Origin: Marinilongibacter aquaticus | Lineage (GTDB): Bacteria > Bacteroidota > Bacteroidia > Cytophagales > Spirosomataceae | Assembly (NCBI RefSeq): GCF_020149935.1 | Contig: NZ_CP083757.1 | Coordinates: 1,550,001 to 1,614,000 of the forward strand | Direction of reading: 5' to 3' | DNA length: 64,000 bases | Shown: positions 1 to 64,000 of the stretch, one piece after another | Layout of the letters: every line of letters begins with the position of its first letter | How positions within the stretch are numbered: the stretch's first letter is position 1 | Position numbers and translations under genes: made by a program | The notes under the pieces: model-generated | What the model saw: the letters and a program-made list of their open reading frames with translations, nothing else | Told to the model about the DNA's origin: nothing | Database searches by the model: none

Positions 1-3000
1 CTTATAAACAGTATTTGCGGAGGGCGAAACGACAATCTCCTCACCCGTTTGGCCATCGGACCAAAACACCTCTCCATTACACCCTTCAGCCGATAACACG
101 GCACGCTCACCGAAGCAAATCTCTTGGTTACCGCTCAAGTTTGTAGGCTCTATAACGGGCACAAGCAGTTTACCCAAATCTGAAGTTTCGATGCACGAAG
201 TCCCCTCTCCTTTATCAAAATCAATGCGTATACGATACGCCGCATTTTCTTCGGTTGCCGTCACTGGATAAATCAAAAGGTCGGGCTCTGTTCCATTTTG
301 TACACTTGCCCAAATACCCGATTCTATATCTCTTCTTTGCCATTCATAGTGCATTGCGATACCCCGAAAATCGGGTGGATGAAACCAAACCGAGTCGCCA
401 ATACACACGGATTGGTCATCCAGGCGGCCAACAAATTCATTGACGAATAGACTCGCTGAATCACTGATTATTTGACAATTTCCCGGATTCAAAATCACAC
501 GATACTGGCTCAAGTGAGGGTTTTCGGAATTCCCGATATTCGAAATTTTCAGATCATCGGTAAGTCCGTCGGGCAAATCAGACCAGCTTCCATCAAATGC
601 CTTTCTCTGCCATTGGTAAAATGCCTCACCCTCTGCCGAAGCCGTGAAGTGCACCGTATTGCCTTTGCAATTGATCTGATCCAAGGGCTGATTCACAAAG
701 CTCGGGTTTTCGGCCAATGGTACTTGAATTTCGAGTATATGCGTACAACTTTGGGCATTGCTAATTTCAATGGAATAAGCACCGGCCGCAAGCCCTTCGA
801 AAGTGCCCGAGGACTGAACAGGAAAGTTATTGAGACGATATTGATACGGTAAGTTATCTGTTTTCGGTATTAAAACTATGCTCCCGCTTTGATCTCCGGT
901 ACAAACCTCTGGCTTAATAGTATATTCGACCCGAGGGTTTTCCAACGTATCCAAAAGCACAAAAGAACGCTGGGTTTCGCAGGTAATAAAGGGAAATTCC
1001 TCTCTGTAGGCTGCATAATAACTTTGCTTTTCAGCAATATCTTCGAGCAAGAGTTTTTCGCCCAAATGAAAGGCCGCTTCTTCGTTTTCGCCCAAATACC
1101 AGAAAACCTGAGCACTGTTCTGCCCTGTACTGGCCACAAGTTCAATATCGGAATGCGGACAAAATGCAAAGGGAGCAGGCAAACCGTCAACCGAAAAGTC
1201 TGGACCTTTGGGATTGCTCATTTCAGCCGCTTCAATTGTTACCGAAACAGAGGTGGAACAAGTCCCTGAAAAGATCAACGCTTTCACCTCCGCCGCTTTA
1301 TCCAAGGTCAAGATCGATTCCGCCTCATCTATTTGCTCATCATTTACAATCCATTGATACGTATAAAGTCCGCTACCTCCTTCCGCTTCGGCATGAATAG
1401 CCACCGTATTGTTTAAATTTCCTTGCGGGCAAATCAAGCTTTGTGATGTGACCAAATCGCCCACAATCGCGGTATCGACAAACACCTGCACAGGTGTTCG
1501 TGGACTTTCACAAGCATTTGCATCCACTTGCGAAACGAAAAAGCTAAATGCCCCCGCAATGTCCGTTTCGGGAATGGGTGCGTCATGTTCGGCAAGTCCC
1601 CCGTTTTCATTTTGTCCATACCAAAGCAATGTATTTCCTGCATCGGGTTCTGCCGTCAAAGCCGAAGCTTCTGTATTTTCGCAAAAATGCCAGTTTTGCA
1701 CAAGTGGCGGGTTGGGCAATGCATACACTTTGAGCAGTACCGTTTGCGACAACAGCGTTCCACAATCGGAACGCACACGGCAAAAGAGTGATTTTCCATC
1801 CAAATCCAGAGACACATTTTGCAAGGTTAAAACTGCCGCATCTTCGCCCACTGCCTGTCCATCAAGCAACCATTCGTAGTACAAATCGCCTGAGCCCGTT
1901 GCTTCGATACCGAATTGCACATCGCCGCCCATGCAAACAGATTTACTTTCCAAATCTGAAAGAATTTGGGTCTTCGGACGAACCTGTAAATGAGCATTTG
2001 AAGAAATGGCCGTTCCACAAGCCGCAATCGCCTGAACTTGATAAAAACCCGAATCGGCCAATGCTAAGGGTGTAAAACCCAATTCGGCACCGCTTGCATT
2101 GGCCACACTATTGCCGCCCTTCAGCCATTGATAAGCTACCGCCCCGGCCCCTTCCGCCAAAACGGACCAATCGAAATTTTCACCTTCACAAAAAACTTGA
2201 TCCTGTAAATCCTTCGAAAATCTTGTCGGAATTTTCACCTCCAAATCAATGGGCATGAAAACACTTTCGCAAGCCGTTGCAGTATTCTTCAACTGCAGCA
2301 TAAACGCATAATGCCCAGAGACTTTAGCTATTGGCAGTGGCACAAATAGGGTATCATCCGTGATCGCCTGCTCTTGAATCCCTTGAAAATTGGCCAGTTC
2401 ATTGCCATCCAGTGAAAACACATCCGCGAATTGTAAACCAGAATACACGATAGCAAAAGTTTCTTCATCAGGACAAATGGGAGGAATTGAAGTGATTGGC
2501 ATTTCCGGAATGGGATTCACCTTGGCCAATACCGAATCGTATGGGCTGAAACAGCCGTTGGCATCCAAAGCCCTGAAATAATAATGCCTGCTTTCGCCCA
2601 AAATTGGCGTTTGGAATTGCGGCTGATTTTCGAGCACAACCCCGCCTTTATCCGTATACCATTCCACCGCCAAAGGGCTTTCTATTTCCAGATCCAAAAT
2701 ACCCGAACCGCAGACGCTATCCCGCTGCACCACAGTAGGCGAAGCAGGCTGAGAAAGGACAGTATACCCCGACCGCTCGCGATAAACGGCACAAGTGCCT
2801 TCCACCGGTTCGCCATTTCCATTCATGAGTATATTCTCGTACGTAATCTCCACACCAGCGGTAGTCACTTCTTTGGGCAGTCCTTCCACCAAAAGGTTGG
2901 GCGTATCTATCCCTTGAAATTGCGTACTCTCCACCAAATCCGCTCCATTCAATGACCATTGGTACGCTATGGGCAAACCTGTAATTCCATTGACGTAAAA

Positions 3001-3699
3001 GGCTTGGGTCGAACCCTCGCACAACGGATTGGTCGCGGTGGGTTTTATGGTACTCATGTAATTAATCCCTAAGGAAGCGGCCTGAGAAAAAGCATTACAA
3101 CCGTTTTGGTCGGTAATCTTGCAACGAAAGGCATCGTTGTCCGTCGTTTTTATGTTTACCAAACCCAGCGATGAACTCGTTACATTTTTGTATTTCGAAG
3201 AATTGGAAAGAGCCGAAAAAGGACCCGAAATGTCCGAAGCCATTTCCCATTGAAAAGACAATGCCCCCACTCCATTTGCGGCCACAATGAATTCTACATC
3301 GCTTCCATAGCACTGCAACAGATCGATAGGCTGTGCCGTTATTTCCGGCTTTTGAGCCGATACATAAAAGGGCTCGCTCCACGCTTCGTTTCCCGAGCTG
3401 CTGTTCGCAATTCTCACGCGAAAAACATATTCGCCAGTGAAATTCGACATCTCGATAATGAACGTATTGTAGCTGTAAGCAGCCGCATATCCACCGAAAT
3501 TCGACCAATTGCCTCCGGCATCTTGGCTTTCCAATTGATAAAAATCGGCATTTACTGTATTGGCACTAATTTGCAAGGTCTCGCCGGAGCACACAAAACC
3601 GCCTAGAGCTTGAGGCTGAGTAACAAAAGAAGGAGATTGGGCGAAAATCGTGCTATGCAAAAAACAGCACAGCCCGATTAAAAGGGTCAAGGTTTTCAT
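1..3699 (-). CDS. Large secreted Ig-like repeat protein (partial, 3' end outside the window)
   Basis: The frame is open from an ATG at 3697-3699 to the left edge, giving 1233 codons with no stop. It starts with a signal peptide (residues 1 to about 20, ending IFAQ) followed by many tandem Ig-like domains of roughly 80-100 residues. Domain hallmarks are CxG..VxF near the start of a repeat, a central YQW or YEW strand, and a DSGFYQVQ-type edge strand. The last visible repeat reads FWSDGQTGEEIVVSP, the common Ig-like surface-repeat form in Bacteroidota. Such proteins are usually exported to the cell surface, often by type IX secretion with a C-terminal sorting domain, but that end is not in view. 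It is probably an adhesin or structural surface protein. The function is inferred from architecture only. Confidence 0.85.
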   Translation of the reverse strand, partial: MKTLTLLIGLCCFLHSTIFAQSPSFVTQPQALGGFVCSGETLQISANTVNADFYQLESQDAGGNWSNFGGYAAAYSYNTFIIEMSNFTGEYVFRVRIANSSSGNEAWSEPFYVSAQKPEITAQPIDLLQCYGSDVEFIVAANGVGALSFQWEMASDISGPFSALSNSSKYKNVTSSSLGLVNIKTTDNDAFRCKITDQNGCNAFSQAASLGINYMSTIKPTATNPLCEGSTQAFYVNGITGLPIAYQWSLNGADLVESTQFQGIDTPNLLVEGLPKEVTTAGVEITYENILMNGNGEPVEGTCAVYRERSGYTVLSQPASPTVVQRDSVCGSGILDLEIESPLAVEWYTDKGGVVLENQPQFQTPILGESRHYYFRALDANGCFSPYDSVLAKVNPIPEMPITSIPPICPDEETFAIVYSGLQFADVFSLDGNELANFQGIQEQAITDDTLFVPLPIAKVSGHYAFMLQLKNTATACESVFMPIDLEVKIPTRFSKDLQDQVFCEGENFDWSVLAEGAGAVAYQWLKGGNSVANASGAELGFTPLALADSGFYQVQAIAACGTAISSNAHLQVRPKTQILSDLESKSVCMGGDVQFGIEATGSGDLYYEWLLDGQAVGEDAAVLTLQNVSLDLDGKSLFCRVRSDCGTLLSQTVLLKVYALPNPPLVQNWHFCENTEASALTAEPDAGNTLLWYGQNENGGLAEHDAPIPETDIAGAFSFFVSQVDANACESPRTPVQVFVDTAIVGDLVTSQSLICPQGNLNNTVAIHAEAEGGSGLYTYQWIVNDEQIDEAESILTLDKAAEVKALIFSGTCSTSVSVTIEAAEMSNPKGPDFSVDGLPAPFAFCPHSDIELVASTGQNSAQVFWYLGENEEAAFHLGEKLLLEDIAEKQSYYAAYREEFPFITCETQRSFVLLDTLENPRVEYTIKPEVCTGDQSGSIVLIPKTDNLPYQYRLNNFPVQSSGTFEGLAAGAYSIEISNAQSCTHILEIQVPLAENPSFVNQPLDQINCKGNTVHFTASAEGEAFYQWQRKAFDGSWSDLPDGLTDDLKISNIGNSENPHLSQYRVILNPGNCQIISDSASLFVNEFVGRLDDQSVCIGDSVWFHPPDFRGIAMHYEWQRRDIESGIWASVQNGTEPDLLIYPVTATEENAAYRIRIDFDKGEGTSCIETSDLGKLLVPVIEPTNLSGNQEICFGERAVLSAEGCNGEVFWSDGQTGEEIVVSPSANTVYK

Positions 3700-3818
3700 T
3701 GTCTTGGGATTTGGTAGCTTTCTGCCTGTGCCCATCAAGTTCCCAAAAAACAAATGCAATTACAAACGTATATTCTAACAAATCCTTTGATTCGTTCTAA
3801 GAAACGGTTTGTCCTAAA

Positions 3819-3851
3819 CAAAAAAAGCCCGAAACTTAAAGTCTCGGGCTT
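3819..3851 (-). terminator. Intrinsic terminator of ahpC-ahpD
   Basis: An 8-bp perfect stem (AAGCCCGA at 3825-3832, TCGGGCTT at 3844-3851) is followed on the minus strand by a T-run. It lies 17 bp downstream of the ahpD stop codon. Confidence 0.85.
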
Positions 3852-3868
3852 GCAAAATGTGGGCTTGC

Positions 3869-4456
3869 TTACAACAAAACCACAAAACTCTTGATCACAG
3901 AAACCAAGCGGATAGCGTCGAAAATACGGGCCTCAGTACCGCCGTGCGATTTCACCGACGCTTCGTGCGAAGTCACGCATTGTTCGCAACCGTTCAAAGC
4001 CGAAACACCCAGGCTGAGCAATTCGAAAAACTCTTTACCCAAAACAGGTTTCATCATCACAGACATACGAATACCTGCGGGCATATTTTGGTAGTTCTCG
4101 TTTTTGTGCATGAAATGGCGGAAACGGTAGAATACATTGTTGGCATTCATCAAAGAAACGCAAGCGGCCACTTCGTTGATTTCTTCGTCTGTCGCCTCTT
4201 GAGCACGGGCCATTTCTTCCAAAGCTTGCGTCAAGACTGCTGATTTCTCGTTAATCGCCACAGCCAAGGCCATCAACAAGGCTTCTTTGGGGCTCAAAAC
4301 TTCCGACTTCAGCACATTGCCCACATTGATTTTCAAGTCTTTCAAAAAGCGGGTATCCGCAGCATTGTGTGCATCAATCCATTTGCTTCCCAAGTTTTCG
4401 TCCAAATTCAACGACTCAAACAAGCTTTTTTTCGTATTAGCGGCTAATCCTATCAT
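3869..4456 (-). CDS. ahpD: Alkylhydroperoxidase AhpD (carboxymuconolactone decarboxylase family)
   Basis: This 195-aa protein carries the AhpD active-site signature CEQCVTSHE, with Cys157, Cys160 and His164. Glu145 lies 12 residues before the first cysteine, the same spacing as the proton-relay Glu and the CxxC of mycobacterial AhpD. In the family AhpD reduces oxidised AhpC through its CxxC and is itself recharged by a lipoamide-type system. It lies directly downstream of ahpC on the same strand, with 69 bp between them, and shares its promoter. A strong hairpin in that gap may set the ratio of the two messages. Length is slightly above the usual 175-180 aa. The assignment is secure from motif and neighbour. 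Confidence 0.93.
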   Translation of the reverse strand: MIGLAANTKKSLFESLNLDENLGSKWIDAHNAADTRFLKDLKINVGNVLKSEVLSPKEALLMALAVAINEKSAVLTQALEEMARAQEATDEEINEVAACVSLMNANNVFYRFRHFMHKNENYQNMPAGIRMSVMMKPVLGKEFFELLSLGVSALNGCEQCVTSHEASVKSHGGTEARIFDAIRLVSVIKSFVVLL

Positions 4457-4474
4457 GTGTTATTTCTTTAAGAA

Positions 4475-4496
4475 TCAGGCGGCCGAAGCCGCCTGA
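4475..4496 (-). other. Intercistronic C(UUCG)G hairpin between ahpC and ahpD
   Basis: On the minus-strand RNA this is a 9-bp perfect stem, TCAGGCGGC/GCCGCCTGA, closed by a UUCG tetraloop. No good T-run follows, so it is more likely a partial attenuator or an mRNA-stabilising processing structure that leaves ahpC better expressed than ahpD. Confidence 0.7.
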
Positions 4497-4525
4497 AAAT
4501 TCATAATTTGTGTCTTTAAAATTGA

Positions 4526-5068
4526 TTAAACGCTAAGCGTTTCTTCACCTTTTTTCCAGTTACAAGGACAAAGTTCGTCTGTTTGAAGAGCGTCCAGTAC
4601 ACGCAACACTTCGTCTACGTTACGGCCTACAGAAAGGTCGTTTGCAGAAACCCAACGGATTACACCCTGAGGATCTACGATGTAGGTCACACGGTAAGCG
4701 ATTTTCTCGTTTTCTTCCAAAATACCCAATTCTTCAGCCAAAGATTTTGAAGTATCGGCCAGCATAGGAAACTGAAGACCTTTCAAATCTTCGTGATGTT
4801 GTCTCCAAGCCAAGTGCACGAATTCTGAATCCGTAGATGCACCGATCAACACGGCATCACGATCTGCAAAATCTTCTACTTTCGCGTTGAAAGCGGCGAT
4901 TTCTGTAGGGCACACAAATGTGAAATCTTTTGGCCACCAGAACATCACCATCCATTTGTCGGCGTTTTTGTGGTCTTCAGAAGTAATATCGTAGAATTCG
5001 CTTCCTTTTTCAAGAGAAACTACTGATGTTTTTTTAAACTCTGGGAATTGTTTTCCTAATCCTAACAT
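4526..5068 (-). CDS. ahpC: Peroxiredoxin AhpC (alkyl hydroperoxide reductase C)
   Basis: This 180-aa 2-Cys peroxiredoxin has the peroxidatic cysteine in DFTFVCPTEI (Cys53) and C-terminal resolving cysteines in ELCPCNWKKG (Cys167, Cys169). The extra C-terminal cysteine is typical of AhpCs that work with AhpD rather than AhpF, which agrees with ahpD being the next gene. The enzyme reduces hydrogen peroxide, alkyl hydroperoxides and peroxynitrite in the cytoplasm. The gene is divergent from an OxyR homologue 170 bp away, so peroxide-inducible expression is expected. The start at 5068 is the only ATG that preserves the conserved N-terminus. Confidence 0.96.
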   Translation of the reverse strand: MLGLGKQFPEFKKTSVVSLEKGSEFYDITSEDHKNADKWMVMFWWPKDFTFVCPTEIAAFNAKVEDFADRDAVLIGASTDSEFVHLAWRQHHEDLKGLQFPMLADTSKSLAEELGILEENEKIAYRVTYIVDPQGVIRWVSANDLSVGRNVDEVLRVLDALQTDELCPCNWKKGEETLSV

Positions 5069-5116
5069 AATTCAAATTTTAAAATTAAATATTAAAATAA
5101 TCCAATTTTTATTCTT

Positions 5117-5153
5117 ATTATTTCAAAAATACTTCTGTTATACTTGAAATAAT
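5117..5153. promoter_or_regulatory. Inverted repeat, candidate OxyR operator
   Basis: A perfect 10-bp inverted repeat (ATTATTTCAA at 5117-5126, TTGAAATAAT at 5144-5153) with a 17-bp spacer lies in the AT-rich gap between divergent ahpC and oxyR. It is 49 bp upstream of the ahpC start. A minus-strand TATTTTTG (5124-5131), fitting the -7 element, overlaps the left arm. Binding by OxyR is inferred from position only. Confidence 0.5.
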
Positions 5154-5238
5154 TAAATATCTGATGCAAAAATGCAGCTTTGAGATATAATTGTCAAATA
5201 TAATTTCCTTATCATTGTATAATTTATACTTATACTAA

Positions 5239-6177
5239 ATGACACTCAATCAAATAAGCTATATAGAAGCCGTGGCTCGCCGGGGAAATTTCTCGAAAGC
5301 CGCCGAAGAATGCTGTGTTTCGCAACCCGCTCTCAGCATGCAGGTCAGGCAATTGGAGGATGAATTGGGCATGAAAATTTTCGACCGCGGGAAAAACGCC
5401 ATCCGACCCACGCCCAATGGCCAAGCCTTTATCAAACAGGCCAGAGCCGTATTGCTCGAAGTGGCCAAACTGAAAGAGATCGCCCACTTGAACCAAGAGC
5501 AGGTGGCCGGAAAAGTATCTGTGGGTATCATTCCCACCATTGCCCCCTACCTGCTGCCTTTGTTTATCCAAGCCTATACGCAGCAGTTCCCTGAAATCGA
5601 ATTGGATATACGCGAACTCACCACAGATGAAATCACTCAGCAAATTCTCGATTTCAAATTGGACATCGGAATTTTAGCCACTCCGCTCGAAATAGAAGAC
5701 CTGATCGAAGTGCCCCTTTTTTATGAACCCATGCTGGCCTATGTAAGTCCTCATTCGTCGATATACAACAAATCATTCGCCCTGCCGCACGAGATCAATC
5801 CCAATGAACTTTGGCTTTTGGAAGAAGGGCATTGCCTCCGCTCCCAGATTCTCAAGCTTTGCGAACTGAAACAACAAACGAACCTGAACCCGCAGATCAC
5901 TTTTCAGGCGGGCAGTATAGAAACCTTGATCCGCTTGGTCGATAAATACCAGGGCATCACCATTCTACCCGAACTGGCCACACTCGAGCTGCCAAAAGAG
6001 GCTTTGAAAAAAGTACGCAAATTTGCCGAGCCCGAGCCGCAACGCGAGGTAAGCCTTGTGCATCATGCCTATTTCAACAGAATTGCCGTTACCGAAAGCT
6101 TACGCAGCACTATTTTGAGCAAACTCCCCAAACATTTCCTGCAAAATCAAAAGAGCAATACACTTAAGCCCAAATAA
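5239..6177 (+). CDS. oxyR: Hydrogen peroxide-sensing LysR-type regulator OxyR
   Basis: This 312-aa LysR-family protein has an N-terminal winged HTH (residues about 1-60, with NFSKAAEECCVSQPALS as the recognition region) and a substrate-binding-like sensor domain. The sensor contains EEGHCLRSQILKLC, placing Cys199 and Cys208 at the same positions as the redox pair of E. coli OxyR. That strongly supports a true OxyR that forms an intramolecular disulfide on peroxide exposure. It is divergent from ahpC-ahpD, its expected main target. Extra cysteines occur in the HTH (Cys25, Cys26). It is followed by a hairpin shared with the convergent channel gene. Confidence 0.93.
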   Translation: MTLNQISYIEAVARRGNFSKAAEECCVSQPALSMQVRQLEDELGMKIFDRGKNAIRPTPNGQAFIKQARAVLLEVAKLKEIAHLNQEQVAGKVSVGIIPTIAPYLLPLFIQAYTQQFPEIELDIRELTTDEITQQILDFKLDIGILATPLEIEDLIEVPLFYEPMLAYVSPHSSIYNKSFALPHEINPNELWLLEEGHCLRSQILKLCELKQQTNLNPQITFQAGSIETLIRLVDKYQGITILPELATLELPKEALKKVRKFAEPEPQREVSLVHHAYFNRIAVTESLRSTILSKLPKHFLQNQKSNTLKPK

Positions 6178-6205
6178 AAAGGCAGGGCTTAAAAAGCCCC
6201 GCCTT
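6174..6205 (-). terminator. Intrinsic terminator of the CmpX-like gene
   Basis: A 12-bp stem with one mismatch (6179-6190 with 6194-6205) and a 3-nt loop. On the minus strand it is followed by TTTTTATTTG. It also lies just past the oxyR stop, but the plus side has no T-run. Confidence 0.8.
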
Positions 6206-6229
6206 AACGATATATAAAGGAAGTGAAAC

Positions 6230-7417
6230 TTATTTGTTTTTTTCGTTCAACTTATTGAAAAAGCGTTCCAATTGCTTGCCCGCAGCCTCTCGGCCACCCA
6301 AGCCAAATGAAAGTGCAAATGCTACAGCCACAGCCCCCAGTGTAAGTCCAAACGCCAGATTCACGATATTTTCGGCAATGCCCATCGTACTGAGCGAGAA
6401 AGCCAGAAAAATGCCAATCACAGCAAAACGAACGACCGGCACCAAAAAACCGCTGTCTTGGGTTTTGGCAATTGCATTGGCGGCGATATTCGAAATCACC
6501 ACTCCGGCCATCAGTACAATCAAACCGAAAAATATTTTCCCCGACACATGGAAAACTTCGGTCAGGATTTCTTCAACCATACCCAAATGCAGCTTGGCCA
6601 CCGCAGCGATAATGGCAGTAAACATGATAAAGAAAAGAGCAATATTGCCCATTATAACCGACAGCGAACGTGTGCCGATGATGTTTTTCAGGCCAATGTT
6701 TTCGGCCAGTGTATCCAAACCCAAATTTTTCAAAAGTTCGACAAGGATAGACACTACGTATTTTCCGACGATATAGAAAACGGCCAAAAGCAAAGCTGCG
6801 GCAATAATTTGCGGCACGGCAGCCAAAAGCGTGCTCAGCATTTCGGTGGCAGGCCCAGATACGGCCGTCATTTGTAGGGTATCCAAAGCCACGATCAATA
6901 CCGGCAGAAAAACCAAAATAAAGATGACTTGCTTCACAATCTTCGAAAGGCTCACTTTGCCTGCATCCAAGCCAATACGCTCGCCAAAGCCCTCGATACG
7001 CTCAGAAAGGAAACCGGTGGCTTCAGACATGATCATCGCAATCATATATCCTGCAAAAGCAATAAGGCCCGCCCCTATGAAATTGGGCACATAGCCCACA
7101 AATTTACCGAGCATGCTCTCCAAAGGAGCCAAGACGCCTTCTACGCCCATCATGCTCAAAACCACAATCAGCGTATATACCACAACCAAATAATAAAAGA
7201 GCTTGCTTACAAATTTGTCGAGACGGTACGGTGAATTAATTTTCTCAGCAATTTTCTCATCGATATCTGTTTTACTGAATAACCTCATTACCAAACGCCT
7301 AACCAAACCTGCGATAAAAAGGCCTATAATCAGTACCAGTAGAGCTCCTAAGACCCTCGGAAGGCCATTGCCGAACTGAGTAGAGAGGGAGTCAATCAAA
7401 CTGTTAAAGTAATCCAT
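6230..7417 (-). CDS. MscS-like / CmpX-type conserved TM-helix repeat protein
   Basis: This 395-aa, very hydrophobic protein has about nine predicted membrane segments, starting near residue 18. It repeats the glycine-rich helix motif of the conserved TM-helix family found in CmpX and MscS-like proteins (PNFIGAGLIAFAGYMIA, then VAVAFALSFGLGGREAAGK near the C-terminus). It ends shortly after that last motif, so the soluble beta and alpha/beta vestibule domains of canonical MscS are absent. A role in osmotic or membrane-tension response is likely from the family; channel activity is not proven by sequence. It is monocistronic, divergent from dinB, and has its own terminator. Confidence 0.82.
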   Translation of the reverse strand: MDYFNSLIDSLSTQFGNGLPRVLGALLVLIIGLFIAGLVRRLVMRLFSKTDIDEKIAEKINSPYRLDKFVSKLFYYLVVVYTLIVVLSMMGVEGVLAPLESMLGKFVGYVPNFIGAGLIAFAGYMIAMIMSEATGFLSERIEGFGERIGLDAGKVSLSKIVKQVIFILVFLPVLIVALDTLQMTAVSGPATEMLSTLLAAVPQIIAAALLLAVFYIVGKYVVSILVELLKNLGLDTLAENIGLKNIIGTRSLSVIMGNIALFFIMFTAIIAAVAKLHLGMVEEILTEVFHVSGKIFFGLIVLMAGVVISNIAANAIAKTQDSGFLVPVVRFAVIGIFLAFSLSTMGIAENIVNLAFGLTLGAVAVAFALSFGLGGREAAGKQLERFFNKLNEKNK

Positions 7418-7564
7418 GTTGTATGTTTATGTTAAAAAAATAAAAGAATCTCGAGTTGGGGATTTTTGTTTATCCGTTTTTTTGGACTAGGCCGACTGGG
7501 CAAAGTCACATAAAACCTCCTTTAGTCTAAAACACGTAGGCCTCATTCAGAAGAATAAAATTTA

Positions 7565-7601
7565 ATTTAGGATTTATTCCTAAATATTGGATTAATTCCA
7601 A
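7565..7601 (+). promoter_or_regulatory. Twin palindromic operator of the dinB-dnaE cassette
   Basis: Two tandem palindromes share the core GGATTWATTCC: a longer one at 7565-7585 (TTAGGA-N5-TCCTAA with flanking AT pairs) and one at 7587-7601 (TTGGA-N5-TCCAA). Their centres, 7575 and 7594, are 19 bp apart, close to two helical turns. The second palindrome covers the -33 TTG of the promoter, so a bound dimer would block transcription. A LexA-type or S24-family SOS repressor is the likely ligand by analogy; none is encoded nearby. Confidence 0.75.
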
Positions 7602-7617
7602 AATCAATTTACTTTTG
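7587..7617 (+). promoter_or_regulatory. Promoter of dinB-dnaE
   Basis: A Bacteroidota-type promoter: TTG at 7587-7589, 20-bp spacer, TACTTTTG at 7610-7617. The predicted start point falls at about 7622, which is the A of the dinB ATG, so the transcript is probably leaderless or nearly so. Confidence 0.7.
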
Positions 7618-7621
7618 ACAC

Positions 7622-8857
7622 ATGGATCGTACCATCTTGCACATGGATCTCGACACCTTCTTTGTGTCGGTAGAGCGGAAATTAGACAGCCGCCTGATAG
7701 GCAAACCCATACTCATCGGTGGAACCGGCGACCGAGGCGTGGTGTCTGCCGCCAGCTACGAAGCCCGCCCGCGGGTACAATCGGGCATGCCCATGAAATT
7801 GGCCCGTATGCTCTGCCCCGAAGCCATCGTGATCAAGGGCAATGCAGGCGTTTATACCGACCATTCACGCATTGTCACCGAAATCATCAAAGCACGTGTA
7901 CCCATCCTAGAAAAAGCCAGCGTAGATGAATTCTATGCCGACCTCTCGGGAATGGATAAGCATTTCGGCTGTGCAAAATACGCGTCCGAACTTCGGGAAA
8001 TCGTAAAAAAAGAAAGCGGTTTGCCTATCTCTTTCGGGCTTTCGATCAACAAGACAGTGGCCAAAGTGGCCACCAGCGAAATGAAGTCCAAAAGGCAAAC
8101 ACAGGGCAGCGACGAAGGCCTACTGAATGTAGAACGAGGACAAGAAAAACCCTTTCTTGCTCCATTGGCCGTAAAAAAAATCCCTATGGTAGGCGACAAA
8201 ACCTACCAAACGCTTTGCAACCTCGGCATAAAATGGGTGAAAAATGTGCAAGAATTGCCACTCGAAGTAATCAGTTCTGTTTTGGGCAAAAACGGGCACA
8301 CACTTTGGGAAAAGGCCAATGCCATAGATTATAGCCCCGTAATTGAGTATCACGAACGGAAATCGATCTCGAACGAAAGAACTTTCGGCAAAGATACCAC
8401 CGACATGCACAAGCTTCGCACCACCATCGAAGCCATGGCCGAACAATTGTGTTTTCAATTGCGGAGTGGCGGGAAAATCGCCAGCTGCATCAGCGTGCGT
8501 ATACGGTACTCCGATTTCCAAACCACCTCGAAACAGACAAAGATTGCCTACTCATCGGCCGATCACATCATGATCCCAAAAGTCTTGGAACTCTTCGAAA
8601 GCCTTTACAACAGACGGCTGCTGGTACGCTTGGTGGGGGTCAAGTTCAGCGACATCACCAATGGAAGCTATCAAATCAACCTTTTTGAAGACAGCCGGAA
8701 AACAGCCGACTTGTATGCGGGCATGGATAAAGTACGAAACAAATATGGCTCTCGGGCCATCATGCGGGCCTCTACATTTGGAGCCAAAACCATCGGCGGC
8801 ATGATGAACCCCTTCAATGGCGAACCGCCCATTGTACTGGCTCACCGAACGGGCTAA
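7622..8857 (+). CDS. dinB: Y-family DNA polymerase IV (DinB)
   Basis: This 411-aa translesion polymerase has the first catalytic Asp and steric-gate aromatics in ILHMDLDTFFVSVE, and the second acidic pair in SVDEFYADLSG (usual form SIDEAYLD). The palm and fingers are followed by HhH segments (KKIPMVGDKTYQTLCNLGI) and the little-finger domain. The length is ordinary for bacterial Pol IV but no clear C-terminal beta-clamp motif stands out. It is the first gene of a two-gene damage-tolerance cassette with a second dnaE starting 46 bp downstream. The promoter overlaps a twin palindromic operator, so damage-inducible repression is expected. Confidence 0.95.
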   Translation: MDRTILHMDLDTFFVSVERKLDSRLIGKPILIGGTGDRGVVSAASYEARPRVQSGMPMKLARMLCPEAIVIKGNAGVYTDHSRIVTEIIKARVPILEKASVDEFYADLSGMDKHFGCAKYASELREIVKKESGLPISFGLSINKTVAKVATSEMKSKRQTQGSDEGLLNVERGQEKPFLAPLAVKKIPMVGDKTYQTLCNLGIKWVKNVQELPLEVISSVLGKNGHTLWEKANAIDYSPVIEYHERKSISNERTFGKDTTDMHKLRTTIEAMAEQLCFQLRSGGKIASCISVRIRYSDFQTTSKQTKIAYSSADHIMIPKVLELFESLYNRRLLVRLVGVKFSDITNGSYQINLFEDSRKTADLYAGMDKVRNKYGSRAIMRASTFGAKTIGGMMNPFNGEPPIVLAHRTG

Positions 8858-8903
8858 TTGCAAACCCAAAAACAGCCTTGAAAACCTAGAATGTATTTTA
8901 AAA

Positions 8904-11900
8904 ATGTACCTCAATTGCCATACGTATTTCAGTCTCCGTTACGGCACTTTTTCGGAAGAAGAACTGCTTAAATTGGCCGCAGAAAACGGGCAAAAAACAC
9001 TTGCACTCACCGATATCAACAATACCTCTGCCTGTTTGAATTTCGTGCGGACAGCTCCAAAATACGGCATAAAACCGGTATTGGGCGTCGATTTCAGAAA
9101 CGGCAACACACAGCTCTTTGTGGGCGTGGCCAAAAACAATCGGGGTTTTCAAGAACTGAACGCACACCTCTCGTTTCACAAGCATGCCCACACAAAACTT
9201 CCTGAAAAAGCTCCAGCTTTTCAGCAAGTGCAGGTAATTTACCCGCTTTCCCAGCTACAAAATCGAGGCCAAACCACTCTACTCTCCCACGAATACATCG
9301 GCGTGGGTTTAGACGAACTCGAATACCTACACCGATCGCCCCATTTCGAACATTTACACAAAATGGTTTTCCTGCATGCGGTGACTTTCCGAAACAAAGT
9401 CGACTTCAACCTGCACCGCCTGCTGCGGGCCATCGACAACAATGAACTACTCAGCCGTTTGCCGAACAGCGAACAGGGCCATCCGGAAGAAAAATTCATA
9501 GACGAATCCGTCTTGTCCAAGGCTTTTGAGCAATATCCCTTAATTCTTGAGAATACCCGCAGACTGCTGGACGCGTGCCACATCCATTTCGATTTCAACG
9601 AAAACCGCCCGCACCAAAACCTGTTGAGCTATACAGGGGAACGGAAAAAAGACTATCGGCTCATACAGAAACTTGTGCGAGAAGGCCTGAGCAAACGCTA
9701 CGGACCACAAATCGGATTCAGTATAAAAAGGCGGGTTATCAAAGAGCTGAAAACCATTTCGCAAATGGATTACGTGGCTTTCTTTCTGGTCAATTGGGAT
9801 ATCATACAATACGCCAAAAGTAAAGGGTACTTTCATGTGGGCCGCGGCAGTGGAGCCAACAGCATTGTGGCCTATTTGTTGGGCATTACCGATGTAGACC
9901 CCATCGAACTCGATCTGTATTTCGAACGCTTCATGAACCTTTACCGGGCCAATCCGCCCGATTTTGACATCGATTTTTCTTCGAAAGACCGCGACGACAT
10001 CACCCGCTACATCTTCGAGCGTTTCGGTAAAAATAAGCAAGTTGCTTTGCTGGCCACCTACAATACTTTTCAATACAGTGCAGCCGTGCGTGAGCTGGGA
10101 AAGGTTTTTGGTTTGCCCAAAGACGAGATCGACACACTGAGCGACGGAAAATACGACCCGCAAAAGCTAGACAAACTTTCGCAGCTGGTTATACAATACG
10201 CCCACAGGCTAAACGGCATACCCAATATTCTGAGCGTACATTCCAGTGGCATTATCATATCGGAAAAATCGCTCCATTATTTCTCGGCCACAGACATGCC
10301 GCCCAAAGGTTTCCCCACGGTGCAATTCGACATGGTGATAGCCGAAGATGTAGGCCTTTACAAATACGATATCCTGGGGCAACGCGGCCTCGGGAAAATC
10401 AAAGACAGCTTGGCCATTATTCAGGAAAACAGGCCCGAAGCACCGCACATCGACATTCACAATGCCCAGGCTTTCCTTAAAGACAAGGCCATTAACGAGC
10501 AAATCAGCAAAGCCCAATGCATTGGCTGTTTTTATGTAGAATCGCCCGCCATGCGGATGTTGCTGCGAAAACTGGAAGTGGACAATTATTTGGGTTTGGT
10601 GGCGGCCAGTTCAATTATTCGTCCGGGAGTAGCCAAAAGCGGCATGATGCGAGAATACATTCTGCGGCACCGCGACCCCAAACGCCGCGAGGAGGCTCAT
10701 CCAAAAATGATAGAAATCATGAATGACACCTATGGTGTGATGGTGTACCAAGAAGACGTGATCAAAGTAGCTCATTATTTTGCAGGCCTTTCACTGGCCG
10801 AAGCCGATCAGTTGCGTAGGGGCATGAGCGGAAAATACCGATCGCGGGAAGAATTTGCCAAAGTAAAACGGAAATTCATTCAAAACTGCCGCGATCGCGG
10901 CGAAGAAGAGAAAACAATCCAAGAAGTCTGGAATCAGACCGAAAGCTTCGCAGGCTATGCTTTTGCCAAGGGTCATTCTGCATCTTATGCGATTGAAAGC
11001 TACCAGAGCCTTTTCCTTAAAACCTACTATCCGCTCGAGTTCATGGTGGCGGTATTGAACAATGGCGGCGGTTTTTACCGCACCGAACTCTACGTACACG
11101 AAGCCCGTATGCAAGGCGGCCTATTGCACGCTCCCCAAATCAACCTCTCGAGGGTAGAAACCATTATTCGTGGCCAACACATATACCTGGGTTTCCAGCA
11201 CTTGGCCGGTCTCGAAAGCCATTTGGCCCTACAGATCGTGGCCGAACGCCAAAAAAACGGGGCATTCCTTAGTCTTGCCGATTTTCTGGAAAGGATCGAC
11301 ATCGCACCCGACCAGATGGAAATCCTGCTCCGCATCGGTTCGTTCGATTTTACAGGCATAAACAAACGCGAGCTGCTCTGGCAAGCCTTGTACAAACTCA
11401 ACAAAGAGCCCAAAAGAAAACAGAGCGAACTCTTCAAAGTCGCGGTCAAGCAATACGATTTGCCCAAGCTCAGCTCCACGTTTTTCGAAGACACTTTCGA
11501 CCAAATGGAACTTCTGGGTTTTCCGCTTTGCAACCCTTTCGACCTGCTTTTGGAAAAGCCTGAAAATACACTTGCCGCAAAAGACATGCCCCATTTTGTC
11601 AACCGAGAAATGACGATTTACGCTTATCTCATCACCATAAAAAACACCTCGACCAGCAGAGGAAGCCGCATGCAATTCGGTACGTTTCTGGATCACGAAG
11701 GGCATTGGGTCGACACCGTCCACTTTCCGCCCGTAGCGGCCAAATTCCCCTTTCGCGGAAAGGGCGTATACCAACTCACGGGCATTGTCAAAGAAGAATT
11801 TGATTTTTATACCCTCGAGATCGCCCACATGCAACAAATACCCTACATTCCCGATCCAAGGTTCAACACAGACAGCAAAGTAGATTACGATCTCGCCCTA

Positions 11901-11972
11901 AAAAGAGCAAACACGCCATTCAGGAAACTGAACAATGCCGAACTTTATAGAAAGCGACCCGCGGCAAAATAA
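8904..11972 (+). CDS. dnaE: DNA polymerase III alpha subunit, short DnaE of the translesion cassette
   Basis: About 1022 aa from the ATG at 8904, chosen because MYLNCHTYFSLRYGTFS is the normal PHP-domain start and the longer frame would overlap dinB. The PHP domain spans roughly residues 1-200. The C-family polymerase core carries NPPDFDIDF, with Asp353, Asp355 and Asp357 as the likely metal-binding acidic cluster. Fingers and helix-hairpin-helix regions follow (ADFLERIDIAPDQMEILLRIG), then an OB-like tail. It is much shorter than the replicative Bacteroidota DnaE, and its place behind dinB fits an error-prone DnaE2/ImuC-like role in damage tolerance. No imuA or imuB partner is in the window. 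It could still be a general gap-filling polymerase. Confidence 0.92.
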   Translation: MYLNCHTYFSLRYGTFSEEELLKLAAENGQKTLALTDINNTSACLNFVRTAPKYGIKPVLGVDFRNGNTQLFVGVAKNNRGFQELNAHLSFHKHAHTKLPEKAPAFQQVQVIYPLSQLQNRGQTTLLSHEYIGVGLDELEYLHRSPHFEHLHKMVFLHAVTFRNKVDFNLHRLLRAIDNNELLSRLPNSEQGHPEEKFIDESVLSKAFEQYPLILENTRRLLDACHIHFDFNENRPHQNLLSYTGERKKDYRLIQKLVREGLSKRYGPQIGFSIKRRVIKELKTISQMDYVAFFLVNWDIIQYAKSKGYFHVGRGSGANSIVAYLLGITDVDPIELDLYFERFMNLYRANPPDFDIDFSSKDRDDITRYIFERFGKNKQVALLATYNTFQYSAAVRELGKVFGLPKDEIDTLSDGKYDPQKLDKLSQLVIQYAHRLNGIPNILSVHSSGIIISEKSLHYFSATDMPPKGFPTVQFDMVIAEDVGLYKYDILGQRGLGKIKDSLAIIQENRPEAPHIDIHNAQAFLKDKAINEQISKAQCIGCFYVESPAMRMLLRKLEVDNYLGLVAASSIIRPGVAKSGMMREYILRHRDPKRREEAHPKMIEIMNDTYGVMVYQEDVIKVAHYFAGLSLAEADQLRRGMSGKYRSREEFAKVKRKFIQNCRDRGEEEKTIQEVWNQTESFAGYAFAKGHSASYAIESYQSLFLKTYYPLEFMVAVLNNGGGFYRTELYVHEARMQGGLLHAPQINLSRVETIIRGQHIYLGFQHLAGLESHLALQIVAERQKNGAFLSLADFLERIDIAPDQMEILLRIGSFDFTGINKRELLWQALYKLNKEPKRKQSELFKVAVKQYDLPKLSSTFFEDTFDQMELLGFPLCNPFDLLLEKPENTLAAKDMPHFVNREMTIYAYLITIKNTSTSRGSRMQFGTFLDHEGHWVDTVHFPPVAAKFPFRGKGVYQLTGIVKEEFDFYTLEIAHMQQIPYIPDPRFNTDSKVDYDLALKRANTPFRKLNNAELYRKRPAAK

Positions 11973-12199
11973 ACGAAAACCGAATAATAACCGTTCTCCA
12001 CATTTGTCAATTCAGAATAGACTCTTGTTTGTCGATCTTATTTTTTTACATCTATATATTATTAAGATTGCCATATACCGTCCAATGCTTCAAGTCAATC
12101 ATACAAAATAAAGTATGGTGCTGAAGAAGTTCTCGAAAATCATGAGCGGTTTGACCACTTAGAAAAGGATTATTATGCAAAGTGTTGTGCACCCAAAAC
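11973..12199. other. Intergenic stretch without a supported gene
   Basis: About 230 bp between dnaE and the tRNA terminator, AT-rich, with no hairpin and T-run for dnaE. A plus-strand frame around 12113-12193 reads like a short coding relic (KYGAEEVLENHERFDHLEKD) but has no start or recognisable family. I see no other signal. Confidence 0.4.
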
Positions 12200-12232
12200 A
12201 AAAAAGCACCCAACATTACTGCTAAGTGCTTT
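12200..12232 (-). terminator. Intrinsic terminator of tRNA-Arg
   Basis: A 6-bp stem, GTGCTT/AAGCAC (12204-12209 with 12226-12231), on the minus strand, followed by a T-run, starts about 10 bp after the tRNA 3' end. Confidence 0.75.
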
Positions 12233-12241
12233 ATTATCAAG

Positions 12242-12315
12242 TGATCCCGGAACGATTCGAACGTTCGACCGTCTGCTTAGAAGGCAGATGCTCTATCCAG
12301 CTGAGCTACGGGACC
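12242..12315 (-). tRNA. tRNA-Arg (anticodon TCT)
   Basis: The reverse strand folds as a 74-nt cloverleaf. The acceptor GGTCCCG pairs with CGGGATC (one G-T pair), with D arm AGCTCAGCTGGATAGAGCA, anticodon stem TCTGC/GCAGA, loop CTTCTAA giving anticodon TCT, and T arm ending in GTTCGAATC. The discriminator is A. The 3' CCA is not encoded. It reads AGA codons. Confidence 0.97.
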
Positions 12316-12331
12316 TTCCTAAATCGGAGTG

Positions 12332-12362
12332 CAAAGGTAATGCAGTTTGTTTTTTTATCCAA
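12332..12362 (-). promoter_or_regulatory. Promoter of tRNA-Arg
   Basis: On the minus strand TTG (12362-12360), a 20-bp spacer and TACCTTTG (12339-12332) match the Bacteroidota -33/-7 consensus. The predicted start point is about 10 nt before the mature tRNA 5' end. Confidence 0.75.
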
Positions 12363-12507
12363 TCAAAAATTTGCAAAATTGAATGCACCTTGTGCTTTAT
12401 CCTCAAAAAAGGCTAAAATGTAGGCTTTTCGAAAAAAACATTTCGGCAAAGCATTCAAGAAAACCCCCTTTTTCAATGTTTTATACCTTAAACTTACCGT
12501 ACAAAAA

Positions 12508-13101
12508 ATGAAATTGGACTCTTCGTTTTATCCGCAATTCAATACACTCGAAATGGCCAGTAAATTGCTGGGGAAAATTCTGGTACACGAAACGCCAGAA
12601 GGGGTTACAAGCGGCCGAATTGTGGAAACCGAAGCCTACCTCTGCACGGATCCCGCATGCCACGCCTTCACGGGAAAAAGCAAACGAAACCAGAGTATGT
12701 TTCTCGCAGCCGGACATGCCTATGTGTATTTCATTTACGGAATGTACACCTGCTTCAACGTTGTTTCTGGCCCTGAAAATACAGGTGAAGCTGTGCTCAT
12801 TCGGGCATTGGAACCCTTAAAGGGGCTTACCTTGATGCACGAAAGAAGGGCCCGTTTATCCAAATCGAATAAACCTTTTCTGAGCAAAGGCCTCTGCAAT
12901 GGCCCGGGGAAACTCTGCCAAGCCATGGGCATCGACCTGAGCACGGACGGCAAGCCTCTTCATGGCGATTCCATTTGCCTTTTCGACGATCACTTTGATC
13001 GTTTTCAAACCATGCAAACTACCCGAATCGGCATCACCAAAGGACATACGCTCCCTTATCGTTTCTACATCAAAGACAACAAATTCATCAGTAAATCGTA
13101 A
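12508..13101 (+). CDS. DNA-3-methyladenine glycosylase (AAG/MPG family)
   Basis: This 197-aa protein matches the AAG/MPG family along its whole length: TSGRIVETEAYL contains the catalytic Glu, YVYFIYGMYTCFNVV the central strand with substrate-binding tyrosines, and GPGKLCQAMGI the conserved GPGKL motif. It excises alkylated bases such as 3-methyladenine and hypoxanthine in base-excision repair. It lies 29 bp upstream of the Xaa-Pro aminopeptidase gene on the same strand and is probably co-transcribed with it. The start ATG at 12508 gives the normal length. Confidence 0.94.
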   Translation: MKLDSSFYPQFNTLEMASKLLGKILVHETPEGVTSGRIVETEAYLCTDPACHAFTGKSKRNQSMFLAAGHAYVYFIYGMYTCFNVVSGPENTGEAVLIRALEPLKGLTLMHERRARLSKSNKPFLSKGLCNGPGKLCQAMGIDLSTDGKPLHGDSICLFDDHFDRFQTMQTTRIGITKGHTLPYRFYIKDNKFISKS

Positions 13102-13130
13102 CTTCGCAATCAACAAACGAAAAACCATAA

Positions 13131-14525
13131 ATGCATTTATTTTCTGAAAACACGTACAAAAACAGAAGACAAACCTTAAGCCAAGCGATCGGTAAAGGCC
13201 TTATTCTTTTGCAAGGCAATGATGAGGCTTCCATGAACTACAAAGACAATACCTACAGGTACCGACAGGACAGTACGTTTGTCTATTATTTCGGACTGAA
13301 TCAACCCGGGCTCAACGCCCTTATCGATACGGAATCTGGCGAGGAAATCATTTTTGGAAACGAATTTTCAATAGACGACATCATTTGGGTTGGCCAACAA
13401 GCTACGATAAAAGAATTGGCCCAAAGCGTGGGCATTACCGATACGCGTGCGGCCAATGCCCTAAAACCGATTTTGCTGAAAGCACAGTCGCAAGGCCGCG
13501 AAATCCATTTTCTTCCCCCCTACCGTACAGAAAACCTTTTGAAACTCGAATTTTTGCTCGAGCAATCGATTCAAGACCTTTCGCAGGGCCATTCCACCAA
13601 ACTCATCAAAAGCATAGTCGACCAAAGAAGCATCAAAACAAGTGAAGAGATTGCTTTGATGACCGAAGCAGTAAATGTAAGTCGCGAAATGCATATTGCG
13701 GCCATGAAAGCCACCAAACCGGGTAAAGCCGAATTTGAGGTCGTGGCCGAGATTTACCGTGTAGCCAAATTGCACGCTTCCTATTTGGCCTATCCCGCCA
13801 TATTCTCGATCAATGGGCAAATTTTACACAATCACCACCACGACAACAAGCTGGAAAGCGGCCGTTTACTACTGAACGATAGCGGTGCAGAAACCACTTC
13901 TTACTATTCGGGCGACATCACCCGTACTTTCCCTGTTTCGGGCAAATTCACTGAAAAGCAAAAAGAGGTCTACAATATTGTTCTGGAAATGGAGGAAAGT
14001 GCAATCGGCATGTTGAAAGCTGGATTGGCCTACCGCGACATACACATGGCTGCGAACAAGCTGATGCTCGAGCAACTCAAAACCTTGGGCCTACTGACCG
14101 GCGATGTGAACGACATGCTCGAACTGGGCGTGGGCGGTCTCTTTATGCCGCATGGACTGGGCCACCAAATAGGCTTGGATGTGCACGATATGGAAAACTT
14201 AGGCGAACAATTTGTCGGGTACCGCGATGGGCTCGAAAGAAGCACACAATTGGGCCTCAAATCCTTGCGATTTGCCAGAGAAATCGAAAACGGCATGGTG
14301 CTTACTGTGGAACCCGGCATGTATTTCATTCCAGATTTGATTGAAAAGTGGAAAGCCGAAGACAAGTTTTCCGAATTCATTCAGTACGATAAGCTGAAGG
14401 CCTATTACGATTTTGGAGGCATTCGCATAGAAGACGATGTGCAAGTCACTGAAAATGGGCCCGTTATTTTGGGTGAACGTATTCCGAAAACGGTGGCAGA
14501 AATCGAAGACATCATGCAAGCCTGA
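13131..14525 (+). CDS. pepP: Xaa-Pro aminopeptidase (peptidase M24B)
   Basis: This 464-aa protein has an N-terminal aminopeptidase-P domain (residues about 1-140) and a C-terminal pita-bread M24 fold. The dinuclear metal ligands are visible in order: two Asp in LLNDSGAETTSYYSGDITRTF, His in MPHGLGHQIGLDVHD, Glu in LTVEPGMYF and Glu in GIRIEDDVQVTENG. It removes N-terminal residues preceding proline in cytoplasmic peptide turnover. It follows the glycosylase gene closely. The length fits the PepP rather than the short PepQ type. Confidence 0.93.
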   Translation: MHLFSENTYKNRRQTLSQAIGKGLILLQGNDEASMNYKDNTYRYRQDSTFVYYFGLNQPGLNALIDTESGEEIIFGNEFSIDDIIWVGQQATIKELAQSVGITDTRAANALKPILLKAQSQGREIHFLPPYRTENLLKLEFLLEQSIQDLSQGHSTKLIKSIVDQRSIKTSEEIALMTEAVNVSREMHIAAMKATKPGKAEFEVVAEIYRVAKLHASYLAYPAIFSINGQILHNHHHDNKLESGRLLLNDSGAETTSYYSGDITRTFPVSGKFTEKQKEVYNIVLEMEESAIGMLKAGLAYRDIHMAANKLMLEQLKTLGLLTGDVNDMLELGVGGLFMPHGLGHQIGLDVHDMENLGEQFVGYRDGLERSTQLGLKSLRFAREIENGMVLTVEPGMYFIPDLIEKWKAEDKFSEFIQYDKLKAYYDFGGIRIEDDVQVTENGPVILGERIPKTVAEIEDIMQA

Positions 14526-14609
14526 AATAGCGGCAAGCGTATAAATATTTTTTGATTTTTTTGAAGAAAGGGTTTATTTTAGTTTCGACTAATCTAAACC
14601 TTTTCAATT

Positions 14610-15026
14610 ATGGATTTCTCCCAAATCAACTTTTTAGCCATACTCGTTGGCGGTATTTTGGCCTTTGCGTTTGGTGCTTTGTGGTACAGCCCTGTGCTCT
14701 TTTCGAAAGCATGGCAGAAGGAAGTCGGAATGAGTGAAGAAGACCTTGCTGGAGCAAACATGGCCAAGATTTTCGGCACCAGCTTGCTGTTGATGCTCGT
14801 GATGGCCACAGGAATGGCCATTATGCTGCGTGGACACAACGAAGGCCCTATCGATTGGATTGAAGGCCTGATGCACGGCTTGTATATCGGCCTGATGTTC
14901 GTAGCCACTTCCATTGGCATCAACCTGCTCTATCAACGCGGTTCTTTCAAATTATTCTTGATTGACGCAGGCTACCAAGTAATTATGTTGATGATTATGG
15001 GAGCCGTGATAGGTGCTTGGTCTTAA
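14610..15026 (+). CDS. DUF1761 family membrane protein
   Basis: A 138-aa integral membrane protein with four predicted helices (about residues 7-28, 50-70, 85-107 and 115-137). The N-terminal pattern LAILVGGILAFAFGALWYSPVLFSK is typical of DUF1761. No catalytic residues are evident and the function is unknown. Its last 4 bp overlap the 3' end of the convergent oxidoreductase gene, so the two stop codons are interlocked and there is no room for a dedicated terminator. Confidence 0.8.
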   Translation: MDFSQINFLAILVGGILAFAFGALWYSPVLFSKAWQKEVGMSEEDLAGANMAKIFGTSLLLMLVMATGMAIMLRGHNEGPIDWIEGLMHGLYIGLMFVATSIGINLLYQRGSFKLFLIDAGYQVIMLMIMGAVIGAWS

Positions 15027-16000
15027 AATTCGAACAAGACCTTCCCATTCGACATGTGCTGAGCATATTGCTCAATCGCCTTTTCGAAATGCGTTGGGGC
15101 GAATTTCCCTTGAATTTGTGTTTCGAAGCCATTTTTCAACATGTCCTGTACTTTTCGCGTCGCTCCAAAAGCCTGCAAAAACGTTTTTTGCCCGGCGGTT
15201 CTGTTCAGCCAATACCCTTCCAATTGATAAGCTTGGAAAATAAAATCACGCGGATTCATTTCGGGAGGGGCAGGATCTAAACGACCATAAGTGAGCATTT
15301 TCGAATACGCTGGAAGAGCAGCCAAAATGGCAAACGGTACGGCACCGCCACCAATGGCATCGAGAAACAGCATTTTCCCTTTCCCTTTTGCCCATTGTTT
15401 TAATTCACTTTGCCACATGTCTTGGCTAGACACAAATACTTCTGCAAAACCCGCGTTCCTCAACTCCTTTTCCTGTGCTGCTTTTCGCACAATGCCTACA
15501 ACGGGAATACCCACTTTTTCCGCCTGATACACAATCATCTTAGCCAGAGCACTGCCCGCCGCCGAAAGTACGATGGCAGAGTAGTTTCCTTTTTTGGCTA
15601 TATCCACCATCTCTATTGCCGTCAACGGGTTCACAAAGGCCATCGCCCCTTGCTCCAAAGACACAGACCCGCCCAATACCACACAGCGGGTGGCGTCGGC
15701 CAACATATATTCGGCCCACGTGCCATGCTGATTGCCCGCTACACAAGCCACATTTTTCCCTTTCAAATAATTAGCATACAATCCTCCACCCGAAGAAACC
15801 ACCGTTCCCGAACCTTCTAGACCCGGCACAACGGGATATTCCTTCTTAATCCCATAATTGCCTGTCAGAAAAGCCAGATCAGAGGGATTTATAGGAGCAT
15901 AAGCCATTTTGACTAAAACCTGACCTTTTTGAAGGTTTTCAGGCTTGGGCAACTCTTCGAAACGCAAATCATTCGGACCGTGAAGTACAAGGGCTTTCAT
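15023..16000 (-). CDS. MDR-superfamily NAD(P)H oxidoreductase (quinone-reductase/MECR-like)
   Basis: This 325-aa medium-chain dehydrogenase has an N-terminal GroES-like fold (APINPSDLAFLTGNYG, PVVPGLEGSGTV) and a C-terminal Rossmann fold (residues about 125-270) in which VLSAAGSALAKMIVYQA replaces the classical AxxGxVG nucleotide motif. Catalytic and structural zinc cysteines are missing, so it belongs to the zinc-free branch with quinone oxidoreductases and enoyl reductases. It starts 3 bp after the stop of cysM and is the last gene of the cysE-cysM operon. The substrate cannot be told from sequence. Confidence 0.85.
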   Translation of the reverse strand: MKALVLHGPNDLRFEELPKPENLQKGQVLVKMAYAPINPSDLAFLTGNYGIKKEYPVVPGLEGSGTVVSSGGGLYANYLKGKNVACVAGNQHGTWAEYMLADATRCVVLGGSVSLEQGAMAFVNPLTAIEMVDIAKKGNYSAIVLSAAGSALAKMIVYQAEKVGIPVVGIVRKAAQEKELRNAGFAEVFVSSQDMWQSELKQWAKGKGKMLFLDAIGGGAVPFAILAALPAYSKMLTYGRLDPAPPEMNPRDFIFQAYQLEGYWLNRTAGQKTFLQAFGATRKVQDMLKNGFETQIQGKFAPTHFEKAIEQYAQHMSNGKVLFEF

Positions 16001-16003
16001 AGG

Positions 16004-16879
16004 CTAGGCAAATAAATCGGAACTCAAATAACGGTCACCGCGGTCGCAGACGATAAAGACGATCAAACCTTCTTCCAGCTCTTCGGCCAATTTCAAGGCG
16101 GCGAAAGCCGCTCCTCCGCTGCTCATACCTGCAAAAATCGACTCCACTTTGGCCAATTTACGAGCTGTGTTGCGGGCGTCTTCTTCCGAAACGTCGATCA
16201 CTCTATCCACGCGATCTGGATTAAAAATCTTGGGTAAATAGGCTTCTGGCCAACGGCGAATGCCCGGAATCGAAGAGCCTTCTGTAGGTTGACAGCCTAC
16301 GATTTGAATGTCTTTATTCTGCTCTTTCAGGTATTTGGATGTACCCATTATGGTGCCCGTAGTACCCATTGCCGACACAAAATGCGTGATTTTGCCATCG
16401 GTGTCTCGCCAAATTTCTGGCCCGGTAGACATGTAATGAGCAAGGTAATTATCTGGATTGGCAAATTGATTCAATTGAAAATAGGCCTCGCTTTGTCCTT
16501 TTTCGTCGGCGTAGTCGCGACAAGCCTCGATGCCATCGAGCAAGATCACTTTGGCTCCATAAGCCTCCATGGTTTGCACTCTTTCCTGCGTGCTTTTTTT
16601 CGGCAAAACCAATTCGATTTCCAAATCAAATTGTCGGGCAATCATGGCCAATGCAATCCCTGTATTGCCGCTCGTCGCCTCAATCAGTTTCATGCCCGGC
16701 ACGATCTCCTTTCTTTCCAAAGCCGAACGTATCATATTCAGGGCCGCTCGGTCTTTTACAGAGCCGCCGGGATTGTCGCCTTCGAGCTTGGCCACAACTT
16801 TAACTTTCTTATTGGTATTCAGTTTGTTCAGTTCTACAAGGGGCGTATCGCCGACCAAATCGAGCACAGATTGAATCAT
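16004..16879 (-). CDS. cysM: Cysteine synthase (O-acetylserine sulfhydrylase, CysM-type)
   Basis: This 291-aa PLP enzyme has the PLP lysine in NPGGSVKDRAA (Lys42), the substrate loop TSGNTGIALA (residues 69-78) and the phosphate-binding loop GTTGTIMGTSKYL. It makes cysteine from O-acetylserine and sulfide or thiosulfate. The lengths of the loops and the short C-terminus resemble the B isozyme. It lies 51 bp downstream of cysE, which supplies O-acetylserine, and just ahead of an oxidoreductase. The order cysE-cysM-oxidoreductase forms one minus-strand operon. Confidence 0.94.
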   Translation of the reverse strand: MIQSVLDLVGDTPLVELNKLNTNKKVKVVAKLEGDNPGGSVKDRAALNMIRSALERKEIVPGMKLIEATSGNTGIALAMIARQFDLEIELVLPKKSTQERVQTMEAYGAKVILLDGIEACRDYADEKGQSEAYFQLNQFANPDNYLAHYMSTGPEIWRDTDGKITHFVSAMGTTGTIMGTSKYLKEQNKDIQIVGCQPTEGSSIPGIRRWPEAYLPKIFNPDRVDRVIDVSEEDARNTARKLAKVESIFAGMSSGGAAFAALKLAEELEEGLIVFIVCDRGDRYLSSDLFA

Positions 16880-16930
16880 ATTTTCAAACAGCTATTTGTA
16901 CGAATTTTAAAATAAGGCTTGGGGGATTTT

Positions 16931-17740
16931 TTAGGCCAACTCCCTTTCTTTCACCTCAATTTCAGGCTTGTGGTAGACAATGCTGTTGGCCGGCACACTC
17001 TTGGTAAGCCACACGTTCCCGCCAATAATACTGCCTTTCCCGATAATGGTTTCACCGCCCAAAATAGTGGCATTGGCATAAATCACCACGTTGTCTTCCA
17101 CAGTGGGGTGCCTTTTGGTATCGGCCAAGCTCTTGTCTACACTCAAAGCACCCAAGGTTACGCCTTGGTATATTTTGACATTGTCGCCAATTACACAGGT
17201 GCCGCCGATCACAATACCCGAGCCGTGATCGATAAAGAAATGTTCGCCAATTTCGGCACCGGGATGTATATCAATTCCCGTTATGGAGTGCGAATATTCC
17301 GTCAGAATACGCGGAATAAGCGGAATTTTCATTTTCAAAAGCAAATTGGCCAAGCGGTAGAAAGAAATCGCCTTAAAGCCCGGATACGCCCGAATCACTT
17401 CAAACTCCGAAACAGCAGCAGGATCGCCCGCCATAATGGCCTTCACATCGTTGTTCATCTTTCTGAAAAGATCGGGAAGCGACTCTTTGAACTTCTCTAC
17501 CCTTTCGGCATTGTCGCAGTCTTGGCATTGGTCTGTGGCCACTAAAAAGAGCCTTAGTTCATTGCCCAAATTCCAAATTTCACCTTCAATTTCATCCACG
17601 CTAGGGAAGAAATCTTTCGCTTGTTCTGGAAACAGCAAATTGAACACCGAATTGGCCCATTTCCCCAATTCTTTGGTTTGCGGCACAGCTTCCGTGTCCT
17701 GATGCTTTTTAAAAATGTGTTGAAGGAATTTCTTGTCCAT
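16931..17740 (-). CDS. cysE: Serine O-acetyltransferase (EpsC-type CysE)
   Basis: This 269-aa protein has an N-terminal helical domain (residues 1 to about 125), then the conserved serine acetyltransferase core. Hexapeptide repeats form a left-handed beta helix (GIDIHPGAEIGEHFFIDHGS, IGDNVKIYQGVTLGA, ILGGETIIGKGSIIGGNVW), and the catalytic His lies in FIDHGSG. It acetylates serine with acetyl-CoA, the first step of cysteine synthesis. The long N-terminal extension is typical of EpsC-type enzymes. It is the first gene of a three-gene operon and is divergent from htpG across a 262-bp gap. Confidence 0.93.
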   Translation of the reverse strand: MDKKFLQHIFKKHQDTEAVPQTKELGKWANSVFNLLFPEQAKDFFPSVDEIEGEIWNLGNELRLFLVATDQCQDCDNAERVEKFKESLPDLFRKMNNDVKAIMAGDPAAVSEFEVIRAYPGFKAISFYRLANLLLKMKIPLIPRILTEYSHSITGIDIHPGAEIGEHFFIDHGSGIVIGGTCVIGDNVKIYQGVTLGALSVDKSLADTKRHPTVEDNVVIYANATILGGETIIGKGSIIGGNVWLTKSVPANSIVYHKPEIEVKERELA

Positions 17741-18002
17741 ACCAAAACTGGTTTTGTTAAGCTTTAAACGAACAAAGGCTTGCCTGCGTTCATCAATTCA
17801 AATTAAGTTTAACATTTTGAAAATTGAAAGGCGAGCATTTTCTATTTCTGCCGAAAAACTGTCAGTTCTCGAGTAAAAATTAGCAATCAATGACCATTTC
17901 GGGCAGCTGTTTTCTGTCATTCTGTCAGCCTTTTGACCTTTGGAATACACTTTGATTTCTCCTGAACATCCATATTACAGATAAACAAAACATTAAACGC
18001 AT

Positions 18003-19817
18003 ATGTCAACAGAGAAAGGTACGATTTCGATCAATACGGAAAACATCTTCCCGATTATCAAAAAATTCCTTTATTCCGACAACGAGATATTTCTACGTGA
18101 ATTGGTTTCGAATGCAGTAGACGCCACCCAGAAGATCAAAAAGCTTTCGGCAATGGGCAAATACGAAGGTGAATTGGGCGAACTGAAAATAAGGGTGGCT
18201 GTAGACAAGGAAAACAAAACCATCACCATTTCGGACAAGGGTATTGGGATGACCGCCGAGGAAGTCAAAAAATACATCAACCAGATTGCATTTTCTGGAG
18301 CAAAAGATTTTCTGGAAAAATACAAAGACGAAAACGACAGCAACCAAATCATCGGGCAGTTCGGTTTGGGATTCTATTCGGCCTATATGGTGGCGAAAGA
18401 AGTGGAAATCCACACAAAATCTTATCAAGATGCTCCGGCAGTGAAATGGGTGTGCGACGGTACAACCGAATATGAAATTTCGGACATCGAAAAAGCCGAA
18501 CGCGGAACAGACATCATTTTGCACATTGCCGATGACTCTGAAGAGTTTTTGGAAGAATTCAAAATCGAGCAAATACTTGAAAAATATGGAAAATTCTTGC
18601 CCGTAGAAATCGAATTCAAAGACAAGGTGATTAACAACCCGAATCCGATTTGGGTAAAACCACCTTCTGATTTGAAAGACGAAGACTACCTGGCTTTCTA
18701 CAAAGAACTGTATCCCTATTCCGAGGATCCTTTGTTCTGGATTCACCTCAATGTCGATTATCCTTTCAATCTGACGGGCGTGCTTTATTTCCCGAAAATC
18801 AAGCAAGATTTCCAACTCAGTCGCGAGAAGATTCAATTGTACAGCCGCCAAGTATTCATCACCGACGATGTGAAAGATATCGTGCCCGAATTCTTGCAAT
18901 TGCTTCACGGCGTAATCGACTCTCCGGATATTCCGTTGAACGTATCGCGTTCGTATTTGCAGGCCGACGGAAATGTGAAGAAAATCAACAACCACATCAC
19001 CAAAAAAGTGGCCGACAAATTGGCCGAACTCTTCAAAAGCGACCGTAAGGCTTTCGAAGAAAAATGGGAAAGCATTGGCCTGTTCGTGAAATACGGTATC
19101 GTTTCGGATGAGAAATTCTACGACCGTGCCAAAGATTTTGTCTTGTTGAAAAACACCGACGGCGAGTTTAAAACCATCGAAGAGTACAAAACAAAAATCG
19201 AAGCCTTGCAAAAGGACAAAGACGAAAATCTTGTGGTGCTGTACACTTCGGATGTGGAAAAACAAGATAGCTTCATCCAAGGAGCGAAAAAACGCGATTA
19301 CGATATTTTGGTTCTCGACGATGTACTGGATTCGCATTTCATCAACACTTTGGAACAAAAGCTGGAAAAGTTGACTTTCAAACGCGTGGATGCCGACGCC
19401 TTGGACAAACTGATCGACAAAGGCTTGAACAGCGAATCGGTATTGAGCGACAAAGAGAAAGAAAAAGTCACCGAACTTTTCAAAGAATTGGCCGGAGACA
19501 ATGTGGTGCAGATAGAAGCCCTATCGGCCGAAGACGCTCCAGTGAGCATTGTTATGCCCGAATTCATGCGTCGTTATATGGACATGAGCAAGCTGCAAGG
19601 ACAAAACGCCATGTTTGGAGCGATGCCGCAATCTTACAATCTCGTAGTCAACGGAAACAGCCCGGTTGTGGCGAAGATGCTGAGGTTGAAAGGCGACGAC
19701 AGAAGGAAAAGTTACGCCAAACAATTGCACGATCTAGCCCTGCTTTCGCAAGGCATGTTGTCGGGCAGTAAGCTTACCGCCTTTGTAAACCGTACATTCG
19801 AAGAAATGGCGGAGTAA
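18003..19817 (+). CDS. htpG: Chaperone HtpG (bacterial Hsp90)
   Basis: This 604-aa protein has the N-terminal GHKL ATPase domain (RELVSNAVDATQKIK, ITISDKGIGMTAEEV, GQFGLGFYSAYMVA), the middle domain with the catalytic Arg region (LNVSRSYLQ) and a C-terminal dimerisation domain. It is slightly shorter than E. coli HtpG and lacks a charged linker. The usual NASDA motif reads NAVDA and DNGIGM reads DKGIGM, which is tolerated in Bacteroidota homologues. It assists folding of selected client proteins in an ATP-dependent cycle. It is monocistronic, with a strong terminator just downstream. Confidence 0.97.
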   Translation: MSTEKGTISINTENIFPIIKKFLYSDNEIFLRELVSNAVDATQKIKKLSAMGKYEGELGELKIRVAVDKENKTITISDKGIGMTAEEVKKYINQIAFSGAKDFLEKYKDENDSNQIIGQFGLGFYSAYMVAKEVEIHTKSYQDAPAVKWVCDGTTEYEISDIEKAERGTDIILHIADDSEEFLEEFKIEQILEKYGKFLPVEIEFKDKVINNPNPIWVKPPSDLKDEDYLAFYKELYPYSEDPLFWIHLNVDYPFNLTGVLYFPKIKQDFQLSREKIQLYSRQVFITDDVKDIVPEFLQLLHGVIDSPDIPLNVSRSYLQADGNVKKINNHITKKVADKLAELFKSDRKAFEEKWESIGLFVKYGIVSDEKFYDRAKDFVLLKNTDGEFKTIEEYKTKIEALQKDKDENLVVLYTSDVEKQDSFIQGAKKRDYDILVLDDVLDSHFINTLEQKLEKLTFKRVDADALDKLIDKGLNSESVLSDKEKEKVTELFKELAGDNVVQIEALSAEDAPVSIVMPEFMRRYMDMSKLQGQNAMFGAMPQSYNLVVNGNSPVVAKMLRLKGDDRRKSYAKQLHDLALLSQGMLSGSKLTAFVNRTFEEMAE

Positions 19818-19835
19818 AAAGATAAGTCTATGTTT

Positions 19836-19876
19836 AACAGGGTGTTCGCAATATGGTGGACATCCTGTTTTTTTAT
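19836..19876 (+). terminator. Intrinsic terminator of htpG
   Basis: A 10-bp stem with one G-T pair (19836-19845 with 19860-19869) and a 14-nt loop is followed by an uninterrupted T-run. It begins 19 bp after the htpG stop. Confidence 0.88.
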
Positions 19877-19993
19877 GCTTCGAGTAATTCGACAAACCAA
19901 AGCTCTTCAAAGTCTCGAAGCAGCTCTTCAGGCAACACCTGAACTGCAGCAAAGAATTTCCATTTCAACCGGACATTTAGCTTTTTTAAAATC
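19874..19993 (-). pseudogene. Remnant of a second yigZ 3' end
   Basis: The reverse strand encodes about 40 residues ending LPEELLRDFEELWFVELLEA and a stop, closely matching the C-terminus of YigZ encoded at 20641-21240 (LREELLRDFEELWFVEFE). At DNA level 36 of 39 positions are identical between 19892-19930 and 20654-20692. No ATG precedes it; only a GTG at the head of the matching frame remains and a stop lies shortly upstream. It is best read as a decayed partial copy, not a gene. Confidence 0.65.
19892..19930. repeat. 39-bp direct repeat, left copy
   Basis: Matches 20654-20692 at 36 of 39 positions, including 20 identical bases at its left end. It corresponds to the 3' end of yigZ and flanks the orphan gene at 20122-20616 on its left side. 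Confidence 0.85.
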
Positions 19994-20121
19994 ACCGTAA
20001 TCAAAGGGGCAGCCTGATAAATTTACATTTGTATATCAATGCATTTCTCTCTAACTTAGGCTTACCAAACCGAATTCACATACCGTCGGGAAGCGAATTC
20101 AATTAATATTGATTTGGGAAT

Positions 20122-20616
20122 ATGTTTAGAAGTTCGAAAGAATCACTTAAAAATAAATTTCTTGAAGAAACTCATTTAACACTTTCAATGATGTACGACA
20201 AGAAAGTATTGGATTCGGATTTTGAGATCGCGAAAGTCAACATTCGGGTTCTCAATTCTACTTCTTGGAAAGTACACGTTTGCCTTGATGGCACCGAAAT
20301 AACAATTGCACCCAAATCGACAGTCACGGTATCTATTCCCAAGCCAAGAAAAATACGGGCAAAACGTACAGGGGTTTTCGACAAGCTCAGCCTCCCCTCT
20401 AAAGGCAAAAGCGTTGGAGAGCACACAGTATTTTCCGTTCGATATCCCTCCAAATGGCAAAACTTCACGAGTTTCATTGGTTTGGCAGCGATGTTTTATC
20501 TCGTGTTCAATCATTTTACCACGCTCAATCTCATCCTTTTTTTACTCTATTTAGTTTCCATCATTACACATATGGTTTCCGCATTACATATTCAAGCGAT
20601 TTCGGAGCAAGAGTAG
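20122..20616 (+). CDS. Orphan hypothetical membrane protein
   Basis: A 164-aa protein I do not recognise. The first 110 residues are soluble and basic, with a beta-rich stretch (NIRVLNSTSWKVHVCLDGTE, then ITIAPKSTVTVSIPKPRKIR). Two hydrophobic helices follow (about residues 112-132 and 136-157). A TACATTTG resembling a -7 element lies at 20024-20031, but without a good -33. By eye the gene is more AT-rich than its neighbours. It sits between two near-identical copies of the yigZ 3' end, which suggests it arrived by insertion or a local duplication. Coding status is likely but rests only on frame length and protein-like composition. Confidence 0.6.
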   Translation: MFRSSKESLKNKFLEETHLTLSMMYDKKVLDSDFEIAKVNIRVLNSTSWKVHVCLDGTEITIAPKSTVTVSIPKPRKIRAKRTGVFDKLSLPSKGKSVGEHTVFSVRYPSKWQNFTSFIGLAAMFYLVFNHFTTLNLILFLLYLVSIITHMVSALHIQAISEQE

Positions 20617-20640
20617 AACAAAAAATGGCTCAAATAAACA

Positions 20641-21240
20641 CTATTCAAACTCCACAAACCAAAGCTCTTCAAAATCTCTGAGCAGCTCTTCACGCAGGGA
20701 AAGTCGTACTTCAAAAGTCAGAAAATAACGATCGGTATAATCTTGGGACACGATATTGAGTTCGTGCTTTTTCATCAATCGCATCACCTCATTCATATGG
20801 GCCACATCGAAAGCTATCGTCAGGTTTTCGGTAATGATTCTCTCTTCCAGCTTTGTGTGCTCAATGGCCAATTCCGAAGCAGATTTATAGGCATGGATCA
20901 ATCCCGGCACGCCCAAAAGCGTACCGCCAAAATAACGCACCACTACAATACAGATGTTTCGCAAATTGGCCGAATACAGCACATTGAGGATGGGTTTCCC
21001 AGCAGAACCCGACGGTTCTCCATCGTCGAAAGCCCTGAAATTGTTATCATCCAAACCCAAACGATAGGCAAAACAATGGTGACGAGCCTTGGGATGTTCC
21101 GTTTTTACTTGATCCAGAAATATCTTGACCTCCTCTTCCGATTCGACAGGACAGGCAAATCCGAAAAATTTACTGCCCTTATCTTTAAATAAGCTCTCAG
21201 AAATATCAGTTATGGTAAAATACGTATCGGAAATAGACAT
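20641..21240 (-). CDS. yigZ: YigZ/IMPACT family protein
   Basis: This 199-aa protein has the UPF0029 N-terminal domain with its conserved core (HPKARHHCFAYRLG, DDGEPSGSAGKPIL, VVVRYFGGTLLGVPGLIHAY) and a C-terminal DUF1949 ferredoxin-like domain. Family members are related to eukaryotic IMPACT; their exact bacterial function is unsettled. Its 3' end is duplicated as a remnant about 760 bp to the left. It is divergent from glnS, and the glnS -33 element overlaps its start codon. Confidence 0.93.
   Translation of the reverse strand: MSISDTYFTITDISESLFKDKGSKFFGFACPVESEEEVKIFLDQVKTEHPKARHHCFAYRLGLDDNNFRAFDDGEPSGSAGKPILNVLYSANLRNICIVVVRYFGGTLLGVPGLIHAYKSASELAIEHTKLEERIITENLTIAFDVAHMNEVMRLMKKHELNIVSQDYTDRYFLTFEVRLSLREELLRDFEELWFVEFE
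20654..20692. repeat. 39-bp direct repeat, right copy (inside yigZ)
   Basis: The functional copy, covering codons near the YigZ C-terminus. The paired copy is at 19892-19930. The two are in the same orientation, 762 bp apart. Confidence 0.85.
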
Positions 21241-21267
21241 TGTTTAAGGAAATCTTAAGTAATTTTG
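21240..21267 (+). promoter_or_regulatory. Promoter of glnS
   Basis: TTG at 21240-21242, a 17-bp spacer and TAATTTTG at 21260-21267. The start point should fall near 21272, which excludes the in-frame start at 21265 and supports the ATG at 21325. Confidence 0.6.
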
Positions 21268-21324
21268 CTTTATGATTTAGTGAAAAACCATTTTGCTATC
21301 ATCTTCAAAACACAAAAAACCTGT

Positions 21325-22989
21325 ATGTCGGTAAAAGAATCCAAAGAAAAAGAAAAGAGTTTGCATTTTATTGAAGAAATTATCGAGGCCGACTTGGCTT
21401 CGGGAAAACATAAAAGTATTCTAACTCGCTTTCCGCCCGAGCCGAATGGCTATTTGCATATAGGCCACGCCAAAAGCATCTGCCTGAATTTCGGTATGGC
21501 CGAAAAGTACGGCGGAGAGACCAATCTGCGTTTTGATGACACCAACCCGGTGAACGAGGATACCGAATACGTAGATTCGATAAAGGCCGATGTACACTGG
21601 CTGGGCTACAATTGGAAGGAAGAGCTTTATGCTTCCGACTATTTCGAAACGCTGTACGACTATGCCGAAAAGTTGATCCAAAAAGGCTTGGCCTATGTCG
21701 ATGACAGCAAATCGGAAGAAATAGCCGAACTGAAAGGCACGCCCACCGAACCCGGCAAAAACAGTCCGTATCGCGACAGAACGCCCGAAGAAAACTTGCA
21801 GCTTTTCCGCGAAATGCGAGCAGGGCAACACCCTGAAGGTTCGAAGGTTTTGCGTGCAAAAATCGACATGAGTTCGCCGAATATGCTCATGCGTGACCCC
21901 GTGATTTATCGCATCAAATTTGCTCATCATCACCGTACCGGCGATAAATGGTGCATTTATCCGCTTTATGATTTCGCCCACGGACAATCCGACTCCATCG
22001 AGCACATTACGCATTCGGTGTGTACTTTGGAATTTGTACCGCACCGCGAAGTCTACGATTGGCTAATTGACAAATTGGAGATTTTCCCCTCGAAACAATA
22101 CGAATTTGCCCGCCTCAATCTTACCTATACGGTGATGAGTAAACGCAAACTCAAACTTTTGGTCGAAAAGGGCTTTGTAAATGGTTGGGATGACCCGCGA
22201 ATGCCCACGATTTCAGGCCTGCGGAGACGCGGCTACACCCCGAAATCCATCCGCGATTTCTGTGACAGAATCGGTGTAGCCAAACGCGACAACCTTATTG
22301 ATGTGAGCTTGCTCGAGTTTTTCATCCGCGACCATTTGAACAAAATAGCCAACCGCGTGATGGTAGTGAACGATCCACTGAAAGTGACGATCACGAATAT
22401 CCCTGAAGGCGAAGTGGAAGACTGTATCGTGGAAAATAATCCCGAAGATCCAGAAAGCGGATCACGTATCGTGCCGTTTTCGCGTGAGATTTTCATCGAA
22501 AAAGATGATTTCTTGGAAGACGCCCCGAAAAAATACTTCCGCCTAAAACCGGGTGGAGTTGTGCGTTTGAAAGGAGCCTACATTATCGAATGCGACGAAG
22601 TAGTAAAAGACGAGCAGGGAGAAATAATCGAGTTGAAATGCCACTTTATCGAAAACAGCAAAAGTGGGCAAGATACATCTGGTGTTAGAACCAAAGGCGT
22701 GATTCATTGGGTGAGCCAACAACATTATGTGCCCGTTGAACTGCGAGTATACGATCGCCTTTTCAGAGAGCCGGATGTCAATGCCTACGAAGGCGATTTC
22801 TTGGATCTATTGAATGACGATTCTTTGCAAATTATCAATGCATATGCCGAGCCAAGCCTTCGTGAAGCTACATTGGACGACAAATTCCAATTTATGCGTC
22901 AGGGCTATTATGTACTCGACAAAGAAAGCCAGCCCGAAAAGTTGATTTTTAACAAAACAGTAGGCCTTCGCGACAGCTGGAAGAAATAA
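21325..22989 (+). CDS. glnS: Glutaminyl-tRNA synthetase
   Basis: A 554-aa class I synthetase, the same length as E. coli GlnRS. The HIGH motif is in PPEPNGYLHIGHAKS (residues 45-48) and the KMSKS equivalent is VMSKRKL (270-273). The anticodon-binding beta barrels fill the C-terminal 200 residues. The start at 21325 was chosen because the upstream frame begins inside the promoter and adds an unconserved leader. It charges tRNA-Gln directly, so this organism does not rely only on the transamidation route. A small membrane-protein gene follows after 61 bp. Confidence 0.96.
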   Translation: MSVKESKEKEKSLHFIEEIIEADLASGKHKSILTRFPPEPNGYLHIGHAKSICLNFGMAEKYGGETNLRFDDTNPVNEDTEYVDSIKADVHWLGYNWKEELYASDYFETLYDYAEKLIQKGLAYVDDSKSEEIAELKGTPTEPGKNSPYRDRTPEENLQLFREMRAGQHPEGSKVLRAKIDMSSPNMLMRDPVIYRIKFAHHHRTGDKWCIYPLYDFAHGQSDSIEHITHSVCTLEFVPHREVYDWLIDKLEIFPSKQYEFARLNLTYTVMSKRKLKLLVEKGFVNGWDDPRMPTISGLRRRGYTPKSIRDFCDRIGVAKRDNLIDVSLLEFFIRDHLNKIANRVMVVNDPLKVTITNIPEGEVEDCIVENNPEDPESGSRIVPFSREIFIEKDDFLEDAPKKYFRLKPGGVVRLKGAYIIECDEVVKDEQGEIIELKCHFIENSKSGQDTSGVRTKGVIHWVSQQHYVPVELRVYDRLFREPDVNAYEGDFLDLLNDDSLQIINAYAEPSLREATLDDKFQFMRQGYYVLDKESQPEKLIFNKTVGLRDSWKK

Positions 22990-23050
22990 AATTTTTCATG
23001 TAAAAGTGATTCTAAATTCTTTGATTAACTTTCCCAAAAATCAACCTTAC

Positions 23051-23455
23051 ATGAAAAAATTAATCTTGCTTTTCGCCCTGTGTTTACCTTTTTGCTCTTT
23101 CGCTTTCGACGATTGGCAAGAAGAAAATCTGGCCCAAGAATTTGCTGCCTTAAGCCCACTTGAAAACCAAGTGATCGAAAGCGGCGAGGACTTTGAAACT
23201 TTGGCCAAACTTCAGCCGACACTCTTTGAAAACATTGCACTCGACCTGAGTACAAATATTGCTCTAACCGAAGCCGATATGCCTATTGTTCCTCCGTTTT
23301 GGTGGGGTTGCGTATTGGGCATTGTGGGTTTCTTGGTCGTTTATTTAGTGACCGACAACGACAAAGAGGCTGTCAAAAGTGCTTTGATCGGTTGCGTAAT
23401 CAGTACTTTGGTCTTCGGAAGCGTTTTTGCTCTGACGGGCCTCTTCACTTGGTAA
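23051..23455 (+). CDS. Small exported or membrane hypothetical protein
   Basis: 134 aa from the ATG at 23051, which opens a good signal peptide (MKKLILLFALCLPFCSFAF). A mature acidic segment of about 60 residues is followed by two membrane helices near the C-terminus (PFWWGCVLGIVGFLVVYLV and ALIGCVISTLVFGSVFALTG). The layout resembles small Bacteroidota membrane proteins of unknown function; I do not recognise the family. The longer frame from 23006 lacks a signal peptide at its start and is less likely. A terminator-like hairpin lies 22 bp past its stop. Confidence 0.65.
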   Translation: MKKLILLFALCLPFCSFAFDDWQEENLAQEFAALSPLENQVIESGEDFETLAKLQPTLFENIALDLSTNIALTEADMPIVPPFWWGCVLGIVGFLVVYLVTDNDKEAVKSALIGCVISTLVFGSVFALTGLFTW

Positions 23456-23477
23456 GATTTCATAAAAAATAATACTT

Positions 23478-23523
23478 AGCTTTGTCATGAGACGATTCAA
23501 CCCCCATGACAAAGCTTTTTTTT
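23478..23523 (+). terminator. Terminator-like hairpin overlapping the TonB receptor start codon
   Basis: A 12-bp perfect inverted repeat (AGCTTTGTCATG at 23478-23489, CATGACAAAGCT at 23505-23516) with a 15-nt loop is followed by eight T. The right arm contains the ATG (23506-23508) and first codons of the downstream receptor. A TAGCTTTG -7-like element (23477-23484) overlaps the left arm. It would stop readthrough from glnS and the small gene. Confidence 0.75.
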
Positions 23524-25542
23524 GTATCTATTCTTTGCCTAAGTCTAACCGCTTTCGGGCAGAAAGACAGTACTCAGCACCTGCAAGAGGTAAGCGTGAA
23601 AGCCTATTCGAGTCAGAAAACATTGACGCGATTGGCTGCTCCCGTCATTCAGCTCAAACCGAAAGAACTGAACCGTTTCGAAAATGGCGGTTTTCTGCGG
23701 GTCTTCAACCAGTACCCCGGTATACGTATGGAGCAGCGGTCGCCGGGATCTTACCGGATATCCATTCGTGGAAGCTCTGTGCGTTCGCCCTTTGGCGTAC
23801 GCAATGTCAAAGTGTATTGGAACGACATTCCATTGACAGACGCCAACAACGAGACCTATTTCAACCAGCTCGACCTGAACGGCTTTCAAGGTATTGAAGT
23901 AATAAAAGGCCCAGCAGGCAGCATTTACGGTGCCGGCGTGGGCGGTGTCATTCTTTTGGATTCGAAAGCAGGACAAGCACAGGAACGCAAAAGTCAAAAT
24001 TTAAAGTTGAACGGCATTGTAGGCTCATATGGACTGGCCAACACCTCTTTGTCGTACACGCAAGCCAGCAAAGTCAACAATACTTTCCTCAATTATTCAC
24101 ACATAGGCTCAAACGGTTATCGCGAGCATTCGGCACTGAACCGAAACGTATTCAATTGGCGGAACAGCATTTTTGTGAATGACAAATACGCCATTCACAT
24201 TTTCAATTTCTTTGGCGACATTCATTACCAAACACCCGGAGGATTGACTGCCGCTCAAAAAGACGAAAACCCAAGAAGTGCCCGACTGGCCACGGCCTTT
24301 ACTCCAAGTGCAATTGAACAAAAAGCCGCCATCGACCAAAAGCTTTACAGTTTCGGGATAAGCCAAGAGTACAAGGCGACAAGCACTTTGAATTTCAGCC
24401 TATCGCTCTTTGGTACACTTTCGAATTTGGAGAATCCCTTTATCACCAATTTTGAAAAAAGAAAACAAAAGGCGATCGGTAGCCGAGGCAAAGCCCAATG
24501 GCTCTTGAATGAATACATTAATTTAGTGGGTGGATTCGAAATTTTAGCCAGCAGGTCGAATTTCGATGTGTTCGACAATGAACAAGGCACCGCCACAAAC
24601 CTACAATACAGCGAAGAAGTAAAGGCCAAGCAATCCACCATTTTTGCACAAATGGAAAGCGAACTTCCGCTTGGTTTTATACTCACCACGGGCATCAGTC
24701 TCAATTCGCAAGGATACGATTACGCACGTGAAGGTGGTTTGTCTTTGGATAAAAAATCAAGCATCCCTGTACGTCCGAGATTGGCTCTCTTGAAAAAAAT
24801 TGGCCCAGATTTCTCTTTTTACGGCAGCTATTCTACCGGCTATTCAGCCCCAACGGTACAGGAATTCGTGACCGTTTTCCAAAGTGGGCAAAACAATACG
24901 CCAATTTTACAAGCCGAACGTGGCGAAAATCTCGAGTTTGGCATCAAAGGGCAAAAACAAAAGGTGTATTACGAAGTCAGTGCTTATGAATTGAAACTGA
25001 AAGACGCCATTGTACGCACCGTGACGGAAAGTGGACTCGACTTGTTCAAAAACAGCGGGCTAACTTCACAAAAAGGCTTGGAAATGCTTTTTAAATTTCA
25101 GGAAAAAATTGCTCCTAAATTGGCTTTCGAGGGCCTGTTTTCTGGTGATTTCAAAAACTACAAATACGTCAAATATCAAGATGGCGACCAAACCTACGAC
25201 GGCAACAGAATCCCATCTGTACCCAATAAAACCATTACGGCTTCTCTTGATTTCATCCACGCCAGTGGCTTGTTCCTACGCAACAACCTCAACTATGTGG
25301 ACAGAATTCAATTGAATGACGCCAACTCGGTGGCGGCCAATGCTTATACGCTCTTAAATTCGAGATTGGGTTGGGAGAAAAAAGTGAAAGCTTTGGCATA
25401 CAATCTGTATTTTGGAGCCGACAACCTGTTAAATTGTAGCTACAGCTTGGGCAATGACATCAATGCCTTTGGCAACCGTTACTTCAATCCTGCGGCACCA
25501 CGCACTTGGAATGCCGGATTGAGTGTAAATTATGCTTTCTAA
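23506..25542 (+). CDS. TonB-dependent outer-membrane receptor
   Basis: A 678-aa protein with a signal peptide (MTKLFFVSILCLSLTAFGQ). The plug domain follows (residues about 45-160, with FNQYPGIRMEQRSPGSYRI, IEVIKGPAGSIYGAGVGGV), then a 22-strand beta barrel (FGADNLLNCSYSLG near the C-terminus) ending in VNYAF, a typical terminal aromatic. There is no N-terminal CarboxypepD-like domain. The plug RxSPG..I.IRGS pattern is that of iron-complex receptors, but no Fur-like element is seen upstream, so the substrate is open. Its start codon lies in the descending arm of a terminator hairpin. Confidence 0.93.
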   Translation: MTKLFFVSILCLSLTAFGQKDSTQHLQEVSVKAYSSQKTLTRLAAPVIQLKPKELNRFENGGFLRVFNQYPGIRMEQRSPGSYRISIRGSSVRSPFGVRNVKVYWNDIPLTDANNETYFNQLDLNGFQGIEVIKGPAGSIYGAGVGGVILLDSKAGQAQERKSQNLKLNGIVGSYGLANTSLSYTQASKVNNTFLNYSHIGSNGYREHSALNRNVFNWRNSIFVNDKYAIHIFNFFGDIHYQTPGGLTAAQKDENPRSARLATAFTPSAIEQKAAIDQKLYSFGISQEYKATSTLNFSLSLFGTLSNLENPFITNFEKRKQKAIGSRGKAQWLLNEYINLVGGFEILASRSNFDVFDNEQGTATNLQYSEEVKAKQSTIFAQMESELPLGFILTTGISLNSQGYDYAREGGLSLDKKSSIPVRPRLALLKKIGPDFSFYGSYSTGYSAPTVQEFVTVFQSGQNNTPILQAERGENLEFGIKGQKQKVYYEVSAYELKLKDAIVRTVTESGLDLFKNSGLTSQKGLEMLFKFQEKIAPKLAFEGLFSGDFKNYKYVKYQDGDQTYDGNRIPSVPNKTITASLDFIHASGLFLRNNLNYVDRIQLNDANSVAANAYTLLNSRLGWEKKVKALAYNLYFGADNLLNCSYSLGNDINAFGNRYFNPAAPRTWNAGLSVNYAF

Positions 25543-25645
25543 AAGCCAACCTCGCAAAAAAGACTAGGACTGGAACTAAAGCCAAAGAGTTTGGTGTTAA
25601 GATATTGTATTTTAAATGTTATTACATTAATTACTTTAGTATATC

Positions 25646-26359
25646 ATGAAAGCAACATATCACCAAGCCGACAGCAGAGGTTTTGCCAATCACGGTTGGT
25701 TGAAATCAAATCATACATTCAGTTTTGCCAATTACTACGATCCCAAGCGTACGCAATTCGGAGCTTTACGCGTGCTCAACGACGACCATGTTGACGCCGG
25801 AATGGGTTTTGGCCGCCATCCGCACCGCGACATGGAAATCGTTTCCATACCGCTTTCGGGTGAACTGGCTCATGCCGACAGCATGGGCAACAAAACAGTG
25901 ATACGTGAAGGCGAAGTGCAAATCATGTCGGCAGGAACCGGTATACAACACTCTGAAATGAACAATTCGAGCAGCGACGCCGTTAAGTTTTTACAAATCT
26001 GGGTTTTCCCCGAAAAACAGAATTTAACGCCTCGTTACGATCAGCAGAAATTCGACAAAGCCCAAAGGTTGAATCAGTTCCAAACTGTGGTTTCACCAGT
26101 GAGCAGTTCGGACGAAGGGGTGAAAATTCACCAAAACGCTTGGTTCAGTTTAGTCGACCTTGAAGAAGCCAAAAAACTGACATACACACTTCACGACCCC
26201 ACAAACGGCGTGTACCTGTTTGTATTGAAAGGTGAGCTTAAAGCAGCCGGAAACGACTTGAAAACAAGAGACGGATTAGGCCTTACCGAAACCTCGGAGG
26301 TCGAGCTCGAAGCACAAACCGCGGTAGAATTATTATTAATGGAAGTTCCAATGCACTAA
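25646..26359 (+). CDS. Pirin family bicupin (YhaK-like)
   Basis: A 237-aa two-cupin protein. The N-terminal cupin has the pirin metal signature GMGFGRHPHRDMEIVS, with histidines for one metal ion, and SAGTGIQHSEMN later in the barrel. The C-terminal cupin is degenerate. Pirins of this type include quercetin 2,3-dioxygenase-like enzymes and redox-responsive proteins; the substrate is not predictable. It is followed after 4 bp by a second pirin gene, so the two form an operon. Confidence 0.9.
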   Translation: MKATYHQADSRGFANHGWLKSNHTFSFANYYDPKRTQFGALRVLNDDHVDAGMGFGRHPHRDMEIVSIPLSGELAHADSMGNKTVIREGEVQIMSAGTGIQHSEMNNSSSDAVKFLQIWVFPEKQNLTPRYDQQKFDKAQRLNQFQTVVSPVSSSDEGVKIHQNAWFSLVDLEEAKKLTYTLHDPTNGVYLFVLKGELKAAGNDLKTRDGLGLTETSEVELEAQTAVELLLMEVPMH

Positions 26360-26363
26360 GAAA

Positions 26364-27212
26364 ATGAGACAGATCAAACAAATTATAAAAAGCAATCCGC
26401 AACCTATAGGCGAGCATTACATGGTGCAACCTTTGCCCAACAGGTATTTCGAAAACTTGGATCCTTTCTTGCTTTTGCATCATCATGGGCCGCATACCTT
26501 TCAGGCCCACAACCAAGGTTTACCTTTCGGCCCGCACCCGCATCGCGGATTTGAAACGCTGACATTGATTTATTCGGGCGAAGTGGAACATGCCGACAGC
26601 CAAGGTTTCCGCTCGGTGATCAAAGAAGGTGGTATCCAGTGGATGACCGCCGGACGTGGCATCGTGCACAGTGAAAACATTCCAGAGCATATGCGAGAAG
26701 AGGGTGGAAAACTGGAAATCATTCAGCTTTGGATGAACTTGCCCAAAAGCATGAAAATGGTTTCGCCGACTTATCAGGGTCTTCAAAAGGATGAAATCCC
26801 TGTGTTTAAATCGGAAGATGGCTTGGTGCATACTCAAGTGATTTCGGGTGAACTAAACGGTGTAAATGGGACTGCCAAATCGATCACCTCGCTCACTGTG
26901 TTGAATATCGACGCCAAAGCAGGCGGGCAACTCAGCTTGGGAATTCCAGAAGAAGAAGAGGTTTTATGCTATGTATTGCAAGGCAAAGGAAACGTGAACG
27001 GCAAAACGTTCCATGCGAATGAGCTTGTCCAATTCGAAAACACAGGCACGGATGTAGCCTTTTCTTTCGATCAAAACACAAGAGTGCTGTTGGCTTACGG
27101 CAAACCTTTCGACGAGCCCATAGTGGCCCAAGGCCCTTTCGTGATGAACAGCACCACCGAAATCCTGCAAGCCATGCGAGATTATCAGTTGGGCAAAATG
27201 GGTGTGATGTAA
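26364..27212 (+). CDS. Pirin family protein
   Basis: A 282-aa bicupin. The N-terminal cupin has FGPHPHRGFETLTLI and WMTAGRGIVHSE, the standard pirin metal-binding residues; a C-terminal pirin domain follows (GKGNVNGKTFHANELVQFEN). It belongs to the longer pirin subfamily, distinct from the YhaK-like protein encoded immediately upstream, so the pair is not a simple recent duplication. Role unknown beyond the family. Confidence 0.9.
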   Translation: MRQIKQIIKSNPQPIGEHYMVQPLPNRYFENLDPFLLLHHHGPHTFQAHNQGLPFGPHPHRGFETLTLIYSGEVEHADSQGFRSVIKEGGIQWMTAGRGIVHSENIPEHMREEGGKLEIIQLWMNLPKSMKMVSPTYQGLQKDEIPVFKSEDGLVHTQVISGELNGVNGTAKSITSLTVLNIDAKAGGQLSLGIPEEEEVLCYVLQGKGNVNGKTFHANELVQFENTGTDVAFSFDQNTRVLLAYGKPFDEPIVAQGPFVMNSTTEILQAMRDYQLGKMGVM

Positions 27213-27310
27213 AGAAAACCGTCCAACAAACAGGTAGAGATTCCTTGGCCTAAAATAATGTGCCCAAATATTTAGTTGTAACTTTGACACAAAGTATTTT
27301 GGTAGAGTAA

Positions 27311-28507
27311 ATGAAGATTATGACTAAACAGAAAATATTGCACAGCACTTTGGTTTTACCGGCCATCTGCCTGTTTGTTTGCTTTTCATGCAAATCACAA
27401 AGTTCGAACGAGGCCACTACAGGAAACGCCTCTTTGCCTGTACATATTCAGGGAAAAGTGAAGAGCGATTTGCCCGAATGGGTTTATTTCGAGCGAATGA
27501 ATGACCGCAACATTGCCAGCAAATTGGATTCGGCGAAAATCGATGGTGATCGCAATTACACGTTGAGCGAGGTGATCGAAGAACCTGGAATCTATCAGTT
27601 GAATTTTCAGAATCAGCAAATTGTAGGCTTGATTCTGGACGGCGGAGAAAAGCTGACGGTTAACGTGGACGGCGAAACACTGCCTGACAAAGCTCCCGAA
27701 TACAGCATTGAAGGCTCCGAAAACATCAAGCATTTCGAAGATGTAATGAAAGAAGTGCAGAATTTCAGCCAATTGAAGCAATCCTTGGAACAAGAGTTCC
27801 AATCGGCCAATACCAAAAAACAGGCTCAACTGCGTCAAGATTATCAGGTCGCTTACAGCAATTATCGCGAAACTGTAAAACCCATGATTGCCGAAATGGG
27901 CACTTCATTGGCGGGTATTATTGCCGCCAACAACCTTTTGGACCCCAATGTAGATGGTGATTTCTTGATTGAACTAAAAGATAAACTCGAAAAAGAAGGC
28001 AAAGATCATTATTTCGCCAAATTGTTTATTCAATCAGTCAATCAAAAATCTGCGGGAGTGGAAGGCAGCTTAGCCCCCGATTTTGAATTGACTACTTTGG
28101 AAGGCAAAAAAGTAAAACTCAGTGAATTGCGTGGCAAAACGGTTATTATCGACTTTTGGGCCACTTGGTGCGGGCCGTGTATTCGTTCCTTCCCGGGCAT
28201 GCAAAAAGCGAAAGAAAAATATGCAGATGACCCAAATGTGCAGTTCCTTTTCGTCAATACCTTTGAAAGAGTGGGCGAAGAAAACTGGCAAACGCACGTG
28301 AAAGATTTTGTGGAAAATCGCGGATACGCCTTCCTGAATCCCGTATTGGACATCGGCAGTCAAACGGCTCTTTCCTACGGTGTAGAGGGCATTCCCGCAA
28401 AATTCTGCATCGATCCCGAAGGTAAAATAAAGCGGAAGAGTACCGGTTTCATGGGCTCAACCGACGCAGTATACAATGAAATGATTGAATGGGTGGAAGG
28501 CGATTAA
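27311..28507 (+). CDS. TlpA-like thiol-disulfide lipoprotein with N-terminal DUF4369-like domain
   Basis: A 398-aa exported protein. A lipoprotein-like signal ends around Cys27 (FVCFSCKSQ). A DUF4369-type beta domain spans about residues 45-150, a helical linker about 150-245, and a C-terminal thioredoxin fold has the active site WATWCGPCIRSFPG. Such Bacteroidota proteins are membrane-anchored disulfide reductases facing the periplasm, often for cytochrome or stress repair. A TAACTTTG at 27279-27286 could be its -7 element. The stop codon lies in the loop of a terminator hairpin. Confidence 0.88.
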   Translation: MKIMTKQKILHSTLVLPAICLFVCFSCKSQSSNEATTGNASLPVHIQGKVKSDLPEWVYFERMNDRNIASKLDSAKIDGDRNYTLSEVIEEPGIYQLNFQNQQIVGLILDGGEKLTVNVDGETLPDKAPEYSIEGSENIKHFEDVMKEVQNFSQLKQSLEQEFQSANTKKQAQLRQDYQVAYSNYRETVKPMIAEMGTSLAGIIAANNLLDPNVDGDFLIELKDKLEKEGKDHYFAKLFIQSVNQKSAGVEGSLAPDFELTTLEGKKVKLSELRGKTVIIDFWATWCGPCIRSFPGMQKAKEKYADDPNVQFLFVNTFERVGEENWQTHVKDFVENRGYAFLNPVLDIGSQTALSYGVEGIPAKFCIDPEGKIKRKSTGFMGSTDAVYNEMIEWVEGD

Positions 28508-28524
28508 GCTTTCCACTTTTTTAT
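28493..28524 (+). terminator. Intrinsic terminator overlapping the TlpA-like stop codon
   Basis: A 9-bp stem with one G-T pair (GTGGAAGGC at 28493-28501, GCTTTCCAC at 28508-28516) and 6-nt loop is followed by six T. The TAA stop (28505-28507) is in the loop. Confidence 0.75.
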
Positions 28525-29627
28525 TTCAACGCAATGTAACTTGAGCCATCCGAAAACAGTTCGAGGCTGTAATGCCCTGATTTGTTCAACAATTGGCTTC
28601 TTGTTTCGTCGCCCTCCAAATACGCTTCGCTGAAGGTAATCGTACCCGTACCCACATTGACAAACCGCCATGTTTTGCCCGCACGACTGGCTGCTGGAGG
28701 CAATGTGTAGGTGGCATCTCCCCCTTTGTGGATGTACAAAAACTTACTGTCATCCGGAGCCGCATCGGCATATACAATTTCAAAGTTCTCGTTCATCGAC
28801 TGTTCGCTTTTACGGTGCACCTCACCCGTTTCGTCCACCGTCAAGAATTGATTGTCCGACTCATTCACAAGCCCCTCCAAAAGCACGGGATCACTGACCG
28901 CAGATACCGTCAATTTATGTGAAGGATTTTCTACGCCCACGCCCAAGTTACCAGCAAAATAGTTTTTTAGAGACGCGGGTTTTATGTACAAGCCCCAACC
29001 CTCTTGAATGATATCCGCATTTACTCCCCTGAACTCCTCAAGTCGAATGCCATAAAAACGATCGATTTCAGCAGGGTTTCCTTCATCAGAATCGGTAAAA
29101 AAACGGAGGTTCAAAAGGTCAAATTCCTCATTCGAATACGCACGCTCGTTGTGGGCAAAAGTGCCCGTCAATTTCAAAACAGCAGCCTTCTTTATTCGGC
29201 CTCCGTCCCTGAAACCCAGCAAATCTGACATCCCCCGTACAAAACCAAACTCGCTGGTGCTGTTGTGCACATCCGTGCCGTTCACACTGTCGTAAAAATT
29301 CGCAAAGTGCGTGGCCACCAAAGTAGTATGCGTGGAAGTATCCGCCAAAGCCAAACCCACACGGGTGCTGTCGCCATCATCGTTAAACCAATTGTCTGGC
29401 TCGTTCAAAGACAGATACAAAGCCCTGTTGTTGCTGTTGTTGTACCGCGAAATGACGCCCAAATGGTTGTTTCGGGTCGAGGTGTAGTAATCGGAAATCA
29501 ATACCGGGCCTTTGCGGTACACCGAATCGGTGGCATTGTTGTTCAAAACAGCCGTATTGACTGTAAACCAATTTTGGGCAAAGCAAATTGGCCCAAATAA
29601 GCAAAAAAGTAGTGTTAATTTTCTCAT
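28521..29627 (-). CDS. Secreted tail-fibre-like hypothetical protein
   Basis: A 368-aa protein with a signal peptide (MRKLTLLFCLFGPICFAQ) and a long beta-rich body. Near residue 225 it has NLGVGVENPSHKLTVSA, the motif found in phage tail-fibre-like and adhesin-like proteins of Bacteroidota, usually preceding a triple-stranded fibrous stalk. There is no peptidase-type chaperone domain at the C-terminus, which ends in LELFSDGSSYIALK. It may be a surface fibre or part of a T9SS-exported protein, but no sorting signal is evident. It is 48 bp downstream of the desaturase gene on the same strand. Confidence 0.7.
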   Translation of the reverse strand: MRKLTLLFCLFGPICFAQNWFTVNTAVLNNNATDSVYRKGPVLISDYYTSTRNNHLGVISRYNNSNNRALYLSLNEPDNWFNDDGDSTRVGLALADTSTHTTLVATHFANFYDSVNGTDVHNSTSEFGFVRGMSDLLGFRDGGRIKKAAVLKLTGTFAHNERAYSNEEFDLLNLRFFTDSDEGNPAEIDRFYGIRLEEFRGVNADIIQEGWGLYIKPASLKNYFAGNLGVGVENPSHKLTVSAVSDPVLLEGLVNESDNQFLTVDETGEVHRKSEQSMNENFEIVYADAAPDDSKFLYIHKGGDATYTLPPAASRAGKTWRFVNVGTGTITFSEAYLEGDETRSQLLNKSGHYSLELFSDGSSYIALK

Positions 29628-29675
29628 AGCCTCTATTCAATATCAGGCTATAAAAATAGAATATTTTACTACTTA

Positions 29676-30653
29676 TCAGCGACTTATCCAGCTAAACTCG
29701 TATTCAAGTTGAGGAATTCGGGTTCTTTCAGCAATTCTACGTAGCCTTCCGGGCAAAGCCATCAAGTAATCTCTTCCCTTTTCGGCCTGCTCATTCAAAC
29801 CCAGCATATCGCCAATCTGCCAATCGGCCAAAAGCCCTTCCAAAATCTCGATGTAGTCCATTGTCGTATACACTCCAAGACGCTGAGCGGCATCCGAAAA
29901 GTGAGAAAAAGTTTTACCCATTTCTACGCCCGATTCACGCAAAAAGTGAGCAGGCATCACAATCTTTTTCCGCATCATATCTTCCAAAGCCAGCATCATC
30001 TCAGAGGGGTCGACCTCAAAAATTCTACTCACAAATGTTTTGTACGCTTTGTAATGACGCATTTCGTCGGAAGCAATCCTTCCGCAAATTTTCGAAAGCA
30101 CATTGTTTCCGTACTGCTTAGACAAGGTGGCCGTACGGCGGTGCGAAATATTCGTTGCCAATTCTTGAAAAGAAGTATACACGAAATTGCGATAGGGATC
30201 GGCACCTGTACCGATATCAAAACCATCGGCCAAAAGATACTGTGTAGATGTCTCCATGGCACGCATATCCACACGACCCGAGAGGTAAAGGTATTTGTTC
30301 AGCAGATCGCCGTGGCGATTCTCTTCGGCTGTCCACCAACGTACCCAACGCGACCAACCGCTTGGGTTTTCGGGATTCACCCCTTCCACTCGCATCAACC
30401 ACGATTCGTAAGTGGGCAAAGCCTCTTCGGTGATGGTATCGCCGACCAAAACAGCGATGTAATCGTAGGGAAGTTCGCGGCAAGATTCCTGCAAAAGCTT
30501 GATATCCGGGAGAAAGTCGGCAGAATCCGAAACCGGCAGAAAATCAGAAGGCTGCCAATTGGTTTCAATGGGTTTCAAGTACTCTTCGATCAAACTGTCG
30601 ACATCCTTGCCCAAAAAATTCATTACTTCTATTCTTGACGCGGGTAATTGCAT
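29676..30653 (-). CDS. Acyl-ACP desaturase (soluble diiron)
   Basis: A 325-aa ferritin-like protein with both diiron carboxylate-His motifs: EENRH at residues 110-114 and DEMRH at 196-200. The overall pattern (RWWTAEENRHGDLLNKYLYL, IASDEMRHYKAY) is that of stearoyl-ACP Delta-9 desaturases. It introduces a double bond in ACP-bound fatty acids using oxygen and ferredoxin. It is divergent from the acyltransferase PlsC, so both flanking genes concern membrane lipid composition. Confidence 0.94.
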   Translation of the reverse strand: MQLPASRIEVMNFLGKDVDSLIEEYLKPIETNWQPSDFLPVSDSADFLPDIKLLQESCRELPYDYIAVLVGDTITEEALPTYESWLMRVEGVNPENPSGWSRWVRWWTAEENRHGDLLNKYLYLSGRVDMRAMETSTQYLLADGFDIGTGADPYRNFVYTSFQELATNISHRRTATLSKQYGNNVLSKICGRIASDEMRHYKAYKTFVSRIFEVDPSEMMLALEDMMRKKIVMPAHFLRESGVEMGKTFSHFSDAAQRLGVYTTMDYIEILEGLLADWQIGDMLGLNEQAEKGRDYLMALPGRLRRIAERTRIPQLEYEFSWISR

Positions 30654-30771
30654 AGGTTTTGCGTGTTAAATCTTGTTTCGAACTACAAAGTTACACATAA
30701 AAACAGGGGATCGTGAATGTTTTTCATTAATATCAAAGAATTACCTTTGTGGAAAAATTGTAAAATACCGA

Positions 30772-31521
30772 ATGAGAAAATTGATTGATTACCCATTGAG
30801 TATACTGTTCCTGATTTATTTCGGGCTCGTACTGGTGGTTTTTCATGGCGTGCAGATTGTCTGCTATCACACGGGCGGCAATAAGCTTCACCAAAAATCG
30901 GTGAATGTGATGAACTGGTTTCTCATTTCGAGCTGGTATCTCACAGGCAGTACGGTTTCATTTCGAAAACAAGCCGAGCTTCCTTTGGGTCAAACGATTA
31001 TTTTCATCGCCAATCATCAAAGTATGTTCGATATCCCAGGCATCATTTGGCACTGGCGAAAACATACGCCTTTGTTCGTTTCCAAAAAGGAATTGGCCAA
31101 GGGTATTCCGGGAATCTCATACAATTTGCGGGTCGGGCATGCGGCTTTGATTGATCGGAACGACAAGAAATCGGCCATTGTGGAAATTGCACGTTTGGGA
31201 AAATACATCTGCGAAAATAAATTTTCTGCCTGTATTTTTCCAGAGGGCACGCGATCGAGAACAGGTGAAATGAAAACCTTTCAAGTGGGCGGAATTGCCA
31301 CACTCTTAAAACGCTGCCCTTCGGCCATCATCGTGCCTATTGCCATTGAAAACACAGCCAAATTCAATCCAAAAGGCATTTTTCCTGTACGGGCCTTTAC
31401 AAAAATGCATTTCACCTCTCTTCTGCCAATCGCCACAGAGGGGCGTCCGGTGGAAGAACTCGTGGCCGAGGCCAAAGCACAAATTCAGGATCATTTAGAC
31501 AAAGCCGTACACCAATCATAG
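30772..31521 (+). CDS. plsC: 1-acyl-sn-glycerol-3-phosphate acyltransferase (PlsC)
   Basis: 249 aa from the ATG at 30772; the longer upstream frame has no conserved sequence and would contain the TACCTTTG (30742-30749) that looks like the -7 element. An N-terminal membrane helix (SILFLIYFGLVLVVFHGVQI) is followed by the acyltransferase motifs HX4D (IANHQSMFD), the substrate block FPEGTRSRTGE and the block IIVPIAIEN. It converts lysophosphatidic to phosphatidic acid at the inner membrane. Confidence 0.93.
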   Translation: MRKLIDYPLSILFLIYFGLVLVVFHGVQIVCYHTGGNKLHQKSVNVMNWFLISSWYLTGSTVSFRKQAELPLGQTIIFIANHQSMFDIPGIIWHWRKHTPLFVSKKELAKGIPGISYNLRVGHAALIDRNDKKSAIVEIARLGKYICENKFSACIFPEGTRSRTGEMKTFQVGGIATLLKRCPSAIIVPIAIENTAKFNPKGIFPVRAFTKMHFTSLLPIATEGRPVEELVAEAKAQIQDHLDKAVHQS

Positions 31522-31580
31522 CCCTCCTTTAAAGCTGAATAGCTAATTTTGCGAAAATTTAATTCAATCGAAAAAATATC

Positions 31581-33341
31581 ATGTTGAGATCACATACTTG
31601 TGGAGAATTGAGAATTTCTGATGTCGGACAAGAGGTTGTCCTTTGCGGATGGGTGCAACGCATTCGCGACAAAGGCCAATTGATTTGGGTCGACCTCCGC
31701 GACCGCTACGGACTCACACAGCTGATAGTCGAAGAAAATGTGAGCTCGGCGGATACGATTTCTAAAATCAACAGTTTGGGCCGCGAATTTGTGCTGCAAA
31801 TAAAAGGACAAGTAAAGGAGCGGGAAGCCAAAAACGACAAAATCGCAACCGGGGAAATCGAAGTATTGGTCAACGAAGTACAAATTTTGAACCCCGCCAA
31901 ATTGCCGCCCTTTTTGATCGAGGATGAAACGGATGGAGGCGACGAACTGAGAATGAAGTACCGTTACCTCGATTTGCGACGCAATGTGGTGCGGCAAAAC
32001 CTTCAACTTCGTCACCGTGTCGCTAGAGAAACACGACAGTTTCTGGATGCACAAGATTTCATCGAAGTGGAAACTCCTGTATTGATCAAATCGACACCCG
32101 AAGGAGCCCGCGATTTCGTGGTGCCCAGCCGCATGAACCCCGGTGAATTCTATGCCCTTCCGCAATCGCCGCAGACATTCAAGCAACTGCTCATGGTTTC
32201 TGGTTTCGACCGTTACTATCAGATTGTGAAATGTTTCCGCGACGAGGATCTTCGGGCCGACAGGCAACCTGAATTTACCCAAATCGACTGCGAAATGTCT
32301 TTTGTCGAACAAGAAGACGTTTTGCATACTTTCGAAGGCTTGATCAGACACCTTTTCAAAGCCGTCAAAAACATTGAATTGGATACTGTACCACGTATGA
32401 CCTATGCAGATGCCATGCGTTTGTACGGCTCGGACAAACCCGATACGCGTTTCGGAATGCAGTTTGTTGAACTGAACTCCCTTCTGCAAAACAAGGGTTT
32501 TGGGGTTTTCGATGCAGCTGAATTGGTTGTAGGTATCAATGCCAAAGGCTGTGCCAACTACAGCCGAAAAGAAATCGATCAATTGACGGATTGGGTGAAA
32601 CGTCCGCAAATTGGAGCAAAAGGTTTGGTGTACATCAAATACAATGAAGATGGCAGCACGAAATCCTCTGTCGATAAGTTTTATTCGGATGAGGATAAAT
32701 TGGCCGTATTGAAAGAATGCCAAGCCGAACCGGGCGATATGGTGCTGGTTTTATCGGGAAATACCAATGCCGTGCGTAAGCAACTCAATGAATTGCGTTT
32801 GGAAATGGGCAATCGCTTGGGCCTTCGCAACCCCGATGAATACAAGGTGCTATGGGTTGTGGACTTCCCTTTGCTCGAATTCGACGAAGAATCGAACCGT
32901 TGGCATGCGATGCATCACCCTTTTACCAGTCCGAAACCCGAAGACATTGCATTGCTTTCATCCAAACCCGGCGAAGTACGGGCCAATGCATACGACATGG
33001 TCATCAACGGCACAGAAGTAGGCGGTGGTTCTGTACGGATTTTCCAAAAACCTTTGCAGCAAAAGATGTTCGACCTTCTTGGCTTTAGCCCAGAAGAGGC
33101 CGAAAAGCAATTCGGTTTCCTAATGAGTGCTTTTGAATTTGGGGCACCACCGCATGCCGGTATCGCCTTTGGTTTCGATAGACTTTGTTCACTTTTCGGA
33201 GGCGTGGATTCTATCCGTGATTTCATCGCTTTCCCGAAAAACAACAACGGAAGGGATGTAATGATCGATTCGCCATCGAGCATTTCTGAAGAACAACTGA
33301 AAGAACTGAGTATCGCCTTACGGGCCGAAAAAGGTCAATAA
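31581..33341 (+). CDS. aspS: Aspartyl-tRNA synthetase
   Basis: A 586-aa class II synthetase of the bacterial type. An N-terminal OB anticodon-binding domain ([20 protein letters not shown]) is followed by motif 2 ([18 protein letters not shown]), a GAD insertion domain typical of bacterial AspRS and motif 3 ([10 protein letters not shown]). The length and insertion are characteristic of the bacterial class. It charges tRNA-Asp. A TAATTTTG at 31544-31551 may be its -7 element, but no clear -33 is present. Confidence 0.97.
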
Positions 33342-33349
33342 AATAAGTT

Positions 33350-33383
33350 TTGGATGACAGACAAGTTTGTCTGTCATCCAAAT
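33350..33383. terminator. Perfect 16-bp palindrome between convergent aspS and the CxxCH gene
   Basis: Two 16-nt arms (33350-33365 and 33368-33383) are perfectly complementary, separated by GT. The palindrome lies 8 bp past the aspS stop and 8 bp past the stop of the convergent gene. Neither side has a T-run, so termination is likely but not of the classic U-tract kind. Confidence 0.65.
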
Positions 33384-33391
33384 CAGTCTCC

Positions 33392-36145
33392 TCAAAGCAA
33401 AGCCCTCAGTTCATAAATCTTGAGGTCTTTCATAATCCAAGGAGCCTTTTCATCACTAGATGTTTGTTTAAAACGCAAGTATTTGGCCTGCACAGGATCA
33501 AACTGAATGGCATTGGGCGATACGTGTGAAGGACCCGCCCAAACCTCTTTCCATTTTTTCCCGTTCATCGAAACCTCGATTTTCAGCATACGCGGATGTG
33601 TTTTCAAAGAAGGCAATCTGTTTCTGAAAGTCCCTTGCCGAATATCGTCGGAACTAAAATCAACCTCTGTAATTGTTTTTTCCTCGGGAAACTCCACCAT
33701 AAACCACATGTCTGGGTTTTGAGCTTCTCCGCTTGTCCATCCTTCAAAAGTAAAGGCCCCACTGGGCTTGCCAGTTCCGCCTTTTTTTATTGGGGCCGAA
33801 TGACTCGCCGATACATTCCAATCGGGCTTATATTTTGCTTCCATGGGCACTGAGGCAATCAGCTCATCGAAAAGAAAAGGGCTCTCTTGACTTTCCGTAG
33901 CTTTCCTTACCCGACTCACCTCTTCTTCAGACACCAAAGAGGCTTCGTTTTCAAAACCATATCGGATAAAAGAGGCCACAGAAGCCACCCATTTGTCGCT
34001 GTTTTGTTTCATGGGCACCATAACCACCCCTTCGTAAGTTTTATCTTCAATAGGGCCTGTAAGGCCTCTCAAAATTGTTTTTATCACATAATCTGCATGC
34101 CCACGTACATGTGCATTGCCTACAAATGAAGGGGCCATCAACTGCTCGCCCACAGGCGTTCCCCTACCGTCGATCCCGTGACATGTAGAACACAGCTCAT
34201 TGTATATTTTCTGTCCTTCCAAAAGCATGGCTTTCTGCTCTTCTGTATGGTTGGGATTATGCCTGCCAAAAAAGGCATGCACGATTGGCGGTTCCAAAAT
34301 TTCCTTTCCGACCAACTGTACACCTTCGGCTTGGTTTGCAGCCAAGACGTTTTTCACATCCTCTTTGTAATTGGGCACTTGAAGCAGTTTTTCTGTCATA
34401 ATGGCCCGAATCACCACATCGGCATTTTCATCTTTGGCCAGGGCTTTATACTCATCCGCAAAAGACTTGTCTCCATTTTTATATAGCGTTTCAGAAACCC
34501 ACATTGCCACATTTCGCATTCTGGGATTGGCATCGTGCATTAGGCCTTTCACCATTTCAGGTTCCAAGGCATTCAAGCCCTCGAGTGTCCAAAGGGCATG
34601 AAAACGGGCTTCCAATTTTGGACTGCTCTGCACCATTTCCTTCAAAAGAGGCACCACCGATTTATCCTGACGCAAGACCAGCAATTGCTGGGCCTTGTCT
34701 CTCCACCAACCGTTGGGATGCTCGAAATGCTTCACCAGTTCGGCTGCACTTTCGTCAAACATTCTGGGTTGCGTTTTGTCACGAGACATCCCCTTATACC
34801 TCAATCGCCAGATCCTACCCAAACCAATGACCTTATCCAATTGGTATTGCTCTATTTTATAACGGATATACGAGCCCTTCGGCGTCCATTCGCCTTCTTG
34901 TATAATGCCATGATACATGTCGGTAATGTACATTGTACCGTCTGGAGCTGTCGTCATATCGACAGGCCGAAAGAGAGGATCTGTAGACCGAATAAACTCC
35001 GCCTTTTCGCCTTGATACACATTGCGAAGCGTGGTCAATCCTTCGTGTTTTGTTTGGGCAATTCGGCGTACAATTCGGGCTACCGGTTCTCCGTAAAAAT
35101 ACTGTCCGTACAATTCTTTGGGCAATCTGTCGCCACGAAAAACATCATTTCCTGCGGCTCCTGTAACCCGTTTCAGATTTCCGGTTGGCCGCTTTACAGC
35201 TGCCATTCCTGCTTGCATATCTTCTACCAATACGGCTGCTCCAAAAGGCTCTTCAAAGCCTTCTTCGAAATTGCCTTCCTTTACGATATAATCTCCATAA
35301 TGAATGGGAAATTGAAAATAGGACGGAATACCGTTTGAGCCGCCCTGAAACCAAAGTTTGCCGTCGTCGTCGTGAGATATTCCCCATTGGGCATGGTTCG
35401 ACCCCGTAGACTCGCGTAAAACGCCATCGGGTGTCCATCGCACACGGAAAGGATTAACCGTACTGTACAGCCAATTGTCCATTCCCCAATACAAAAATGC
35501 CTGCTGATGTTCTACGTTTCCTGAGCGGCCGAAGTCGTCGCAAAAGAATTCCTTCTTGTCGGCCTTTCCGTCCTTGTCGGTGTCGGTGTATTTGTATACA
35601 ATATTCTGGTTCGATTCCATGGTCAAAATGCAGTCGGGTCCAAAAGGCAAGACAAAGCGGGGAAAAACCAGGCTGTCGACGAACACGCCTCCCGTTTCGT
35701 ACACGCCGTCATTGTCTTTGTCTTCCCATCGCGAAATTCCCGAAACAGGCTGCAGCGTCCCTTTCGAATCGGCATCGAGCATGTAGCTTCTCAATTCGAG
35801 CACATACATCCGGCCATTGCCATCGAAATTGATTGCACCGGGCTGTTGAATTTTTGGGTCGGTGAGCACAGGTTCAAGATCATAACCATCCATCAAGACA
35901 AACTTGTCGTGCTCTCCCGAAACAGACAGTGGTTTTACAGGTGCTTTGGGCAAGGTATCTATGCCTTTCCAATAGGCCATGCTCGTATCGGCGGTGGCAG
36001 GCAAGGGAATCACGGGGTATCCCTTTTTCGTTTGTTCCGCACTCTTTTTCGAGGCGGTACTCAGTGGTTTTTTACAAAAAACCAGAAGACATGGGGCGGC
36101 CAAAGCCAGAAAGGCTTTGAACCAAATGGTTTTGGTGTATCTCAT
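33392..36145 (-). CDS. PVC-type CxxCH haem-binding membrane-bound dehydrogenase
   Basis: 917 aa from the ATG at 36145; the longer frame lacks the lipoprotein signal. A lipoprotein-like leader (MRYTKTIWFKAFLALAAPCL, with a lipobox near Cys24) is followed by a glucose/sorbosone dehydrogenase-like beta-propeller (FDGNGRMYVLELRSY, GSNHAQWGISHDDDGKLWF), HEAT-like helices, one cytochrome c haem site CSTCHG (about residue 650) with downstream Met ligand candidates, and a C-terminal discoidin-like domain (about residues 770-917). Such proteins are common in Planctomycetes and Cytophagales and oxidise sugars or alcohols at the envelope. The substrate is unknown. Its 3' end lies beside aspS. Confidence 0.86.
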   Translation of the reverse strand: MRYTKTIWFKAFLALAAPCLLVFCKKPLSTASKKSAEQTKKGYPVIPLPATADTSMAYWKGIDTLPKAPVKPLSVSGEHDKFVLMDGYDLEPVLTDPKIQQPGAINFDGNGRMYVLELRSYMLDADSKGTLQPVSGISRWEDKDNDGVYETGGVFVDSLVFPRFVLPFGPDCILTMESNQNIVYKYTDTDKDGKADKKEFFCDDFGRSGNVEHQQAFLYWGMDNWLYSTVNPFRVRWTPDGVLRESTGSNHAQWGISHDDDGKLWFQGGSNGIPSYFQFPIHYGDYIVKEGNFEEGFEEPFGAAVLVEDMQAGMAAVKRPTGNLKRVTGAAGNDVFRGDRLPKELYGQYFYGEPVARIVRRIAQTKHEGLTTLRNVYQGEKAEFIRSTDPLFRPVDMTTAPDGTMYITDMYHGIIQEGEWTPKGSYIRYKIEQYQLDKVIGLGRIWRLRYKGMSRDKTQPRMFDESAAELVKHFEHPNGWWRDKAQQLLVLRQDKSVVPLLKEMVQSSPKLEARFHALWTLEGLNALEPEMVKGLMHDANPRMRNVAMWVSETLYKNGDKSFADEYKALAKDENADVVIRAIMTEKLLQVPNYKEDVKNVLAANQAEGVQLVGKEILEPPIVHAFFGRHNPNHTEEQKAMLLEGQKIYNELCSTCHGIDGRGTPVGEQLMAPSFVGNAHVRGHADYVIKTILRGLTGPIEDKTYEGVVMVPMKQNSDKWVASVASFIRYGFENEASLVSEEEVSRVRKATESQESPFLFDELIASVPMEAKYKPDWNVSASHSAPIKKGGTGKPSGAFTFEGWTSGEAQNPDMWFMVEFPEEKTITEVDFSSDDIRQGTFRNRLPSLKTHPRMLKIEVSMNGKKWKEVWAGPSHVSPNAIQFDPVQAKYLRFKQTSSDEKAPWIMKDLKIYELRALL

Positions 36146-36270
36146 TGTATAGTATAGGGTTGAAAAAGTACGAATTAAGTTAAGACTAAAGTATCTCGCA
36201 ATCAAATGCTTGAACACGAAATGATTTAAAACGCCAATTAAACTTGGAATTAAGTGGATACCCAAAATAA

Positions 36271-36299
36271 AGAAGCCGCTGACAAAGGTCAGGGCTTCT
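36271..36299 (-). terminator. Minus-strand terminator-like hairpin in front of the XRE gene
   Basis: A 12-bp stem with one bulged base (AGAAGCC-G-CTGAC at 36271-36283, GTCAG-GGCTTCT at 36288-36299) is followed on the minus strand by TTTATTTT. The nearest minus-strand gene reading into it ends at 36687, so transcripts of that operon would cross the XRE gene in antisense before stopping here. Confidence 0.6.
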
Positions 36300-36426
36300 C
36301 GAATAAAAATGAACTAACGTGAACTCAGAATGACATCCGTGAAGGTTAGAACAAACCCATCGACGGAAAACCACCAGCTAGCTCAAAACCTATAACAAGG
36401 ATAATAATATATAAGACTATACGCCT

Positions 36427-36690
36427 ATGCATTCTGTGCATAATCTCGTTCCTTGCAATACCTATCCCCACTGGCCTATGCAACTCTCGAACACCGCCTT
36501 ACGCCTGATCCGAATAAAATTGAATTTAAGTCAGGAAACCATGGCCGATCTGATGCAAATCAATCAGGCCACGTACAATCGCTTAGAAAGCGGCAAAATA
36601 AAATTAGGGCTTGGGCATGTCGAAAAGATAGCCCAAGCCCTGAATGTATCGGAGCAGGAAGTGTTCAGTTTATTGATCGAATGGCATTAA
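36427..36690 (+). CDS. XRE-family helix-turn-helix protein
   Basis: An 87-aa protein whose C-terminal 60 residues form a Cro/C1-type HTH (LRLIRIKLNLSQETMADLMQ, INQATYNRLESGKIKLGLG, IAQALNVSEQEVFSLL). The first 17 residues are unusual, and an internal ATG at 36478 could be the true start, giving 70 aa. Its stop codon overlaps the stop codon of the convergent coiled-coil gene. It could be a small transcription factor for the neighbouring unit; no target operator is evident. Convergent transcription may make it subject to antisense control. Confidence 0.75.
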   Translation: MHSVHNLVPCNTYPHWPMQLSNTALRLIRIKLNLSQETMADLMQINQATYNRLESGKIKLGLGHVEKIAQALNVSEQEVFSLLIEWH

Positions 36691-38024
36691 TTCTCACCAA
36701 AATTGTCGGAAATAACCTTCCGCAAAGCCAAATGTGGCCGTAAAACAGGCGGTTTCGCTTGACGACTTTGCTCTTCCCTTTCGGCCTTTTTATACTCGGT
36801 CAGTTCTTGTTTTCTGTATCCTTCGTATTCTTCATCGGTCATTTCTTCCCTTTTCTTTTGCCCTGCCGCATAGCCGTGCTTGAAGGCATACACACGTTTG
36901 TCCGATTTCGAATTCTTCAACAAATCCAACATTTGGGAATTTTGCTTCAACAATTCGGCTCTTTCAGCACGTATTTCATCCACATGCCCGAGCAAGTCGA
37001 GATGATTTTGGAAGTTTTCGTATTCGGCTTTCACCTTTTGATATTTATTGTCCAAAACCGATTTCTGTACGGCAAGCTTTTTCAATCGCCTGTTGCACCG
37101 CCTAATCTTGGGGTTCATTTGCAAACCACGATACCAATAACATTGTAAAATCGGGAAAGCAATGCCCAAGCAGATGGCCCCGGCAATGGCAAAAAGCACC
37201 CCGCTGAGCACAAAAGAAAGCAAGGCCCAAGGGCTGTTCACCAAATCGAGGTTCAACTGATCGTAAGCCCTCAATTTCGTTTCGATTTTTTGCATCAGTG
37301 CCGTATCGTCTACGGGGACAGACGGATCGATAGATGTGCTCTCCAATTGCAAAGATTTCACCTCGCGGTTGATCGCCTCTTTCAGTTTATCCGTCTTATA
37401 GGCTTCGTACCTAAACCAACCCAAAATGATCAAAGTGCCCACCGCAAAGACAATAAGAGCCCCTTGAAAAGCATTGTACAATTTCGTAGCTCCTTTTTCG
37501 AGATACGGCCTTTCCACCAAACGCTCGTAAGCTGGTTTCAGCAAAATACTGAGCGAAGCCAAACCCACCGCAAAAGCCCATGCTTCAAAGGTGTTTCGGA
37601 TATTAAGAGCATAGGCCACGATTTCATGGGAAATGATCAAATCGCCCGCGACAAAGGCTATGCCCGCCAACAAATAGAGTATCCCGGCCAAGAGGGCATA
37701 ATGCGTATGCCTCTCCTTTTTCAAATCCAAAGCCTCTTGCTTTTCCTGCTCCAGCTTTTCCACCTCCCTTAAAAGCCCATGCCGCTCGAGATCTGTGGCT
37801 TCGAGTTCTGCTTTTTTGCCAATGAACTGAGCATATACAGGCTTTTGATTATTTTTAAACTGGTCCGTTTTTCTCTCCAGTTCATCCAAGCGTACTTGGT
37901 TGGCCTTCATCCTTTCTTCCAGCCAACTCTCGCTCGCTTCTGCACCGATAAAACCTTCAAAACCCTCGGGCTGGAGATTTCCCATTCCATGCTCAAAACC
38001 CGTCTTAAAATCTTCCTGTGCCAT
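36687..38024 (-). CDS. Unrecognised coiled-coil/four-TM protein B
   Basis: A 445-aa protein of no family I recognise. Residues about 36-105 form a charged heptad-rich coiled coil. They are followed by hydrophobic segments at about 107-130, 144-165, 185-204 and 268-295, with a soluble loop of about 60 residues between the third and fourth, and by a second long coiled coil (about 310-385) ending in a polar tail rich in Lys, Glu and Arg. Its start lies 2 bp after the stop of the upstream gene, so the two are translationally coupled. Segment SPWALLSFVLSGVLFAIAG resembles SWALLFFVFSLFLFSG in that gene, hinting at a paralogous pair. It is probably an inner-membrane scaffold; function unknown. Confidence 0.7.
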   Translation of the reverse strand: MAQEDFKTGFEHGMGNLQPEGFEGFIGAEASESWLEERMKANQVRLDELERKTDQFKNNQKPVYAQFIGKKAELEATDLERHGLLREVEKLEQEKQEALDLKKERHTHYALLAGILYLLAGIAFVAGDLIISHEIVAYALNIRNTFEAWAFAVGLASLSILLKPAYERLVERPYLEKGATKLYNAFQGALIVFAVGTLIILGWFRYEAYKTDKLKEAINREVKSLQLESTSIDPSVPVDDTALMQKIETKLRAYDQLNLDLVNSPWALLSFVLSGVLFAIAGAICLGIAFPILQCYWYRGLQMNPKIRRCNRRLKKLAVQKSVLDNKYQKVKAEYENFQNHLDLLGHVDEIRAERAELLKQNSQMLDLLKNSKSDKRVYAFKHGYAAGQKKREEMTDEEYEGYRKQELTEYKKAEREEQSRQAKPPVLRPHLALRKVISDNFGEN

Positions 38025-38026
38025 GA

Positions 38027-39151
38027 TTATTCAATAATTTTTTTGATCTGTGCCCGCGTCAATTTATCTCTGTACGATCTGGCCAACTTAAACTCGCTTT
38101 CAAACAAATGCACAATGGCTGTTTTCTTGCTGAGCAATGCATTCAACTCTTTCTCTACTCTATTCAATTCGGGAATAATCTTCCATTTCTCTACCCGAAT
38201 AGCGTCCAAACTTTCCTCCAATTCTTCGATATCTTCTCTCAAATCGCTTATTCCAGTGCCTTGCATTTTCAAAATCGCCAGGTTTTCACGCCAGATCTTC
38301 CAATCCTCGCGAATCACACTGATGTTTTCGAGCAACAATTTCCCAGAGAACAAAAACAAAGAAAACACGAAAAAAAGCAAAGCCCAGGAGGTCATGACAG
38401 GCACTTGAGGCCAAACATATACGAAAACGAAAAACGAGGCCGAAAGCGGGAGCAGCACTTCTTGCAATACACGACGAAAATCGATTCTCTCTTCTGAATT
38501 CTGCAAAAAAGAACGACCAGAAAACAAACTGAACATGCCCGCAAAAAACACCCCTACCGCAATGGGCATATGGCGATCGGGAAAGTCGTTTTTCAAAACA
38601 AAATCGATCAAAACCAAATTGCCCATGGCCATGGCCAAAGAAAAGAACAAGCTGGCTACACGCCTGGGCAGTTGATGTGCCTTAGGCGTTTGCCGAGCAT
38701 AGGTTTCTATTTCCCCTTGCTTTTCGGCCACTTGCTTTTCCAAACGTTCCATAGCCAAATTGTGCTCACCGATCCGTTCGGAAAGCAATTCCACTTCTTT
38801 CGAAGCCCCAGCCGTTTGTTCTGCAAAAAACGACTCAATCGTTTTCAGCTTTTCTTCGATACTGACGTCGGTCAAACCAAAAATAACGGCCTCGTCGCGT
38901 ACCGCATCTTCATCTTGCAGCCAATCGGGCAAGGTGCCTTTCGATACTTTCACTTGGGGTTTTTCCCCAGATTGGGGAAGAGGAAAGGTTTGCACCTCCG
39001 TGATAGGCGGGCTGGTTTCTAAGGGCTCTGCTGGCTCCATTTCCAGCGGCATTTGCTCAGCCACAGGCTGTTCCAATTCGAAGTACGATTTTTCCAACGC
39101 ATCTTTGTCGCGTTGGAAATATTGCCGAATCGCTTTAAAGGGGTTGTTCAT
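38027..39151 (-). CDS. Unrecognised coiled-coil/four-TM protein A
   Basis: A 374-aa protein and the first gene of the unit. A Pro- and Glu-rich N-terminus (about 30-75) is followed by a coiled coil (about 110-155), four membrane segments (about 165-187, 194-212, 230-249, 256-276) and a C-terminal coiled coil (about 290-350). The order coiled coil, four helices, coiled coil is shared with the downstream product, so a heteromeric membrane complex is possible. No catalytic motif is visible. It lies 84 bp from the divergent esterase gene. Confidence 0.7.
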   Translation of the reverse strand: MNNPFKAIRQYFQRDKDALEKSYFELEQPVAEQMPLEMEPAEPLETSPPITEVQTFPLPQSGEKPQVKVSKGTLPDWLQDEDAVRDEAVIFGLTDVSIEEKLKTIESFFAEQTAGASKEVELLSERIGEHNLAMERLEKQVAEKQGEIETYARQTPKAHQLPRRVASLFFSLAMAMGNLVLIDFVLKNDFPDRHMPIAVGVFFAGMFSLFSGRSFLQNSEERIDFRRVLQEVLLPLSASFFVFVYVWPQVPVMTSWALLFFVFSLFLFSGKLLLENISVIREDWKIWRENLAILKMQGTGISDLREDIEELEESLDAIRVEKWKIIPELNRVEKELNALLSKKTAIVHLFESEFKLARSYRDKLTRAQIKKIIE

Positions 39152-39235
39152 TATAATTTTGAGTAATAGCTTCTACAACTAAACTTTTAAATTGATTATT
39201 TTATTTTTGCCTCTCAACAAAAAAGTGATAAACGG

Positions 39236-40000
39236 ATGAAATTGTTTTTCAGGAAATTGGGCGAAGGACGCCCCTTGGTAATCCTTCACGGCGTTTTTGG
39301 CTCGAGCGACAATCTGTTCACTGTATCCAAGCATTTGGCCGAAAACGGTTTTGCCGTCTATATACTCGATGCCCGCAACCACGGGCAATCGCCACACAGT
39401 GCTGCATTCAATTACGACGAAATGGCTGGCGACCTAAACACTTTCTTGGAAGACCATCAGCTGCAAAACCCTATTATACTTGGGCATAGCATGGGCGGCA
39501 AAACCGTTATGCAATTTGCCCAAAATTACGATAATTTCGAAAAACTCATTGTGGTCGACATCGCACCCAAGTATTATCCTCCACATCATCAGCACATTAT
39601 CGATGGACTTCGGGCCATCCCTATTGACGAGCTGAAAAGCCGAAAAGAAGCGGAAGAAATATTTGGCCAATATGTATCCGATTTGGGCGAAAGGCAATTC
39701 ATTTTGAAAAACATTTACCGCACAGAGGATGGCGGTTTTGCTTGGCGGCTCAACGTCCCCGTAATTGCCGAAAACATCGAAGAGGTAGGTGCAGAAATTG
39801 TAGCCCAACGCAAGATCGAAAAACCTGTACTCTTTATTCGGGGCGGAGAATCGCCTTATATTTCCGATGCGGATTTCAAGCAAATACAAGACACTTTCAC
39901 TCAGGCTAAACTAATCACAATTCCTGGAGCGAACCACTGGGTGCACGCCACTCAGCCTAAGGCCTTTTTAGAGACCGTGCTCGATTTTGCCAATGAATAA
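39236..40000 (+). CDS. Alpha/beta hydrolase, YbfF-like esterase
   Basis: A 254-aa alpha/beta-hydrolase. The oxyanion region is LVILHGVFGSSDNL, the nucleophile elbow GHSMGGKTV and the catalytic His is in PGANHWVH. The pattern DARNHGQSPHS is diagnostic of the YbfF/ABHD11 group, which hydrolyses short acyl or acyl-CoA-like esters. It is followed after 21 bp by yjbQ on the same strand. A TATTTTTG at 39202-39209 could be its -7 element. Confidence 0.88.
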   Translation: MKLFFRKLGEGRPLVILHGVFGSSDNLFTVSKHLAENGFAVYILDARNHGQSPHSAAFNYDEMAGDLNTFLEDHQLQNPIILGHSMGGKTVMQFAQNYDNFEKLIVVDIAPKYYPPHHQHIIDGLRAIPIDELKSRKEAEEIFGQYVSDLGERQFILKNIYRTEDGGFAWRLNVPVIAENIEEVGAEIVAQRKIEKPVLFIRGGESPYISDADFKQIQDTFTQAKLITIPGANHWVHATQPKAFLETVLDFANE

Positions 40001-40021
40001 CACGTTCAAAACCTGACAATC

Positions 40022-40444
40022 ATGCATTTCATTCAAAAAGAGATTCGACTTCGGGCTTTTCCTCGCGGTTTTCATCTGATTACGGATAAAATAGTGCAGG
40101 CCATTCCCGAAATCAAGAAACTGGAAGTGGGCATTTTACAGGTTTTCATCAAGCACACTTCAGCTTCGTTGACCTTGAATGAAAACTGGGATGCCAGCGT
40201 ACGTCGCGATTTTGAAAGACACATCAATGTCATGGTTCCTGAAAACGCGGCCTACTACGAACACAATTACGAAGGCTCTGACGATATGCCCGCCCACATA
40301 AAAGCTTCGCTCATGGGCAGTTCGGTGCAGATTCCGATTAGCCATGGCCAATTAAACACCGGCACTTGGCAAGGAATATACCTTTGCGAGCACCGCAATG
40401 CCGACAGCGGGCGTAGCCTTGTACTGACCGCTTGGGGGCAATAA
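40022..40444 (+). CDS. yjbQ: YjbQ/UPF0047 family protein
   Basis: A 140-aa single-domain protein with the conserved family motifs VFIKHTSASLTLNEN and GTWQGIYLCEHR, which carry the His and acidic residues of the putative active site. E. coli YjbQ has been linked to a secondary thiamine-phosphate synthase activity, but the physiological role is uncertain. It is the second gene after the esterase and ends next to the convergent mdh terminator. Confidence 0.92.
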   Translation: MHFIQKEIRLRAFPRGFHLITDKIVQAIPEIKKLEVGILQVFIKHTSASLTLNENWDASVRRDFERHINVMVPENAAYYEHNYEGSDDMPAHIKASLMGSSVQIPISHGQLNTGTWQGIYLCEHRNADSGRSLVLTAWGQ

Positions 40445-40486
40445 AAAAGCACAAGATCGGGCCGAATTCGACCACAGATCTTGTGC
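40443..40486 (-). terminator. Intrinsic terminator of mdh
   Basis: A 10-bp perfect stem (GCACAAGATC at 40449-40458, GATCTTGTGC at 40477-40486) is followed on the minus strand by TTTTTTAT. It lies 22 bp past the mdh stop. Confidence 0.85.
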
Positions 40487-40508
40487 CATATTCAATATCA
40501 AAGACCGA

Positions 40509-41447
40509 TTAAAGTCCTTTGATCGCTTCGTTCATTGTGCGTACAGCTTCGGCCGATGCTTCGAAAGCAGCCTTTTCTTCGTTGTTCAAGCGTACGTTCA
40601 CAATCTTTTGCCATCCGCCTTTTCCAAGTACAACGGGCACCCCGATACAGATATCTTTCTGTCCGTATTCGCCATTGAGGTACACGCAAGAAGGGATGAT
40701 TTTCTGCTCGTCGCGAAGGATAGCCTCCACCACTTGGCAAATAGCTGCACCCGGTGCATACCAAGCAGACGTACCCAAAAGGCCTGTCAATGTAGCACCA
40801 CCAACCATAGTTTTCTGAGCCACTTCAGACAAAGCTTCTGAATTGATGAAGCGGCTTACAGGTAGGCCATTCCAAGTGGCCAAACGAGTCAACGGGATCA
40901 TGGTTTTGTCGCCGTGTCCACCGATTACCATTCCGCTGATGTCGTTCTGAGACACGCCCATGGCTTCGCCCAAACGGTAACGGAAACGCGATGAATCGAG
41001 AGCACCGCCCATACCGATCACACGCTTTTTGTTGATGCCCATTTCCTGAGCAATTTGATATGTCAAATAAGTCATTGTATCCATTGGGTTCGATACAATC
41101 ACGATCACTGCCTTTGGCGAAACTGCAAGGGCGTTTGTCACTACCGTACGCACGATACCCGCATTGATGCCAATCAGCTCTTCACGAGTCATGCCCGGCT
41201 TACGCGGAATGCCCGAAGTTACCACGATCACATCCGATTTTGCAGTTTTGGCATAGTCGTTGGTGGTTCCTACAATTTTAGTATCAAAGCCCAAAAGCGA
41301 AGACGTTTGGTTCAGGTCCATGGCTTTCCCTTCGGCATAGCCCTCTTTGATGTCCAAGATTACGACTTCGTCAGCCACTTCTCTCCTGGCGATCACATCA
41401 GCAGCCGTTGACCCTACCGCTCCGGCACCTATTACAGTTACTTTCAT
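40509..41447 (-). CDS. mdh: Malate dehydrogenase (LDH-like, type III)
   Basis: 312 aa from the ATG at 41447. The NAD fold opens with MKVTVIGAGAVGSTAADVIA. The substrate Arg lies in SGIPRKPGMTRE and the catalytic His in GGHGDKTMI. It interconverts malate and oxaloacetate in the citric acid cycle. The longer in-frame extension begins with the TTG that is the -33 element of its promoter, so it is rejected. The gene stands alone. Confidence 0.96.
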   Translation of the reverse strand: MKVTVIGAGAVGSTAADVIARREVADEVVILDIKEGYAEGKAMDLNQTSSLLGFDTKIVGTTNDYAKTAKSDVIVVTSGIPRKPGMTREELIGINAGIVRTVVTNALAVSPKAVIVIVSNPMDTMTYLTYQIAQEMGINKKRVIGMGGALDSSRFRYRLGEAMGVSQNDISGMVIGGHGDKTMIPLTRLATWNGLPVSRFINSEALSEVAQKTMVGGATLTGLLGTSAWYAPGAAICQVVEAILRDEQKIIPSCVYLNGEYGQKDICIGVPVVLGKGGWQKIVNVRLNNEEKAAFEASAEAVRTMNEAIKGL

Positions 41448-41491
41448 TTTATCTTTAGGTTTAAATTCAGGAATATTCCTGTTCGATTGAG

Positions 41492-41522
41492 CAAAATTAT
41501 CGTTGTGAACTGCTTTTCCCAA
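41492..41522 (-). promoter_or_regulatory. Promoter of mdh
   Basis: On the minus strand TTG (41522-41520), a 20-bp spacer and TAATTTTG (41499-41492). The predicted start point is about 40 nt upstream of the ATG. Confidence 0.7.
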
Positions 41523-41623
41523 ACACTTTCATTGCATTTTTCATAAAAAACAACGGAATCAGGCAAATTTTTTTGCACCGAAAACTGTTTTCAAGGCAAG
41601 TGCAGATTAATCCGATTACATCA

Positions 41624-42058
41624 ATGCCAAACCAAAAACCAGACGACGACATTTTGACACGCGTGCTCCACTCCATTTTCTTCCGAAACTCAATGGGCAA
41701 GGCGGGTCGTATTTCCCGAAATTCGAGAAGTATCCTGAGCTTGTTGCAAAGGGTGTTCAGTAAAACCAAACACATGGGCGTGGGGGGCGTTTTCGATACC
41801 ATTCGTCAGAAAACCCTCATCATCGGCCAACTTTTGAAAGCCTATGCAAAGGGCGAATACCGCGACGTCGAAATGAAGAACTTAATCATCATGGTTGCAA
41901 GTTTGGTCTATTTCCTGTCGCCAATTGATTTGATTCCCGATCTTCTACCCGTATTTGGCTATGCCGACGACATAGCCCTACTCACATACGTATTGCGTAG
42001 CGTAAGCGAAGAAGTGGAAAAATTTGAGCTTTGGCAGATGAACAAGGACTTGAAATGA
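41624..42058 (+). CDS. DUF1232 (YkvA-like) membrane protein
   Basis: 144 aa from the ATG at 41624. The C-terminal half carries the DUF1232 signature YFLSPIDLIPDLLPVFGYADD, a hydrophobic hairpin probably inserted in the membrane, following a basic N-terminal half. The function of the family is unknown. A longer frame from 41573 adds 17 unconserved residues. A TAACTTTG between it and tatA (42089-42096) may be the -7 element of tatA. Confidence 0.85.
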   Translation: MPNQKPDDDILTRVLHSIFFRNSMGKAGRISRNSRSILSLLQRVFSKTKHMGVGGVFDTIRQKTLIIGQLLKAYAKGEYRDVEMKNLIIMVASLVYFLSPIDLIPDLLPVFGYADDIALLTYVLRSVSEEVEKFELWQMNKDLK

Positions 42059-42121
42059 GATCGGCTTTATTTTACGCATTTTTATAAATAACTTTGCTGA
42101 ACTATATAATTTAATAAAATC

Positions 42122-42322
42122 ATGGAATTAGCGACATTGTTGTTCTTGGGGAACTTGGGCGGAACTGAAATCTTTGTAGTCTTATTTGTTATTCTGTTGT
42201 TTTTTGGTGCCAAAAAATTACCCGAATTGGCCAGAGGCTTGGGTAAAGGAATAAAAGAGTTTAAAGATGCCACTAAAGATGTGAAAGAAAACATCGAAAA
42301 AGCGGCCAACGGCGAAGATTGA
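42122..42322 (+). CDS. tatA: Twin-arginine translocase subunit TatA/TatE
   Basis: 66 aa: one N-terminal membrane helix (GTEIFVVLFVILLFFGAKKL), the FGAKKLPELARGLGKGIKEF hinge and amphipathic helix typical of TatA, and a short acidic tail. TatA oligomerises to form the translocation site for folded proteins with RR signal peptides. No tatB or tatC lies in the window. It is followed by a strong terminator. Confidence 0.95.
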   Translation: MELATLLFLGNLGGTEIFVVLFVILLFFGAKKLPELARGLGKGIKEFKDATKDVKENIEKAANGED

Positions 42323-42346
42323 TTTCTTCCTGTAGTGAAATTATGG

Positions 42347-42379
42347 AAGCAACGGTTCAAAAGACCGTTGCTTTTTTTG
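42347..42379 (+). terminator. Intrinsic terminator of tatA
   Basis: A 10-bp perfect stem (AAGCAACGGT at 42347-42356, ACCGTTGCTT at 42364-42373) is followed by seven T. Confidence 0.88.
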
Positions 42380-42459
42380 TGAAACGGCCTTTTTCTTTAC
42401 TAAAATTCTGCACTTTTTTGACGAAAACGCATTTCTATACGTTAAATTCGGCAAAAACA

Positions 42460-42490
42460 TTGCTTTTTCAATTGCTCAAACCTACATTTG
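42460..42490 (+). promoter_or_regulatory. Promoter of the MltD-like gene
   Basis: TTG at 42460-42462, a 20-bp spacer and TACATTTG at 42483-42490, 60 bp upstream of the chosen ATG. Confidence 0.7.
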
Positions 42491-42549
42491 AAAAGCTTTC
42501 TTAGTAAAACATGCTCTTCGAACACCAAAAACTGTATTTACACCTAGAA

Positions 42550-44388
42550 ATGGCCAAAGGAATTATCACCAAACTCACCGCCTGCACTTTTGCAATGCTT
42601 TCACTTTCTGCTTTCGCTCAAGACAGCTCAAAAAGTGAAGTGAAAGAAGTGGACGCCATCGTAATTGGCAAAAAACAAAATGTCGCAAAAGTCGATTCGC
42701 AACGAACCGAAAAGGCCGTTTTCCCTGGAGCTATCGAGGTCACCGATGTGCGAGACAGCAAAGTCTTCCACATTATTCCGGCCACCGACGAGGTGATAGA
42801 AGAGCGTATAAAAAAGCTGGAAAATATCATGCCCATGCCGTATAACGATCACGTGAAGCGGTATATCGATTATTTCCTGTACAAAAGACCGAGTTTTGTA
42901 AAGCAGATGTTGGAAAGAAAAGAGTTTTACTTTCCCATCTTTGAGAAGTATCTGGTGAAATACAATATGCCACCAGAAATGAAATATTTGGCACTTCTTG
43001 AGTCGGGTTTGGATCCCAATGCCGTTTCAAGAGCCCGTGCAGTTGGACTTTGGCAATTCATGTCGTATACAGGTAAGGAGTATGGTCTTCGCATCACCGA
43101 TTATCAAGACGAAAGAAGACACTTGGAAAAAGCAACTGACGCTTCGTTCCGTTACCTAACCAATCTGTACAATATGTTCAACGATTGGGAATTGGCTTTG
43201 GCATCGTACAATACTGGCCCGGGAAGAATAAGAAGAGCCATTCGTCGCTCTGGCCATTCAGATTATTGGGCTTTGCATAATTATATCCACCGCGATACAA
43301 GAGCCTATGTACCCCAATGGGAAGCCTTGAATTACCTGATGAACTATTCGGCTGAACACGGAATTTTCCCCGATTACGAGATGGCCCTTCAGCCCGTAGA
43401 AATGAAACATATTGTGGTAGATGGCCCGCTAAATTTGGAGACTTTCTCTGCTCTGAATTACATGGACTACAAAACATTGCAATTGCTGAACCCACACCTT
43501 CTGAAAAGCGAATTGCCAGATTACGCCCGTCAAGTGGAAATTCAAATGCCTTTGGAAACTTTCGAATACTATGCTGCCAACAAAAGTTGCATCATGGATT
43601 CGGCACAAGTGCTTCAAGGGGCTCACACCAACTACATTGCTCATGAAGATGCCAAAGGCGAATACCATATAGAGCAAAAAGAGGTAAAACATTCTTACCG
43701 TGTACGTTCGGGTGATAACCTTTCTACTTTGGCCGGTCGTTTCCATGTTTATGTAAGTGATTTGAAAAGATGGAACGGATTGAAATCAAGCATGATCCGT
43801 AACGGCCAGTATTTGGTTTATTTCAAATCAGAAAGCGTGAAGGTGTACGATGTAATCGCCAAAGAAAAGGAAGAAAAAGTACAGATTGCCCAACAGAAAA
43901 CAGCGACTGCCCCTGCAAAAAGCAAAGAAGGCGAAAGAACCAATTTGAAAGTAGCTTCAGCTGAAAAAACAGTGGCAGAAAACAAAGGGAAGACCAAAGA
44001 AGAGCCTGCTTTTCATTACGAAAAGAAAAATGTAATGCGTTATCATACAATTCGTAATGGAGAAAACCTGATTGAATTGGCCCAACGCTACGGTACTACA
44101 GTAAGCCAATTGATGGAATGGAACGACATTCATTCAAAAAATAGAATTTACAAAGGCCAAAAACTGAAATACTATACGACCATTTCAGAAAAGGTTTTCG
44201 AGAGCGAAGAAAGCAAAGACGCAGGCCAAGCAAACGACAAAAGTTTCATCGTGCATGTGGTGCAGAAAGGCGATACGCTTTGGAACATCTCTCAACGCTA
44301 TGGCTACAGTGTGGCTGAAATTAAAAAATGGAACAACCTTACAGGAAACACTGTGAAAGTGGGACAAAAAATCAAACTAGAAGGTTGA
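42550..44388 (+). CDS. mltD: MltD-like lytic transglycosylase with LysM repeats
   Basis: 612 aa from the ATG at 42550, which opens a signal peptide ending LSAFAQ. A goose-type SLT domain covers about residues 120-290, with catalytic Glu in LALLESGLDPNAVSRARAVG and the motif ASYNTGPGRIRRAIRRSG. Three LysM repeats follow: SYRVRSGDNLSTLAGRFHVY, RYHTIRNGENLIELAQRYGT and VVQKGDTLWNISQRYGY. It cleaves the glycan strand of peptidoglycan to form 1,6-anhydro products. It has its own promoter and terminator, so it is monocistronic. Confidence 0.93.
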   Translation: MAKGIITKLTACTFAMLSLSAFAQDSSKSEVKEVDAIVIGKKQNVAKVDSQRTEKAVFPGAIEVTDVRDSKVFHIIPATDEVIEERIKKLENIMPMPYNDHVKRYIDYFLYKRPSFVKQMLERKEFYFPIFEKYLVKYNMPPEMKYLALLESGLDPNAVSRARAVGLWQFMSYTGKEYGLRITDYQDERRHLEKATDASFRYLTNLYNMFNDWELALASYNTGPGRIRRAIRRSGHSDYWALHNYIHRDTRAYVPQWEALNYLMNYSAEHGIFPDYEMALQPVEMKHIVVDGPLNLETFSALNYMDYKTLQLLNPHLLKSELPDYARQVEIQMPLETFEYYAANKSCIMDSAQVLQGAHTNYIAHEDAKGEYHIEQKEVKHSYRVRSGDNLSTLAGRFHVYVSDLKRWNGLKSSMIRNGQYLVYFKSESVKVYDVIAKEKEEKVQIAQQKTATAPAKSKEGERTNLKVASAEKTVAENKGKTKEEPAFHYEKKNVMRYHTIRNGENLIELAQRYGTTVSQLMEWNDIHSKNRIYKGQKLKYYTTISEKVFESEESKDAGQANDKSFIVHVVQKGDTLWNISQRYGYSVAEIKKWNNLTGNTVKVGQKIKLEG

Positions 44389-44411
44389 TTTCAGTACATT
44401 ATCGATATTTT

Positions 44412-44448
44412 TGGAGAGCCGATGTTTATGCATCGGCTCTCTTTATTT
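44412..44448 (+). terminator. Intrinsic terminator of the MltD-like gene
   Basis: An 11-bp perfect stem (GAGAGCCGATG at 44414-44424, CATCGGCTCTC at 44431-44441) is followed by TTTATTT. It shows that the reading frame starting at 44411 is not the real start of the next gene. Confidence 0.88.
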
Positions 44449-44464
44449 AAACCCAATCGACCAA

Positions 44465-45427
44465 ATGCAAACGCCGAGCAGAGAGGAAATCATCAGCAGC
44501 CACGAACGCATAAAGCCTTTCATCAAAGAAACGCCCCTTCTCCATTCCGAAGCCTTGGATCGTATACTGAACTGCGAAATCTGGGTGAAATGTGAAAACG
44601 AGCAAGTGGCCCGAGCATTTAAATCGCGAGGAGCTTTCAATGCCGTGCTTCAGCTCAAAGAAGCCCAATTGGCCAACGGACTCGTGACCCACTCTTCGGG
44701 CAACCACGCCCAATCTTTGGCCTATGCAGGAAAAATCCTCGGAGCCAAAACCTATGTGGTTATGCCGGAAACGGCTCCGCAAGTAAAAATAGAAAAAGTA
44801 AAAGCCTTAAACGCAGAAATAAGTTTTTGCAAAAACAACCCCGAAGCTCGTCAAGCGGCGGCCGACGAGATTGTCGCACGCACTGGAGCGACATTCATTC
44901 ACCCTTTCGACAACCACAATGTAATCTGTGGACAAGCCACGGTGGCAAAAGAAATCATTTCGAAACAACCCGATCTGGATGTATTGATCCCACCCGTGGG
45001 CGGGGGCGGCCTTTTGAGCGGAACAGGGCTTTCCGCTAAATATTTTGCTTCGGGATTGGATGTCATTGCGGCCGAGCCCGAAGGAGCATTGGATGCCATA
45101 AAATCATTCCGTACGGGACAAGTGGAGAAAGCAGACTATGTGAACACTTTGGCCGATGGCTTGCAAACTTACCTCAGCCCGCGGACATTGCACATTATCC
45201 GAGACACGGTAAAAGATATCCGAATGGCCAAAGAAAGCAGCATCCCCTTGGCCATGAAAATGATTCATACACATTTCGGCATTTGGGTCGAACCGTCCTC
45301 GGCAGTCACCTTGGCGATGCTCATTGATCAGAAAGAAGAATTCGAAGGCAAAAAATTGGCTCTTATTCTTACAGGAGGAAACATATCTACTGAAAGAGCA
45401 GAAGAAATCACCTCGTCAGTTTCTTGA
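44465..45427 (+). CDS. Threonine dehydratase / serine racemase-like PLP enzyme
   Basis: 320 aa from the ATG at 44465, chosen because the longer frame runs through the preceding terminator. It is a fold-type II PLP enzyme: the PLP lysine is in ARAFKSRGAFNA, followed by THSSGNHAQSLAYAGKIL and the phosphate loop PVGGGGLLSGTG. There is no C-terminal ACT-like regulatory domain, so it is a short catabolic-type threonine dehydratase or a serine racemase; the two cannot be separated here. The last 20 bp overlap the convergent DUF1080 gene. Confidence 0.88.
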   Translation: MQTPSREEIISSHERIKPFIKETPLLHSEALDRILNCEIWVKCENEQVARAFKSRGAFNAVLQLKEAQLANGLVTHSSGNHAQSLAYAGKILGAKTYVVMPETAPQVKIEKVKALNAEISFCKNNPEARQAAADEIVARTGATFIHPFDNHNVICGQATVAKEIISKQPDLDVLIPPVGGGGLLSGTGLSAKYFASGLDVIAAEPEGALDAIKSFRTGQVEKADYVNTLADGLQTYLSPRTLHIIRDTVKDIRMAKESSIPLAMKMIHTHFGIWVEPSSAVTLAMLIDQKEEFEGKKLALILTGGNISTERAEEITSSVS

Positions 45428-46100
45428 TGGGACTAAGCTGAATGGCTTTGAATTCAACCTCCGCTCCTTCCGATTGCAAGGCAAACTGCCCCTTTCCTTT
45501 CGGAGCACGACGGCCATAATTGACTAACTGCCCGTTCAGCCACACTTTTATTTTACGTTTGCAATATTCAATACGCATGTTATTCCACTCGCCTACGGAC
45601 TTTTCTACATCGCCCGTTAAGTTTGGAATGCGTCTGTTTTTCTCACCATCCACACCCCAATCCTTTCTGGGTCCTCTGCGTTTTCGCATATGTGGCACTT
45701 TTATGTCTTCCCCAATACACCAAAAATCTCCAGCTTCGCCGTGTTTCAACTGCACCTCAATGGACTGCGGAAACATATCGTATAAACGTCGCGTTTTCGA
45801 GACGTGGACCAAAGCCCCACAGTTTCCTGGCTCAGCGGCAAAGCGATAATTGAACTCCACACGATAATCGGCCATCAGACTATCCGTAATCAGATGCCCT
45901 CCGGGTTCTCCTGCAGTAACCAACAGGCCATTTCGCACGAAAAAAGGCGGAGCGGCTTCCGGTTTATCATCCAAATCGGGCACATCCCAATGCCAGCCAC
46001 TCAAGTTTTGGCCATTGAAAAGATCGATTGCAAGTGTAGGCGACTTTGCACTTTTACACGCACAAAGCCAGCACATCATTAGAATAGGAAGGTATTTCAT
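45408..46100 (-). CDS. DUF1080 lipoprotein (3-keto-disaccharide hydrolase-like)
   Basis: 230 aa with a lipoprotein signal MKYLPILMMCWLCACKSAK and a concanavalin-like beta-sandwich of the DUF1080 family (IDLFNGQNLSGWHW, then YRVEFNYRFAAEPGNCGALV, SIEVQLKHGEAGDFW, WNNMRIEYCKRKIKVWLNGQ). Family members act on glycosidic substrates, some as 3-keto-disaccharide hydrolases. It is probably an envelope protein used on sugars; the substrate is unknown. Its 3' end overlaps that of the PLP-enzyme gene by 20 bp. Confidence 0.85.
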   Translation of the reverse strand: MKYLPILMMCWLCACKSAKSPTLAIDLFNGQNLSGWHWDVPDLDDKPEAAPPFFVRNGLLVTAGEPGGHLITDSLMADYRVEFNYRFAAEPGNCGALVHVSKTRRLYDMFPQSIEVQLKHGEAGDFWCIGEDIKVPHMRKRRGPRKDWGVDGEKNRRIPNLTGDVEKSVGEWNNMRIEYCKRKIKVWLNGQLVNYGRRAPKGKGQFALQSEGAEVEFKAIQLSPIKKLTR

Positions 46101-46187
46101 TGAGCATAAATATAGTACAATCGAGAATAAAGATGGATGCTTTGAAAGGCAAAGAGCCGCATTCCTATAAAAATTTTACAAAATACC

Positions 46188-46218
46188 TTGCATTACAAAG
46201 TACCTTCCATTATGTTTG
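46188..46218 (+). promoter_or_regulatory. Promoter of padR-pspC
   Basis: TTG at 46188-46190, a 20-bp spacer and TATGTTTG at 46211-46218. The start point would lie near 46224, giving a leader of about 60 nt that contains the hairpin at 46247-46266. Confidence 0.7.
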
Positions 46219-46246
46219 TAACACAAATTATGAAAAGGCTCTATAC

Positions 46247-46266
46247 AATGGGGCTTCGGCCCCATT
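46247..46266 (+). other. Leader hairpin with TTCG loop ahead of padR
   Basis: A perfect 8-bp stem, AATGGGGC/GCCCCATT, with a TTCG loop lies between the padR promoter and its start codon. It is not followed by a T-run, so it is not a standard terminator. Confidence 0.6.
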
Positions 46267-46285
46267 TAAAAAACCATTGCAAGTT

Positions 46286-46624
46286 ATGAAGATTGAAAAT
46301 GCTCAGGTGCAGATGCGAAAAGGTATTCTTGAATACTGCATTCTGCACATTATCTCGCGAGGCGAAATATACGCCTCCGAAATCTTGGACGAACTCATCG
46401 ACGCCAAGATAATGGTTGTGGAAGGCACCTTGTATCCTTTGCTCACACGGCTAAAAAACGCAGAATTGTTGGAATACAAATGGGTCGAGTCCGCTTCTGG
46501 GCCACCCAGAAAGTATTATGTGCTCACCGATCTGGGGAAAGAATTCTTGAAGGGACTCGGTGAAACATGGGAAACGCTTTCGTCTTCCGTGAATAAAATC
46601 GTAGCCAAACCCACTAAACACTAA
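46286..46624 (+). CDS. PadR-family transcriptional regulator
   Basis: 112 aa from the ATG at 46286. A PadR winged helix fills almost the whole protein: MRKGILEYCILHIISRGEIY, EGTLYPLLTRLKNAELLEY, GPPRKYYVLTDLGKEFL. It is a dimeric repressor in most studied cases. The gene lies 32 bp upstream of the PspC-domain protein gene, a pairing common in Bacteroidota in which PadR probably represses the pair. The longer frame from 46100 would run through the promoter and is rejected. Confidence 0.92.
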   Translation: MKIENAQVQMRKGILEYCILHIISRGEIYASEILDELIDAKIMVVEGTLYPLLTRLKNAELLEYKWVESASGPPRKYYVLTDLGKEFLKGLGETWETLSSSVNKIVAKPTKH

Positions 46625-46656
46625 GCTATTATCGCAATTCTAAGCAGACATTAAAG

Positions 46657-49119
46657 ATGAAAAAGACAATACAAATAAATATAGCCGGACAAGTCTTCAA
46701 TATTGAGGAAGATGCGTACCAAATACTGAAAGATTACCTCGAATCGATTCAGAAATATTTTTCGAACTACGAAGGTTCTGAAGAAATTGTAGCGGATATA
46801 GAAGCCCGAATTGCCGAAAAATTCATAGGCAAAAACAAGCCAGAGGGCATTCCGGTGATCACGCTGCACGAGGTGGAGCAAATCATGGAAAGCATGGGCG
46901 GAGTGGCCGACTTCGAAGCCATAGAAGAAGAAGCGGCCTTCGGTTTTGAGCCTCAAGAAAAAACAGAAGCCACTACCGAAAAACAACAGGCCCAAGCAGA
47001 AGAACCCCAAACGGAAAGCCCAAAGAAAAAGAAAGTTTACCGCGATACGCAAAGGAAACTCTTGGGTGGCGTTTTGGCTGGACTGGCCAGTTATTTCAAT
47101 ACCGATGTGGTATGGCTTCGCTTTTTGTTCATGGTCGTATTCTTGGGCATTACCCCTTTAACCGAAACCGCTCTTAGTGGCGTTTTCTTCCTCGCCTATA
47201 TTATTTGTTGGATTTCTTTTCCGGCAAATGACCAATTGGAAGAACAGAAAAATATCAAGAAATTTTACCGTGACCCCGAAAACAAAGTGGTGGGTGGCGT
47301 GGCCAGCGGGCTTTCGAAGTACCTCAACATCGATGTCGCCATCATGCGATTGATTTTTGTGGTGGGCATTCTGTTCTTTGGTGTAGGGCTTATCTCCTAC
47401 CTCATTATGTGGGTAGTCTCACCTTCGGCCGATTCTTTGACACAAAAGATGGAAATGAAAGGCCAGGCCGTTACCCTTGAAAATATCGACAGCCAAATCA
47501 AAAAGAAAATGAGCGGCGAAACGAGCGAAGGCTCTAAAAAAGAAAGTGCTTTGGCGACAATTTTGCTACTGCCCTTCCGCATCTTTGGTCAATTGTTTCA
47601 AGGTATCGGTCGTGCACTCTCACATTTAGGGCCGTTTTTCCGTGTAATGTTGGGCGTACTTTTGGCCTTGGCCGGCCTCAGTATGGTTATCGGATCGCTC
47701 TCGGCCACTGGTGCTTTCTTTGGATTTATGTCTGGGCATCAATGGTTTCTCGATGGCATGAATGTGGGCAATTTCACCAGAGACGTGCCGATCAGCACAG
47801 GATTCTTCATCTTTTTGGCCACGGCCATTCCGTCAATCGCCACGCTTTTGGCGGGTATCATCCTCATTAGCAACCAGACCATCGGCAGCCGAAGCTTTTG
47901 GCTTACCACCCTTGGCCTATGGATTATCGGAATCGTAGGTTCGGCCATAATTGGAGGAAAGTTTGCGATGAATTTTGCGAAAAAATCTTCCATTGTGCAA
48001 AATCAGCATGTACAATCTCCAGGCTCTGTCCTCTATCTCGACACCTTCCAAAATCTTGATTCGGAAACCAGCAATATCAACCTCTCCGTATACATTGAAG
48101 AAAGCGACAGAAACGAAATCGAACTCGTAAAAGAAATCCAATCTTCTGGTTCTTCGTATAAAGATGCCAAAGAAAATGCGTCAAAGGTATCCTACGAGAT
48201 AGTACAACGCGACTCCGTCTTGATTTTCAATGAAAAACCCGAACTGGATGAAGACGCCAGTTTCCGGGAACGTCGGGTCACCATCAGCTTGAAGGTGCCA
48301 GAAGGGCAACAAATAAGAATGAGTAAGAATTTCGCCCGTCGATTGCTTTCCAACAATTGGTCGCTGAAAAGCAAATACGGTCTGGAAGATGAAGACTTTG
48401 AAAAATTGACCTTCACTATGGAAAAAGATGGTGATTTAAGCTGCAACACCTGTGATGCACTCGACGAAGAAGAGCAAAAAGCATACCGCGAACGCGACAA
48501 CCGTTGGAGCGAGTATTATTTGAACGACGACGATTTTAAGCCGCGTGGCGAATACAAAAGAGTGTTGGATGTAAACGATTTCAAAACATTGGATATCAAT
48601 GGGGCTTTCCGTGTACTCGTGAGCCAAGGCGATGAATACAACGTAGAAGTGGTGGCCGAAAATGAAAAGGATTTGGAAGACCTCAGCGTCCACGTTCGCA
48701 ACGGAAGCTTATACACGGGCTTCAGAGATCGTTTCTACAACAACCGCGGCCGCGTGAACATTTTCATCACCATGCCTACAATTGAGGCGATCGAATCGAG
48801 TGGAGCCACAAAAATGAAAGTGCTCGACTTCAGAAACCTCAACGAAGTTGACCTCGATTTTGCTGGAGCCAGCAACGCCCAATTGGACATCGACGCCAAC
48901 GAGGTAAGCTTGGAAGGCTCAGGAGCTTCGAAAGTGGAAATTCGCGGACATATCAAACAAATGGAAATTGACCTTTCGGGAGCCAGTGAATTTATCGGCG
49001 ACAATGCCGATATCGAAAGAGCGAAAGTCGACGCCAGCGGAGCCAGCCACGCTTTAATGGGTCACGTCGGTTCTCTGAACTCAAGCACAAGCGGGGCTTC
49101 TCGCGTCGAAAGAGACTAA
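46657..49119 (+). CDS. PspC-domain membrane protein with C-terminal DUF2807 (head GIN) domain
   Basis: 820 aa. An N-terminal cytoplasmic domain (1 to about 120) precedes two PspC domains (about 125-190 and 205-265, each with RDxxxKxxGGVxxGLxxYxN and two helices), several more membrane helices (about 310-450) and an extracytoplasmic C-terminal domain with many short beta repeats (FRVLVSQGDEYNVEVVA, FAGASNAQLDIDA, LEGSGASKVEI, LSGASEFIGDNA), the DUF2807 putative adhesin fold. It may sense envelope stress or anchor surface material. It is co-transcribed with padR. Confidence 0.9.
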   Translation: MKKTIQINIAGQVFNIEEDAYQILKDYLESIQKYFSNYEGSEEIVADIEARIAEKFIGKNKPEGIPVITLHEVEQIMESMGGVADFEAIEEEAAFGFEPQEKTEATTEKQQAQAEEPQTESPKKKKVYRDTQRKLLGGVLAGLASYFNTDVVWLRFLFMVVFLGITPLTETALSGVFFLAYIICWISFPANDQLEEQKNIKKFYRDPENKVVGGVASGLSKYLNIDVAIMRLIFVVGILFFGVGLISYLIMWVVSPSADSLTQKMEMKGQAVTLENIDSQIKKKMSGETSEGSKKESALATILLLPFRIFGQLFQGIGRALSHLGPFFRVMLGVLLALAGLSMVIGSLSATGAFFGFMSGHQWFLDGMNVGNFTRDVPISTGFFIFLATAIPSIATLLAGIILISNQTIGSRSFWLTTLGLWIIGIVGSAIIGGKFAMNFAKKSSIVQNQHVQSPGSVLYLDTFQNLDSETSNINLSVYIEESDRNEIELVKEIQSSGSSYKDAKENASKVSYEIVQRDSVLIFNEKPELDEDASFRERRVTISLKVPEGQQIRMSKNFARRLLSNNWSLKSKYGLEDEDFEKLTFTMEKDGDLSCNTCDALDEEEQKAYRERDNRWSEYYLNDDDFKPRGEYKRVLDVNDFKTLDINGAFRVLVSQGDEYNVEVVAENEKDLEDLSVHVRNGSLYTGFRDRFYNNRGRVNIFITMPTIEAIESSGATKMKVLDFRNLNEVDLDFAGASNAQLDIDANEVSLEGSGASKVEIRGHIKQMEIDLSGASEFIGDNADIERAKVDASGASHALMGHVGSLNSSTSGASRVERD

Positions 49120-49145
49120 AATAGATAGTAATACAAGGGTAATTC

Positions 49146-49169
49146 GGGGCTCGGTGGGCCCCTTTTCCT
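49146..49169 (+). terminator. Terminator of padR-pspC
   Basis: A 5-bp GC stem (GGGGC at 49146-49150, GCCCC at 49158-49162) is followed by TTTTCCTTT, 27 bp after the pspC stop. Confidence 0.65.
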
Positions 49170-49180
49170 TTGAAAAAATA

Positions 49181-49226
49181 AATTCCTGAAAGAATCCAAA
49201 ATCGCGTTTCTTTCAGGAATTTTTCT
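49181..49226. terminator. Bidirectional terminator between pspC and the BatA-type gene
   Basis: A 14-bp perfect stem (AATTCCTGAAAGAA at 49181-49194, TTCTTTCAGGAATT at 49208-49221) with a T-rich flank on both strands (TTTTTC on plus, TTATTTTTTC on minus) separates two convergent genes. Confidence 0.85.
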
Positions 49227-51286
49227 TATCCAACTTTCCAAAAACGAACCAAAAGTATCTCGGCCAAAAGAAAGGCCAAAGCCATGTACACAAAATAGGT
49301 CCACAAAGACTGTCCGAAATTCTGTGCCTGATAACTGGATACAAAGTCGGAATCGAGAATATTATCAAATACCGTCACATTCTCTTTTTGGCTAAAAATA
49401 GCCCGCAATTCCTCTGGCGTATATTGATCCATTAGCGATTCCGCCGTGCTGTGATTCAAAGCTATGGTTTTCACCTTTTGGCCTTCCAGCATCAAATCGT
49501 AAAAGCCCGACTCCAATCTTCTGTCCTGTTCATTGATATCAGGCATTTCCAAAATCAATGTATTCCCGACCACTCTTTGCACAGGAATAAATTCTGTGTC
49601 TTCACTTTTCAAAGCATAAGCCGCCGACTGTGACGGAGCTTGCAAGGGCAATTCGATGGTCGAGGCATTGAAATTGTAGGCCAAGGCCTGCGGTCGTAAA
49701 CTGAGGGCAGCCATTTTAAACATCGTGGGCACAAAAAGGGCATGTTCTGCAAAATTGCCATAGGCGTTTGAAAGTGGTGCGGCCAACACATAAAGCTGCC
49801 CCTTGCCCGCCGACGAGCGGCTTAAAAATTGGGTGCCGTCTTTCAAGGTCAACAAAGCTTTCCCCGTTCCGACCCAGGTCGAGATCGGTTTCACCTCGGG
49901 TAAATTCAAGTTTTCCGATCTTCCCGCTCCTTCAAACACGTCGGCAAAAAAAGGCTCGTCTTTGGTTGGAGCTTGCATGCCCACGCTTCGTGGTTCAGCA
50001 TTGGAAACTGCCACTTGGCCTCCCCCATTTTGAGCCAAAAAATCGTTAAAGGCCTTTACATTCATCTGGGCATCGGGGATGCACAATACAGAGCCGCCGG
50101 TTTGCAAAAAGGTAGAGCCCGCCTGCACCAACTCTGCCGTCCAATTTCGGATACCTTCAAAAATCAGGAAATCGTAATTCTGAAAGCGATTGGGATCAAT
50201 TTGACGCACCGAAAAGCTCGAAAATTGAAAGAGGCTGTCGTTCGAAAACAATTTAGACACGTACTCTTCACTCGTTTTCTGATCGTACACGTGCAAGACC
50301 CGCACGGCAGGTGATACATTGATCACAAAATACGATTCGTTATCGAATGTGATGGGCTGATCGTCGAAACTCACATAGCCCTTGTGCGTCCCTTTTTCTT
50401 TTGCGGTAAAGTTGAAACTGGCCACGGCCGAGCCGTTGGGCAGAATGCTCACCGAACTGGTAGAAGTTTGCACATCGTCGACAAACAGTTTCAGTGGTAA
50501 ATTCTCAATTTCCTCATTTCCCGAATTCGAAACTTTCACCGAAAGTATTGTATTCTGCATTTCACGGGCAAAAGGAGATTGCAACCATACAGAATCGACA
50601 AAAACATTTTTGCGGGCACGCCCCTGCACCGGCACCAAGTATATGTGCTCGCTGCTGTCGGGGCTTAAAACATTCAAATTCCCAACGGTGCTTTTCTGAA
50701 AATCTGAAAACCAAAAATAACTCGATTTCTCGGGTTCAAATTTGCGGTGCATCAAATTCTTCTGACGGGCAAAAACCGTTTCCAAAGTGCGAGATTTAGG
50801 CGAAAAACTCAGCTCGGTCAAGCGTTCTTTGATTTTTGCCGCACCCAAATCAAATTGCTCGTCCTCAGAAAAATTATTGCTAACGAATTGGACATTTTGC
50901 TGATTTTTGAACAAAGACAAAAGTTCGTCCAGTTTCAGCACAGCCAAATCGATATACCTTTTGTTCTCGGTGGTGTTCTCCATACTCAAGGAGTTGTCGA
51001 GATAAAGGCTGTTCATTCCCTTCACCGCCGAACTCTTCGAATTGGCTGCGGGAATAAAAGGTTGAGCAAAAGCCAGCACCAAGGCGACGATAAAAAGCAT
51101 GCGGCAGAGCATAACCAACCAATGCTTGATGTTGCGGAAAGAAGAGGTTTCGGTCTCCACTTTCTTCAAAAGAGCCACATTGGTAAAATAGACTTTTCGT
51201 GTTTTCCGGAAATTGAAAAGATGGACAATCAGAGGAATGGCCAAAGCCAACAATCCCCAGAGCATCGTCGGGTTTGCAAATTGCAT
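49226..51286 (-). CDS. BatA N-terminal-domain membrane protein
   Basis: 686 aa. It starts with the BatA/aerotolerance N-terminal domain: FANPTMLWGLLALAIPLIVH and LFNFRKTRKVYFTNVALLKK, then a second helix LVMLCRMLFIVALVLAFAQ. A long periplasmic part with a degenerate vWA-like domain (SLYLDNSLSMENT, where a MIDAS DxSxS would be) and a class I glutamine amidotransferase-like middle follow, with a last helix near the C-terminus. Family members belong to the Bat/MoxR system for envelope or stress functions, but no moxR is nearby. It lies 27 bp downstream of a glycosyltransferase gene on the same strand. Confidence 0.85.
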   Translation of the reverse strand: MQFANPTMLWGLLALAIPLIVHLFNFRKTRKVYFTNVALLKKVETETSSFRNIKHWLVMLCRMLFIVALVLAFAQPFIPAANSKSSAVKGMNSLYLDNSLSMENTTENKRYIDLAVLKLDELLSLFKNQQNVQFVSNNFSEDEQFDLGAAKIKERLTELSFSPKSRTLETVFARQKNLMHRKFEPEKSSYFWFSDFQKSTVGNLNVLSPDSSEHIYLVPVQGRARKNVFVDSVWLQSPFAREMQNTILSVKVSNSGNEEIENLPLKLFVDDVQTSTSSVSILPNGSAVASFNFTAKEKGTHKGYVSFDDQPITFDNESYFVINVSPAVRVLHVYDQKTSEEYVSKLFSNDSLFQFSSFSVRQIDPNRFQNYDFLIFEGIRNWTAELVQAGSTFLQTGGSVLCIPDAQMNVKAFNDFLAQNGGGQVAVSNAEPRSVGMQAPTKDEPFFADVFEGAGRSENLNLPEVKPISTWVGTGKALLTLKDGTQFLSRSSAGKGQLYVLAAPLSNAYGNFAEHALFVPTMFKMAALSLRPQALAYNFNASTIELPLQAPSQSAAYALKSEDTEFIPVQRVVGNTLILEMPDINEQDRRLESGFYDLMLEGQKVKTIALNHSTAESLMDQYTPEELRAIFSQKENVTVFDNILDSDFVSSYQAQNFGQSLWTYFVYMALAFLLAEILLVRFWKVG

Positions 51287-51313
51287 ATACTGTACGCCGC
51301 TTTTGGTTTAAAG

Positions 51314-52051
51314 CTAGTCTTTTTTCATGTAATCGCCTCGCGAGAAATACTTTTCGATAAAGCAATACATGAGAATAAAGAAATAACGGCTACCCATTTC
51401 CTTTATTTTCAGTTTGGATTCGCCGTATTTGCGGTTTGTCCAGCTGTTTGGCACCACGGCGTAGGTATAGCCACGCACAATGGCTTTGAGCGGCAATTCG
51501 ATGGTGAGGTTGAAATGCGGCGAAAGGAAAGGTTTTACTCCCTCGATCGTCGTTCTTTTGTAGAGTTTAAAAGCGTTGGTGGTATCGTTGTAATCGATTC
51601 GCATCATGGTTTTCACAATGAAATTGGCCAAGCGGTTGATCACTTTTTTGTGCTGCGGATAATCGATCACTTTGCCCCCTTTGCCCCAACGGTTGCCAAA
51701 AACGGCATCCACCTTTTTTTCCTGCATGGTGCGGTAGTATTGCACCAAATCTTCGGGATCGTCCGACATATCGGCCATAAAAACGGCGACGCAATCGCCC
51801 GAAAAACGCTCAAGCCCATAACGCACCGCATAACCAAAGCCATTTGGTCCTTTATTCGTTTCAAAAACCAAAGTGGGAATTTCGGATTTCAGGCCTTCGA
51901 GCACCTGCAAAGTATTGTCTTTGGAGTTGTCATTGGTTACCCATATTTCATGATCGATCTCATGGGAGTTCAGGGTGTTGTACAATGACCGGAGGGTTTC
52001 CGGAATAGATTCGGCCTCGTTGTAAGCCGGAATGACCACGCTTAATTTCAT
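51314..52051 (-). CDS. Family 2 glycosyltransferase (polyprenyl-phosphate type)
   Basis: A 245-aa GT-A enzyme with the nucleotide-binding start KLSVVIPAYNEAESIPETL, the metal-binding motif MADMSDDPED in place of DxD, and a later NRKYGESKLKIKEMG. The pattern and small size match dolichol- or undecaprenyl-phosphate mannose/glucose synthases without membrane helices at the end. It probably charges a polyprenyl carrier with a sugar for surface glycans. It is in one operon with the BatA-type gene. Confidence 0.9.
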   Translation of the reverse strand: MKLSVVIPAYNEAESIPETLRSLYNTLNSHEIDHEIWVTNDNSKDNTLQVLEGLKSEIPTLVFETNKGPNGFGYAVRYGLERFSGDCVAVFMADMSDDPEDLVQYYRTMQEKKVDAVFGNRWGKGGKVIDYPQHKKVINRLANFIVKTMMRIDYNDTTNAFKLYKRTTIEGVKPFLSPHFNLTIELPLKAIVRGYTYAVVPNSWTNRKYGESKLKIKEMGSRYFFILMYCFIEKYFSRGDYMKKD

Positions 52052-52178
52052 GTCACAAAAATGTGTAGAAATACTTTAGAAGACAACAGTCCCTTCATTT
52101 TCGGTGAAGGATTGTGACTAAGCGGTATAGTTTCTTCAACTGCCTGCACTTCAAGCCCATTTCGAGCTGCCCTTTCAC

Positions 52179-52204
52179 AAAAAAAGGGCCGGCATCGCCG
52201 ACCC
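52179..52204 (-). terminator. Terminator of the haem operon
   Basis: An 8-bp stem with one wobble pair (GGGCCGGC at 52186-52193, GCCGACCC at 52197-52204) is followed on the minus strand by seven T, 17 bp past the last gene of the operon. Confidence 0.85.
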
Positions 52205-52221
52205 CATTTTAAGCAACCCAA

Positions 52222-53133
52222 TCAACTTGCTGACTCGAAGACGACAAACTTCGACATCAAATCATGCAAAGCTTTTCTGTTTTCTTCCGAGCTTTTGTGA
52301 GCCTTCTCGAGTTCGTCTAAATACTGCCCAAACATCTTGGTGCGTACAAACTGTTTGAACTCGAAACCGGCTCTTTTGGCAAAAACTTCGTCCCAGGCCG
52401 CCCGAACATCAGCCCAAAAGGCCTGATGCTCTTCCCACCATTTTTGGGCAACCTGGCAATTTTGCATATCCACTCTTCGGTATGCATTGTAGCCCTTTTC
52501 TTCGGCTAACAATTCATCATTTCCCGCATCGTCGCGGATAAACTTTTTGTTGTCTTGTTCGTGCAAATAGCCGTAATCCGTAATGTAGATGCGATTTCCT
52601 CTGTGCATTACATTGTAGTCTTTTCGCTTCGAATATTCCCTTCTGGGCAAAGGAGCATCCACTGCACTTTCCCAAAACGGCTCGCCATTTCCATGAAACC
52701 ATTGAGCGTAGCCCTCGTATCGCGGACTGTCATCGGTTTGAAAAACCTTTTGTGTCCAAGTGCCCTTTCTTTGGTTTTTATCCAATTCACTGAATTTCCA
52801 GCTCCGGTCTTTATCGAATGAAAAAAGCATGGGTTCTTCAAATTGCCAGTCTTCACGCCAATGCTTCACAATCACCGAATCGCGGACAATCAAAAGGTGT
52901 TGCAAAACAATTTTCTGTTTGGAATCCTCGATTGGCAAAACATACTCAATGGCTTTGGCATGGTAACGGTCGTGAAATTGGTAATCCTTGTCGGGAGCAA
53001 AGGTTTCGGCATACCTGAAATCGACATCGAAACACCCGCATTGCCCTTTAATGGCGGCAATATCTTCGGCTTTTTGTGCATTGGCCAAAAAGGGCAAGCT
53101 GAAAGCCAGCAGCAGTTTTCTAAAATTGTTCAT
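52222..53133 (-). CDS. DUF6607-like secreted protein of the haem operon
   Basis: 303 aa with a signal peptide (residues 1 to about 19, ending FLANA). The mature part has CGCFDVDFRYAETF, then a pattern of aromatic-rich beta strands (KQKIVLQHLLIVRDSVIVKH, WREDWQFEEPM) and a charged helical tail (about 230-295). I associate this with the DUF6607 family, which accompanies HmuY systems, with moderate certainty. It is the fifth and last gene of the haem operon, 10 bp after its neighbour. Function unknown; it may act in periplasmic haem handling. Confidence 0.75.
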   Translation of the reverse strand: MNNFRKLLLAFSLPFLANAQKAEDIAAIKGQCGCFDVDFRYAETFAPDKDYQFHDRYHAKAIEYVLPIEDSKQKIVLQHLLIVRDSVIVKHWREDWQFEEPMLFSFDKDRSWKFSELDKNQRKGTWTQKVFQTDDSPRYEGYAQWFHGNGEPFWESAVDAPLPRREYSKRKDYNVMHRGNRIYITDYGYLHEQDNKKFIRDDAGNDELLAEEKGYNAYRRVDMQNCQVAQKWWEEHQAFWADVRAAWDEVFAKRAGFEFKQFVRTKMFGQYLDELEKAHKSSEENRKALHDLMSKFVVFESAS

Positions 53134-53143
53134 TTATAATGCT

Positions 53144-53479
53144 TTAGTTTTTATGTTGAATAATCTGATTCGCGTTCAAAATCAAGACCGCTTCATTGAT
53201 GAGTCGTTTGAATTCTTCGTACTCGGGTGCAGAAAAGGCAAAATATACATTGGGAAGCGGTGTTTGCATCGAGACCTGTTTTCCTCCGCCAATGGCCGAA
53301 TCCATAAACCAAACCCCTAAACTTTTGTCGGTTATTTCGCCCAAACCCTTCAATTCTACTTTTTTCAACAGCAGAAAAATATTGTTGAAAACCAGATTAT
53401 ACCGGTCGCATCCCGCACAATAGCCTATATAGCCGTATTTCGACTGGCTCACCATTCTCAAGTTTTTCCTTTCGCACAT
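53144..53479 (-). CDS. Conserved 111-aa hypothetical protein (DUF6686-like)
   Basis: A 111-aa soluble protein with a CxxC in YIGYCAGCDRYNLVFNNIFLL (Cys21, Cys24) and another cysteine at position 2. The sequence has no signal peptide, so it is presumably cytoplasmic. The NLVFNNI pattern reminds me of DUF6686, a Bacteroidota family without known function. The CxxC might bind a metal or act in redox. It sits between hmuY and the DUF6607-like gene with 10 bp on each side, clearly in the same operon. Confidence 0.7.
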   Translation of the reverse strand: MCERKNLRMVSQSKYGYIGYCAGCDRYNLVFNNIFLLLKKVELKGLGEITDKSLGVWFMDSAIGGGKQVSMQTPLPNVYFAFSAPEYEEFKRLINEAVLILNANQIIQHKN

Positions 53480-53489
53480 AAGCTATTCT

Positions 53490-54092
53490 TTATTCAAAGT
53501 TCATCGATCCATTGGGCTGGTACACGTAACGGAAAGTATAGTAGCGGCCAGGGATACTGATATCGTATTCGGTAGGTGCTCCTTTGTAGTAGCTCAGGAT
53601 TTCGAATTTGGCGTAATTCCCTGCATTGGTTTTCACCAGAAATACTTTCCCCGCAATTGGCGAAATCTCGTGATTGGTAGGGTTGTAGGCATACCAACCG
53701 TTGCCACTGCCCGAAGGCACCGCCATGCTTTCGGCACTCGCATCCGACTTCCATGACACAGCAGCGGGTACCTCGCCGATTTCCGAAAATATGCCATCCA
53801 CTATGCCCAACTGTGTTTCGCCCGGCCCAGAGATGCCGTTGTTCACGATAATGCTGGTGCTGCGAAAAGCAATATCCCATGCTACAGAAGCCGAATCGGC
53901 CTTATCCACTATTCCATTGGAAAAACTAAAAAACGTATACCCACCATCATTCTCCTGATCGGTAGGAGCCGCCGGCAAGTCACTTACCGTTTCGGCCACA
54001 ATGGGCTCTTGTTTGTCCACTTCTTCCTTGTCGCAAGAGCTAAGCAAAAGGGCACACAATGCCCCACACATAAGGAGTTTTCCTTTCATCAT
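53490..54092 (-). CDS. hmuY: HmuY-family haem-binding lipoprotein
   Basis: 200 aa from the ATG at 54092 (a TTG six bases upstream is an alternative). A lipoprotein signal with lipobox LLLSSCDKEE is followed by a beta-rich HmuY domain (YTFFSFSNGIVDK, WDIAFRSTSIIVNNG, WYAYNPTNHEISPI, YYTFRYVYQPNGSMNF). In studied HmuY proteins two His or two Met side chains coordinate haem. Here the only histidine is His141, in PTNHEIS, and Met123 is the other visible candidate. It probably captures haem at the cell surface and passes it to the TonB receptor encoded upstream in the same operon. Confidence 0.88.
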   Translation of the reverse strand: MMKGKLLMCGALCALLLSSCDKEEVDKQEPIVAETVSDLPAAPTDQENDGGYTFFSFSNGIVDKADSASVAWDIAFRSTSIIVNNGISGPGETQLGIVDGIFSEIGEVPAAVSWKSDASAESMAVPSGSGNGWYAYNPTNHEISPIAGKVFLVKTNAGNYAKFEILSYYKGAPTEYDISIPGRYYTFRYVYQPNGSMNFE

Positions 54093-54094
54093 TC

Positions 54095-54367
54095 TCAATT
54101 GTTTTTATTGTTTGTAAGTATATTTTTCCGCACACAGCGTGTGGTACAGGGCGAAGTGTTGATCTCCAAACCCATGTCTTTAAATCCCGCCTTTTCCAAA
54201 GCACAGCGTACGTCGCACTCGCCCAATGGGCAATGGCGAATAAGCGTGATCATGTACGATTCGTAATCGAACGAAAAAGAATTGACACCGATCTCGGCCA
54301 GTTCTTGTTTCAGGGCCTCGAGCCGATCGGGGCTCACTCCCCTGTTTTGTATATTGATCTGGATCAT
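54095..54367 (-). CDS. Cysteine-rich 90-aa hypothetical protein in the haem operon
   Basis: A 90-aa protein I do not recognise. Predicted secondary structure reads strand-helix-strand-strand-helix-strand (IQINI, PDRLEALKQELAEIG, NSFSFDY, MITLIRH, ECDVRCALEKAG, MGLEIN), the ferredoxin-like fold of heavy-metal-associated domains, but the usual N-terminal CxxC is missing. Instead five cysteines cluster later: HCPLGECDVRC (46, 51, 55) and PCTTRC (74, 78). No signal peptide. It lies between the receptor (18-bp gap) and hmuY (2-bp gap). It may bind haem or iron; this is inference. Confidence 0.65.
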   Translation of the reverse strand: MIQINIQNRGVSPDRLEALKQELAEIGVNSFSFDYESYMITLIRHCPLGECDVRCALEKAGFKDMGLEINTSPCTTRCVRKNILTNNKNN

Positions 54368-54385
54368 GCGAATAATGTTTTGAGT

Positions 54386-56455
54386 TTAAAAACTGTAGGT
54401 CATACTGCTGTACCATTTTACACCGCCCAAGCCCGGTTGATAGGCTGCATTGGTGTAGTTCAACACATTGTCGACGCCCACTTGGGCACGCCACTTTTTC
54501 CACGTTTTCATTGCCGAAAGGTTCAGGAGGAAAAAACCTTCGATATACTCTTGCTCAACATCGAGTATCGAATTGCCATTCAGGTCGCCAAAACCATACT
54601 TGCTGCGGTAAACGAGACGAAGATTACCCGACCAACCGTGGGCATTGGAATAAAATATTTTCAAGTTTCCCATGTGCTTCGACCGGCTCATCAAGCCCCC
54701 GTATTCTTTTTTGCTCACGCGTTCTGTATTCAGCGTTTCGGGGTTTCGCCTGAAAACCAGCCCCTCCTCTATTTTGTCTAAAACCGATTTGTCTTTTGCT
54801 TCGAGATACTGATAGCCCAGGCTTAGAGTCACCTTTTGCTTTTTCGGCCATGAAAAAGTCCGACTGGCATTCCATTCCATACCTTGTGTAAACACCTTGT
54901 TCAGGTTTCTGTAACTGTACACAAACTGCCCATTGGTTTTGGTAGCGGCAGGAAAAGTCTCTATTAAATCCCGAATATCGTTCCGAAAAAAGTTGGCCGA
55001 AACCTGAATATCTTGAACCGTTTTGTGGCTAAAGCCCACATTGATCGCCTGTGAAGATTCCGGTCGAATGGTTTCGAGCGAACTCAAATCAACGAGCACG
55101 GCGGTCAACTGATTATTCTCTTCCAAATGGGCCAAATTCTTGCTCAATTCTTCTGAACCAAACACGGAATATCCAGCAATGGCATTGGAAAAATTGAGAA
55201 ACAGCTGCCTGAAATCGGGAGCTTTATAACCGTAGCCAAAAGTACCTTTTACCTGCCAACGCTCACTGAGCTTGTACAACATGGATATTTTAGGCGAAAA
55301 CTGATTGCGATACACGCTGTGGGCGTCGTATCGGGCCCCTAAATTGAGGTGAAAAGCATCGGAGAAATAATGCTCGTATTGGGCAAAAGCGTATTTGGTA
55401 TTGAATCGCTTTTTATCGTCGTATCGTGTGGCCGAGACCGATTCCAAAACCATGCCCAAGCCGCCCAAAAGCATATCCTTTTCGCTCAACAAGGCATCGA
55501 ATTGCAATTCGGGGCGTTGGAAATGCTGTGTAAAAAAACTTTCATCGAAAACGGTTTTGTCTGATTGATAAAGCTGCGTGGATTCAGTGTGGTATGAAGT
55601 TTGATAAAAGCGTGTGGTTATTTTGAGCTTCGAACTGATTTTAAATTTTATGCTCGGATTCAGATTGAACTCGCGAACCAAGCCTTTCGAATCAACCAAA
55701 TTGGGTTCCGATTCGCCCACATCGAATATATCCTTTTGCGATTCTGAATAAAACCTTGAACTGATCAACAGCTTGATTTTCGGGCTGATTTCGGCCTGAA
55801 ATTTGGGCATAAAAGTATAGGTCTGAAAGGGAGACACTGTATTGCCCACAGATTGTGCATTCAAATCGTAACCTTTTGATGAGTACTGATTCCCGAACAA
55901 TTTCAAGGCCCATTTCTCTTGTTTCAGATTAAGGTCCAAACTGCTGTTCACGGTATTGAAACGTCCGTACCGCACAGTGGCCTGCCCCCCACTTTTGGCC
56001 GCCTTATCGGTAATGATGTTCACCACTCCCGCCAAGGCTTCCGAACCGTAAAGGCTAGAAGAAGGCCCTTTTACGATTTCAATTTGCTTGATATTTCCAA
56101 CGGCAATTCGGCTGAGATCCAAAGTGCCTGCCGTGCGGCCAATCAAAGGTTCGCCATCGACCAAAATCAAAGTGTATTCGGGCGAAAACCCTTGCATTTG
56201 TACGCCTGTGCCGTGATCGTATACCAAAGTGAGTCCAGTTTGTTCGGCCAAGATTTCATTCAACCTTATCGAACCCATTTGTTCAATCTTCGATTTGGTG
56301 ATCACCGTAACCGGCATAGCCAAAGCACTGATCGGTTTCTCACTTTTTGTGGCAGAAACCACCACTTCTTCCAAATCTCTGTTGAAAGTGGAATCCGTTT
56401 GTGCGGATAAAACCCCAGGCAAAAACAGAGAGAGAAGAAGTAAATATTTTGTCAT
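54386..56455 (-). CDS. hmuR: TonB-dependent haem receptor (HmuR-like)
   Basis: 689 aa with a signal peptide (ending SAQ), a plug domain (about residues 30-150: EEVVVSATKSEKPISALAMP, IEQMGSIRLNEILAEQTGL, IEIVKGPSSSLYGSEALAG) and a beta barrel ending in YSSMTYSF. The barrel has GYGYKAPDFRQLFLNF, a variant of the FRAP/YRAP box of haem receptors. Together with hmuY two genes downstream, haem is the likely substrate. It is the first gene of a five-gene operon. Its promoter is bracketed by two Fur-like boxes, one of which begins 5 bp upstream of the ATG. Confidence 0.9.
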   Translation of the reverse strand: MTKYLLLLSLFLPGVLSAQTDSTFNRDLEEVVVSATKSEKPISALAMPVTVITKSKIEQMGSIRLNEILAEQTGLTLVYDHGTGVQMQGFSPEYTLILVDGEPLIGRTAGTLDLSRIAVGNIKQIEIVKGPSSSLYGSEALAGVVNIITDKAAKSGGQATVRYGRFNTVNSSLDLNLKQEKWALKLFGNQYSSKGYDLNAQSVGNTVSPFQTYTFMPKFQAEISPKIKLLISSRFYSESQKDIFDVGESEPNLVDSKGLVREFNLNPSIKFKISSKLKITTRFYQTSYHTESTQLYQSDKTVFDESFFTQHFQRPELQFDALLSEKDMLLGGLGMVLESVSATRYDDKKRFNTKYAFAQYEHYFSDAFHLNLGARYDAHSVYRNQFSPKISMLYKLSERWQVKGTFGYGYKAPDFRQLFLNFSNAIAGYSVFGSEELSKNLAHLEENNQLTAVLVDLSSLETIRPESSQAINVGFSHKTVQDIQVSANFFRNDIRDLIETFPAATKTNGQFVYSYRNLNKVFTQGMEWNASRTFSWPKKQKVTLSLGYQYLEAKDKSVLDKIEEGLVFRRNPETLNTERVSKKEYGGLMSRSKHMGNLKIFYSNAHGWSGNLRLVYRSKYGFGDLNGNSILDVEQEYIEGFFLLNLSAMKTWKKWRAQVGVDNVLNYTNAAYQPGLGGVKWYSSMTYSF

Positions 56456-56459
56456 TTTT

Positions 56460-56478
56460 ATTTAGACTAATTATAAAT
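56460..56478 (-). promoter_or_regulatory. Fur box A (downstream of the haem promoter)
   Basis: ATTTAGACTAATTATAAAT, one of five related 19-bp sites. It lies just after the predicted transcription start of the haem operon and 5 bp before the start codon. Confidence 0.75.
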
Positions 56479-56485
56479 ATATACA

Positions 56486-56517
56486 CAAAGATAGAAAAAC
56501 AATGCAGGAGAAAACAA
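56486..56517 (-). promoter_or_regulatory. Promoter of the haem operon
   Basis: On the minus strand TTG (56517-56515), a 21-bp spacer and TATCTTTG (56493-56486). Fur-like boxes lie 7 bp downstream and 4 bp upstream of it. Confidence 0.7.
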
Positions 56518-56521
56518 GACT

Positions 56522-56540
56522 ATTTAGAATTATTTTAAAT
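56522..56540 (-). promoter_or_regulatory. Fur box B (upstream of the haem promoter)
   Basis: ATTTAGAATTATTTTAAAT, centred 62 bp from box A on the other side of the promoter. Confidence 0.75.
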
Positions 56541-56599
56541 AAGATAATCCCTTCTGTTCTTCCATTCGTGGATTTCCTTAGAAAGTGAGAAAAACGCGA

Positions 56600-56941
56600 T
56601 CAGTAGTAATAGAAGCCGAGCAGCTTTTGGCCTAGAAAATAAAGAAAGAACACCAAGGCAAAACCAAGAGATATACCCAAATAGCGAAAACCGTGCAAAC
56701 TTTGGCCCCGAAAAAGACGAACGAAAGTTTTTACAAGCCCATAAAGCAGGGAGAAGAGGAAATTGAGGAGAACAAAAATGCCTATGAACGAAGCCATGGC
56801 AAAAGCAGGACGAAAGGGTTCGGCCACCAAAAGCCCGTAAATCGCCCCAAACAAAAAAGCGATGCAGAGAAATGCCGTTCCGTATTTCAGCCCTCTAGCG
56901 AGAGCTCCAAATCTTGATTTTTCGATTTCCTTTTTGTCCAT
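56600..56941 (-). CDS. Small membrane protein at the end of the PepSY operon
   Basis: 113 aa from the ATG at 56941; a longer frame from 56995 is possible but lies deeper inside the preceding gene. Three predicted helices (about residues 18-40, 48-70 and 85-105) follow a charged N-terminus (MDKKEIEKSRFGALARG). I do not recognise the family. Its first 55 bp overlap the 3' end of the PepSY gene in another frame, so translation is probably coupled. It belongs to the second iron operon by position. Confidence 0.6.
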   Translation of the reverse strand: MDKKEIEKSRFGALARGLKYGTAFLCIAFLFGAIYGLLVAEPFRPAFAMASFIGIFVLLNFLFSLLYGLVKTFVRLFRGQSLHGFRYLGISLGFALVFFLYFLGQKLLGFYYY

Positions 56942-58077
56942 CTCGGTAGCCAAATATAAATTCCAGTTATAAATAAAATAGAAAAAGCCAAGCAAGAAAA
57001 CAGAGCCACTATTCGTGTAGTAAAGCCACCGAATGTGCCAAAATGCAAGGGTGTAACCCAGTCGAGATACAAACGAGCCGTTTCAGGGTAATCGCGATCG
57101 GTATCCATCAAAATCTCGCCAGAATACTGATCCAAAGTCAGGCGTGAACGGTGTCCCTCCGCATGGTAATCGAGCGGTTCGAGTACATCAAAAGAATAAG
57201 CCCCCAGACTATCGTGCGGCAAGGCTATGCCCATAATATTCCCCGCGGGCTTGAAATCTTGCACATTCTCGAGCACCTCTTGCAAGCTTAAGGTTTGGGC
57301 TCCTTCCCTGTACGTCGATTGTTTTCCCAAAATCTCCTGAATCGATTGTGGCGGAGAAAAACTGAGCAAAAACAACATCAGAATGACGAATTGATTGAAT
57401 GTAATAATGGCCCCAGTGGTGGAAATAATGCTGATAAAAGGCGAGAAATACAGGCCCAGAACGCTGTGCAAATCGTAATTGACTCTCTTGCGTTTGGCTT
57501 TGGTTTTCAGCCAAAGTTTACTTTTCAACTGTGCCCATTTTTTAGGCCACCACAAACGCAAACCCGTCACCACGAGCACGAGCCCCATCAGGGCCGAACT
57601 GCCAACCAAATAACGCCCCAAGCCGGGAATCAATAAAGTGCGGTGCAGATTACGCACAAAGCCGGTGAACGTGCGGTCGTAATCTCTTCTTCCCGTTATT
57701 TCGCCATTGTGCGGATTGACCACAAGCTGTTCCAAATCTTCCTGCTCGTTTTCGATATAAACCAAATAGGCATTTTCGCGGTAAGGATCTTGGTAAATGA
57801 ATTCGACACGCCAATCGGAGGCATTTTCTTTTAAATAGCTTTCGGCTTTATCCAAAACAAAAGAAAAGCCGACATCGCTTTTGTCTTTGCTGTTTTCAAA
57901 AGGGAAAAGCGTGGGATTGAGGTCGACGTCCAATTCTTGCTCAAAGACCAAAAGAAAACCCGTGGTACTGACCACGAACAAAACTGCTCCGGCCAAAATA
58001 CCGGCATAAGCATGCCATTGCCCAAACCACTTCTTCTGGTGTTTTGCTAAATATTTCAACCAAGTTTTCACATGCAT
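56887..58077 (-). CDS. PepSY-associated TM-helix protein
   Basis: 396 aa from the ATG at 58077. An N-terminal membrane helix (HAYAGILAGAVLFVVSTTGFLL) precedes an extracytoplasmic PepSY-type domain (about residues 40-150), then further helices (LVGSSALMGLVLVVTGLRLW, LYFSPFISIISTTGAIITF, a second periplasmic region, and IVALFSCLAFSILFITGIYI). Histidines within helices (NLHRTLL, YDLHSVLGLY, TPLHFG) may ligate haem, as in ferric-reductase-like relatives. The position behind a TonB receptor and a DUF4374 lipoprotein suggests reduction of ferric siderophore at the inner membrane. Confidence 0.87.
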   Translation of the reverse strand: MHVKTWLKYLAKHQKKWFGQWHAYAGILAGAVLFVVSTTGFLLVFEQELDVDLNPTLFPFENSKDKSDVGFSFVLDKAESYLKENASDWRVEFIYQDPYRENAYLVYIENEQEDLEQLVVNPHNGEITGRRDYDRTFTGFVRNLHRTLLIPGLGRYLVGSSALMGLVLVVTGLRLWWPKKWAQLKSKLWLKTKAKRKRVNYDLHSVLGLYFSPFISIISTTGAIITFNQFVILMLFLLSFSPPQSIQEILGKQSTYREGAQTLSLQEVLENVQDFKPAGNIMGIALPHDSLGAYSFDVLEPLDYHAEGHRSRLTLDQYSGEILMDTDRDYPETARLYLDWVTPLHFGTFGGFTTRIVALFSCLAFSILFITGIYIWLPRWTKRKSKNQDLELSLEG

Positions 58078-58097
58078 TGTCTTTAAGCTATACATGA

Positions 58098-58129
58098 GAC
58101 ACCACCAACCCAAACAGGTCGGTGGTGTC
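58098..58129 (-). other. Intercistronic hairpin between the DUF4374 and PepSY genes
   Basis: A 9-bp perfect stem (GACACCACC at 58098-58106, GGTGGTGTC at 58121-58129) with a 14-nt loop. No T-run follows on the minus strand, so it may attenuate rather than end transcription. Confidence 0.6.
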
Positions 58130-58165
58130 AGTCATTACCTATTAATTGAACTAAACTACATTTAT

Positions 58166-59446
58166 TTACTCTACTTCGTATTCGAATTTGTACAAGGCAG
58201 GCACTTCCAAACCTTCAATTTTGGCAGCTTTCGTAGCCGTGGCCGTAGCCGGATCCACTTTGTACAAACGCGATTCTCCAGCAATCAAAGACGTAATGTT
58301 CATGTACACCTTTCCATCTTCGATCAAAGACGGAGACGTATACTGACCTGAGTGCATTGGGATTTCATCCACAATCTCAACGGACTTGCTGTCCAAATCA
58401 ATCACCACAATTTGACAGATTGGTTGGAGTTCATCGAAAGCCGCCCATACAGGCACATTGCCCGCACTCTCCGCCGAAACCATGCGGCCCACAAGTTTGC
58501 CATTGCCCGCATAGGTAACAGAAAGCAGTTTTCCGCCGTTGGTTGCTTCTTCTACATCGATGAAGAAATCAGAATCGAAGCTGTCTTCGCCATTGTTAAT
58601 TCGCAAAATCCCTGAATGCTTGGTTACGGAAGTGTAACCTGCCGCAATCGCACTGGAAGATACGGCATAGATATTTTCGTTTTCATCCTTCACCATCGCA
58701 GTAGGCGAGCCGTAATAGCCGATCGGCCCCATGCGTGTGTCTTTGATTACCGTTTGCAATTCGATTTCGGGATATGAATAAACGGCTACATAAGCGGTGT
58801 CGGTCTCTGGAGTGGCCCACGAAGCCCCATCGAGCGGGTAAAAGGACATGTACATTTTATCGCCTCTTACCAAAACCGAAGTAGGCCATTTGCTCAGTGT
58901 ATCGGCGTCACTGTATTTATACATTGGCACGCTTACTTTTTTCTTTATCCCGATGTCTTCATTGTCAATCAATTGCACTTCCATCTCGAAAGAACCTCCA
59001 CCCCAGGGAGCTCCGATCCCGATTAAAGTCTCATCATCGCCTTTGCCCATTAGGTCGATACGCTCATAAGCAAAACTTCCCTTTTCGTAAATGTTCCCAC
59101 TCTTGTCGAATCCGTACCCAATGCCCTTATTGGCATCGCCATAACTGAAGCTGAAAAAAGTATTGCCAATAGCCTGATAATAGCACCAACCCAACTGCTC
59201 AATGCCTTTTCCGGCGGCAGAGATCACTGTGTTTTCATCGTCGATCACATCGGCCGAAAGTACATAATCGGAAGTACCTTCGGAACCTTGCGTTCTCAAA
59301 GAAAGAAAATATTTCGACTCGGTTTCGACCACAGGATCTGTACCCGGATCTGGCGTAGAAGAAGAGTCTGTACAAGAAGAAAAAATCACCGAACTAAGCA
59401 AAGTGCCTGCAAAAACAGTAAGGTATGCTTTTTGTTTCGTAAACAT
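58166..59446 (-). CDS. DUF4374 lipoprotein
   Basis: 426 aa with a lipoprotein signal and lipobox VIFSSCTDSSS, then a seven-blade-propeller-like body with regularly spaced strands (KYFLSLRTQGSEGTSDYVLS, SFSYGDANKGIGYGFD, YVAVYSYPEIELQTVIKDTR). The family lies next to TonB receptors in iron-uptake loci of Bacteroidota; its role is not established, though surface capture of an iron chelate is plausible. It is 18 bp after the receptor gene and before the PepSY gene. Confidence 0.85.
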   Translation of the reverse strand: MFTKQKAYLTVFAGTLLSSVIFSSCTDSSSTPDPGTDPVVETESKYFLSLRTQGSEGTSDYVLSADVIDDENTVISAAGKGIEQLGWCYYQAIGNTFFSFSYGDANKGIGYGFDKSGNIYEKGSFAYERIDLMGKGDDETLIGIGAPWGGGSFEMEVQLIDNEDIGIKKKVSVPMYKYSDADTLSKWPTSVLVRGDKMYMSFYPLDGASWATPETDTAYVAVYSYPEIELQTVIKDTRMGPIGYYGSPTAMVKDENENIYAVSSSAIAAGYTSVTKHSGILRINNGEDSFDSDFFIDVEEATNGGKLLSVTYAGNGKLVGRMVSAESAGNVPVWAAFDELQPICQIVVIDLDSKSVEIVDEIPMHSGQYTSPSLIEDGKVYMNITSLIAGESRLYKVDPATATATKAAKIEGLEVPALYKFEYEVE

Positions 59447-59464
59447 TTGTAAATTATTTAATTG

Positions 59465-61804
59465 TTAGTTTATAAAATATCTGAGTTTTAAATTGAAAGC
59501 TCTCCCCGGCTTTTGAAGCCTGAAATTATCGTACAAGTCGGCATCGGTCAGGTTATTGCATTCTGCCGAAACGTTCATTTTATTTTCTTTGAAGGAGTAG
59601 CTTACGTAAAGGTTTTGACTGATTTGCTGCGGAATCACGAACTTGCTGGAAGCACTTCCCTGGCTTGGCCAGAACAGATAGAATTCGTGCACATAATGCA
59701 TGCCCCATCCGAAATTGAGCACATCGTTTTCGGCAAAAGGAGCTCGCCACTGGTATCCGGCATTTAGGTTGCCGAAGAAATACGGGATATTGGGCAAACG
59801 GTCGCCATACACAAAGCTCTCTACCCCACTTTCGTAACGGTTGACATTTTTGATATCCTGATACGTGGCATTCAAATCCAAGTTCAGTCGGTTGTGCAGA
59901 AGCCCCGCATGAAACGCCGCCTCTGCCCCCCATGTGCGAACGCTATCCAAATTACTGTAACGGCTTGTTTGTCCATCCGATTCAAGACGAATGAAATCCG
60001 AAGACAAACGATAAAGCCAGTTCAGTTCGGCCGATAAATTGTTTGTGGCTCTACTTCTCGACCAGTTGATGCCCAAATTCACGTTGTGGCTGTGCTCTGG
60101 CCTGAGCTGCGGGTTGTTTTCAAGCAAAAGGCCGTTTCCGAACATCTCTTCTCCTTCGGGCAATCGCCACGTATTCTCGTATGACGTCTTCACGCGAACG
60201 GCCGGAGTAATTCGGTAATTGAGGGCTGTGCCATAGCCAAAACGCGTATACGATTTGTGAAAGCCTTCTTGGAAATCTTCCCAATAATCGGCATCAATCG
60301 TATAGCCTTTCATCAAAAACATTTTGGTAAAAAGCGTGGCCGAAAAGCGGCTATCCACCGTACCGTATTTGTAGGCCAAACCGGTAATTTGTTTCGTCAG
60401 GAAATTCGATTCTTCGAATGCAATCGGACGTAAACTCAAGGGGTCTTCGCCTTGACGGCGAGCTTTAGAAAATGTATGGCTTAACGAAAACGTATGGTTT
60501 TCATCACGCGAAAAACTCATCAAACCATTGACCAAGGCGTTTCGGTCGTCGAAAGTGAAAAGGGTTTTGTAATACGAAATCTCGCCTTTGTTCGAGCCAA
60601 AAGTCTTTACCGTATAATTGCCCGCCCAATCGTATTTTCTCGAGCTCGTGTCGGTAATGCTCGTATTCACAAAACTGTAATTGGCGTTTAGGGTGAAATC
60701 CAAACCCGCGATGGCCAAATTCTCTTTCCTGTATTTCAATGTGGGAATGAACGAATGGCTTGAATTGAACACTTGCCCCACGACTTGCTCCATGTTCATA
60801 CCGGTTTGCACTTCTTTTTTATTTTGCGAGGCCATCAGCCCCACCAAAAAAAGATCGGCCCAATTTTTCCCCTGCACACCCAGCGAAACTTGAGCAGCCT
60901 GCGAATCGTAGGCATCGTGAAAACGGCGTATTTTTTGCTCTGGCCCGTATTTCCCCGTTTCGGGATCGGGCAGTTGTATTTTGACTTTGTAATCATTGTC
61001 CGAATGATTGACAAAAGCATTGGCTTTCAGTACAAAACCGTTGTCGAATGTTTTGCTGCCCACCAAACTCAGGCGATGCGTATTGAACGAGCCCACTTGG
61101 TAGGCCAGATCCAAATATTTTTTATTCTGTTTATTCGTGATGATGTTCACGGCACCGCCCAGTGCATCCGAGCCCAACTCAATGGGCACCACACCTTTGT
61201 ACACATCAATGCGTTCGGCCAGATTGACGGGCAAATTGTTGATCGACAAGGAAGAACCGAAATTGTCCATCGGCACACCGTCGATGAAAAATTTCACCTG
61301 ACGCCCCGTAAAACCATTCAAAGAAAAACTGGCTCTTGAACCCAAACCGCCTTCTTCACGCACTTTTACGCCAGTGATTCGGTTGAGCAATTGATTCATA
61401 TTCTGGCTGCTGTTTTGCAGCTTCTTTACATTCAGAGCCGATACAAAATAGGCTTGTTTTCGGGTGTTGGCCAATTCCTTATTTCCCGAAACCTTCACCT
61501 CATCCAATACATTGTCGCTGGTCTTCAATTCAATTTCCAAACTGCCTTCTCCGTTCCAGCTATATTCCGTCGTTTCGAAGCCGACAGCAGAAACCTTAAG
61601 CTTTAAAACACTTTGAGAGGTACTCAAACAGAAGCGTCCATTCTCATCTGTAAATGCTCCAGTTCCCTCTTCCTGTACATAGACCGTCGCCCCAATTAGC
61701 GGCCCACCTGTCTTTTCTTTGACCAAGCCGCACACCATTGCTTTCTGGGCTTGCCCGCTGAAAGCAAGCAAAAGAAGAATCAAAAGAAATTGGACTTTTT
61801 TCAT
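59465..61804 (-). CDS. TonB-dependent receptor with N-terminal CarboxypepD-like domain
   Basis: 779 aa. A signal peptide (ending FSGQAQ) is followed by a CarboxypepD_reg-like domain (about residues 22-100: GLVKEKTGGPLIGATVYVQE, GAFTDENGRFCL), a plug domain (about 110-225: NMNQLLNRITGVKVREEGG, IDVYKGVVPIELGSDALGG) and a beta barrel ending in NLKLRYFIN. With DUF4374 and PepSY proteins downstream, a ferric siderophore or other iron chelate is the likely substrate. One Fur-like box lies 5 bp upstream of the start codon. Confidence 0.92.
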   Translation of the reverse strand: MKKVQFLLILLLLAFSGQAQKAMVCGLVKEKTGGPLIGATVYVQEEGTGAFTDENGRFCLSTSQSVLKLKVSAVGFETTEYSWNGEGSLEIELKTSDNVLDEVKVSGNKELANTRKQAYFVSALNVKKLQNSSQNMNQLLNRITGVKVREEGGLGSRASFSLNGFTGRQVKFFIDGVPMDNFGSSLSINNLPVNLAERIDVYKGVVPIELGSDALGGAVNIITNKQNKKYLDLAYQVGSFNTHRLSLVGSKTFDNGFVLKANAFVNHSDNDYKVKIQLPDPETGKYGPEQKIRRFHDAYDSQAAQVSLGVQGKNWADLFLVGLMASQNKKEVQTGMNMEQVVGQVFNSSHSFIPTLKYRKENLAIAGLDFTLNANYSFVNTSITDTSSRKYDWAGNYTVKTFGSNKGEISYYKTLFTFDDRNALVNGLMSFSRDENHTFSLSHTFSKARRQGEDPLSLRPIAFEESNFLTKQITGLAYKYGTVDSRFSATLFTKMFLMKGYTIDADYWEDFQEGFHKSYTRFGYGTALNYRITPAVRVKTSYENTWRLPEGEEMFGNGLLLENNPQLRPEHSHNVNLGINWSRSRATNNLSAELNWLYRLSSDFIRLESDGQTSRYSNLDSVRTWGAEAAFHAGLLHNRLNLDLNATYQDIKNVNRYESGVESFVYGDRLPNIPYFFGNLNAGYQWRAPFAENDVLNFGWGMHYVHEFYLFWPSQGSASSKFVIPQQISQNLYVSYSFKENKMNVSAECNNLTDADLYDNFRLQKPGRAFNLKLRYFIN

Positions 61805-61808
61805 TTAT

Positions 61809-61827
61809 ATTTAGACTTATTCTAATT
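61809..61827 (-). promoter_or_regulatory. Fur box C (iron operon 2)
   Basis: ATTTAGACTTATTCTAATT, 5 bp upstream of the receptor start codon. Only one copy is seen at this promoter, and no good TAnnTTTG was found near it. Confidence 0.7.
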
Positions 61828-61881
61828 AAAATTAAAAACACTAAAAAAAACTCTTACGAGTTGCCGCAAACCATCTCCCTT

Positions 61882-62361
61882 TTATTCCACTGCATTGGCC
61901 TTCTCGCCGCAGGCTCTGCACACCCCATAGAAGGTCAGCGAATGGGTCTGAATCTCAGACCTGAACGTTTCGGCCACATTGTTCTGAATCGCCTGCAATC
62001 GCGGATCGCAAAACTCTTCGATATTGCCGCAGATGGAGCACACCACATGGCTATGTTGTTTCCGTCCGATTGCTTTCTCGTACCGAGCGGCCAATCCATC
62101 GGCAAACTGATGGCGAATGACCAAACCCAATTCGACGAACAAATCGAGCACATTGTAAATTGTGGCCCGACTCACCGAAAAGTTTTTGTTGTGCAAGCTT
62201 TCCATAAACGTATCCACATCGAAATGGTCGTCTCGGGCGTATATTTCTTCCAAAATCCGGTAACGCTCTACCGTTTTCCGCAACCGCATATGATTGAGCC
62301 TGGACTCCAAAACCTGCCGTGCCAAATTATATGCTTTCTGATTGTGTTGATTCAATGCCAT
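61882..62361 (-). CDS. fur: Ferric uptake regulator Fur
   Basis: 159 aa. The N-terminal winged helix contains the recognition region FSVSRATIYNVLDLFVELGL. The C-terminal half has the metal sites: HSHVVC (His103, His105, Cys108), CSICG (108, 111) and CRACG (148, 151), the structural zinc pair of pairs of Fur. Length and layout match Fur rather than Zur or PerR, though the subfamily cannot be settled without modelling. It lies 3 bp after a PepSY gene in an operon whose promoter carries two Fur-like boxes, so it is probably autoregulated. Confidence 0.9.
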   Translation of the reverse strand: MALNQHNQKAYNLARQVLESRLNHMRLRKTVERYRILEEIYARDDHFDVDTFMESLHNKNFSVSRATIYNVLDLFVELGLVIRHQFADGLAARYEKAIGRKQHSHVVCSICGNIEEFCDPRLQAIQNNVAETFRSEIQTHSLTFYGVCRACGEKANAVE

Positions 62362-62364
62362 TTT

Positions 62365-63531
62365 TTATGTCGTCGCCAAACTTTCTTTTCTGTAGATTTC
62401 TTTTCGTACTTCCACCTTCTCCTTCTTCCGTCGCCCCCACCAAATCATAAAGCCGGTCACGGGCAAACTCGCACAAGTCAGCGAAATCAAAAAGGCCAAT
62501 ATTTTTCCCCAAATACCAAAAATTGCCCCGATATGGATATCGTAATTCATTCGCAACATTTTGTCGGCAAAATCCGCATCCTTCAATCTCCCGTACACAT
62601 GGTCAACAGGAATTTCCTCTAATGTATACTGATCGAAATAACGGTAATCCGTAGACCAATATACGCCCGCTCGATTATTGGCATTCGCGGCCACCACGGC
62701 ACTGTCCGATTCAACGGTATGCACCTCGATCGAGACCGCATGGGGATATTCCGATTTCATTATCTCCCACACCCTGTCCATAGGATCTCCGTCAACTGCA
62801 ATCTGGGCAGCCAAATCCGAATGCGGCTCGGTATAACTCGTCGATTTTGTGCCGCCCATACCCTTATGCACGCCTTCGCGTAGCCAAGTGATGCCGAAAA
62901 TCACACCCGTAAAGGCCAAAATAAAAGCCAACCACGCACTGTAGAAACCAAGGATATTGTGCAGGTCGTAATTTTTACGCTTCCATTTTGTGCTCTTTTT
63001 CCACCTGAACCAAAAGCGTTGTTTCGCAGCCGACCGATTCTTGGGCCACCACAGAATAATGCCACTTATCACCATCACTAAAAAGATCAGGGTTGAATAC
63101 GCGGTAAGCGGCTGTCCAATTTTGGGTGGCAACCAAAGGTAATAGTGGCCATTCAACACCCAACGGAAAAAACTCTTGTCCATGTTTTTCACCCGCAGGG
63201 TTTTGCCCGTATATGGATCATGAAAACTGATGAAATAATGGTCGGGATCGAAGCCAAAGAAAATGGCCTCTACATTGCGGTCTTTCCCAGGATAATTGAT
63301 GGCATGAAGGTGGTATTCGGGCAAACGCTTTTGGGCAATGTCGCGAAATGTGGATGGGGGCAAAACAGGTGCTCCTTCCTGAATGGTCGCGAAACGAAAA
63401 TCTTGAAAAGCATCCCGAATTTCCTCTTGAAATGCGTACAAGCAACCCGTGATACTGATGATAAAAACCACCAAACCGGTGGCCAGCCCCAGCCAAAGGT
63501 GTACTTTATTGACAATTTTCTTAAAACTCAT
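62365..63531 (-). CDS. PepSY-associated TM-helix protein upstream of fur
   Basis: 388 aa with four main membrane helices: near residue 10 (HLWLGLATGLVVFIISITGC), about 145-165 (YSTLIFLVMVISGIILWWP), about 195-215 (GFYSAWLAFILAFTGVIFGI) and near the C-terminus (ILAFLISLTCASLPVTGFMI). PepSY-type periplasmic domains lie between them. Conserved His residues in YDLHNILGFY and MNYDIHIGAIFG may bind haem. It resembles the protein encoded at 56887-58077 and probably has a similar ferric-reduction role. First gene of an operon with fur. Confidence 0.88.
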   Translation of the reverse strand: MSFKKIVNKVHLWLGLATGLVVFIISITGCLYAFQEEIRDAFQDFRFATIQEGAPVLPPSTFRDIAQKRLPEYHLHAINYPGKDRNVEAIFFGFDPDHYFISFHDPYTGKTLRVKNMDKSFFRWVLNGHYYLWLPPKIGQPLTAYSTLIFLVMVISGIILWWPKNRSAAKQRFWFRWKKSTKWKRKNYDLHNILGFYSAWLAFILAFTGVIFGITWLREGVHKGMGGTKSTSYTEPHSDLAAQIAVDGDPMDRVWEIMKSEYPHAVSIEVHTVESDSAVVAANANNRAGVYWSTDYRYFDQYTLEEIPVDHVYGRLKDADFADKMLRMNYDIHIGAIFGIWGKILAFLISLTCASLPVTGFMIWWGRRKKEKVEVRKEIYRKESLATT

Positions 63532-63612
63532 TCCTCTCCAATTATACTGAACCTGTAAAAGATTAGCCCAAAAAATCTAAACACCCGAATACGTATAAGT
63601 CAATTCGTTTTT

Positions 63613-63631
63613 ATTTAGACTTATTTTAAAT
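63613..63631 (-). promoter_or_regulatory. Fur box D (downstream of the PepSY-fur promoter)
   Basis: ATTTAGACTTATTTTAAAT, 5 bp downstream of the -7 element and covering the predicted transcription start. Confidence 0.75.
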
Positions 63632-63636
63632 TGATG

Positions 63637-63667
63637 CAAACATAAACGCAAAATCGCTCACAAGCAA
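63637..63667 (-). promoter_or_regulatory. Promoter of PepSY-fur
   Basis: On the minus strand TTG (63667-63665), a 20-bp spacer and TATGTTTG (63644-63637). It lies between Fur boxes D and E. Confidence 0.7.
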
Positions 63668-63671
63668 TCCT

Positions 63672-63690
63672 ATTTAGAATTAATTTAAAT
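63672..63690 (-). promoter_or_regulatory. Fur box E (upstream of the PepSY-fur promoter)
   Basis: ATTTAGAATTAATTTAAAT, 4 bp upstream of the -33 element; its centre is 59 bp from that of box D. It may also act on the divergent gene starting near 63744. Confidence 0.75.
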
Positions 63691-63743
63691 AAACTTTAGG
63701 ATTTGCTTTTTCATTCGTATTTTTGAGCCCTAATCGAAAGGAA

Positions 63744-64000
63744 TTGAGCAGAAGTACGACATCTTTATTCGAAACCACTGTGGGAAAATCTTGGCAATGC
63801 GACCTTACCGAAAAGGTTTTCATTGCATTCAAACAGTACCAGTTTGCCGTTTCGGTAGGTGAATTGCGGAAACTAAAGAACAGGCTGATCGCTTTGGATA
63901 TCGACGGCATGATTTTCGATCTTTCCGACGATTGTGATTTTCACTCTTTCGACCTCCCCCAATTTCAAACCCACATTAAATTGAGCCTTTGCGAGCTTAT
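63744..64000 (+). CDS. Small hypothetical protein (partial, runs off the right edge)
   Basis: An open plus-strand frame of at least 85 codons with protein-like composition (VGKSWQCDLTEKVFIAFKQY, SVGELRKLKNRLIALDIDG). No ATG is available before residue 50; the likely start is TTG at 63744, or an in-frame TTG at 63723. A TATTTTTG at 63718-63725 could be the -7 element. The first half, with a single Cys before a VFIAF strand, is faintly like the 111-aa protein of the haem operon (CDRYNLVFNNIFLL). It is divergent from the PepSY-fur operon and shares its Fur-box region. Confidence 0.5.
   Translation, partial: MSRSTTSLFETTVGKSWQCDLTEKVFIAFKQYQFAVSVGELRKLKNRLIALDIDGMIFDLSDDCDFHSFDLPQFQTHIKLSLCEL

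What the first reader, a model, noticed from the sequence alone, without database searches (positions are those of the whole stretch)
7565..7624. Twin GGATTWATTCC palindromes over the dinB-dnaE promoter with a leaderless start
Two palindromes with the same 11-bp core, 19 bp apart between centres, lie at the promoter; the second covers the -33 TTG. The promoter spacing puts the start of transcription on the dinB ATG. This looks like a dedicated SOS-type operator of unknown repressor, in a cassette that lacks an adjacent lexA, imuA or imuB.
Basis: partly seen in the sequence, partly recalled or inferred. Interest (0 to 1): 0.7.

Follow-up and report, generated by a model that had tools for sequence, protein, structure and literature searches.

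The report
Twin SOS operators before dinB-dnaE
Two matching DNA palindromes in front of the error-prone polymerase genes dinB-dnaE are almost certainly docking sites for this bacterium's DNA-damage (SOS) repressor, a kind already described in related bacteria; what looks new is that such sites come as pairs at a set distance and that the repressor seems to have replaced the one its closest relatives use.

Summary
In detail: two perfect palindromes, GGATTTATTCC (7570-7580) and GGATTAATTCC (7589-7599), 19 bp apart, over the dinB-dnaE promoter. They are not operators of an unknown repressor. GGA-N5-TCC is the published SOS box of one group of Bacteroidetes 'non-canonical LexA' (PMC8565304), whose main target is dinB with dnaE. 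The only S24/HTH repressor found in this genome with intact cleavage residues belongs to that group; it lies 1.53 Mb away, and its promoter holds the only other exact twin in the 4.64-Mb genome, with the same 19-bp spacing. The -7 box fits a start on the ATG for dinB and, imperfectly, for the repressor gene. Two points go beyond what I read of that paper. (1) The 19-bp pairing recurs: 33 of 33 Dyadobacter-like genomes have exact twins, and all 18 AT-rich twins that a partial pattern found in 13 Flavobacteriaceae genomes sit beside DNA-damage genes. (2) The five nearest relatives have closely related dinB but another S24 clade and no GGA site before dinB (two have CTAA-N5-TTAG), so repressor and operators appear to have changed together. 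Binding, induction and the 5' end are untested.

The parts
7570..7580 (.). Operator 1, GGATTTATTCC (with flanks TTTAGGATTTATTCCTAAA), a GGA-N5-TCC SOS box
   Evidence: motif from PMC8565304.
7589..7599 (.). Operator 2, GGATTAATTCC, 19 bp from operator 1; its first base is the G of the -33 TTG and it lies in the promoter spacer
   Evidence: 19-bp spacing in relatives.
7587..7589 (+). TTG of the -33 element, 20 bp before the -7 box
   Evidence: Sequence; TTTG at about -33 is given as the B. fragilis consensus in PMC7366714 (passage), which also says the motif was not found in F. johnsoniae.
7610..7617 (+). TACTTTTG, -7 box (TAnnTTTG), at -12 to -5 from the dinB ATG; predicts a start on the ATG
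   Evidence: register from PMC9723704 (passage).
7622..8857 (+). dinB (Y-family polymerase, 411 aa)
   Evidence: Pfam IMS 5.8e-37 and IMS_C 3.3e-26; best NCBIfam matches are DNA polymerase IV models, none over its curated cut-off.
8817..11972 (+). dnaE-type polymerase subunit, second gene of the likely operon; listed ORF starts at 8817, but relatives suggest the ATG at 8904 (MYLNCHTYFSLRYG)
   Evidence: Pfam DNA_pol3_alpha 1.2e-62; TIGR00594 over its cut-off; dnaE starts in relatives.

Best explanation
[quoted passage not shown] Two repressor dimers, probably touching, sit 19 bp apart over the -33 element and the spacer and keep RNA polymerase off the dinB-dnaE promoter. After DNA damage, RecA filaments trigger self-cleavage at Ala103-Gly104, the dimers fall off, and dinB-dnaE (and the repressor gene, from its own 19-bp twin) are made. 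Shown here: the sites, the spacing, group membership by tree and residues, the second twin at the repressor gene, the twin before dinB in relatives. From the literature on other members: specific binding and mitomycin C induction. Inferred: binding and cleavage in this species, cooperativity, start of transcription on the ATG.
For: Exact twin at 2 places in the genome, the dinB and S24 promoters, control 0. Same layout at both: 19-bp spacing, proximal site ending 22 or 23 bp before the ATG, a TAnnTTT box at -12. Pfam S24 and HTH_3; the Ala-Gly site and Ser-Lys pair invariant in 31 of 31 group members aligned. The tree puts the repressor in the GGA clade, 100/100. GGA-N5-TCC lies within 250 bp before the repressor gene in 80 of 80 named relatives kept, 217 sites against a resampled mean of 3.3, maximum 8. 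Twin 19 bp apart before dinB in 3 of 3 Dyadobacter-like genomes of the order sample. 33 of 33 such genomes in the family sample have 1-5 exact twins, 95 in all against 6 control matches. 18 of 18 AT-rich 19-bp twins from 10 of 13 Flavobacteriaceae genomes lie beside DNA-damage genes. Gel shifts with mutated sites and RT-qPCR on other members in PMC8565304.
Against: No binding or induction data for this species. The five closest genomes have no GGA site in the 200 bp before dinB, so conservation skips them. No other SOS gene was seen with a twin here, so the circuit may be only two loci. A wider single-site pattern finds 25 places against 12 controls; 4 are the twins, and 5 of the rest lie outside open frames and were not ruled out as targets. 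Of 20 hand-picked Dyadobacter twins away from dinB only 2 border a gene known for SOS control. The published reference proteins were not in my tree.
Confidence: 0.9

Rival explanations
1. A different, unknown repressor, dedicated to dinB-dnaE, binds the pair.
For: No SOS regulator gene lies next to the cassette.
Against: The only other exact twin in the genome is in front of the S24 repressor gene, with the same spacing and nearly the same distance to the start; in 7 Dyadobacter loci and one each of Gillisia and a Saprospiraceae MAG the repressor gene lies beside a divergent dinB.
Confidence: 0.04
2. The second S24-like protein of the genome (C1:1066373-1067041, 262 aa) is the regulator.
For: It matches the relatives' S24 repressor over its length at 26%.
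Against: It lacks the Ala-Gly site and the GDSM serine and has no GGA or CTAA palindrome in the 250 bp before it; the Pfam S24 model did not report it.
Confidence: 0.03
3. Chance palindromes, or a promoter feature with no repressor.
For: The 11-bp core alone occurs 12 times in the genome, mostly in genes.
Against: Exact twin only twice, control 0; the same geometry at SOS genes of another family.
Confidence: 0.02
4. On the evolutionary point: no transfer. Both S24 types were ancestral and the window's lineage kept the GGA type while its relatives kept the other.
For: PMC8565304 reports that a significant number of Flavobacteriaceae species carry both groups. The window protein is a long branch, 47% identical at best over its length (51% over 215 residues).
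Against: In the five closest genomes the best match to the GGA-type profile A2 scores only 78-86 bits and is the other S24 clade, so repeated loss would be needed. Further weak S24 matches in those genomes were not examined.
Confidence: 0.3

Closest known systems
Non-canonical LexA of Bacteroidetes, GGA-N5-TCC group (PMC8565304; Salegentibacter agarivorans WP_075324850.1)
   Same: Motif, S24 plus CI-like HTH repressor, cleavage residues, motif in its own promoter, dinB with dnaE as target.
   Different: Reported primarily in Flavobacteriaceae, with Cytophagaceae homologues unassigned; here in a genome of the family that holds Dyadobacter, with only two exact twins. A fixed 19-bp tandem spacing is not mentioned in the parts I read, which do say that several promoters have two or more sites.
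CTAA-N5-TTAG group of the same family
   Same: Same kind of repressor and same kind of target; probably the type used by the closest relatives (two of five have the exact motif before dinB).
   Different: Separate clade (100/100), different motif; the relatives' protein was not found in this genome.
Phage lambda CI and its operators (operator geometry recalled; structures)
   Same: All-helical N-terminal domain in the model, S24 domain, operators in arrays about two turns apart between divergent genes in Dyadobacter.
   Different: Chromosomal, controls repair genes; extra C-terminal helix; fixed 5-bp spacer within each site.
Canonical LexA (E. coli)
   Same: Function, cleavage chemistry, several boxes at some promoters (PMC11332147, passage).
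   Different: Winged-helix DNA-binding domain and CTGT-N8-ACAG box (PMC8565304).

Membership tests
Non-canonical LexA, GGA-N5-TCC group | S24 peptidase domain plus phage-type HTH (PF01381) | tested here: met
   PF00717 2.3e-12, PF01381 5e-07, both over their cut-offs.
Non-canonical LexA, GGA-N5-TCC group | Ala-Gly cleavage site and Ser-Lys dyad | tested here: met
   A103-G104, S142, K181 of the 249-aa protein invariant in 12 of 12; the same residues, numbered one lower, in 31 of 31.
Non-canonical LexA, GGA-N5-TCC group | GGA-N5-TCC in its own promoter | tested here: met
   GGAATTATTCC and GGATATATTCC, 19 bp apart.
Non-canonical LexA, GGA-N5-TCC group | Clusters with the group in a protein tree | tested here: met
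   In one clade with Flavobacteriaceae and Dyadobacter proteins, 100/100; every named member has the motif upstream. Published reference proteins not included.
Non-canonical LexA, GGA-N5-TCC group | CI-like all-helical N-terminal domain and an extra C-terminal helix | tested here: met
   Prediction only: AlphaFold model with five helices and no strand of 3 or more residues in 1-62, and helix 231-247. Mean pLDDT 70, pTM 0.45; the C-terminal helix region is at 55-59 and residues 74-130 are under 50.
Non-canonical LexA, GGA-N5-TCC group | Specific binding of the motif and mitomycin C induction of targets | not testable with these tools
   Bench work only.
Canonical LexA | LexA winged-helix DNA-binding domain | tested here: not met
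   Pfam finds HTH_3 and no LexA DNA-binding model at E <= 0.001.
imuA-imuB-dnaE2 cassette | imuA and an imuB beside dnaE2 | tested here: not met
   Adjacency only: a DinB-type gene precedes dnaE, a mechanosensitive-channel and a LysR gene lie upstream, the next identified gene downstream is a DNA glycosylase. imuA and imuB were not searched for elsewhere in the genome.

The most novel reading that the evidence does not exclude
A natural swap of an SOS circuit inside one genus. A GGA-type repressor with a phased, CI-like operator array entered a lineage whose relatives use another S24 group (CTAA-N5-TTAG type); the old repressor was lost; and the vertically inherited dinB gained a promoter with the matching 19-bp twin and an ATG at the start of the message. 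The 19-bp pair would be the real recognition unit of this repressor group, read by two touching dimers, rather than the single box.
Probability: 0.55. Interest if true: 0.6.

Novelty: new member of a known kind. Interest (0 to 1): 0.42.

Why it matters
The operator itself is an expected member of a described system. Two by-products are worth more. A 19-bp twin box is a far sharper genome signature than the single GGA-N5-TCC box, which is too short to search for reliably, and it suggests cooperative, CI-like reading that can be tested directly. And a species that differs from its own genus in both SOS repressor and operators is a test case for how a global regulator is replaced, a question PMC8565304 raises about motif divergence.

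Tried and rejected
Unknown dedicated repressor: rejected once the same twin was found before the S24 gene. Single 11-bp core as a regulon marker: rejected, 8 of the 10 copies outside this promoter lie inside ORFs of 184 aa or more. A wider single-site pattern gave 25 places (control 12): 4 in the two twins; of the other 21, 20 were checked by script, 15 of them inside an open frame of 150 aa or more and 5 (L274, L277, L278, L283, L292) in none of 90 aa or more; the last, C1:4445973, is the site of L012, inside an ORF. The genes beside those 5 were not identified.

A two-locus regulon is not proven: that pattern asks for an A/T-only spacer, and the two one-mismatch twins (L016, L017) were not studied.

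A first script to read dinB promoters used the wrong orientation and was replaced. In some searches the window repressor sits on a long branch beside a Saprospiraceae protein; its place within the GGA clade differs between the two trees, and I rest nothing on it. One clade of window plus Dyadobacter alone was rejected (p 0.0082), with long branches in play. Two rows with over-long proteins were left out of the first tree; the second uses 52 hand-chosen rows of 110, with four over-long ones left out.

The pattern began GGAA, so pairs without GGAA at either outer end were missed. 'AT-rich' means at least 9 A or T in the 10 spacer bases. Whether the dinB and repressor promoters are copies of one another I judged only by eye; outside the operators I saw no clear likeness.

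Literature: searches. 'Dyadobacter' with 'LexA' and 'SOS response' gave 0 papers. In PMC8565304 I read Results in full, the first of two Discussion parts and passages, no supplements; that the 19-bp spacing is unreported is claimed only for those. Of PMC9723704, PMC7366714 and PMC11332147 I saw passages. Lambda operator geometry is recalled.

Full report
What is there. The window (G000:C1:1550001-1614000, one contig of 4.64 Mb) has GGATTTATTCC at 7570-7580 and GGATTAATTCC at 7589-7599, 19 bp apart, between a mechanosensitive-channel gene on the other strand and dinB-dnaE. TTG at 7587-7589 and TACTTTTG at 7610-7617, 20 bp apart, fit the Bacteroidota promoter consensus. TACTTTTG lies at -12 to -5 from the dinB ATG. 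In Flavobacterium psychrophilum the sigma-A box is placed at -12 to -5 from the mapped start, and leaderless mRNAs are 5.5% of those examined (PMC9723704, passages). The reading that the message starts on the ATG is therefore sound as a prediction. In the nearest relatives the same kind of box lies far upstream of dinB (-71, -74, -67 and -103 in four genomes; none found in the fifth).

Beyond chance. The window holds 11 GGA-N5-TCC places, only these 2 with an all-A/T middle. The exact twin GGA-N5-TCC-N8-GGA-N5-TCC occurs at two places in the genome, with no exact control match; with one mismatch allowed there are 4 places against 3 control places. The second exact place is the promoter of an S24/HTH protein of 249 aa, 1.53 Mb away: GGAATTATTCC and GGATATATTCC, again 19 bp apart, the proximal site ending 23 bp (22 for dinB) before the ATG, with an imperfect box, TAAATTTA, at -12. 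The repressor gene converges on an rRNA operon, its stop 70 bp from the 5S gene.

What it is. Sanchez-Osuna et al. 2021 (PMC8565304; Results and part of the Discussion read) described two groups of S24 repressors that run the SOS response in Bacteroidetes, binding GGA-N5-TCC or CTAA-N5-TTAG. The GGA network is dominated by dinB, often with the polymerase III alpha gene; binding was shown by gel shift with mutated sites and induction by mitomycin C in a representative species. They place the GGA group primarily in Flavobacteriaceae and could not assign the Cytophagaceae homologues. The repressor here has Pfam S24 and HTH_3 domains, the invariant Ala-Gly site and Ser-Lys pair, and falls in a clade of 41 rows, mostly Flavobacteriaceae and Dyadobacter, with 100/100 support (in the quick tree of 108 rows the same clade of 82 rows has 100). 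All 80 named loci kept by the scan have at least one GGA-N5-TCC within 250 bp of the repressor start and 72 have two or more; 217 sites against a mean of 3.3 in first-order resampling. An AlphaFold model (mean pLDDT 70, pTM 0.45) has a helical N-terminal domain and a low-confidence C-terminal helix like the one the paper describes; Foldseek's best matches are LexA structures, with lambda repressor among them, aligned well over the S24 domain only.

The spacing rule. In the repressor promoters, 118 of 137 adjacent spacings are 18, 19, 22 or 23 bp; these promoters share ancestry, so this alone proves little. Genome-wide, a pattern with gaps of 3 to 24 bases found, among AT-rich pairs, 23 of 39 at exactly 19 bp in Dyadobacter-like genomes (listed rows only) and 18 of 49 in 13 Flavobacteriaceae genomes; the next peaks, 22 bp (9 of 39) and 23 bp (10 of 49), with 18 bp (6 of 49), are largely the repressor promoters. 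Among the GC-richer pairs 19 bp is not special: 4 of 79 and 2 of 36; the commonest there in Dyadobacter is 18 bp, 11 of 79, some of them near-identical sequences in several genomes. I fetched all 18 AT-rich 19-bp twins of the Flavobacteriaceae set, which come from 10 of the 13 genomes (the 2 GC-richer ones were not fetched): 8 lie before dinB, 5 before a radical-SAM gene, 2 before a DnaQ-type exonuclease, and one each before an SRAP gene, a umuD-like gene and a dnaE. That the radical-SAM gene is the paper's SplB homologue is my inference; Pfam says only radical SAM.

In the family sample of 200 genomes, 33 of 33 of genus g5 have 1 to 5 exact twins, 95 in all against 6 in controls; some of the 95 are GC-rich and probably chance. 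Of the other 166 besides G000, 34 have one or more, 44 matches against 26 controls by my count from the table, and the 10 of these genomes whose sites are listed show GC-rich ones. g5 is taken to be Dyadobacter because its repressors fall among named Dyadobacter proteins; NCBI places that genus in Spirosomataceae, Cytophagales, so the window's genome, in the same family, very likely belongs there too. The g5 twins lie between dinB and the repressor gene and between umuD and SRAP, but also beside genes with no known SOS role. Nineteen base pairs is 1.8 turns, about 70 degrees short of the same face; that neighbouring dimers touch, as in lambda CI, is my inference.

The exchange. The two same-genus genomes of the sample (G162, G184) and three more of the family (G164, G157, G174) have dinB 71-79% identical to the window's. 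In a tree of 32 DinB proteins the window's groups with three of them at 99/97, with four at 100/99 and with all five at 100/100, apart from Dyadobacter. None of the five has a GGA site in the 200 bp before dinB; G184 and G164 have an exact CTAA-N5-TTAG there, the other three only looser TTAGC/GCTAA elements. Their S24 proteins (79-86% identical to that of G162) form a different clade (100/100). This protein was not found in the window's genome, where the same query hits only the GGA-type repressor and a second S24-like protein that lacks the cleavage residues. So dinB went with its lineage while its operators and the repressor differ together. The genes next to dinB differ among these genomes, so the promoter may have changed when the cassette moved. 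Transfer followed by loss is the simplest account; retention of two ancestral types is the rival and is not excluded.

Results against. No experiment touches this species. The twin is missing before dinB in its nearest kin. No twin was seen before other SOS genes here, so the circuit may be small; 5 single sites outside open frames remain unexplained. Only 2 of 20 hand-picked Dyadobacter twins away from dinB border a gene known for SOS control. The place of the repressor within its clade is unstable.

Verdict. Ordinary in kind and already explained as an operator; of moderate interest for the 19-bp rule and the exchange within a genus.

Noticed in passing
L097, L103, L106, L208, L209, L214, L216, L217 (L219 and L222 repeat L097 and L103): In Dyadobacter-like genomes, 8 distinct loci (10 of 40 scanned) have a conserved protein of about 48-71 aa (motif M-V/I-W-I/L-WYYD) that starts 45-49 bp from the centre of a 19-bp SOS twin in 7 of 8 (the eighth has an inner ATG in that range). 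No Pfam match at E <= 0.1 for two members. A possible unnamed SOS-induced small protein.
   Followed up: partly
G000:C1:1066373-1067041 (L273): A second S24-like protein with an HTH-like N-terminus whose peptidase part lacks the Ala-Gly site and the catalytic serine.
   Followed up: partly
L266:8137-9068: The repressor gene converges on an rRNA operon, 70 bp from the 5S gene.
   Followed up: no
window 8817-8904: The dnaE ORF as listed overlaps dinB; relatives start at MYLNCH, i.e. the ATG at 8904.
   Followed up: partly
window 12508-13101: A methylpurine-DNA glycosylase gene (Pfam 1.3e-64) lies downstream of dnaE, with no A/T-centred GGA-N5-TCC box.
   Followed up: partly
window 3869-6177: AhpC-type peroxiredoxin and a CMD-family (AhpD-like) gene divergent from a LysR-type regulator: looks like an OxyR peroxide-stress cluster.
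   Followed up: partly
L090, L098, L215, L220 (L225 repeats L098): A GDSL-hydrolase-like gene follows a 19-bp twin in several Dyadobacter-like genomes; Pfam run on two of them, one over and one just under the cut-off, the others by likeness.
   Followed up: partly
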